In this document: piece by piece, positions 1 through 34,806 of the stretch
Layout: each line of letters opens with the position of its first letter
Position numbering within the stretch: the first letter of the stretch is position 1
Source of the DNA: an uncultured Sutterella sp.
Lineage (GTDB): Bacteria > Pseudomonadota > Gammaproteobacteria > Burkholderiales > Burkholderiaceae_F
Direction of reading: 5' to 3'
Assembly: GCA_900315045.1 (NCBI GenBank)
Contig: OMXR01000016.1
Coordinates: 1-34,806 of the forward strand
DNA length: 34,806 nucleotides
Translations under genes and position numbers: made by a program
The notes under the pieces: generated by a model
What the model saw: the letters and a program-made list of their open reading frames with translations, nothing else
The model's database searches: none
What the model was told of the DNA's origin: nothing

Positions 1-360
1 CGTGAGGGACGAGACGACAAAGGCGTCGATGAAGCGGCTGTCCCGGGCGTTTCCGCTCTTGTGCTTGAGCCAGGCGCCGAACTTCTCGAACCCGAGCTCG
101 ATGTTGATGATCTCCCCGAGTGCAGTGCCGAGGGCCAGAGACAGCACGACCAGCATCGCCTGCCCGCTCACGAGCCTGCCGCCCTCGACATGCAGCATCC
201 ATTCCATGGCACCGGCCAGCCCGATGAAAAGCGTCCCGAGTCCGCAGACCCGCTTGAGCGCCTCCTGCTTTTCAAGCGCCATGAGCCCGCCAAAGAGCAG
301 TCCCAGGGTGCCCCCGGCAACGATCGCGGCGGTGTTGATGATGGTGCCGAGTGCAAACAT
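1..360 (-). CDS. DUF554 family membrane protein (partial, N-terminal 120 aa)
   Basis: The frame is open from an ATG at 358-360 down to the window edge, giving the first 120 residues. It begins MFALGTIINTAAIVAGG and contains glycine-rich hydrophobic segments (GGTLGLLFGGLMAL, AMLVVLSLALGTALGEIINIE) and a conserved-looking SRFIDAFVVSSLT stretch. This arrangement is that of the DUF554 (YdfK-like) integral membrane proteins, whose transport substrate or role is unknown. A GGAG Shine-Dalgarno lies 8 nt upstream of the ATG. It sits just downstream of the ilvC terminator, so it is probably its own transcription unit. The C-terminal half lies outside the window. The family call rests on pattern recognition of the N-terminus only. 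Confidence 0.75.
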   Translation of the reverse strand, partial: MFALGTIINTAAIVAGGTLGLLFGGLMALEKQEALKRVCGLGTLFIGLAGAMEWMLHVEGGRLVSGQAMLVVLSLALGTALGEIINIELGFEKFGAWLKHKSGNARDSRFIDAFVVSSLT

Positions 361-377
361 AAGGAGTCTCCAGGCGC

Positions 378-414
378 AAAAGAGCCCGGGCTGGATCAGC
401 GTCAGACCGGGCTC
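378..414 (-). terminator. Rho-independent terminator after ilvC
   Basis: On the minus strand an 8-bp stem GAGCCCGG / CCGGGCTC (407-414 with 382-389) closes a 17-nt loop and is followed directly by TTTT. It lies 27 nt past the ilvC stop and before the DUF554 start, so it should end the ilvBNC transcript. Confidence 0.7.
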
Positions 415-440
415 CCTGCCTTCAGAGCGATGTGCTCTGA

Positions 441-2022
<1,582 letters not shown>

Positions 2023-2024
2023 GC

Positions 2025-3803
2025 TTAATTCTCCTCGGCAAGAACCATTTCCGTAAGCCCCTGTCCGGGACCGACCATCGGACGCACCGGCTCGTGCGGT
2101 TCAATCAGCACATCGACGAACACGAGCTTGTCCTTGTTCTTTTCATCGAAAGCAGTGGCAATCGCCTGATCGAGCTCCTCGTACGTGCGCACGCGCAGCC
2201 CGACATGCCCATAGGCCTGGGCAAGCATCACGAAGTCCGGCTGCACGTCCATCACGGACTCGGAGTAGCGGCCGCCGTAGTAGGCCTCCTGCCAGATGGC
2301 GACCATGCCCAGATATCCGTTGTTGAGCAGGAAGATCTTCGGCGCCAGCCCGTACTGCTTGCACGTGGCAAGCTCCTGAATGCACATCTGGATCGAACCG
2401 TCTCCGGTGAACAGCACCACGGGCTCGTCCGGATGCGCAACCGCGGCGCCCATGGCCGCGGGCAGGCCGTACCCCATCGTGCCGAGGCCGCCGCTCGTCA
2501 TCCAGTGTCTGGGCTGCTTGAGTTTCAGATACTGAGCCGCCCACATCTGATGCTCGCCGACGTCCGTGGCGTAGTAGGCATCGTTGTTCGTATAGCTGGC
2601 CACACGCTCGACAACGGCCTGCGGCTTGATCGCGCCGCCCTCGGGCGTGCTGTAGGCCAGCGAGCGCTTGGCCCGCCACTTCTCGATCTGCGCGATCCAC
2701 TTGCCAAGGGCCTCGGAGTCGCTGCGGGTCGAGGTTGCCTCAAGCTGCTCGACCATCTGGGAGAGCACGTCGCGCACGTCGCCCACGATGGGCACGTGCG
2801 TGGCCACGCACTTGCTGATCGAACTCGGATCCACGTCAACCTGAACCACCGTGCGGGGAAGCCCCTCGAAATCACGGGGATTGCCGATCACGCGATCGTC
2901 GAACCGGGCGCCCAGGGCAAGCACAACATCGCTGTTGTGCATTGCCATGTTGGCTTCATAGGTGCCGTGCATGCCGAGCATGCCAAGATTGAGCTTGCTG
3001 CCCGCATCCAGAGCGCCAAGCCCCATCAGGGTGCTCGCAACCGGGAAGCCGGTGAGTTCAACGAACCGTGCAAGCAGCTCGGCTGCCCGGGGATTGTTCA
3101 TGCCGCCGCCGATGTAGACGACGGGGCGCTTGGCCGTCAGCAGCACCTGCAACGCCCGCTTGATCTGCCCGGGATGCCCCTTCAGAACGGGCCGGTAGCC
3201 CGGAATGTCGCAAACCTCGGGATAAACGAAGGGGCACTTGGCGCACTGCACATCCTTGGGAATATCGATAAGGACAGGCCCCGGACGTCCGCTTCGGGCC
3301 AGATAGAAGGCCTTCTTGATGGTATCGGCAAGCTCGCGCACGTCGGTCACAAGGAAATTGTGCTTGACGCAGGGCCTTGTGATGCCGACGGTGTCCACTT
3401 CCTGGAACGCGTCAGTGCCGATCAGCTTGGTGCCGACCTGACCGGTGAAAATAACCAGCGGGATGGAGTCGGCATACGCGGTGGCGATGCCCGTCACGGC
3501 GTTCGTGGCGCCGGGGCCGGAGGTCACCAGAACGACGCCGACCTCGTCGGTCGTGCGCGCATAGGCATCGGCAGCATGCGCTGCAGCCTGCTCGTGGCGC
3601 ACCAGAATGTGCTTGAAGTACTTCTGCTTGTAAATCTCGTCGTAGATCGGCAGAACGGCTCCGCCCGGATAGCCGAAAACATACTTGACGCCTTCGGCGT
3701 GCAGCGCCTCGATCATGATCTGCGCCCCGCTCATCACGGGTGCGCTTTCAAGTCCCTGAGAGGTCATCAAACCTAATCCTCGCTCGAAATCAGTGTGTTG
3801 CAT
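2025..3803 (-). CDS. ilvB: Acetolactate synthase large (catalytic) subunit
   Basis: This ThDP-, FAD- and Mg2+-dependent enzyme condenses pyruvate with pyruvate or 2-ketobutyrate, the first committed step of branched-chain amino-acid synthesis. The N-terminal domain has EGVKYVFGYPGGAVLPIYDE and the catalytic-glutamate region RHEQAAAHAADAYAR. The C-terminal ThDP site is GDGSIQMCIQELAT ... LLNNGYLGMV. The start is ambiguous. The upstream ATG (3803, 592 aa) has an AGGAAA almost touching it. The ATG at 3767 (580 aa, MTSQGLESAPVMSGAQIM) has a GAGGATTAGG tract at normal spacing and gives a more usual N-terminus. It is the first gene of ilvBNC. No leader peptide rich in Leu, Val or Ile was found upstream, so classical attenuation is not evident. 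Confidence 0.96.
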   Translation of the reverse strand: MQHTDFERGLGLMTSQGLESAPVMSGAQIMIEALHAEGVKYVFGYPGGAVLPIYDEIYKQKYFKHILVRHEQAAAHAADAYARTTDEVGVVLVTSGPGATNAVTGIATAYADSIPLVIFTGQVGTKLIGTDAFQEVDTVGITRPCVKHNFLVTDVRELADTIKKAFYLARSGRPGPVLIDIPKDVQCAKCPFVYPEVCDIPGYRPVLKGHPGQIKRALQVLLTAKRPVVYIGGGMNNPRAAELLARFVELTGFPVASTLMGLGALDAGSKLNLGMLGMHGTYEANMAMHNSDVVLALGARFDDRVIGNPRDFEGLPRTVVQVDVDPSSISKCVATHVPIVGDVRDVLSQMVEQLEATSTRSDSEALGKWIAQIEKWRAKRSLAYSTPEGGAIKPQAVVERVASYTNNDAYYATDVGEHQMWAAQYLKLKQPRHWMTSGGLGTMGYGLPAAMGAAVAHPDEPVVLFTGDGSIQMCIQELATCKQYGLAPKIFLLNNGYLGMVAIWQEAYYGGRYSESVMDVQPDFVMLAQAYGHVGLRVRTYEELDQAIATAFDEKNKDKLVFVDVLIEPHEPVRPMVGPGQGLTEMVLAEEN

Positions 3804-4088
3804 TTTCCTAAATTCTTCGGCTCGGACTCTGATGAGGAAGCGGCAGAACGCCTTGTCAGAAGCTCGAGGCTGTCATGCTGCTCCTCAAGCTGGAGAAATC
3901 GTTCGCCGCCCCTAGACCCGGTAGAGCCCAGAAACCGAAAGAGTGCCGTGCGCCTTGGTCAGCCATTGGTTGGATTTTTTCACAGCACTTTTTTGATTTT
4001 AGCCAGATGCCGCTTTTTTTCTCACCGAACCGCGTTAAACCCATTTTTTTATCATTTCTTTGAATCATTTATTTGCGCATATCGATTT

Positions 4089-4118
4089 TTTATAGGCAGT
4101 TTTGCTGAGTCTATGCAA
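4089..4118 (-). promoter_or_regulatory. Candidate sigma70 promoter for ilvBNC
   Basis: On the minus strand there is a TTGCAT -35 element (4113-4118), an 18-nt spacer and a TATAAA -10 element (4089-4094). Transcription would start near 4082 and give a long leader of about 280 nt before ilvB. This is the best minus-strand match I found in the region, but it is a by-eye call. Confidence 0.35.
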
Positions 4119-4161
4119 GAATGTTCCGTTTGAGATGGATGGGCGCTTCGCAACTGAGGCA

Positions 4162-4201
4162 CGGAGTCGCTCCGATCCCTCTGCGCGGATTTGCTCCGCG
4201 C
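4162..4201 (+). repeat. Two tandem perfect hairpins in the NSS-1 leader
   Basis: CGGAG-TCG-CTCCG (4162-4174) is followed 8 nt later by GCGCGGA-TTTGC-TCCGCGC (4183-4201). Both stems are perfect. They lie 40 to 80 nt upstream of the start at 4242. Neither is followed by a T-run, so they are not terminators in either direction. They could be a structured 5' leader. Confidence 0.5.
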
Positions 4202-4241
4202 CGCGGCCTCTCCATCAAGCGTCTCAGGAAAGCAGTACCAC

Positions 4242-5576
4242 ATGTCTCACAGCAAAACGACCGAATGGGGCTCCCGAATCGGCTTCATTCTCGCGGGCGC
4301 AGGTTCGGCCATCGGATTAGGCGCAATCTGGAAATTCCCATTCTGGGCAGGCACCTACGGCGGCTCGGCCTTCATCATCCCGTACATCTTCTTCACGTTC
4401 ACGATCGGGGTGGCGCTTGTCATGGCGGAGCTTGCGATCGGACGCGCAGGCCGCGGCTCCGCCGTCTCGGCGATGAAGCGCCTCGGCGGTCCTGCGTTTG
4501 CAGTAATGGGCGGAATCGGCGTGCTCACGAGCTACATCATCCTGTCCTACTACTCGGTCGTGGGCGGCTGGTGCGTGAAGTATCTTTTCGATGCGCTCGG
4601 CGGCAATCTCGTCACGAGCGACCCGAAGCTGCTTGCAGACAACTTCGGAGCTCTTGTCGCCGACCCGGCCGCCAACATCAGCTGGCATCTGATCTTTCTC
4701 ACCCTTTCCTGCGGCGTCGTCGCCATGGGCGTTGTGGCAGGGATCGAGCGCATCAGCAAATACCTGCTGCCGATGCTGTTTGTGCTGATGCTGCTCATCA
4801 CCGGGCGCTCGCTTACCCTGGACGGGGCCATGCAGGGCATCGACTTCCTGTTCAACTTCAGCTTCAACAAGCTCACGCTCGAGTCCGTCATGAATGCCAT
4901 GGGACTCACCTTCTTCTCCCTGTCGCTGGGGTGCACGATTCTCGTGACATACGGCCTGTACCTGAAGGACTCGACCGACATTCCGTCTTCGGCAGGGTGG
5001 ATTTCGTACCTTGCCATTCAGACCGGAATCCTTGCCGGGCTGATGATCATGCCCGCCGTCTTCGCCATGGGGCAGGATCCCAAGGCGGGCCCCGGCCTTG
5101 TCTTCATCACGATCCCCCTGGTCTTCTCGCAGATTCCGTTCGGCGCCGCCTTTGCCGCGCTCTTTTACGTGTGCCTGCTCGTCGCCGCGCTCACGAGCGC
5201 CATTTCCCTTGTGGAAGTTGTTGTTGCCTACCTGTGCCACGAATGGCATCTGTCCCGCAAACGCGCTTCGCTTCTCATCTACATCACCATTTTCCTGCTC
5301 GGATCGGCCTCGGCCCTCTCTTTCGGCCCCTGGAGCGGCTGGACTGTCGGCGGCAAGATTCTCTTTGACCTGCTCGACTACGTCTGCACGAACATCATGA
5401 TGCCGGCGGGGGGCCTGGCCATCGCGATTCTGGCGGGCTGGATCGCAAGGGACAAGTTCCGCGCGCAGATCTCCCAGGTCAGAAAATATCCCGAGGGCGT
5501 GCTCAGATTCCTCACGTTCGCCGTCAGGTATCTGGCTCCAGTCATGGTTCTGCTGGTTCTCATCTCAGGCCTCTGA
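4242..5576 (+). CDS. NSS-family Na+-dependent amino-acid symporter (first copy)
   Basis: This 444-aa polytopic inner-membrane protein belongs to the neurotransmitter:sodium symporter (SNF) family, which drives amino-acid or related-solute uptake with Na+. The diagnostic first-helix motif GSAIGLGAIWKFPFWAGTYGGSAF forms the unwound TM1 of the Na+/substrate site. The repeat-2 motifs AMGLTFFSLSLGCTILVTYG and FYVCLLVAALTSAISLVEV are also present. The length corresponds to the bacterial 11-12 TM members of the YhdH/YocR type. I chose the ATG at 4242 because an AGGAAA lies 11 nt upstream and the paralogues at 13.4 and 14.8 kb start at the equivalent residue. It is a single-gene unit closed by a strong terminator. 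The substrate is unknown. Confidence 0.9.
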   Translation: MSHSKTTEWGSRIGFILAGAGSAIGLGAIWKFPFWAGTYGGSAFIIPYIFFTFTIGVALVMAELAIGRAGRGSAVSAMKRLGGPAFAVMGGIGVLTSYIILSYYSVVGGWCVKYLFDALGGNLVTSDPKLLADNFGALVADPAANISWHLIFLTLSCGVVAMGVVAGIERISKYLLPMLFVLMLLITGRSLTLDGAMQGIDFLFNFSFNKLTLESVMNAMGLTFFSLSLGCTILVTYGLYLKDSTDIPSSAGWISYLAIQTGILAGLMIMPAVFAMGQDPKAGPGLVFITIPLVFSQIPFGAAFAALFYVCLLVAALTSAISLVEVVVAYLCHEWHLSRKRASLLIYITIFLLGSASALSFGPWSGWTVGGKILFDLLDYVCTNIMMPAGGLAIAILAGWIARDKFRAQISQVRKYPEGVLRFLTFAVRYLAPVMVLLVLISGL

Positions 5577-5594
5577 CCGCCGTCCCGCAGAGAC

Positions 5595-5634
5595 CAATCG
5601 GGCCGCCCGAAACGAGCGGCCCGATTGATTTTTG
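5595..5634 (+). terminator. Strong Rho-independent terminator after NSS-1
   Basis: A 12-bp perfect stem CAATCGGGCCGC / GCGGCCCGATTG with a 9-nt loop (5607-5615) is followed by ATTTTT. It is located 18 nt after the symporter stop and faces the convergent mmuM gene. Confidence 0.9.
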
Positions 5635-5653
5635 TACGCTTTCTCTGACTCGG

Positions 5654-6589
5654 CTAGTACCCGAGCCGTCCTCTCATCTGCGCAACCTGGGCAATGTCTT
5701 CCGGCCCGGTGCGGCAGCAGCCGCCGATCAGCCTTGCGCCCGCCCGGTACCAGCTCTCGACATACTGCGCAAAGGATTCCGCTCCGCCCGACCAGGTCTT
5801 GGTGAGCGGATCGTATCGCTCGCCCCGATTCGGATACACGACGACGGGCTTGTCGCTGGCCATCCGGATCACGCCGATCAGCTCCTCGACAAACCGGGGA
5901 TCGGTGCAGTTCACGCCGATTGCCGCAACCTGGGGATTGCGCGAGAGCGCCTGAGCACAGTCGGCGATGTCATCCCCGCCGCAGGTCGTTCTGCCGTCAC
6001 GGCAGGAAAAACTCACCCAGGCGGGAATCTGCGGGAACTTTTCAAGCTCGAGCATGACGGCCACCGCCTCTTCCAGAAGCGGTATCGTCTCGACGGCAAA
6101 CAGATCCGGTGCCGCCTGCGCCAGAACACTGATCCGCTCCCGATGGAACTCCCTCAGTCCGTTCACGCCAAGCCGATACTCGCCCGTGTACTCGCTGCCG
6201 TCGGCAAGATACGCCCCGTAGGGACCGATCGAGGCTGCGGCAAGCGGCGAAGGCAGATTCTGCGACGAGCGCAGCGCAATGAATTCATTGCGAACCTCCT
6301 TGAGCAGCTCGACCGAGCGGGCGATGAGGCCTGCAGCCTCCTGAGGTGTGAGGCCCTTGCGCACAAACCCTTCGATCGTGGCCTGGTAGCTCGCTGACGT
6401 GCAAACGTCAGCACCGGCTGCGTAGTAGTCCCTGTGCACGGCCTTGACCAGATCGGGTGCATCAACGAGCGCTCTGGCCGACCAAAGGGCGTCGTTGGTG
6501 TCGAAGCCCCTGAGCGCAAGCTCGGAGCCGAACGCCCCGTCCAGCACCATGAAGGGCTGCACTGCAAGAATCTGTTCTACTGCGTTCAC
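5654..6589 (-). CDS. mmuM: Homocysteine S-methyltransferase
   Basis: This 311-aa zinc methyltransferase of the Pfam S-methyl_trans family transfers a methyl group from S-methylmethionine (or SAM) to homocysteine to make methionine. The N-terminal FMVLDGAFGSELALRG motif is typical. The zinc-binding cysteines appear as GVNCTDP and the C-terminal LIGGCCRTGPEDI. The start is a GTG at 6587-6589, chosen because a GGAGG Shine-Dalgarno lies 7 nt upstream. It follows a periplasmic amino-acid-binding gene by only 15 nt on the same strand, so the two are probably co-transcribed. No S-methylmethionine permease (mmuP) is in the window. Confidence 0.88.
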   Translation of the reverse strand: MNAVEQILAVQPFMVLDGAFGSELALRGFDTNDALWSARALVDAPDLVKAVHRDYYAAGADVCTSASYQATIEGFVRKGLTPQEAAGLIARSVELLKEVRNEFIALRSSQNLPSPLAAASIGPYGAYLADGSEYTGEYRLGVNGLREFHRERISVLAQAAPDLFAVETIPLLEEAVAVMLELEKFPQIPAWVSFSCRDGRTTCGGDDIADCAQALSRNPQVAAIGVNCTDPRFVEELIGVIRMASDKPVVVYPNRGERYDPLTKTWSGGAESFAQYVESWYRAGARLIGGCCRTGPEDIAQVAQMRGRLGY

Positions 6590-6604
6590 GGATCTGCCTC
6601 CAGC

Positions 6605-7384
6605 CTAGCGGCGAAAAATCTCTTTCGGGGGCTCTTTTCCAAACCACTTTCTGTAAAGCGCGGCGTAGGTGCCGTCGGCAAGGATCCTTTCGAGCCCCCT
6701 GTTGATCTTGCCAAGGAGTTCCCGGTTGCCCTTTCTCACGGCGATTCCGAGATCCTCCTCGGTGAGCGCAAGCGCTAGAGACTTCACCTTGCCCTTGCCC
6801 GCCGTCGTCACATAGTAGTCGTTGGTCGGAATGTCGTTGATGACTGCATCGACGCCCCCGTTCCTGAGTTCCCAGAATGCTTCGTTCAGCTGGTTGAACA
6901 CGCGGACCTTGGCTCCAGCGATCTTCTTTGCAGCGATCTCGCCCGTCGAGCCAATCGAAACCCCAAGCCGCTTGCCCTCAAGATCCCTTTCCGTGCGGAT
7001 GTCCCTGTTTTCCGCCCTCACGACGACACCAAGGCCGGCGATGTAGTAGCGGCGCGAAAAATCCACGGTTCTGGCTCTCTCCTCGGAAATGGTGATGTCG
7101 TTGATCGCAATGTCGATCGTGCCCGTGCGCAGCGCCGGAATCAGCCCGTCAAAGGGAAGATTGCGCACCTGGACATCAAACCCGGACACCCTGCCGATCG
7201 CCTTGATGATGTCGACGTCAAACCCCACGTACTCGCCGCTTTTCATGTCTTGGGAGCCGAACGGAGGATAGGCCGCATCCATGCCGGCCGAGAGCACCTT
7301 GCCGGATCCGGCAAGCGCTGCCGCGGGCAGAGCCGCCAGAGCCGCAAGTTCTGCGGCAACGATGAGAAGTTGTCGTTTCTGCAT
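6605..7384 (-). CDS. Periplasmic amino-acid-binding protein (SBP_bac_3 family)
   Basis: This 259-aa exported solute-binding protein has a signal peptide with a KR charged start, an Ala/Leu core and a likely cleavage after AALA. The mature region has the family hallmarks PPFGSQDMKSGEYVGFDVDIIKAI, NLPFDGLIPALRTGTIDIAINDITISEERARTVDFS and a C-terminal GTYAALYRKWFG. It has no lipobox cysteine, so it should be soluble in the periplasm. AGGAA lies 8 nt before the ATG. No ABC permease or ATPase genes are adjacent, making it an orphan binding protein that must use a distant transporter. Its pairing with mmuM suggests methionine, S-methylmethionine or a related thioether as ligand; this is inference. 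Confidence 0.85.
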   Translation of the reverse strand: MQKRQLLIVAAELAALAALPAAALAGSGKVLSAGMDAAYPPFGSQDMKSGEYVGFDVDIIKAIGRVSGFDVQVRNLPFDGLIPALRTGTIDIAINDITISEERARTVDFSRRYYIAGLGVVVRAENRDIRTERDLEGKRLGVSIGSTGEIAAKKIAGAKVRVFNQLNEAFWELRNGGVDAVINDIPTNDYYVTTAGKGKVKSLALALTEEDLGIAVRKGNRELLGKINRGLERILADGTYAALYRKWFGKEPPKEIFRR

Positions 7385-7656
7385 TCGAATAGTTCCTTGA
7401 GTCGAGGCTACGGGCAGGCAGTGTAGCGGCTAGCCCTGCGAGATGGCTAGCGCACCGCACGCCTTTCTTGAGGTATTCGCAATCCTGCAGCGAAAACCTG
7501 CCGGAGCCAGGAAATTTCCCTGCTGAAACAAATGCAAAAAAAGATAGCGCAACAGATATTTACATTTATTTTGGATCGGCCCCGTCCCAAGCGCATCAAC
7601 TCTCCTTATAGTACTTATACAAAGTTCATTCATTTCCTTTTTGGGAGTTGTTCCGT
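7385..7656. other. Divergent intergenic region, binding protein / DsbG-like gene
   Basis: The 272 bp hold no gene. The half nearest the minus-strand gene contains an inverted repeat GCTAGCC / GGCTAGC (7429-7435 and 7445-7451). The half nearest the plus-strand gene is AT-rich (about 7530-7640) and is the likely promoter for the exported thioredoxin-fold gene. Confidence 0.5.
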
Positions 7657-8250
7657 ATGCCTACCTCTCTTTCCCGCCGCACGCTCCTTGGATCCGCCGC
7701 GCTTGCATGCGCAGCAGCTGCAAGCGGCACCGCACTTGCCAAGCCTGCCGCCGTCCCCTCCATCTGGGAGGGAAAAAAGATGTACGACACGATGCTCAGG
7801 CAGGGAACGTACTTCACGTATCCCGGACCGCACAGGCGCAAGGTGGCCCACGTCTTCATCGACACCCAGTGCCCGGACTGCGAGCGGCTCTTTACGCGCC
7901 TGCAGCCGCTTTTTGACCGGGTTGAGGTTCGCTTCTACCCGATCGCATACCTCGGCATCCACTCCGAGCCCCAGGGGACGACAATCCTGATGAGCAAGAC
8001 GCCCTGGAAGGTCTTTGACGAGCACCACAAGCACTTCCGCGACGCCGAATTCCGCGGCCTTCGCTACGGACCGGTCGATCGCCTGCCCGAGGAGCTGCGC
8101 ACCAAAGTTTGGACGAACACCAAGCTGCACCGCCGTTGCGGCTGCCGTGCGGTCCCGTACGGCGTCTACAAGAACTCGAAGGGCGAGTTCCTGCCGTTCG
8201 ACGAAAACCTGACCACCAGGGAGCTCGCCAGGCTTTTCGAACTCAACTAG
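7657..8250 (+). CDS. Exported DsbC/DsbG-like thioredoxin-fold protein
   Basis: This 197-aa protein has an N-terminal export signal with a twin-arginine-like SRRTLLGSAALACAAAA and cleavage near TALA (about residue 28). The redox centre is C72-P-D-C75 in FIDTQCPDC. The cis-proline loop is probably at P167 (CRAVPYGVY), as in the DsbC/DsbG/thioredoxin-fold oxidoreductases. It lacks the separate N-terminal dimerisation domain of DsbC, so it is shorter. An additional CGC (161-163) precedes the cis-Pro, which is unusual. I chose the ATG at 7657, 9 nt after GGGAG, rather than the in-frame TTG three codons upstream. It is a single gene with a terminator behind it. Its likely role is disulfide formation, isomerisation or reduction of periplasmic proteins; its partners are unknown. 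Confidence 0.75.
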   Translation: MPTSLSRRTLLGSAALACAAAASGTALAKPAAVPSIWEGKKMYDTMLRQGTYFTYPGPHRRKVAHVFIDTQCPDCERLFTRLQPLFDRVEVRFYPIAYLGIHSEPQGTTILMSKTPWKVFDEHHKHFRDAEFRGLRYGPVDRLPEELRTKVWTNTKLHRRCGCRAVPYGVYKNSKGEFLPFDENLTTRELARLFELN

Positions 8251-8269
8251 ACTCAGCTCTGCTGAGACG

Positions 8270-8300
8270 GCGGCGCTGCTTTCCGGCGCCGCTTTTCTTT
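8270..8300 (+). terminator. Rho-independent terminator after the DsbG-like gene
   Basis: The stem GCGGCGC (8270-8276) / GCGCCGC (8286-8292) has a 9-nt loop and is followed by TTTTCTTTTTC. A second small hairpin CTCAGC-TCT-GCTGAG (8252-8266) sits directly after the stop codon. Confidence 0.8.
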
Positions 8301-8328
8301 TTCTTCCCCTGCTCGCTTTCTCGACACC

Positions 8329-9540
8329 ATGCGTGTGCTTCACACTTCGGACTGGCATCTGGGCAAAGACATCGGAAGCCTCGATCGCACGGAAACTTTC
8401 GGCAAATTTCTCCGCTGGCTGCTCGAAACCATCCGCACCGAACATGTCGACACATTGATCGTCTCCGGGGACGTCTTTGACACGACAACGCCTTCGCACA
8501 GAGCCCAGAGCCTGTACTACTCGTTTCTTGCGCAGCTGAGCGAATCGGGCTGCCGGCATGCGGTCATCACCGCCGGCAACCACGATTCCCCCAGCCTGAT
8601 CAACGCCCCCTCGGACCTGCTCTCGCACATGGGAATCCACGCGGTCGGCACCGTGGGCGAGAACGAGCTCATTGCCGTGCGCGACGCCGATGAGGCGCTT
8701 CAGGCCGTCGTGCTCGCCGTACCCTACCTGAGGGAGCGCGACGTCTTTCGCGCCGGAGACTACCGCAGCGAAGAGGACCGCAGCAAAGCTCTTGCCCTGG
8801 CGATCGCCGGGCACTACGAACGCCTTGTGCAGCAAGCCCTCACCCTGATGAAGAACGAGCGCGTGCCGATCATTGCCACGGGGCACCTGTTCGTCTCCGG
8901 CGGCGTTCTTGACGACTCGGTGCGCAAGCTCTACATCGGGTATCTCGGAAACATCCCGGCGGACATCTTCCCCCAGCAAATCGACTACCTTGCGCTCGGG
9001 CATCTGCATCGGCCCCAGCTGGTCGGAGGCGACCCCGCACGAGCCTACAGCGGCTCGCCTCTGCCGCTTGACTTTTCCGAGGCTGAAACAGAAAAATCCG
9101 TGCGGATTGTCGATTTCGAACCCGGCAAGCCACCTGCCGTGCGGCCTGTCCCCGTGCCGGCATTCGAGCGTCTGGAGACCGTGAGCGGAACAGGCGCTCA
9201 GATCCTTGCGCGCATCGCTGAACTCGCAGCGGCAGACGAGCCGGTCATCGTCCGGGTCATCCACCGGGGAGAGAGTCCCGAACCCGGGCTCGCCGAGCAG
9301 GTGCGCTCGATCGTCGAAGGCAGCCCCGTTCTGATTGCCGAGACGCGAGACGAAAGCCTCGTGCACGCCTATCTCGAGGGAAAGGATGTGCACACGCTCA
9401 GCGTGGGCGAGCTCACCCCCGCCCAGGTTCTCAGCCGCCGGCTTGACTGCGAGGGCATTCAGGGCGACGAGCGCGCCGAACTGGAAAAGCGCTTTGAGAT
9501 CGCACTTGAGGCTTTGCAGAACAAGGACCCGCTGCAGTAG
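8329..9540 (+). CDS. sbcD: SbcD, nuclease subunit of the SbcCD (Mre11-Rad50) complex
   Basis: This 403-aa metallophosphoesterase is the Mn2+-dependent endo/exonuclease that, with SbcC, cleaves DNA hairpins and processes blocked ends. The phosphoesterase motifs occur in order: LHTSDWHLGK (I), VSGDVFD (II), ITAGNHDSP (III), ATGHLF and LALGHLHRPQ (IV, V). The C-terminal half is the DNA-binding cap. No good Shine-Dalgarno precedes the ATG, which is fixed by the conserved MRVLHTSDWHLG start. sbcC begins 14 nt after the stop, so they form an operon. Confidence 0.95.
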   Translation: MRVLHTSDWHLGKDIGSLDRTETFGKFLRWLLETIRTEHVDTLIVSGDVFDTTTPSHRAQSLYYSFLAQLSESGCRHAVITAGNHDSPSLINAPSDLLSHMGIHAVGTVGENELIAVRDADEALQAVVLAVPYLRERDVFRAGDYRSEEDRSKALALAIAGHYERLVQQALTLMKNERVPIIATGHLFVSGGVLDDSVRKLYIGYLGNIPADIFPQQIDYLALGHLHRPQLVGGDPARAYSGSPLPLDFSEAETEKSVRIVDFEPGKPPAVRPVPVPAFERLETVSGTGAQILARIAELAAADEPVIVRVIHRGESPEPGLAEQVRSIVEGSPVLIAETRDESLVHAYLEGKDVHTLSVGELTPAQVLSRRLDCEGIQGDERAELEKRFEIALEALQNKDPLQ

Positions 9541-9554
9541 AAGGAACCGGCATC

Positions 9555-12500
9555 ATGCGCATTGAAAGTCTTCTCCTCACCAACATCAATTCCCTCAAGG
9601 GCACCTGGTTCATCGACTTCACCGACCCGCAGTATTGCGGCCTTTTCGCCATCACGGGGCCGACGGGCGCAGGCAAGTCCTCCATTCTCGACGCAATCGG
9701 CCTTTCGCTCTACGGCAAGACGCCGAGGCTTGAAAGCATCAACCAGAGCGGCAATGAGCTCATGACGCGCGGCACAGCCGAGTGCGAGGCGCAGACGACA
9801 TTCACCGCGGCAGGCGTGCGCTACCGGGCGAGCTGGAAGCAGCACCGTGCCATGCGCGGCAAGGCCAAGGGCGCCGCAGGCAAGCTTCAGTCCCAGACCG
9901 TGCGCCTTGAGCAGTATCTGCCGGCAGCTCCGGCGCAGGCCTGCTGGGACCCCGTTGCCACAAGCATCAATGAGTTCAACCGAAAGATCGTCGAGATCAC
10001 CGGGCTTACCTACGAGCAGTTCCGCCGCTCGGTGCTTCTTGCCCAGGGCGACTTTGCTGCATTTCTGAAGAGCGATGACGACAGCCGCGCACAGATTCTT
10101 GAGCAGATCACCGGCACGCATCTGTACACCGATATCTCGATGGAGGTTCAGCGGCTCTACAAAGATCAGGCCGACCTGGTCAAGCAGCTTGAGGATCGGG
10201 TGAATGTGCAGCCGCCGATGGAGGACGACACGCGCCGTGAGCTTGAGACCGCCGTCAAAATGCTCTCCGCCCGCAGCGCCGAAACAAAAGAGCTGCAGAC
10301 CCGTCTCTCTGAATTCATCTCCTGGCACAGGCAAATCGAGCTGCGCGAATCGGATGCGAAAAAGGCCTGTCAGACACTTGAATTCCTCGCCGCCGAGCAG
10401 CCGCGGATGCAGCTTCTCGACTCAAAAATCCAAGCAGCCGAAACGGCTGCCGCCCTGCAGCCCGCCTTCAGCAAGAGGCAGGATCTCAAGGCAAGAACCG
10501 AAAGGCAGTCCGAAGCCAGCGTCAGATCAGGCGAGGCGCTCAGCCAGGCGCAAAAGGCGCACGAAGCGGCCTGCTCGCGGCAAGCCGCCGCCCAGCGCCG
10601 GGCGGAAAACGAGATGCAGCGCCACGGCGCGCTGCTCGAGCTGCTCAAGCAGGTCCGCAGCCTTGACCGCGATGTCCGGGCGGCAGAGAACGTGTTTGCC
10701 GCCGCCCAGGACGAGGAGCGAAAAAGCGCTGCGCAGCTCGACTCAGCCCAGGCGGCGCTGCAGAGCACCCGCAAACTCTCCGCCAGCCATCTTGCTGAAA
10801 ACGAGGCCCTTGCCAAATGGCTCTCCGAGCACGCCGCCGACAGGACGCTTCTTGACCGGGGCGAAGAACTTGCTGACGCAAAGTCCCGACTGAGCGCCCA
10901 GATCAAAAGCGCTGAAGCCGCCAAAAAAGACGTCGAGCAAAAACGCAGCGCGCTCAAAAACCTCGAACTTGCACTCGCGCGCGCCCGGAGCGCACGCGAG
11001 CAGCACGATGCCCAGCGAACCAAGCTGCAAAGCGCCGTCCTCGCTGCGCAGGCCGTCCTCTCTTCGCTTCTCAACGGAAAGACGCTCGCCGAGCACGAAG
11101 CGCTCCGGGATGCCGCGCAGAAAAAACTCAGCCAGGCCACGCAGGCTGAGGAGACATTCCAGCGACTCAATCAGGCCCAGGCCAGAGCCAGCGAACTGCA
11201 CGCGCAGCACGGAATTCTCACCGAGCAGGTCGCCGGCGCAAAACGCCATGCCGAGGATCTGGCCAAGGTCGTTGAGGAGCTCGGCGCCCAAGAAGAGACG
11301 CTCCTCGCGCTGACACAGGTTCTGAACCTTGCCGATCGCCGCAAGGAGCTCAGAGACGGCGAACCCTGCCCGCTCTGCGGAGCTCTCGATCATCCCTTCT
11401 GCGTACAGCTGCCCGAAGGAACGGAAAATGCCGACAGCCGCTTGCGCGAAAAACGGCGCGCATTGCAGCGGCACCGCAAGGAAATGTCCCTCTCAGAGCA
11501 GGATCTTTCTGAAAAATCCGGGCGGCTTGACGAGCTTGGAAAATCCCTGAAGCAGGCCGATCAGGAGGCAAAGAGCCTGGGTGAGGCGCTTCGGTCCTGC
11601 CTAGGCGCACTGCACCTCACCTCGCCAGGCGAACTCGCTTCCCTGCAAACGGACTTGAACAGACAGCTCGGAGCGATCACGGAGACACTGCGAAACGCCT
11701 CCAGGGCCGAGGAAGACCTGAACAAAAAGAGGCTCTCAGAGCAAAAGCTCTCCGAACAGGGTGCTGCGGTTCTGCAGCAGGAGGCGGCGGCTTCAGCGAG
11801 CGCGCAGGCTGCCGGCACCGCCCTTGAGAGCGCCCTTGCCGCAGAGTCATCGGCACTTCAGGAATCGGACCGGCTGAACTCTGAACTCAAGTCCGCTTTT
11901 GCTTCGTATTTTTCCGAGATGCCCGAGCCGCTCGCCGCGCTTGGCGAACTTCTCGAGCGCCGCAGGCTTTTCGAGAATCAGGATCGGCTCCGGAGCGAAC
12001 AAGCGCACCAGCTCGCCCAGCTGCAGGCCAGACAGTCCGAGCAGGAGCAAGCGCTCAAGCTTGCTCAGGGAGCGCATGACGAGGCGCTCGGCAAGCTCGG
12101 CAGCGCGCGCGAAGAGCTCGGCGCTCTGGCTGCAAAAAGAAAATCGCTTTTCTCTGAGAAAAACCCAGACGCCGAGGAAAAAGCCTCAAAGGCAACCCTT
12201 GACCTTGCCGTTGCCGAGCGAGAAGAGGCTGACAGACAAGCAGCGAACATGCGCGCCGAACTCGCCTCGCGTCAATCCGCAGCCCTTCAGGACAAAAGCC
12301 GCCTGCAGGAACTCTCCGCCGAACTCTCCGCAAGCGAGGGCGCATGGGCTGCTGCCCTTGCAGCTTCCCCATTTGCCGATGAATCGGGCTGGCGCATGCA
12401 TCTGCTGCCCGAAGAAGAGCTCAGGCAAGCCCGCACCGCCCTGCACAATCACCGCGTTGCCGAGCAGAGCGCTCTTGAACAGAAGAAAACGGCTGAGAGC

Positions 12501-13226
12501 GAACTGGCGCAGCTTCGCGCACAAGCGCTCACGGACAAGAGCGCTGACGAGTGCAATAGCGACCTTGCCAGCGTCAATGAGGCCGGCGAAGAGCTGAACC
12601 GGGGCATGGGGTCAGCTCTCGCCCAGCTTCAGGCCGACGACAGCCGCAGAACGCTCCTTGCAGACCAGATGAGGGAGCTGGAAGCAGCCAAAAGGGAATG
12701 CGGGCACTGGGAGAAACTGAACGCACTGATCGGATCGTCGGACGGCAAGAAATTCCGCAGCTACGTGCAGAGCCTCACGCTTGAGCAGCTGGTCATTCTT
12801 GCCAACAGCGCGCTTCACGATTTTTCAAGCCGCTACATACTCGTGCGCTCGACCGAAGAGAAAACCCCACTTGCAATCGACGTCATCGACAACGACCTCT
12901 CGGGCGCTCGCCGCTCTGCGAAAAATCTCTCGGGCGGAGAAACCTTCATCGTGAGCCTGGCTCTGGCGCTCGGCCTCTCGCGCCTTGCAAGCAGAAACAT
13001 CACCATCGAGTCGCTCTTCCTGGATGAAGGGTTCAGCTCGCTCGATGAGGACAGTCTCGAGAAGGCTCTTGAAACGCTCGCAAAGCTCGTTGACGGCCGC
13101 CATCTCGTCGGCCTGATCAGCCATGTCGGAAAAATCGAGGAGCGGATTGCCGCGCGCATTGAAGTGAAGAAGCAGCCGGGCGGCGTGAGCACGCTTTCGG
13201 GGCCAGGCGTAAGCCACAGAAGCTGA
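9555..13226 (+). CDS. sbcC: SbcC, ATPase subunit of the SbcCD complex
   Basis: This 1223-aa SMC-like ATPase partners with SbcD. The N-terminal Walker A is ITGPTGAGKSS (about residues 34-44). A very long Glu/Gln/Ala/Lys-rich coiled coil follows on both sides of a zinc hook GEPCPLCGALDHPF, whose cysteines are at about 605 and 608. The C-terminal ATPase half has the LSGGE signature (about 1125) and the Walker B/D-loop SLFLDEGFSSLDED (about 1155). The length is within the range of bacterial SbcC. AAGGAA lies upstream of the ATG. The protein is intact and no frameshift is visible. It is the last gene of the sbcDC pair. Confidence 0.95.
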   Translation: MRIESLLLTNINSLKGTWFIDFTDPQYCGLFAITGPTGAGKSSILDAIGLSLYGKTPRLESINQSGNELMTRGTAECEAQTTFTAAGVRYRASWKQHRAMRGKAKGAAGKLQSQTVRLEQYLPAAPAQACWDPVATSINEFNRKIVEITGLTYEQFRRSVLLAQGDFAAFLKSDDDSRAQILEQITGTHLYTDISMEVQRLYKDQADLVKQLEDRVNVQPPMEDDTRRELETAVKMLSARSAETKELQTRLSEFISWHRQIELRESDAKKACQTLEFLAAEQPRMQLLDSKIQAAETAAALQPAFSKRQDLKARTERQSEASVRSGEALSQAQKAHEAACSRQAAAQRRAENEMQRHGALLELLKQVRSLDRDVRAAENVFAAAQDEERKSAAQLDSAQAALQSTRKLSASHLAENEALAKWLSEHAADRTLLDRGEELADAKSRLSAQIKSAEAAKKDVEQKRSALKNLELALARARSAREQHDAQRTKLQSAVLAAQAVLSSLLNGKTLAEHEALRDAAQKKLSQATQAEETFQRLNQAQARASELHAQHGILTEQVAGAKRHAEDLAKVVEELGAQEETLLALTQVLNLADRRKELRDGEPCPLCGALDHPFCVQLPEGTENADSRLREKRRALQRHRKEMSLSEQDLSEKSGRLDELGKSLKQADQEAKSLGEALRSCLGALHLTSPGELASLQTDLNRQLGAITETLRNASRAEEDLNKKRLSEQKLSEQGAAVLQQEAAASASAQAAGTALESALAAESSALQESDRLNSELKSAFASYFSEMPEPLAALGELLERRRLFENQDRLRSEQAHQLAQLQARQSEQEQALKLAQGAHDEALGKLGSAREELGALAAKRKSLFSEKNPDAEEKASKATLDLAVAEREEADRQAANMRAELASRQSAALQDKSRLQELSAELSASEGAWAAALAASPFADESGWRMHLLPEEELRQARTALHNHRVAEQSALEQKKTAESELAQLRAQALTDKSADECNSDLASVNEAGEELNRGMGSALAQLQADDSRRTLLADQMRELEAAKRECGHWEKLNALIGSSDGKKFRSYVQSLTLEQLVILANSALHDFSSRYILVRSTEEKTPLAIDVIDNDLSGARRSAKNLSGGETFIVSLALALGLSRLASRNITIESLFLDEGFSSLDEDSLEKALETLAKLVDGRHLVGLISHVGKIEERIAARIEVKKQPGGVSTLSGPGVSHRS

Positions 13227-13291
13227 AAACTTGGTAGTTCTGGCTAGAGGGCAGGGCTTTGGTCAGCATCTCGCACGCAATGCAGGTAAGA

Positions 13292-13307
13292 CAGTAGCGG
13301 GCTACTG
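13292..13307. repeat. Perfect palindrome upstream of NSS-2
   Basis: CAGTAGC-GG-GCTACTG is a 16-bp perfect dyad in the 141-bp gap between sbcC and the second NSS gene, 60 nt before its start. The 2-nt centre makes it more like a protein-binding site than an RNA hairpin. A further GGGCA-TTG-TGCCC stem follows at 13325-13337. Confidence 0.4.
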
Positions 13308-13367
13308 CTATCCTCCCCGTTTTGGGGCATTGTGCCCTTCTGGATTTTCAACACAAAGAACCAACTC

Positions 13368-14687
13368 ATGTCTTCTCGCAGTACCTGGGCAAGCCAGATC
13401 GGCTTCATTCTTTCGAGCGTCGGCGCCGCAGTCGGGCTTGGCGCAATCTGGAAGTTTCCCTATCTTGCCGGCAGCAATGGCGGCAGCGCCTTCTTCTTCC
13501 CGTACATGATCCTCACATTCACCGTGGGGCTTGTTCTGCTCATCGCGGAAATCGCCGTGGGCCGCGGTGCCGGCATATCAACCGTTCCCGGCTTTCGCAG
13601 GCTGGGCGGCATGAAATACGTGCCATGGGCCTACGTCGCCGTTGCCACAGGCTTTGGCATCATGTGCTTTTACTCCGCCGTTGGCGGCTGGACCATCGCC
13701 TACTTCATTGATGCGCTGCTTGGCAATGCGGCGGTCGCCGACAAGTCCGCACTTTCGGCACACTTCGGCTCGCTCGTGTCCAACCCCGTTCACGCCATCG
13801 GATTTCAGATGCTGTTCCTGCTGTTCACGGCGCTTGTCGTCAACAGGGAAATCAGCTCCGGCATCGAGCGCATGAACAAGGTGCTGCTGCCGACGTTCTT
13901 CCTGCTGATGATTGTCATCATCGTGCGCGGCGTGACGCTGCCCGGTGCGGAAAAAGGCATCGAGTATCTCTTCAGCTGGCATCCGGAGGCTTTCACCTGG
14001 CAGAGCCTTCTTGCGGCCATGGGCTTCATGTTCTTCAGCCTGTGCGTAGGCTGCGGCGTGATCTTCACCTACGGCTCCTACCTGAGCAAGGAAGCGCACG
14101 TGATGAAGAACAGCATCTGGGTGCTGGCCCTTTCGCTGCTCTCCTCGATCATGGGCGGTCTCATGATCATGCCGGCCGTGTTTGCGTTCGGTCTGGATCC
14201 GGCGGGCGGTCCCGACCTTACGTTCATCACCATGCCGATCGTGTTCTCCAAGCTCCCCTTCGGAAATTTCTTTGCCGCACTCTTTTATCTGTGCCTTGTC
14301 TTTGCCGCGCTCACGAGTGCCGTCTCGATCCTTGAGATGTGCGTTGCGCACTGCGTGGATGAACTGCACGCGAACCGCGTGAAGAGCACCGTCGTGCTCA
14401 CGGTTCTGATGATGATGATCGGCAGCCTGTGCGCCCTGTCCTTCGGACCGCTTGCGGACGTGAAGATTTTCGGCCGCACGTTCTTTGACAACTTCGACTT
14501 CCTCACGAGCAACCTCGGCATGCCGATCGGCGGCCTGGTGATCTGCGCCCTGGCCGGCGTGACCAGCTGGAAAATGGTCCAGGGCGATCTGAAGCTGTCC
14601 GGTGCACTCTCGGCCGCCTTCCGCTTCATCCTGACGGTCCTGTGCCCGGTGGTAATCCTCACGGTGCTGGTGACCGGACTGCTCTAA
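13368..14687 (+). CDS. NSS-family Na+-dependent symporter (tandem copy A)
   Basis: This 439-aa polytopic membrane symporter is of the NSS/SNF family. TM1 is AAVGLGAIWKFPYLAGSNGG, and the paired motifs AAMGFMFFSLCVGCGVIFTYG and CLVFAALTSAVSILEM follow. I chose the ATG at 13368 (MSSRSTWASQIGF) over an upstream in-frame GTG because its tandem paralogue begins at the same residue (MNSRSTWASQIGF). No clear Shine-Dalgarno precedes it. It is followed by a terminator and then by a paralogue of exactly the same length. The Na+-coupled amino-acid or carboxylate substrate is unknown. Confidence 0.9.
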   Translation: MSSRSTWASQIGFILSSVGAAVGLGAIWKFPYLAGSNGGSAFFFPYMILTFTVGLVLLIAEIAVGRGAGISTVPGFRRLGGMKYVPWAYVAVATGFGIMCFYSAVGGWTIAYFIDALLGNAAVADKSALSAHFGSLVSNPVHAIGFQMLFLLFTALVVNREISSGIERMNKVLLPTFFLLMIVIIVRGVTLPGAEKGIEYLFSWHPEAFTWQSLLAAMGFMFFSLCVGCGVIFTYGSYLSKEAHVMKNSIWVLALSLLSSIMGGLMIMPAVFAFGLDPAGGPDLTFITMPIVFSKLPFGNFFAALFYLCLVFAALTSAVSILEMCVAHCVDELHANRVKSTVVLTVLMMMIGSLCALSFGPLADVKIFGRTFFDNFDFLTSNLGMPIGGLVICALAGVTSWKMVQGDLKLSGALSAAFRFILTVLCPVVILTVLVTGLL

Positions 14688-14703
14688 CGGCATTTCCCTG
14701 CAC

Positions 14704-14747
14704 AGAGCCCGCACGGAATTCAGACGAATTCAGGCGGGCTCTGCTTT
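14704..14747 (+). terminator. Terminator between the tandem NSS genes
   Basis: A 9-bp stem AGAGCCCGC (14704-14712) / GCGGGCTCT (14734-14742), with an inner GAATTC / GAATTC pairing, is followed by GCTTTCCC. The T-run is short, so read-through is possible. Confidence 0.6.
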
Positions 14748-14788
14748 CCCGGTGTATCCTTTCGCCCTTTCTGATTCTTTTTTTTGAC

Positions 14789-16108
14789 ATGAACTCTCGC
14801 AGCACTTGGGCAAGCCAGATCGGCTTCATCCTCTCAAGCGTCGGCGCAGCCGTCGGCCTCGGGGCCATTTGGAAATTCCCCTATCTTGCCGGCAGCAATG
14901 GCGGCAGCGCATTCTTCTTTCCCTACCTGATCCTCACCTTCACGGTGGGACTTGTTCTGCTCATCGCGGAAATCACCGCGGGACGCCTTGGCGCCGGGTC
15001 GGTCGTCACCGGATACCGCTCGCTTGGCGGCAAGGGATTCGTTCCCTGGGCCTACCTCGGCATTCTCACCGGCTACGGCGTGATGTGCTTTTACTCGGCC
15101 GTGGGCGGCTGGACGATCGCGTACCTCATTGACGCACTGCTCGGCAATGGCATCGTCGCCGACAAGGCAGCTCTCGGTGCGCACTTCGGCTCGCTCGTCG
15201 CCGACCCGGTGAAGGCGATCGGATTTCAGGCTCTGTTCCTTGTTCTGACTGCGCTCATCGTCAACCGCGAAGTGAGCCGCGGCATCGAACTGCTCAACAA
15301 GATCATGCTCCCCATCTTCATGGGACTGATGGTGGTGATCATCATCCGCGGCGTCACGCTGCCCGGTGCTGAAAAGGGTCTGGAATATCTCTTTAGCTGG
15401 CATCCCGAAGCCTTCAGCTGGAGCAGCCTTCTTGCCGCCATGGGCTTCATGTTCTTCAGCCTGTGCGTGGGCTGCGGGTGCATGTTCACCTACGGCTCAT
15501 ACCTTGACCACCGCGCCCACATCGTAAACAACTGCACCTGGGTGATGATCCTCTCGGTCATCTCCTCGGTCCTGGGCGGCCTCATGATCATGCCGGCCGT
15601 GTTCGCCTTCGGTCTTGACCCGGCGGGCGGCCCCGATCTCACCTTCATGACGATGCCGATCGTGTTTTCGCAGATCCCGTTCGGCGGGCTCTTCGCCTCG
15701 CTCTTTTACCTGTGCCTCGTGCTCGCGGCCCTCACGAGCGCCGTGTCGCTTCTGGAGATCCCGGTGGCCTACTGCGTGGATGAGCTCAAGATGAACCGCG
15801 TGGTGAGCACCGTGGTTGTCACGGGCTCGCTCATGGTGATCGGAAGCCTGTGCGCCCTGTCCTTCGGAACGCTCGCAGACGTGAAAATCTGCGGCCGCAC
15901 GTTCTTTGACAACTTCGACTTTCTCACGAGCAACCTCGGGCTGCCGATCGGCGGACTTATCCTTTGCCTGCTGACGGGCGTGACCGTCTGGCCGAAGATT
16001 CAGAGCGCGACTGGGCTCAAGGGTTCGCTTGCCGGAGCCTTCCGCTTCATCCTGACGATCGTGAGCCCGATCGTGATTCTGACGGTGCTCGTCACGGGGC
16101 TCATTTAG
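14789..16108 (+). CDS. NSS-family Na+-dependent symporter (tandem copy B)
   Basis: This 439-aa protein is the same length as copy A and close to it over the whole alignment. Identical blocks include STWASQIGFILSSVGAAVG, FSWHPEAF, GGLMIMPAVFAFGLDPAGG and TFFDNFDFLTSNLG. Differences cluster in TM3, the second loop (GAGSVVTGYRSLGGKGF against GAGISTVPGFRRLGGMKY) and the extreme C-terminus. Third-codon positions differ often, so the duplication is not recent. The ATG is preceded by an 8-T tract and no Shine-Dalgarno. No terminator is visible between its stop and the tRNA promoter. Divergent substrate preference after duplication is inference. Confidence 0.9.
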   Translation: MNSRSTWASQIGFILSSVGAAVGLGAIWKFPYLAGSNGGSAFFFPYLILTFTVGLVLLIAEITAGRLGAGSVVTGYRSLGGKGFVPWAYLGILTGYGVMCFYSAVGGWTIAYLIDALLGNGIVADKAALGAHFGSLVADPVKAIGFQALFLVLTALIVNREVSRGIELLNKIMLPIFMGLMVVIIIRGVTLPGAEKGLEYLFSWHPEAFSWSSLLAAMGFMFFSLCVGCGCMFTYGSYLDHRAHIVNNCTWVMILSVISSVLGGLMIMPAVFAFGLDPAGGPDLTFMTMPIVFSQIPFGGLFASLFYLCLVLAALTSAVSLLEIPVAYCVDELKMNRVVSTVVVTGSLMVIGSLCALSFGTLADVKICGRTFFDNFDFLTSNLGLPIGGLILCLLTGVTVWPKIQSATGLKGSLAGAFRFILTIVSPIVILTVLVTGLI

Positions 16109-16111
16109 GGC

Positions 16112-16140
16112 TTGCATTTCCCGGAAGACACGTATAAAAT
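16112..16140 (+). promoter_or_regulatory. Promoter of tRNA-Arg
   Basis: TTGCAT (16112-16117), a 17-nt spacer and TAAAAT (16135-16140) lie 30 nt before the mature tRNA 5' end, good sigma70-type spacing for a stable-RNA gene. Confidence 0.6.
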
Positions 16141-16170
16141 GCACGTCCTACCGGTAAACGGTACCAGCGT

Positions 16171-16247
16171 GCGCCAGTAGCTCAGTTGGATAGAGTACCT
16201 GGCTACGAACCAGGGGGTCGCGGGTTCGAATCCTACCTGGCGCACCA
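16171..16247 (+). tRNA. tRNA-Arg (anticodon ACG)
   Basis: This 77-nt tRNA folds fully. The acceptor stem GCGCCAG / CTGGCGC has discriminator A and an encoded CCA. The D-arm begins AGCTCAGTTGGA. The anticodon stem CCTGG / CCAGG encloses the loop CTACGAA, giving anticodon ACG, which is read as ICG after deamination and decodes CGU/CGC/CGA. The T-loop is GGTTCGAATCC. A promoter precedes it and a terminator follows 6 nt after the CCA. Confidence 0.97.
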
Positions 16248-16252
16248 ATGAC

Positions 16253-16292
16253 AACCCCGATCGCTTTTAAAGGCGGTCGGGGTTTCCTTTTG
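16253..16292 (+). terminator. Terminator of tRNA-Arg
   Basis: AACCCCGA (16253-16260) pairs with TCGGGGTT (16277-16284), extended by an inner CGC / GCG, and is followed by TCCTTTTG. Confidence 0.8.
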
Positions 16293-16800
16293 TCCGCAGC
16301 ATTTTTAGATGAAAACGACATCGCGATGCTGTTTTCATCGTAACCTTCAGCTTTCCAGTCAGCCTGCTTGGACTTTGACACGCACGCCTGCTCAAACGAA
16401 TGGAAGCACTCGAGCCTAAAAAGCTGGCAGCTATCGCCTCATGCCACAATCCCAGAATGCTGTTCTCGCGAAATTTTTCTATGGAAACAATTCATTCCAT
16501 GCGAGAGGCCATTCGTCATGGTCTGCATCCCTGCCGCATTCTCACACAGGTTTTCGGCACCTGTTTTTCTCTTTTCTGAAAAGGCAAAAACCGGCCTGAA
16601 GCCGATCACCAAAACCACAGAAAACCTTCATCTGCCTCACTCGTACGACATATGTATCACATCCGCTCACACTCTTTCCCGGCCTGTCTTCATCCTGCTG
16701 CCCCCTTGCACGGGCATTCCGAGCAGCCTCATCAGCAAAAACGCCCTTTCGCCCAGACATTACAATTGCGTCTCTCCTAGACATTCACCCGAACCGCCCC
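16293..16800. other. 508-bp gene-poor region before mgtC
   Basis: No recognisable gene lies here. The small frames on either strand have no protein-like character. It contains a perfect 9-bp inverted repeat GATGAAAAC / GTTTTCATC (16308-16316 and 16331-16339) around a core with its own ATCGCGAT dyad, and a shorter ATGGAA / TTCCAT repeat near 16481-16500. A TACAAT at 16761-16766 could be the -10 of mgtC, but no good -35 is visible. Confidence 0.5.
16308..16339. repeat. Inverted repeat with nested dyad
   Basis: 9-bp arms GATGAAAAC and GTTTTCATC are separated by 14 nt that contain ATCGCGAT. No T-run follows on either strand, so it is not a terminator. It may be an operator or a structured RNA element; function unknown. 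Confidence 0.5.
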
Positions 16801-17517
16801 ATGCAATACACCCATATTTTTACCGACCCGAGCCTTACCACCCTGTTTCAGCTCATCGTTGCCTGCGTCCTGGGCGGCGCTCTGGGGCTTGAGCGATCGA
16901 TCCACCACAAGCCGGTGGGGTTCAAAACCTGCCTCATCATGGCGCTCAGCACGTGTCTGCTCACCATTGTTTCGATCAAGAGCGCGGAGCTCTACTCCAC
17001 AATGACCGGACACATCAGTTCCGATCCCATGCGCCTTGCGGCCCAGATCGTGAGCGGCATCGGGTTCCTCGGCACCGGCGTCATCATGCACCGCAGCAAC
17101 GACATGGTCTCCGGCATCACGACGGCCGCCATGATCTGGACTGCCTCGGGCATCGGCATCGCGGTGGGCGCGGGCTTTTACATTGATGCCGCAATCATCA
17201 CGGCGCTAATCCTCGTTGTCCTGAAGTTCAGCACCGCCTTTGTCGGACTGTTCCAGAAAAACAGAAGGCTCATCAACTTCACCGTTCACCTTGGCATCAG
17301 CGATGCAAAGGACATCGACACGGTCCTGGAAAGCCTCAAGGCTCAAGGCTGCTCGATCGAGACAATCGATTTCAAGGACGGCGCGCCCGACAAGTCGGTT
17401 GCGGTCACCCTGACAGGAAATCTTGTCGAGAAAAGCACGGAACTGCACATCTACGAAACGCTCAAGGATCTCGAGTGCGTGAACAACGTGGACGTGAAGT
17501 ACCTGATCACGGACTAA
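16801..17517 (+). CDS. MgtC/SapB family membrane protein
   Basis: This 238-aa protein has an N-terminal hydrophobic domain with the MgtC-family motifs GGALGLERSIHHKPVGFKTCLIMALSTCL, RLAAQIVSGIGFLGTGVIMH and GITTAAMIWTASGIGIAVGAGFY. A soluble C-terminal ACT-like domain follows (FTVHLGISDAKDIDTVLESLKAQGCSIETI). MgtC members influence Mg2+ homeostasis, acid tolerance and survival in hosts; YhiD/SapB relatives are widespread in non-pathogens. It is a single gene, convergent with the GntR regulator 36 nt away. No Shine-Dalgarno is evident. I do not assign mgtC because the family is heterogeneous. Confidence 0.88.
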   Translation: MQYTHIFTDPSLTTLFQLIVACVLGGALGLERSIHHKPVGFKTCLIMALSTCLLTIVSIKSAELYSTMTGHISSDPMRLAAQIVSGIGFLGTGVIMHRSNDMVSGITTAAMIWTASGIGIAVGAGFYIDAAIITALILVVLKFSTAFVGLFQKNRRLINFTVHLGISDAKDIDTVLESLKAQGCSIETIDFKDGAPDKSVAVTLTGNLVEKSTELHIYETLKDLECVNNVDVKYLITD

Positions 17518-17553
17518 CAAAAGAGTCCGGATCGACAGATCGACAAGCGCCGT

Positions 17554-18300
17554 TCAGAACTGGCTTTTCATTGTCGCCCGCTTGACATTGAAGCGGAACG
17601 AATACAGGCCGCCCGGATGATGGGAGACGGAAATCACGAGCGGCGTAGCGGAGTCCGCCATGTAGTGGCGCACAACCCGGAGCGCCGGCTCGTCGGCGCT
17701 GATTCTGAGCCGCTCGGCCACCTCTTCGGGCGGTCGCACCGCAGTGATGGTCTGGCGCACTTCCGAGCACTGCACGCCGCGCACCTTTTCCACGCAGGAG
17801 ACTGCCAGCTCTCCCGGGCGGCGCCGCATGCGCTCGACCGCCTCCTGGTCCTGCGGCCACAGATAGACGTTTGTCGCCACAACGGGCTGATCCCGATCGG
17901 CGTGATCCACGCGCACGTTTTCCAGTTTGAGCATCATGGAGCCTGCGGGCACGCCAAGCAGATCGGCCTCCTCGCCAACGACGCTCACCAGGCCCGACTT
18001 GAGCACATAGCGCTCGTACTGGTTGCCGTATTCGTCAATGCCCCGCAGGGACGTAATCTCATGGAGGAACCCCACGGAATTGCCGTGTGAAAGCACACGG
18101 GTGCCTGCATGCTTCCTGCGCTCGATGAGACCCGACTTCACCAGTTCGTTAAGGGCCCGGCGCATCGTGTCCCGGCTCACATCGAATTCCTTTGCGAGCT
18201 CGATTTCACCGGGCAGCACAGTGCCGACGCCCCATTTGCCCGACGCAATGCGCCCGGCAATTCGCTTTGCCACTTTTTCCCAGAGCAGCGTCTCACGCAT
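17554..18300 (-). CDS. GntR-family (HutC/UTRA) transcriptional regulator
   Basis: This 248-aa protein has an N-terminal winged helix (RIAGRIASGKWGVGTVLPGEIELAKEFDVSRDTMRRALNELVKSGLIERRKHAGTRVL, residues about 13-68). A C-terminal UTRA ligand-binding domain follows (from about 85; LLGVPAGSMMLKLENVR, PALRVVRHYMADSATPLVISVSHHPG). The ATG at 18300 is chosen because GGAG lies 7 nt upstream; in-frame ATGs at 18324 and further upstream lack this. Regulators of this type usually repress a nearby catabolic operon until a pathway metabolite binds. It follows the DASS and lyase genes on the same strand but is separated from them by a terminator, so it is probably expressed separately. The palindromes at 21366-21449 are candidate operators. 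Confidence 0.9.
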   Translation of the reverse strand: MRETLLWEKVAKRIAGRIASGKWGVGTVLPGEIELAKEFDVSRDTMRRALNELVKSGLIERRKHAGTRVLSHGNSVGFLHEITSLRGIDEYGNQYERYVLKSGLVSVVGEEADLLGVPAGSMMLKLENVRVDHADRDQPVVATNVYLWPQDQEAVERMRRRPGELAVSCVEKVRGVQCSEVRQTITAVRPPEEVAERLRISADEPALRVVRHYMADSATPLVISVSHHPGGLYSFRFNVKRATMKSQF

Positions 18301-18354
18301 GGGTGTTCTCCAGATTTCCTTCATCTCACGGCTGCGCCGCTGTGATGCTACCTC

Positions 18355-18390
18355 GAAAAAAGCCGCCTCGGGATGTCTCCTTTGGCGGCT
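18355..18390 (-). terminator. Terminator after the lyase-DASS operon
   Basis: On the minus strand AGCCGCC (18384-18390) pairs with GGCGGCT (18361-18367) and is followed by TTTTTC. It lies 31 nt past the carrier stop. Confidence 0.8.
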
Positions 18391-18420
18391 CAAACCTAGG
18401 GAATGTTTTTTACTTGCCTA

Positions 18421-19827
18421 TTAGTACAGGCCGATCACTTTCCACCAGACCATGCCCACTGCAAAGACCAGGAACACGTTGATGGTAACGATCATGAAGT
18501 TCAGCTTGTAAAAGCGCGGACGCTGGAAGTAACCCTGACCGAAGTAGATCGGACCCGGGCCGCCGGCGTACTCGGTGATGGCCCACATGAAGTTCGTGAA
18601 GATGGCAAAGCAGATTGCAACCATCATCGGGGGAGCACCGGCGCCGATGGCGACCGTCGCGAACGGCACATACAGGGCGGCAACGTGGCCGGACGCAGTG
18701 GCGAACACATAGTGCAGGTAGATGTAGCCAAGGCCGAGGATGATGAAGGCAACCATCCAGTCGTAGCCCGTGAGCATGGAAGCGAAGGAAGCGCCCATCC
18801 ACTTGACGAAGCCGAGCTTGGTGAGGCCGCCGGCGAGCGAAATGATCGCGCCGAACCACACAACCGTATCCCAGGCAGCCTTGTCACCCAGAACATCCTT
18901 CCAGGCAACGGCGCCGGTGACGAACAGGAAGGCAGCCAGGGCAACGCCGATCGCGTTGGCATTCAGGCCGCTCCACATCGTGGTGCCCCAGCCGATGAGC
19001 GCGAGCACGAAACCGACGGCAACCCACTTCTCCTGCAGGGACATCGGGCCCATGGCAGCGAGTTCGTCATGCCCCATCTTGCGGGCTTCAGGCGTCTTCT
19101 TGATCTCGGGATCAAGCACCTTGTAGGTGATGAGCGGCAACAGCACGAAGCAGAGCATCGCGGGAACGACGGCTGCAAAAAGCCAACCGCCCCAGCTCAT
19201 CTCGATATGCAGCATGTCCTTGGCAAGCGTGGCGCACAGCGGGTTGGCAGCCATGCCGGTCATGAACATCGAGCCGGTGATCGGGGTGAAATGGAAGCAC
19301 GTGAGGTTCAGGAACTCGCCGATCTTCTTCTGGGAGGGGCCGGGCTCGCTGCCGAACACACTGCTGATCGACTTGGCAACCGGCAGAATGATGCCGCCCG
19401 AGCGAGCCGTGACGCTCGGCATGGCAGGCGCCATCAGCAGGTCGGCGATGCCAAGGGAATAGGCAATGCCGAGTGAAGAGTTGCCGAACATCGAGAGCAT
19501 CTTGTAGGCGATGCGGCGGCCAAGGCCAGACTTCACGAAGCCAAGCGAAAGCACATAGGCCGAGAAGATCATCCACACGACGCCGGAGGAGAAGCCCGAC
19601 AGAGCCTGGCCGAAGGTCAGGGTCTTGGTGAAGATGGCAACTGCGAGCGCAACGAACATCAGCGCGCCGGAGGGGATGGGGTTGGTCAGAATGCCTGCGA
19701 TGGTGCCTGCGAAAATGGCAAGCATGTGCCAGGCCTTGACGGGCAGACCTTCTGGAGCCGGGCAGACCCACATGCCGGCAACGATGGCGATCGGAATCAG
19801 CCATGCAATAAGTTTCTTTTGGTTCAT
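18421..19827 (-). CDS. DASS-family dicarboxylate/anion carrier
   Basis: This 468-aa polytopic carrier of the divalent anion:Na+ symporter family (CitT/TtdT/SLC13) typically carries citrate, tartrate, succinate, fumarate or malate by exchange or Na+ symport. Family features include the N-terminal LPVKAWHMLAIFAGTIAGILTNPIPSGALM and the first substrate-loop region MPSVTARSGGIILPVAKSIS. Also present are TPITGSMFMTGMAANPL and the C-terminal YFHYVFATASGHVAALYVPF-like helix (HYVFATASGHVAALYVPF). GGAG precedes the ATG. It lies 81 nt downstream of a fumarase-superfamily lyase on the same strand, so it probably imports that enzyme's substrate or exports its product. An imperfect hairpin (19857-19882) lies between the two. 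The exact substrate is unknown. Confidence 0.88.
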   Translation of the reverse strand: MNQKKLIAWLIPIAIVAGMWVCPAPEGLPVKAWHMLAIFAGTIAGILTNPIPSGALMFVALAVAIFTKTLTFGQALSGFSSGVVWMIFSAYVLSLGFVKSGLGRRIAYKMLSMFGNSSLGIAYSLGIADLLMAPAMPSVTARSGGIILPVAKSISSVFGSEPGPSQKKIGEFLNLTCFHFTPITGSMFMTGMAANPLCATLAKDMLHIEMSWGGWLFAAVVPAMLCFVLLPLITYKVLDPEIKKTPEARKMGHDELAAMGPMSLQEKWVAVGFVLALIGWGTTMWSGLNANAIGVALAAFLFVTGAVAWKDVLGDKAAWDTVVWFGAIISLAGGLTKLGFVKWMGASFASMLTGYDWMVAFIILGLGYIYLHYVFATASGHVAALYVPFATVAIGAGAPPMMVAICFAIFTNFMWAITEYAGGPGPIYFGQGYFQRPRFYKLNFMIVTINVFLVFAVGMVWWKVIGLY

Positions 19828-19856
19828 GGAGAATCTCCAGTGGTGGTTATCGCTTC

Positions 19857-19882
19857 AGGAGGAATCCGCTTTGGGATCCCTC
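19857..19882 (-). repeat. Intercistronic hairpin between lyase and DASS genes
   Basis: GGAGGAATCC (plus strand) pairs with GGATCCCTCC with one mismatch around a short loop. On the minus strand it is not followed by a T-run, so it may stabilise or process the transcript and not terminate it. Confidence 0.35.
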
Positions 19883-19908
19883 CTTCCCCGTTTAGTTCTG
19901 CTTTCTGA

Positions 19909-21255
19909 TTACTTGGACCACTTGGCAACAACGCGGTCGACGAACTCGGGAGCGAGGCCGACGTAGCTGTGCGGATCGAGCATCTTGTCGACTTCGGCTT
20001 CCGTGAAGGCTTCCTGAACGGCAGGCGTGCGCATCAGCACGTCCTTGAGCGGGATTTCCTTCTCGTAGGCTTCCATGCAGCCCTTGTACACGATCTCGTG
20101 GGCGGTGAGACGTCCGAGCTTGGCCGCCAGGTGCATCATCACGCACTCGCTCATCATGAGGCCCTTCTGGGCATTCAGGTTGCGCTCCATGTGCTTCGGA
20201 TAGACGATCAGGTTCTTGAGGATGTTCTTGGACTTTTCAAGAGCACCGGCCATCAGCAGGCACTGGCGGGGAATGGCTTCCCACTCGGTGATGAAGCAGC
20301 CCCAGTCGCGCTCGTTCTCGCTGATCATCGTCTCAACGATGGCCGGAGCGCAGCTGCGCACGCTGCGCAGCAGGGCGAGGACGTTCTCGAGAACGGCCGG
20401 ATTGCGCTTGTGCGGCATCGTGGAGGAACCGACCTTGCCCATGAAGAAGGGTTCCTCGAGCTCGAGGATTTCGGTGTGCTGCAGCGAGAAGATCTCGTGG
20501 ATGATGCGGCCAAGCGAGCCGGCGCACAGCGCCAGGGTCTGGGAGAACTCAGCCTGATTGTCGCGGGCAACGTGCCAGGCGATCGTCGGGCAGGTGAGGT
20601 CCAGGATCTTGAACATGCGGCGCTGGGTTTCCAGGCCATGCTCGGGCTGGCTGGCCAGCGTGCCGACGGCGCCGGCCATTTCGCCCACGAACACGCGATC
20701 CTTGAGGGCAACGAGGCGCTCGATGTCACGGCCCAGCTCATCGGCCCAGACAGCCGCCTTGTAGCCGAAGGTGATGGGAATGGCGTGCACGACGTGCGTG
20801 CGGCCGGCCATGCAGACGTCGCGGTACTTCTTGGCAAGATCCAGGCAGTACTGCTGGCACAGCTTCATGTCGCGCAGGATGATCTGGTAGGCGTCGCGCT
20901 GCAGCAGAACGATGCCCGTGTCGACGATGTCCTGGCTCGTGGCGCCCCAGTGCACGAACTCGCCGGCGTTGTCCGGGAGAACGGCCTTGAAGGCCTTCAG
21001 GAGCGGAACGATGGTGATCGAGCTCTTGTAGTACTCGCCGATCAGCGGGATGTCAAGGAGTTCAGCCTTGGCGTACTTGTTGATGATGTCGGCCTTTTCC
21101 TGGGGGATCACGCCGAGCTCGGCCTGGGCGGCGGCAAGTGCGGCTTCGGTGTCGAGCCACTTCTGGGCCCAGTTGCGGTCGGAGAAGACCTCGCGCATCT
21201 CGTCGGTGGAGAACAGAGAGCCGAAGATCTGGGAATCAATAACGGTGGAAGTCAT
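19909..21255 (-). CDS. Fumarase/aspartase-superfamily lyase (adenylosuccinate lyase / PcaB-like)
   Basis: This 448-aa enzyme shares the superfamily signature GSSTMPHKRNP at 276-286, whose mobile loop carries the catalytic Ser. It also has VHWGATSQDIVDTG (101-114) and GRTHVVHAIPITFG (151-164). The N-terminus (FSTDEMREVFSDRNWAQKWLDTEAALAAAQAELGVIP) resembles PcaB (carboxymuconate cycloisomerase) as much as PurB. Family members eliminate fumarate from adenylosuccinate, argininosuccinate, aspartate or N-substituted aspartates, or cycloisomerise carboxymuconate. The ATG at 21255 has AAGGAG 7 nt upstream; a GTG two codons earlier overlaps the spacer and is less likely. Its operon with a dicarboxylate carrier argues for a catabolic fumarate-yielding reaction and against purine synthesis, but a purB role is not excluded. 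Confidence 0.82.
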   Translation of the reverse strand: MTSTVIDSQIFGSLFSTDEMREVFSDRNWAQKWLDTEAALAAAQAELGVIPQEKADIINKYAKAELLDIPLIGEYYKSSITIVPLLKAFKAVLPDNAGEFVHWGATSQDIVDTGIVLLQRDAYQIILRDMKLCQQYCLDLAKKYRDVCMAGRTHVVHAIPITFGYKAAVWADELGRDIERLVALKDRVFVGEMAGAVGTLASQPEHGLETQRRMFKILDLTCPTIAWHVARDNQAEFSQTLALCAGSLGRIIHEIFSLQHTEILELEEPFFMGKVGSSTMPHKRNPAVLENVLALLRSVRSCAPAIVETMISENERDWGCFITEWEAIPRQCLLMAGALEKSKNILKNLIVYPKHMERNLNAQKGLMMSECVMMHLAAKLGRLTAHEIVYKGCMEAYEKEIPLKDVLMRTPAVQEAFTEAEVDKMLDPHSYVGLAPEFVDRVVAKWSK

Positions 21256-21793
21256 TTGCACGCTCCTTATGCGTTGCGGTTGTCAGATGGCCGCATTATG
21301 AGTGCCCGGAGCAGACAAAAGGAGAGCCCCCTAGAATATGTCTTACCGATCGTCAAATATCATGCCATACAAAACAAATTTCATTTTTTATTTCAAACGG
21401 TTGCAATATGTATGCATACATATTGTTTTGTTTTGTATGATACATATGTTCAATCAATTGTTTTTATTATATTATTCATCATGCTACAGTTGATATTCAT
21501 GGCAAGATCACAGGGTTATGGCATTGCGCCAAAACAACGCCGGTCCCCCGACTCAGGAAGTCCCGTCCAGACAGCCGGGCACTTTGAGTTCGATGCCCTT
21601 ATCGGGCGGCCAAATGCGCCTGCAAGTCTCCATTTGCAAAACTGAAAGCAAACCAAGGCTTTTCGCCTAGGGCGAACATCCAACAGTCTGTAATACCGCA
21701 ACATTCGGTCACTTGTAATACAAAAAACATGAGGAAAGTCAGTATCCTCAGGGAGCATTCGGCTTTTTTACTTCAAAACAGCAAAGGAAAATC
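21256..21793. other. Divergent regulatory region, lyase / TctC
   Basis: These 538 bp separate the two halves of the catabolic cluster. The segment 21340-21490 is strongly AT-rich against a GC-rich genome and holds nested palindromes (listed separately). 21500-21790 is ordinary in composition and includes small hairpins such as TTCGCC-TAG-GGCGAA (21662-21676) and GCCC-TTATC-GGGC near 21597. I see no credible gene. AAGGAAA at the end is the ribosome-binding site of the first tctC. Confidence 0.6.
21366..21449. promoter_or_regulatory. Nested palindromes, candidate GntR/UTRA operator
   Basis: A 22-bp perfect palindrome occupies 21404-21425 (half-site CAATATGTATG). It is flanked symmetrically by 13-bp inverted arms CATACAAAACAAA (21366-21378) and TTTGTTTTGTATG (21427-21439). 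Overlapping is TGTAT-G-ATACA (21434-21444), followed by ACATATGT (21442-21449). The recurring TGTAT...ATACA core fits the GT-Nx-AC dyad style of HutC-type GntR operators (family knowledge). Assignment to the regulator at 17554-18300 is inference. Confidence 0.55.
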
Positions 21794-22753
21794 ATGATCA
21801 CCAAGAGAAAGTTTCTCGCTGCCTGCGCAGCCTCAGCTGCCATGAGCGCGCTCGGAATGCCCGCCTTCGCCGCAGGCTATCCGGACCATGAACTGAAGCT
21901 CGTCATTCCGTTTGCACCTGGCGGTGCAACCGACGTTGTATTCCGCATCATTTCCGAGCGCGCCGAAAAGGAACTCGGCAAGCCCATCGTTCCGCTCAAC
22001 ATGGGCGGTGCGGGCGGCGCCAAGGGCTCGACGTTCGTCAAGGAACAGAAGGCAGACGGCTACACCCTGCTTGGCGGCCATGAGTTCATCCTCACCACCT
22101 ACTACGGCGGCATGGTCAATTTCGGCCTTGACGCCTTCGAGCCCGTCTGCACGCTCACCTTCACCCCGATGTTCTTCTCGGCAGGAACGCACGCTCCCTA
22201 CAAGACCTTCCGCGAAATGGCCGCTTACATCAAGGCCAATCCCGGCAAAGCCGTGGTCGCCATGACTCCGGCATCCGTGCAGTACGTGATGTGGAACCAG
22301 GCCGCAGAGGCCGCAGGCTTTAACTTCGACAAGGACGTGCGCGTCGTCATCATCAACGGCAACGGTCCCCAGACCAAGGCAATCCTCGGCAAGCATGTGG
22401 AAGCCGCTACGGGCGACGTTCCCTCGCATCTTGCCTACATCAAGGACGGGCGTCTCGTGGTTCTTGGCGTTGCAAACGACACGCGCCTGCCCCAGCTGCC
22501 CGACGTCCCCACGATGAAGGAGCAGGGCTACAACGTGAAGTTCGGCGTCACGCGCGCCGTCTTCGCAGCCAAGGGCACGCCCAGGAAGGCGATCGAAAAG
22601 GTTGCCGCCGCCTACCAGAAGGCATGCGCAGATCCAGAAATCATCAAGAAGATCGAGGATCTCGGTAACATCATGACCTACAAGAACCCCAGACAGACCA
22701 AGATCCTGTTCAGTGAATTTGACAAGACCTTCAAGAAGGCCCTTGCCAAGTAA
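21794..22753 (+). CDS. Bug/TctC-family periplasmic binding protein (first)
   Basis: This 319-aa substrate-binding protein belongs to a tripartite tricarboxylate transporter. The signal peptide MITKRKFLAACAASAAMSALG is cleaved near AFAAG. The mature start YPDHELKLVIPFAPGGATDVVFRII is the classical Bug motif that grips a carboxylate through water-mediated contacts. NMGGAGGAKGS, the ADGYTLLGG turn and GDVPSHLAYIKDGRLVVLGVAND follow. A loose AAGGAAA precedes the ATG. It is the first gene of the plus-strand unit tctC-tctC-tctAB-ggt-like. Bug proteins bind di/tricarboxylates, amino-acid derivatives or aromatic acids, so the ligand is open. Confidence 0.92.
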   Translation: MITKRKFLAACAASAAMSALGMPAFAAGYPDHELKLVIPFAPGGATDVVFRIISERAEKELGKPIVPLNMGGAGGAKGSTFVKEQKADGYTLLGGHEFILTTYYGGMVNFGLDAFEPVCTLTFTPMFFSAGTHAPYKTFREMAAYIKANPGKAVVAMTPASVQYVMWNQAAEAAGFNFDKDVRVVIINGNGPQTKAILGKHVEAATGDVPSHLAYIKDGRLVVLGVANDTRLPQLPDVPTMKEQGYNVKFGVTRAVFAAKGTPRKAIEKVAAAYQKACADPEIIKKIEDLGNIMTYKNPRQTKILFSEFDKTFKKALAK

Positions 22754-22827
22754 CGCAGGTTTTAAAGAAAAGGAGTCCGGAGCCGCCTCCCGAATGGCAC
22801 GAAAGGGGGCACTTCGAAAAAACATTT

Positions 22828-23793
22828 ATGCAAAAACGCACATTGATTGCTGCCGCCCTGGCAGCCTGTACCCTTGCAACCGTTCCCTGCGTGCAGGCTG
22901 CCGCTGCCTGGCCGGCGCACGAAGTGAAGTTTGTCATCCCGTTCGCTCCGGGCGGCGCAACCGACATCGTGTTCCGCATCATTTCCGAGGCCGCGGAAAA
23001 AGAGCTCGGCAAGCCGATCGTTCCAATGAATATGGGCGGCGCTGGCGGCTCGAAGGGCTCGACTTTTGTGAAGGGACAGAAGCCTGACGGCTACACGCTG
23101 CTTGGCGGCCACGAGTTTCTGCTCACCACCAAGTACGCCGGCATGGTGAATTTCGGCCTGGAGGCCTTTGAGCCCGTATGCACGCTCACCTCCACGCCTC
23201 TGACCATCTCCGCGGGTTCGCACACGCCCTACAAGACCTATCAGCAGATGATCGATTTTGTCAAAGCCAATCCGGGCAAGATGATCATTACGATGACGCC
23301 GGCCTCCGTGGGCTACGTCGTCTGGAAGCAGGTCTCGGAAACCGCAGGCCTTGACATTGACAAGTCGTTCCGCACCGTCATCATCAACGGCGTTGGCCCG
23401 CAGACCAAGGCGCTGCTCGGGGCGCATGTCGACGCCACGGCCGCCGACGTTCCCTCGCATCATGAGTACGTCAAGGACGGCCGCGTGCGCATCCTTGCCG
23501 TGCTGCACCACGAGCGCCTGAGCCAGATTCCCGACGTGCCCACAGCAAGGGAACTGGGCTATGACATCGTGCTTGGCGCCACGCGCGCGGTGTTCGCCCC
23601 CAAGGGCACGCCCAAGCCCGTGATCGACAAGATCGCAGCCGCCTACAGAAAGGCCTGCTCGGATCCGGCTGTCATCAGAAAAATCGAAGACATGGGCTCG
23701 CTCATGATGTATCTGGACGCTGAACAGACAGCGGAGTACTTCAACAAACAGGACGAGGTTTACAAGGCAAGTCTCGCAAGCGAGAAAAAGTAA
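22828..23793 (+). CDS. Bug/TctC-family periplasmic binding protein (second)
   Basis: This 321-aa tandem paralogue of the preceding gene has identical blocks such as VIPFAPGGATD, EKELGKPIVP, DGYTLLGGHEF and GPQTKA. The signal peptide MQKRTLIAAALAACTLATVPCVQA differs. Substitutions in the pocket region (STPLTISAGSHTPYKTYQQM against FTPMFFSAGTHAPYKTFREM) suggest related but not identical ligands. It lies 74 nt after the first copy and is followed by a terminator-like hairpin before the permease gene. The start is fixed by the signal peptide; the nearest purine-rich tract is about 20 nt away, so translation initiation looks weak. Confidence 0.9.
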   Translation: MQKRTLIAAALAACTLATVPCVQAAAAWPAHEVKFVIPFAPGGATDIVFRIISEAAEKELGKPIVPMNMGGAGGSKGSTFVKGQKPDGYTLLGGHEFLLTTKYAGMVNFGLEAFEPVCTLTSTPLTISAGSHTPYKTYQQMIDFVKANPGKMIITMTPASVGYVVWKQVSETAGLDIDKSFRTVIINGVGPQTKALLGAHVDATAADVPSHHEYVKDGRVRILAVLHHERLSQIPDVPTARELGYDIVLGATRAVFAPKGTPKPVIDKIAAAYRKACSDPAVIRKIEDMGSLMMYLDAEQTAEYFNKQDEVYKASLASEKK

Positions 23794-23810
23794 GCCTCAC
23801 GCCCCCATCG

Positions 23811-23848
23811 AAATGCCGCGGGGGACGTCCTCTCCCCGGCATTTTCCT
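23811..23848 (+). terminator. Partial terminator/attenuator between tctC and tctAB
   Basis: ATGCCG (23813-23818) pairs with CGGCAT (23837-23842), extended inward by GGG/CCC after a bulge, and is followed by TTTCC. Such a hairpin after a binding-protein gene commonly lets only some transcripts continue into the permease, giving excess binding protein. Confidence 0.55.
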
Positions 23849-23862
23849 TCGGAGCCCAGCGA

Positions 23863-25872
23863 ATGCAATTTTGGATTGACCTTGCGCAGCAGACCGCCAC
23901 GATCAACGTTCTGCTGTTTTCATTCCTCGGAACGCTCGCCGGCATCATCGCCGCCGCAATCCCCGGATTCACGATCCTCATGGCGGTCGTGCTTGTTTTT
24001 CCGTTCACCTTCGCCATGACACCCCTCGAGGGACTGGCCACCATCATCGGCGTGTACGTCGGCGGCTTTTCCGGCGGCCAGATCGCGGGCATCCTGCTTG
24101 GCATCCCCGGCACCCCGAGTTCGATCTGCACCGTATTTGACGGCTATCCGATGGCAAAGAACGGCCGGGCGGGCGAAGCGCTCGGCATCGGCATCTTCGC
24201 CTCCCTGATCGGCGGCCTCATCGGCGGCATCGTCATGGTGCTGTTCATCAAGCCCGTTGCAGAATTCGGCTTGCGCTTCGGGCCCTGGGAAATCTTCAGC
24301 CTGGTGTTCTTCTCGCTCACGATCATTGCGACTCTGGGCGGAAAGTCCTTTTTCAAGGGCATGGCAAGCGGCTTTCTCGGCCTGATGATGGCCATGGTGG
24401 GAACGGACAACACGGGCGGGCTCACGCGCTTCACATTCGGTCTGCCCGAACTGCTGAGCGGCTTCAGCCTGCTGCCCGTGCTTGTCGGACTGTTCGCCCT
24501 TCCAAGCCTGCTTGCCGGCGTGAAGAGCGCTTCCGCCTCCCAGATGAACAAAGCCGCCGCTCAGGCCTTCCAGGCCCTGCCCGAGCAGCAGCTCAGGATC
24601 CCTTACAGGAAGGTCTTTTCCGTGCTGCGCCAGAACTGGGTGAATCTCATCCGCTCGAGCCTTCTGGGCTCCTTTGTCGGCGCCCTGCCGGGTGAAGGCG
24701 GATCGGTGGCGAACTTTCTTGCCTACGACCAGGCAAAGCGCTACTCCAAGCACAGCGAGGACTTCGGCAAGGGATGCCCTGACGGCGTCGTTGCGAGCGA
24801 ATCGGGCAACAACGCCTGCGCGGGCGGCGGCCTCATCCCCACCCTCTCGCTCGGCATTCCCGGCACGGCGGCCGACGCAGTGCTGCTTGGCGTTCTGATG
24901 GTGCACTCGATTCCGCCAGGCCCCGCGCTCTTCAAGGACAGCGCGATGCTTGTGTACGGGCTTTTCGCCGTGTACTTCATTGCGCACTTCTACATGGTCG
25001 CGCTGCAGCTCGGGATCGGCAGCAAGGTGTTCCTGCGCATCACGCAGTGCCCACAGTGGGCGATGATTCCGATCGTGCTCGTGATGTGCGCGATCGGGTG
25101 CTTTGCGCTGAACAACCAGACGTTCGACATCTGGCTGTTCTTCTTCCTCGGCATCGTGGGCTACCTCATGGACAAGTCGGGCTACCCGCTCGCCCCCGTG
25201 GTGATCGGCCTCATTCTGGGCGGCATGTGCGAGGAGAACCTGAGGCAGGCCTTCTCGATCGAAGCAGCCTGGGAGCCGTTCTTCACCCGTCCGATTTCCG
25301 GCTTTTTCATGGCGCTCACGGCGCTGTCCGTGGCGTACTGCGGCTGGATGTACTGGAAGGAGCACAAGGCGGGCGACAAGAAGAAAGAACAGCTGCCGGC
25401 GCCCACCCAGCGCCTGAGCCTGTACGTCGGCCTGCTCTTTTTTGCTGCGGCAACCCTGCTCTACATCGAGTCCTGGGAGCTGCCGGGCGCGAGCCGCTGG
25501 GACGCGATCGGCTCAAGGCTCATTCCCCAGATCGTGATTGTCGGCACGATGTTCTTCGCGGCAGGCGTGATCGTGCAGGATCTTTACGCGCTTGCGAAAA
25601 ACCCGCGGCGTTTCGAGCAGTTCTGCACGCCTTCGGCCGTTGTCCAGAAGGTCATTGTGATTTTCGCGAGCCTGGCGCTCTGGATCGCGCTCATTCCGTA
25701 CGCAGGCTTTTACGTGAGCAGCCTGATGCTGATGGTGGGACTGATGTGGTATCTGCGCGAAGGCAGGTTCTCGCATGTGCTGCTCACGGTGCCCGTCGGA
25801 ACACTTCTCGTCGTTTACGGCGTCTTTACGCTGTTCCTGCGCCTGCAGCTGCCCTCGGGCTTTCTGATGTAA
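23863..25872 (+). CDS. Fused TctA-TctB tripartite carboxylate transporter permease
   Basis: This 669-aa membrane protein is normally encoded as two polypeptides. Residues about 1-500 form the large TctA permease, with the duplicated hallmark GxGxxGxxG-type segments: AGIIAAAIPGFTILMAVVLVFPF, GIPGTPSSICTVFDGYPMAKNGRAGEALG, GALPGEGGSVANFLAYDQAKR and LGIPGTAADAVLLGVLMVHSIPPGP. A charged linker (KEHKAGDKKKEQLPAPTQR, about 500-515) joins it to a C-terminal four-helix TctB-like domain (LSLYVGLLFFAAATLLYIESWELP ... VPVGTLLVVYGVFTLFLRLQLP). There is no separate tctB gene nearby. GGAG lies 8 nt before the ATG. It moves the ligand delivered by the TctC proteins using an ion gradient. Confidence 0.88.
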   Translation: MQFWIDLAQQTATINVLLFSFLGTLAGIIAAAIPGFTILMAVVLVFPFTFAMTPLEGLATIIGVYVGGFSGGQIAGILLGIPGTPSSICTVFDGYPMAKNGRAGEALGIGIFASLIGGLIGGIVMVLFIKPVAEFGLRFGPWEIFSLVFFSLTIIATLGGKSFFKGMASGFLGLMMAMVGTDNTGGLTRFTFGLPELLSGFSLLPVLVGLFALPSLLAGVKSASASQMNKAAAQAFQALPEQQLRIPYRKVFSVLRQNWVNLIRSSLLGSFVGALPGEGGSVANFLAYDQAKRYSKHSEDFGKGCPDGVVASESGNNACAGGGLIPTLSLGIPGTAADAVLLGVLMVHSIPPGPALFKDSAMLVYGLFAVYFIAHFYMVALQLGIGSKVFLRITQCPQWAMIPIVLVMCAIGCFALNNQTFDIWLFFFLGIVGYLMDKSGYPLAPVVIGLILGGMCEENLRQAFSIEAAWEPFFTRPISGFFMALTALSVAYCGWMYWKEHKAGDKKKEQLPAPTQRLSLYVGLLFFAAATLLYIESWELPGASRWDAIGSRLIPQIVIVGTMFFAAGVIVQDLYALAKNPRRFEQFCTPSAVVQKVIVIFASLALWIALIPYAGFYVSSLMLMVGLMWYLREGRFSHVLLTVPVGTLLVVYGVFTLFLRLQLPSGFLM

Positions 25873-25895
25873 CGAATGATTGAAGAGGTATGCCA

Positions 25896-27533
25896 ATGAA
25901 ACCATCGATAATCCGGGCCCCCTTCCAATCGAAGGGGCTGACATACGCCAAGAACGGCATGGTCGCCACTGCAAGCAAGACTGCAACGGTCGAGGCGCTT
26001 CGCGTGCTGATGGAAGGCGGAAACGCTTTTGATGCGGCCATTGTCGCCGCGACAGTGACGAACGTCACGATGCCTGCCTGCTGCCAGCTTGGGGGCGACG
26101 CCTTCGCCGTCATCTACTCGGCCAGAGACCGTAAATTCTGGGCCATGAACGGCTCAGGCGTCGGCCAGAACGTCACGGTCGACGAGATGCGAGAAATGGG
26201 CTACAAAAAGATGCCAGTAGGCGGCGCGCTTGCCGTCGGACTGCCCGGCGCCCCGGACGTCTACGACAAGCTGCTGCACTTTGCAAAACTGCCGCTGTCG
26301 CGCCTGCTTGAGCCCGCGATCCGCTACGCCCGAGAAGGCTTTCTGATCGGTGCCGTCGAATGCGACTACATGGCAAGAGCCCGGCAGCGCGTCCTCGCCG
26401 ATCCGGACTGCAAGGCGCTCTTCGCTCCGGATGGCGAGACGCCCCGCCCCGGCACCATCGTCTATCAGAAGGATCTGGCAAACAGCTTCGAGCAGATCGT
26501 CCGCAAGGGCTTTCGCGATGTCTACGACGGTGAGCTTGGGGACGCCATCGTCGAGGATCTCGTGCGCAAAGGTGCACGCTTTGAGCGCGAACAGTTCCGC
26601 GCCCACGCCACCGACATGGCCGAGCCGCTCTCGGTCAACTACCGCGGCCATCAGGTGCTCACCACGCCACCGCCCTCTCAGGGTCTGATCCTCTCAACTG
26701 AACTCAAGATCCTCGAAGGCTTCCCCCTTGCCGGCTACGGCCACAACTCCACGAGGGCCATCCACGCAATGGTTGAAGCCAAGAAAATGGCTTTTGCAAG
26801 CCGCATGCGCTGGGCCGGAGATCCGCGAGTTGTCACCATTCCCTGGGAGAAAATCCTCTCGGACGAGGCGATTGCCGAAGCACGCTCGCGCATCGACATG
26901 CGCCGCGCGATGACCAAGGAGGAATTCCAGCAGTTGCTGCCCGAGACCGAAGGCGACACCACGTCGTTCGTGGTCGCAGACAGCGAGGGCAACGCGATCA
27001 GCTTCATCCACAGCCTCTCAAACGTGATGGGCTCGGGAGTCGTCGCCCGCGGCACGGGCATCACGCTCAACAACCGCGCGGGCCGCGGATTCGTTCTGCA
27101 GAAGGGACACCCGAACTGCCTTGCACCCGGCAAGCGCACCATGCACACGCTGCTCACCTGGATCATCGCGAGGGACGGAAAGCCCTGCTGGATCGGCAAC
27201 ACGCCGGGCGGAGACAACCAGCCGCAGTGGGGCATGCAGGCGATCTGCAACCTGCTCGACTTTGGCCTCAATGAAGAACAGGCGTGCTCGGCGCCCCGCT
27301 GGTACAGCTACCCGGGCACTGATCCGGAACACGCCGACAACCCGTTTGTTCTGCGGCTTGAATCGGGTATTCCGGAGCTCTCCGGATACGAGCTTGCCGC
27401 GCTCGGACACGATGTCGAGTACGTCGGCCGGTACGACGGCGGCGGCGCTCAGGAGGTGATCCGGCTGCGCGAGGACGGAATCCTCGTGGGCGGCACGGAT
27501 CCAAGAACGGACGGAGACGTTCTGGGCTTCTAG
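25896..27533 (+). CDS. Gamma-glutamyltransferase-fold Ntn hydrolase (Ggt/HpxW-like)
   Basis: This 545-aa member of the gamma-glutamyltransferase family is a self-processing N-terminal nucleophile hydrolase. The N-terminal half has GMVATASKTATVEALRVLMEGGNAFDAAIVAA. The autoprocessing site is EGDTTSFVVAD, with the likely nucleophile Thr at about residue 355. The small-subunit motifs GSGVVARGTGITLNNR and GNTPGGDNQPQWGMQA follow. True glutathione-cleaving Ggt has TTH and PGGSRI at these places, so this protein is nearer the acylase/oxamate-amidohydrolase (HpxW) branch. It has no signal peptide and is therefore cytoplasmic. The ATG at 25896 is preferred over the one at 25890 because AGAGG is 7 nt upstream. 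It follows tctAB by 23 nt and probably acts on the imported compound by amide hydrolysis. Confidence 0.85.
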   Translation: MKPSIIRAPFQSKGLTYAKNGMVATASKTATVEALRVLMEGGNAFDAAIVAATVTNVTMPACCQLGGDAFAVIYSARDRKFWAMNGSGVGQNVTVDEMREMGYKKMPVGGALAVGLPGAPDVYDKLLHFAKLPLSRLLEPAIRYAREGFLIGAVECDYMARARQRVLADPDCKALFAPDGETPRPGTIVYQKDLANSFEQIVRKGFRDVYDGELGDAIVEDLVRKGARFEREQFRAHATDMAEPLSVNYRGHQVLTTPPPSQGLILSTELKILEGFPLAGYGHNSTRAIHAMVEAKKMAFASRMRWAGDPRVVTIPWEKILSDEAIAEARSRIDMRRAMTKEEFQQLLPETEGDTTSFVVADSEGNAISFIHSLSNVMGSGVVARGTGITLNNRAGRGFVLQKGHPNCLAPGKRTMHTLLTWIIARDGKPCWIGNTPGGDNQPQWGMQAICNLLDFGLNEEQACSAPRWYSYPGTDPEHADNPFVLRLESGIPELSGYELAALGHDVEYVGRYDGGGAQEVIRLREDGILVGGTDPRTDGDVLGF

Positions 27534-27555
27534 CCGAGCAGGATGCCTGTTGAAA

Positions 27556-27596
27556 AAAACGGGCGGCGCCATCAATTTGGTGCTGCCCGTTTTGTT
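27556..27596. terminator. Bidirectional terminator between the Ggt-like gene and hemN
   Basis: AAAACGGGC (27556-27564) pairs with GCCCGTTTT (27585-27593), with an inner GCGCC / GGTGC stem. The plus strand reads TTTTGTT and the minus strand ends in a run of seven T. It serves both convergent genes. Confidence 0.85.
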
Positions 27597-27687
27597 CGCA
27601 AAAGCCTCCCAAAAGCGAGGCGGACTGTGAACGGAACTGCCGGAGAGCTCCGCTGCACAGGTATCGTTCGGTCAAGCCGGCATGCCG

Positions 27688-29088
27688 TCAGGCGATCTTG
27701 GAATAGCCGCCTGCGCGGTCCGATTCCCTCAGGTATCGGTCGAACTGCATCGCCACGGCGCGCACGAAGATCTTGCCCTTGGCGCTAGCTCATGCTTCTG
27801 GTATGCCTGCAACTTGCGCAGTTCATAGGCGAACGTCTCATCAAAATTGATGTCGAACTCCTCTTCGATCTCCTTCTTGACGATCTCGAAGCGGCACATC
27901 ACGGTCATGATGACCGCTCGGCGCAGCTTGTCCTCCTCGGAGAGCTTGAATCCGCGGCATGTGGCAAGATGCCCCGCCCGGATCGCTTCGTAGTACGGAT
28001 CGATCTCACGCGGATTGCACGCGTAGGTGCCGTCGACAAAGGAGATGGAACTCGCGCCAAGAGCCACCATGTCGCATTCTGCACGGGTCGAATAGCCCTG
28101 GAAGTTCCTCTGGATCGTGCCGTTGACCTGAGCAATTGAAAGCTCATCGGTTTCCTTGGCAAAGTGATCCATGCCGATGTACCGGTAGCCGTTTTCGGTG
28201 AGGCGCCGGATCGAGTCGAACATGATGTGCACTTTTTCCTCGGTAGTCGAACATGATGTGCACTTTTTCCTCGGTACCGGGCAGATCGGCGGGCAGAATC
28301 CTCCTCTGCGGCTTGAAGTGGTTGGGCAGGTGCGCATAGTGATAAAGCGCAATGCGGTCGGGCGAAAGCTCGATCACCCTGTCGATCGTCTGGGCAAAGG
28401 ATTCGCGGGTCTGCTTGGGAAGGCCGTAGATGAGATCCATGTTGATCGAGTGAAAGCCGTTGTCCCTGGCCTGGCTCATGAGGTCGCGGGTCATCTCGAA
28501 GGGCTGGATGCGGTTCACGGCCTTCTGCACGTCGGGATTAAAGTCCTGCACGCCGATGCTCATGCGGTTGAAGCCGCTCTCTCTGAGCGCCTTCACCTTG
28601 TCCTCGGGGCACGTTCTGGGATCCACTTCGATGGATATCTCGCTGCCCGGGGCAAACGGAAACCGGGCGCGCAGCTCGCTCATGAGAAACAGAATCTCGT
28701 CGTTGGTGAGGAATGTCGGAGTGCCGCCACCCCAGTGCAACTGCTCAAGCTCGCCAGAACCCGTGAGCTTGCTCTTTACAAGGTCGGCCTCTTCGAGCAG
28801 CACCTTCATGTACTCGGCCGAGCGCTCGTGGTCGCGCGTGACAACCTTGTTGCACCCGCAGTAAAAGCAGACGTCGCTGCAAAACGGAATGTGGCAGTAC
28901 AGCGACAGTCCAGCTGGCTTTTTTGAAGCGCCCCGTGCCTGAAGAGCCTGCTCATAGTCTTCAGGCTTGAAATCATTCTTGAAACGGTCAGCTGTGGGAT
29001 ACGAGGTATAGCGCGGAGCGGGTACATCAAACTTGCGCAACAGTTCCCGATCAGGCAGTTCGACGCCGCTCGTAGCAGATGTAGACAT
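27688..29088 (-). pseudogene. hemN: Oxygen-independent coproporphyrinogen III oxidase, doubly disrupted
   Basis: The N-terminal ~290 residues (from the ATG at 29088) are a normal radical-SAM HemN, with YTSYPTADRF, the FeS ligand cluster CSDVCFYCGC, LHWGGGTPTFL and YHYAHLPNHFKPQRRI. After EEKVHIMFD a 31-bp tandem duplication (28214-28276) shifts the frame and this frame stops at 28144. The continuing sequence (SIRRLTENGYRYIGMDHFAKE ... FAYELRKLQAYQKHEL) is in another frame and stops at 27729. A second lesion near 27781-27791 skips about 12 codons expected between KHEL and GKIFVRAVAMQFDRYL, which returns to the first frame and stops at 27688-27690. Intact HemN makes protoporphyrinogen anaerobically. 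Assembly error is the alternative to a true pseudogene. Confidence 0.85.
28214..28276. repeat. 31-bp tandem duplication inside hemN
   Basis: Two exact, directly adjacent 31-bp copies (28215-28245 and 28246-28276; periodicity begins at 28214). Since 31 is not a multiple of 3, the downstream frame is shifted. Each copy encodes the EEKVHIMFD segment in its own frame. Confidence 0.95.
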
Positions 29089-29131
29089 AAAAAGTCACCT
29101 CACAGATATGACTAAAGGAAAAGATTTTGTT

Positions 29132-29171
29132 ATTATCAGCCAAAAATTTCGGTTCCATTGACATATATCAA
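29132..29171 (-). promoter_or_regulatory. FNR box and -10 element upstream of hemN
   Basis: TTGAC-ATAT-ATCAA (29158-29171) matches the FNR consensus TTGAT-N4-ATCAA with one mismatch. On the minus strand a GATAAT -10 (29132-29137) follows. The box centre is about 40 nt before the expected start of transcription, the class II activator position. The fnr gene itself begins 175 bp away on the other strand. Confidence 0.7.
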
Positions 29172-29346
29172 TGTGCAAATAACCAGAGCAACACTGAACG
29201 CGAACCAAAAGAAAATTTCCTGCCAGAAAAGCCTCATACGGGCCGCTCCGGCAACGCTTCCTTTGGCTCCGAGTGTACTCAAACGAGATTATTTGATTAT
29301 TACTGCCCGGAAGTGCTAACAACCAACAAGACCCAAACGAGACCCC

Positions 29347-30141
29347 ATGCTAAACAACCCCAATTTGAACATGTCGACCCTGCGCGTTGCCTGCTCCAAC
29401 TGCAATTTGCGCGAACTGTGCTTGCCCGTTGGTCTGAATCTGAAGGAAATCGAACGGCTTGAAGAGCTTGTTTCAACCAGAAAGCGCGTCCGCCGCGGCG
29501 AGGCGCTTTACCGGGCCGGAGACAAGTTTGAGGCGCTTTACGCCATTCGCCTCGGTTTTCTGAAAAGCGCCGTGATGAGCAGCGACGGCCGCGAGCAGGT
29601 CACGAGCTTTCACATGTCGGGCGATGTTGTCGGACTGGACGGACTGGCTAGCATGGTCTACTCGAGCGACCTGATTGCGCTTGAGGACACCGAAGTGTGC
29701 ATTCTGCACTACGACCGGCTCGAAGAAGCCTCCCAGCAGATCCCCGCGCTCGGCACGCACTTCCAGCGGCTGCTGTCCCGGGAGATCGTCCGTCAGAACG
29801 GCGTCATGCTGCTTCTGGGCTCCATGCACGCCGAGGAGCGCCTTGCCGCGTTCATCCTCAATCTCTCGCAGCGCTTTGAGCAAAGGGGCTATTCAAGGAG
29901 CGAGTTCGTGCTGCGCATGACGCGCGCCGAAATCGGTTCCTACCTGGGCCTGAAGCTTGAGACGGTGAGCCGCGTCCTGTCGCGCTTCTCCCACGACAAT
30001 CTGCTCATCGCCAACCAGAAGCACGTGCAGATCATGGACTTCGAGGGCCTGCGCAACATTGTGAGCGGCCAGGCTTTTGCCCAGCCCCACAAGACGATTC
30101 CTCTCAAGAAAGCCGCCACGAGCATCAAGGATCTCGTTTAG
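29347..30141 (+). CDS. fnr: FNR-type anaerobic transcriptional regulator
   Basis: This 264-aa CRP/FNR protein senses oxygen through a 4Fe-4S cluster. The four ligand cysteines are all present at C16, C19, C25 (ACSNCNLRELC) and C118 (TEVCILHY), each offset by four from E. coli FNR. The cyclic-nucleotide-type beta roll is central, and the C-terminal HTH has the recognition helix ETVSR (E205, S208, R209), matching the residues that read TTGAT. The Shine-Dalgarno is weak, and an in-frame ATG at 29371 would remove eight residues but keep the cysteines. It is divergent from hemN, a classical target, and overlaps the MATE gene by 1 nt. Confidence 0.93.
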   Translation: MLNNPNLNMSTLRVACSNCNLRELCLPVGLNLKEIERLEELVSTRKRVRRGEALYRAGDKFEALYAIRLGFLKSAVMSSDGREQVTSFHMSGDVVGLDGLASMVYSSDLIALEDTEVCILHYDRLEEASQQIPALGTHFQRLLSREIVRQNGVMLLLGSMHAEERLAAFILNLSQRFEQRGYSRSEFVLRMTRAEIGSYLGLKLETVSRVLSRFSHDNLLIANQKHVQIMDFEGLRNIVSGQAFAQPHKTIPLKKAATSIKDLV

Positions 30142-31532
30142 TGTCGGCATCAACCCGTACAGGCGGCCGCGGCCTGTCCCTGCCCAACATCGGGCTCTCG
30201 GGGCTTGCGCGCCTTGCCGGTCCGATCTTCATCGCCAATTTGGCCGTGATGGGGTCCGTCACCGTTGACACCATCATGGCCGGGCGGCTCGGCGTCGAGC
30301 ACCTGGCGGCGGTTGCCCTGGGCGGAGCCTCCTGCGCAACAATCTTCATCGGCCTCATGGGCATCCTGCAGGCGCTCTCGCCGATCGCCGGCAATCACTT
30401 CGGCGCACGCAACTACAAGCGCATCGGCTTTGACACGGTGCAAAGCGGCTGGATCGCCGTCCTGCTCACCATCATCGGCATGACGATCATGCTGAACACC
30501 TGGATCTGGACGGGGCTTGGCGGCGCAACCGGCAAGGTGAAGGAACTCACCGAAATCATCCTCGTTGCGAGCGCTTTCGGGCTGCCGGGCGCCCTCGCGA
30601 GCCGCGTGTTCATTTCGCTGAACGCCGCCGTGAGCCGCCCGAAGGTCACCATGTGGGTTTCGCTCGCTTCGCTTGCGCTCAAGGTTCCGGTGAACGCCCT
30701 GTTCATGTACGGCCTGTTCGGACTGCCGGAACTTGGTGGCGCAGGGGTGGGCGTAGCCACGGCACTCCTGAACACGGCCTCGGCGCTCGTCTACCTCACC
30801 CTCTTCCTGCGCGACCCGTACTATGACAAGATGCGCCCGGAGCGGCTGTTCGGACCGGACAGAAAGGCGATCGCCGAACATCTGCGCCTTGGCGTGCCGA
30901 TCGGCATGTCGACCTTTTTCGAAGTGAGCTCCTTTTCCCTGATGGCGGTCTTCATCTCGCGCGTCGGCCCGATCGAAGTCTCCGCCCATCAGATCGTTGC
31001 CAACATCATGGCAACGTTCTACATGCTCCCGCTCTCGCTGGGCATTTCAGCCAGCGTTCTGGTGGCGCAGTGCCTGGGCGCCGGCTCTGCACTGGCCGCA
31101 CGGGAAATCACCTGGCGCACCTTTGCGGTTGCAACCACGCTTGCCGTGGGCACCGTGCTCGCCATATTCCTGCTCAAGAACCAGATCATCGGCCTGTACA
31201 CGACCGATGCCGCTGTCACGAGCCTTTGCCTCACGCTCATCGTCTACGGGTGCATCTACCATGTTTTCGATGCATTGCAGACCGTTGCCAATTTTGCAAT
31301 GCGGGGCTACCGTATGACGTTCCTGCCGATGCTTGTCTACGCCACGCTGCTCTGGGGCGTTGGAGTGGGCGGCGGCCTGTATCTCGGGCTCTTCGGCGAA
31401 GCGGCCGGCGGCCCCTACGGCGCACAGGGTTTCTGGTTTGCAACGGCGCTTTCACTGTTCCTTGCGGGAGCCGTTCTGACGGCCATGGCCTTCTGGGTTG
31501 CCTCGTACAGAGCCAAGGAACAACCCGAGTAG
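30141..31532 (+). CDS. MATE-family efflux transporter (NorM/DinF-like)
   Basis: This 463-aa, 12-helix inner-membrane antiporter extrudes cationic drugs or metabolites in exchange for Na+ or H+. The N-lobe shows [40 protein letters not shown] and [19 protein letters not shown]. The C-lobe repeat shows [39 protein letters not shown] and [16 protein letters not shown], the two-lobe symmetry of MATE. It starts with GTG within TAGTG, sharing one base with the fnr stop, so it is probably translationally coupled to fnr. Confidence 0.9.
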
Positions 31533-31555
31533 AAATCCACGTCTTCTCAAAGGCT

Positions 31556-31595
31556 TCCGAATCTGCGAAAATACGCAGATTCGCTCGCTTTCGGA
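31556..31595 (+). promoter_or_regulatory. Hairpin with alternative pairing upstream of valS
   Basis: A perfect 10-bp stem CGAATCTGCG (31558-31567) / CGCAGATTCG (31574-31583) has a 6-nt loop. A competing outer pairing TCCGAA (31556-31561) / TTCGGA (31590-31595) shares the left arm. No T-run follows, so it is not a simple terminator for the MATE gene. It may be a leader structure of valS. Confidence 0.45.
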
Positions 31596-31662
31596 CACTG
31601 ACGGAAGCGGGCTTTTGACGCCCATTCTTTCCATTAGTTTTTCGCTGTACTCATTTCTGATC

Positions 31663-34488
31663 ATGCAAAACGAACTCGCCAAGAGCTTTGAACCGGCCCA
31701 GATCGAGGCCCGCTGGTACCCGATCTGGGAAAAGCGCGGCTACTTTGCCGCGGGAACCAACCCCGACGCCCCCAGCTTCTCCATTCAGCTGCCCCCGCCC
31801 AACATTACGGGCATCCTGCACATGGGTCACGCCTTCAATCAGACGGTGATGGACTCGCTCACCCGCTACTACCGCATGAAGGGCTACAACACGCTCTGGC
31901 TGCCCGGCACCGACCACGCGGGCATCGCAACGCAGATCGTGGTTGAGCGTCAGCTGCAGAGCGAAGGAACCGACCGGCGGGAAATCGGCCGTGAAGCGTT
32001 CATCCAGCGCATCTGGGACTGGCAGAAGTTCTCCGGCGGCACGATTCTCAACCAGATGCGCCGCCTTGGCGACAGCCTGGACTGGGATCGCCTCTACTTC
32101 ACGATGGACAGCAAGCTCTCGCGCGTCGTGAAGGACACGTTCGTTCAGCTTTACAAGGAAGGCCTGATCTACCGTGGAAAGCGTCTCGTGAACTGGGATC
32201 CGAAGCTGCAGAGCGCGGTCTCGGACCTTGAGGTGGAAAGCGAAGAGGCTGACGGCCATCTCTGGCAGATCCGCTACCCGGCTGCCGACGGCTCGGAAGG
32301 CGTGGTTGTGGAAACCACCCGTCCCGAGACGCTCTTTGGCGACCAGGCCGTGGCCGTGCACCCCGAGGATGAGCGCTACAAGCACCTCGTGGGCAAGATG
32401 CTCAAGCTGCCGCTCACCGACCTTGAGATTCCTGTCATCGCCGACGAGTATGTCGACCGGGAGTTCGGTTCGGGCTGCGTGAAGATCACGCCCGCACACG
32501 ACTTCAACGACTTTGAGGTCGGCAAGCGCCACAACCTCAAGATGGTCAACGTGCTCACCAAGACCGCTCGCATGAACGAGAACGTGCCTGAAAAGTACCG
32601 CGGCATGGACCGGTACGAATGCCGCAAGGCCGCTCTCGCGGATCTGGAAGCCGCGGGTCTGCTGCTCGGCGCCAAGCCGATCAAGCACATGGTTCCGCGC
32701 GTCGCCCGCACCGGCGAGATCGTCGAGCCGATGCTCTCGGAGCAGTGGTACATGGCCATGAGCAAGCCCGCCCCCGAGGGCAGCCTCTATCCGGGCCGCT
32801 CGATCGCGGAAGTCGGCCTTGAGGCGGTCACAAGCGGCGAAGTGAACATCTTCCCGAAGGAATGGCAGGGCGTCTACCGCCAGTGGCTCGAAAACATTCA
32901 GGACTGGTGCATCAGCCGCCAGCTCTGGTGGGGCCACCAGATTCCGGCCTGGTACGACGAAAAAGGCAACGTGTACGTCGCCCATGACGAGGCCGAAGCG
33001 CAGGCTCAGGCCGGCGCCGGCGTCAAGCTCACGCGCGACGAGGACGTTCTGGACACTTGGTTCAGCAGCGCCATGGTGCCCTTCTCCACGCTCGGCTGGC
33101 CCAAGCCCGAGGCGGGAGACAAGCTCGCCTATGACCTGTACCTGCCGAGCACCGTGCTCGTCACCGGCTATGACATCATCTTCTTCTGGGTCGCCCGCAT
33201 GGTCATGATGACCAAGCACTTCACCGGCCGCGTTCCGTTCAAGAACGTGTACATCCACGGCCTGGTGCGCGATGCCGAAGGCAAGAAGATGAGCAAGAGC
33301 GAGGGCAATACGCTCGATCCCCTCGACATCATCACCGGCATTGACCTCGAGCATCTCATTGAGAAGAACACGCGCGGTCTGCGCCAGCCCGAAAAGGCTC
33401 CCCAAGTTGCCAAGAAGCTGCGCAAGGCCTACCCGGACGGCATCCCGCAGCACGGCGCCGATGCGTTGCGCTTCACGATGGCGGCCTACGCCACGCTCGG
33501 GCGCAACGTGAACTTCGACATCAAGCGCTGCGAGGGCTACCGCAACTTCTGCAACAAGCTTTGGAACGCCACCCGGTTCACGCTCATGAACCTTGACGGC
33601 AAGGACTGCGGGATCGGCGCCGATGCCGGCAAGCCGATGACGCTCTCCTTTGTGGACAAGTGGATCCTCGGCGAGTTCGGCCGCACGGTCAAGGCCGTCG
33701 AGGACGGCTTCCGCGAGTACCGTCTGGACAACGTCGCCAACGCCATCTACAGCTTCGTCTGGAACGAGTTCTGCGACTGGTATCTGGAGCTGTCCAAGGT
33801 TCAGCTCAACTCGGGCGACGAAGCCGCGGCGCGCGGCACGCGCCACACGCTCGCCACGGTTCTGGAAGGCGTTCTGCGCCTTGCCCACCCTGTGATTCCG
33901 TTCATCACCGAAGAGCTCTGGCAGAGAGTGAGCGTTGCCGCAGGCACCCGCGCTGAGGACGAGGAGACGAGCGTCATGATCGCCCCCTATCCCAAGTTCG
34001 ATGCCGCGGCAATCGATGCCGACGCCGACGCCAAGATGTCGCTGACCAAGCAGATGATCGACGCAGTGCGCAACCTGCGCGGCGAGATGCAGCTTTCTCC
34101 CGCAACGCGCGTTCCGCTGCTCATCGAAGGCAAGGCTGAAACCGTCCAGGCCGTCTACATCAAGTTCCTCGGCAGGCTCGAGAGCGTGCAGCATGTACAG
34201 GCGCTGCCCCACGAAGGCGCCGCCGCCATCGCCCCTGTGGCAATTGTCGGCGACTACCGCCTGATGCTCAAGGTCGAGATCGACATCGCCGCGGAGCGCG
34301 AGCGTCTCGGCAAGGAGGCCGCGCGGCTCGAGGGCGAGCTCGCCAAGTGCGCGGGCAAGCTCTCGAACAAGTCGTTCGTCGAGCGTGCTCCGGCTGCCGT
34401 CGTCGAGCAGGAAAGAAAGCGCCAGGCCGATTTCACTGCGCTTCTCGAGAAGGTTCGGGATCAGCTCGGCCGACTGCCCGCCGCCTAG
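31663..34488 (+). CDS. valS: Valyl-tRNA synthetase
   Basis: This 941-aa class I aminoacyl-tRNA synthetase charges tRNA-Val. The HIGH-type motif is [15 protein letters not shown] (about residues 44-58). The CP1 editing domain has [22 protein letters not shown]. The second signature KKMSKSEGN lies at about 541-549 after [15 protein letters not shown]. The anticodon-binding domain and a C-terminal coiled coil ([33 protein letters not shown]) complete it. The start [11 protein letters not shown] at 31663 is chosen from family N-termini; a longer in-frame extension upstream has no protein-like character. No Shine-Dalgarno is obvious. The gene is complete. Confidence 0.97.
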
Positions 34489-34494
34489 CGCCCC

Positions 34495-34806
34495 ATGCGC
34501 GCCGCCCCCGCCCTGCCGGTTCCGGCTCCTCTCGATACGCCGAACAACATGAAGGGCGGGATTCTTGTCGTCCTGCCGCCGGGCTATGGCCCGGCCGCCG
34601 GAACGCCTCCCTCCGAACGAAGCTTCTTTTCGGACAGCGCCGTCGACCGCGGCAAGACGCTCGCCCAGTTCGTCTCCTGGTTTCCCGTCTGGGGCATTCC
34701 GCTTGCTACGACGCGCATGACGGCGGGCAATTTCGAGCGCTCGTTCTTCTGCTGCGAATGGCCCTCGAGCCCCGTCTCGGGAGTCCGCGGCCCGCAGCTC
34801 GTACAG
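34495..34806 (+). CDS. Unrecognised protein, N-terminal part
   Basis: An open frame starts with an ATG 6 nt after the valS stop and runs to the window edge (104 codons, no stop). It begins MRAAPALPVPAPLDTPNNM and continues KGGILVVLPPGYGP ... FVSWFPVWGIPLATTRMTAGNFERSFFCCEWPSSP. A second ATG at 34549 is possible. I recognise no family. The composition (aromatics, Cys pair FCCEW) looks like real protein, and the tight spacing suggests co-transcription with valS. The C-terminus is outside the window. Confidence 0.5.
   Translation, partial: MRAAPALPVPAPLDTPNNMKGGILVVLPPGYGPAAGTPPSERSFFSDSAVDRGKTLAQFVSWFPVWGIPLATTRMTAGNFERSFFCCEWPSSPVSGVRGPQLVQ

Follow-up and report, generated by a model that had tools for sequence, protein, structure and literature searches.

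The window, that is, the whole stretch of DNA analyzed here, is all of contig C64 (34,806 bases) from a draft assembly of 161 contigs and 2,189,629 bases that is 96.06% complete with 2.84% contamination. It carries hemN, whose frame is interrupted in the sequence as written, together with the following parts and upstream elements.

27688..29088, minus strand: hemN, oxygen-independent coproporphyrinogen III oxidase; frame interrupted as written; both pieces match TIGR00538
28276..29088, minus strand: N-terminal part in the first frame, with the radical-SAM core (PF04055)
28214..28276, no strand: 31-bp perfect tandem duplication (+31), from Tandem Repeats Finder and DNA alignment
27787..28244, minus strand: middle piece of about 458 bp, uninterrupted in its shifted frame and conserved, with 79-87% identity to eight congeners
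27786..27787, no strand: junction lacking exactly 31 bp that nine aligned relatives carry, from DNA alignment
27688..27786, minus strand: C-terminal part, again in the first frame (96.9% identity over 32 aa to HemN of L123 from congener G007)
29158..29171, no strand: FNR-box-like site TTGACATATATCAA upstream of hemN, from sequence likeness
29347..30141, plus strand: putative FNR/CRP-type regulator, 264 aa, open frame, named by sight

The tandem duplication described in the original prediction was recovered by Tandem Repeats Finder (period 31, 100% matches, 2.0 copies) as the only array in the window. Alignment of the DNA with nine relatives, a check that the prediction had asked for, gave an insertion and a deletion in hemN of exactly 31 columns each, in agreement with its expectation of two lesions and a deletion close to 31 bp; the "about 12 codons" it had counted as missing slightly overstate the deletion, 31 bp being little over 10 codons. 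The deletion junction lies near 27786/27787, and the piece of hemN between the lesions measures about 458 bp. As predicted, the N- and C-terminal parts are read in one frame and the middle in another, and the locus has the length of an intact gene (1401 bp or 467 codons including the stop, the L123 counterpart having 466 aa). In place of a single continuous frame of about 450-470 codons there are two frame changes, +31 and -31, and the product as written stops after 314 aa, at 28144. The predicted identity of the gene also stands: against TIGR00538, the N-terminal piece alone scored 345 bits, exceeding the cut-off of 324.95, and the middle piece 163.7 bits. The HemN_C domain (PF06969) is incomplete, a single frame matching only its positions 1-47 of 67.

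Within the duplication, the run at period 31 extends over 32 bases, which amounts to only 1 base of extra homology. The repeat unit has no other occurrence in the genome at up to 2 mismatches, the sampled half of the genome contains no further perfect duplication of 31 bp, and the middle piece had no match among the viral contigs scanned. For CTAG, which occurs at the deletion junction, 307 copies were counted against 537 expected, a difference too weak to use. An FNR box near hemN had been predicted, and the site upstream of the gene fits what we take to be the consensus of an FNR-like box; the pattern TTGA-N6-TCAA, read by eye, also precedes hemN in the nine aligned relatives.

The middle piece was matched in 34 of 41 genomes, the source genome included. 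Eight of nine congeners carry hemN as one open frame each (469-510 codons), and the middle piece has no counterpart in the ninth, which is 84% complete. In all three parts of the gene, third codon positions account for most of the differences from five relatives; relative to L054, the counts at positions 1/2/3 are 59/40/131 in the N-terminal part, 14/13/63 in the middle, and 2/0/14 in the C-terminal part. Judging from these substitutions, each part remains constrained in the frame proper to it and shows no sign of decay, and the lesions would therefore be either very recent or not real. The third-position excess against five relatives gave no indication of the relaxed selection or further decay that a pseudogene could show.

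The prediction had proposed a search for hemF and other hemN-like genes. No match to hemF (PF01218) was found in the source genome and nine congeners (0 of 10), and it was present in 12 of the 25 genomes of the whole hemF search; ferrochelatase was found in all seven genus members searched. The source genome encodes HemW on C36 (TIGR00539, 321.8 bits, cut-off 205.4) and an intact NF006385 "coproporphyrinogen III oxidase family protein" of 445 residues on C113 (L074, 1969-3303; 606.4 bits, cut-off 355). The latter could in principle replace HemN, so that a real break in hemN might be tolerated and the break alone would be no proof of haem loss.

We sampled approximately half of the genome (80 pieces, 1,077,582 unmasked bases, with one 10-kb overlap counted twice). 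Eleven short pieces were masked throughout and lay outside the scan: the short contigs C1, C2, C10, C54, C61, C66, C67, C74, and C83 and, judging by base totals, C98 and C107. In the ∼1.08 Mb sampled, perfect tandem duplications of period 12-400 gave 14 rows, some of them overlapping, and 11 of these rows have periods divisible by three. Among them, C93 (L104) holds perfect repeats of 63, 24, and 48 bp at 12348 and 16098-16254, all multiples of three, which are likely repetitive protein frames. The duplications whose length is not a multiple of three are the 31 bp in hemN, 23 bp on C119, and 59 bp on C114; smaller samples of relatives (207,392, 60,000, and 126,042 bases) contained no such duplications. 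Irregularities outside the window were as follows.

C119 (L175), 10451-10497: 23-bp perfect tandem duplication that breaks a Na+/H+ antiporter gene (PF03553)
C114 (L170), from 278: 59-bp perfect tandem duplication, out of frame, near the contig end, in a frame of no assigned product
C65 (L069), about 3235-6222: frame changes in aminopeptidase-like and periplasmic adaptor genes, names by sight
C111 (L076), 470-477: run of 8 N inside a coding frame, with flanks that suggest far more than 8 bases missing
C103 (L163), 779-782: 4 consecutive N within a small coding frame

About 1.02 kb from the 23-bp duplication on C119, lptF (PF03739) lacks 53 bp relative to its counterparts and changes frame, a comparison that uses 5 informative relatives, with L179, L181, and L184 set aside. 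On C65, the aminopeptidase-like gene is missing ∼47 bp, and the frame of the neighboring periplasmic adaptor gene changes about 0.69 kb further on; this second change was initially read as +13, and inspection gave approximately -17 at the break, the remainder reflecting unequal N-terminal lengths. On C53, one gene shifts frame by a single base. The interrupted frame on C111 looks like lumazine synthase, and that on C103 is presumably helix-turn-helix-like. Both runs of N within genes suggest scaffold joins, though N can also be masking.

Frame changes were then counted by a uniform test, in which 465 query frames from three congeners passed a codon-composition filter and were compared with the source genome and with the congeners mutually, covering about half of the source genome and smaller parts of the congeners. 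In the source genome, seven frame changes were counted, affecting 6 of the 105 genes matched (37,332 aa). The congener controls, which are different genomes with overlapping gene families, showed none in 31 (G007 and G005) and none in 36 (G008), thus 0 of 67 gene copies over 27,455 aa together. If broken genes fell at random over the 172 gene copies, the chance that all six would lie in the source genome is 0.049, and the same contrast by aligned length, with seven changes, gives 0.021. The excess in the source genome over its congeners is real but modest. An assembly error would be expected to leave out-of-frame lesions in unrelated genes as well, and the same assembly does contain them. Six of the seven frame changes form three pairs with spacings of 0.46, 0.69, and 1.02 kb; in a simulation of random placement over the aligned length, three such pairs had a probability of 0.0007, in a test that was chosen post hoc. 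Misjoining of short contigs at both ends would be expected to produce such close pairs.

Other versions of the scan were also run. A looser one matched 134 queries and returned 22 rows, of which 14 were hemN found via several relatives, and its controls gave one frame change in 28 and none in 42 matched queries. On inspection, antisense query frames appeared to underlie L207_553, L207_94, and L202_16678, the control hit on L124; these were removed by the codon-composition filter, as was L196_4053. At 55% identity, 40 queries matched in the source genome with two frame changes (one of them L207_94), and 19 matched in the controls with none. The reverse scan, with the source genome's own frames against the congeners, gave three frame changes in 103 matched places: hemN, L094 (offset 176), and L161 (offset 34).

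We conclude that the +31/-31 pair in hemN is very probably a local assembly error in a scaffolded draft and not a real feature, and that the living cell most likely carries an intact hemN. We infer that the lesions were introduced by scaffolding or gap closing. Overlapping neighbors concatenated unmerged would leave a tandem duplication of the overlap, and neighbors across a small true gap, joined directly, would leave a deletion. At hemN, a stretch of ∼458 bp may have been joined between two longer contigs with a 31-bp offset: at one end, the 31-bp overlap with its neighbor would be retained twice, giving the tandem duplication, and at the other end 31 bp would be dropped, giving the deletion. 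A single piece offset by 31 bp would yield both changes together and keep the total length, and the original argument that matching sizes speak against an error is therefore not supported. That one displaced piece, and not two independent joins, lies behind the equal sizes has in our judgment about an even chance, because no other lesion pair that we found is equal-sized. The other pairs are unequal, +23/-53 in one case and about -47/about -17 in the other. Equal pairing had been considered as a general signature, under which the 23-bp duplication on C119 should have come with a 23-bp deletion in lptF; the deletion found there, of 53 bp, led us to reject it. The broad verdict of assembly error is independent of the single-offset detail.

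The sequence as written does show both lesions, and they could be taken as those of a real and very recent pseudogene, in which hemN was first disrupted by the 31-bp duplication and afterwards lost 31 bp, a deletion that re-framed the last 32 codons without restoring the protein. No match to hemF was found, but the intact NF006385 paralogue on C113 might permit the loss of hemN. We nevertheless consider a pseudogene very unlikely: correcting the frame of the last codons alone is of no use as long as ∼150 residues are misread, two lesions of equal size are not expected, hemN shows no decay, ferrochelatase is retained, and an out-of-frame lesion also affects lptF, a usually essential gene, in the same assembly. 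It is similarly improbable that this gut bacterium has just lost HemN, has kept ferrochelatase and the FNR-like box, and uses haem from its host or neighbors or the NF006385 paralogue. The loss of anaerobic haem synthesis raised by the original prediction is not supported, and it is the less likely reading because the draft contains out-of-frame indels in unrelated genes, lptF included, and the tested parts of the congeners contain none.

The draft might instead merge alleles of co-existing strains, some of them with real indels. Many of the nearest genomes are metagenome assemblies, and a mixed sample would be compatible with 161 contigs and 2.84% contamination, but indels that mostly span tens of bases, shift the frame, and lie in conserved genes would be unlike ordinary strain differences, and we regard a strain mixture as extremely unlikely. 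Programmed frameshifting or translational bypass that fuses the three parts into one HemN would account for the common frame of the N- and C-terminal parts and for the preserved total length. This is exceedingly unlikely in our view: eight congeners have a plain continuous hemN frame, and recoding could not restore HemN because the DNA itself lacks 31 bp of the conserved C-terminal region.

Recognizing the lesions as a probable assembly error averts a false report of haem auxotrophy, and gene losses inferred from the GCA_900315045.1 draft need checking. Equal and opposite indels a few hundred bases apart mimic compensation, and one misplaced stretch can produce them.

Among known proteins, the interrupted gene belongs with HemN (TIGR00538), which both pieces match and with which the FNR-like box upstream agrees; it differs by the two frame interruptions as written. 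HemW (TIGR00539, C36) and the NF006385 family protein (C113) are HemN-like radical-SAM proteins of the same genome, but they are separate intact genes that score below the TIGR00538 cut-off (97.3 and 92.5 bits versus 324.95). As for the lesions, the literature search returned, among the matches listed, no title or abstract opening that describes an error pattern of the hemN type. The closest comparison is with the scaffolding and gap-closing errors of short-read drafts. The excerpted text of PMC5368935 treats overlapping contigs as negative gaps, presents scaffolding as a combination of gap filling with the concatenation of contigs that overlap, and reports one program that puts gaps within overlapping contigs. 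An equal +31/-31 pair is absent from the description in that excerpt.
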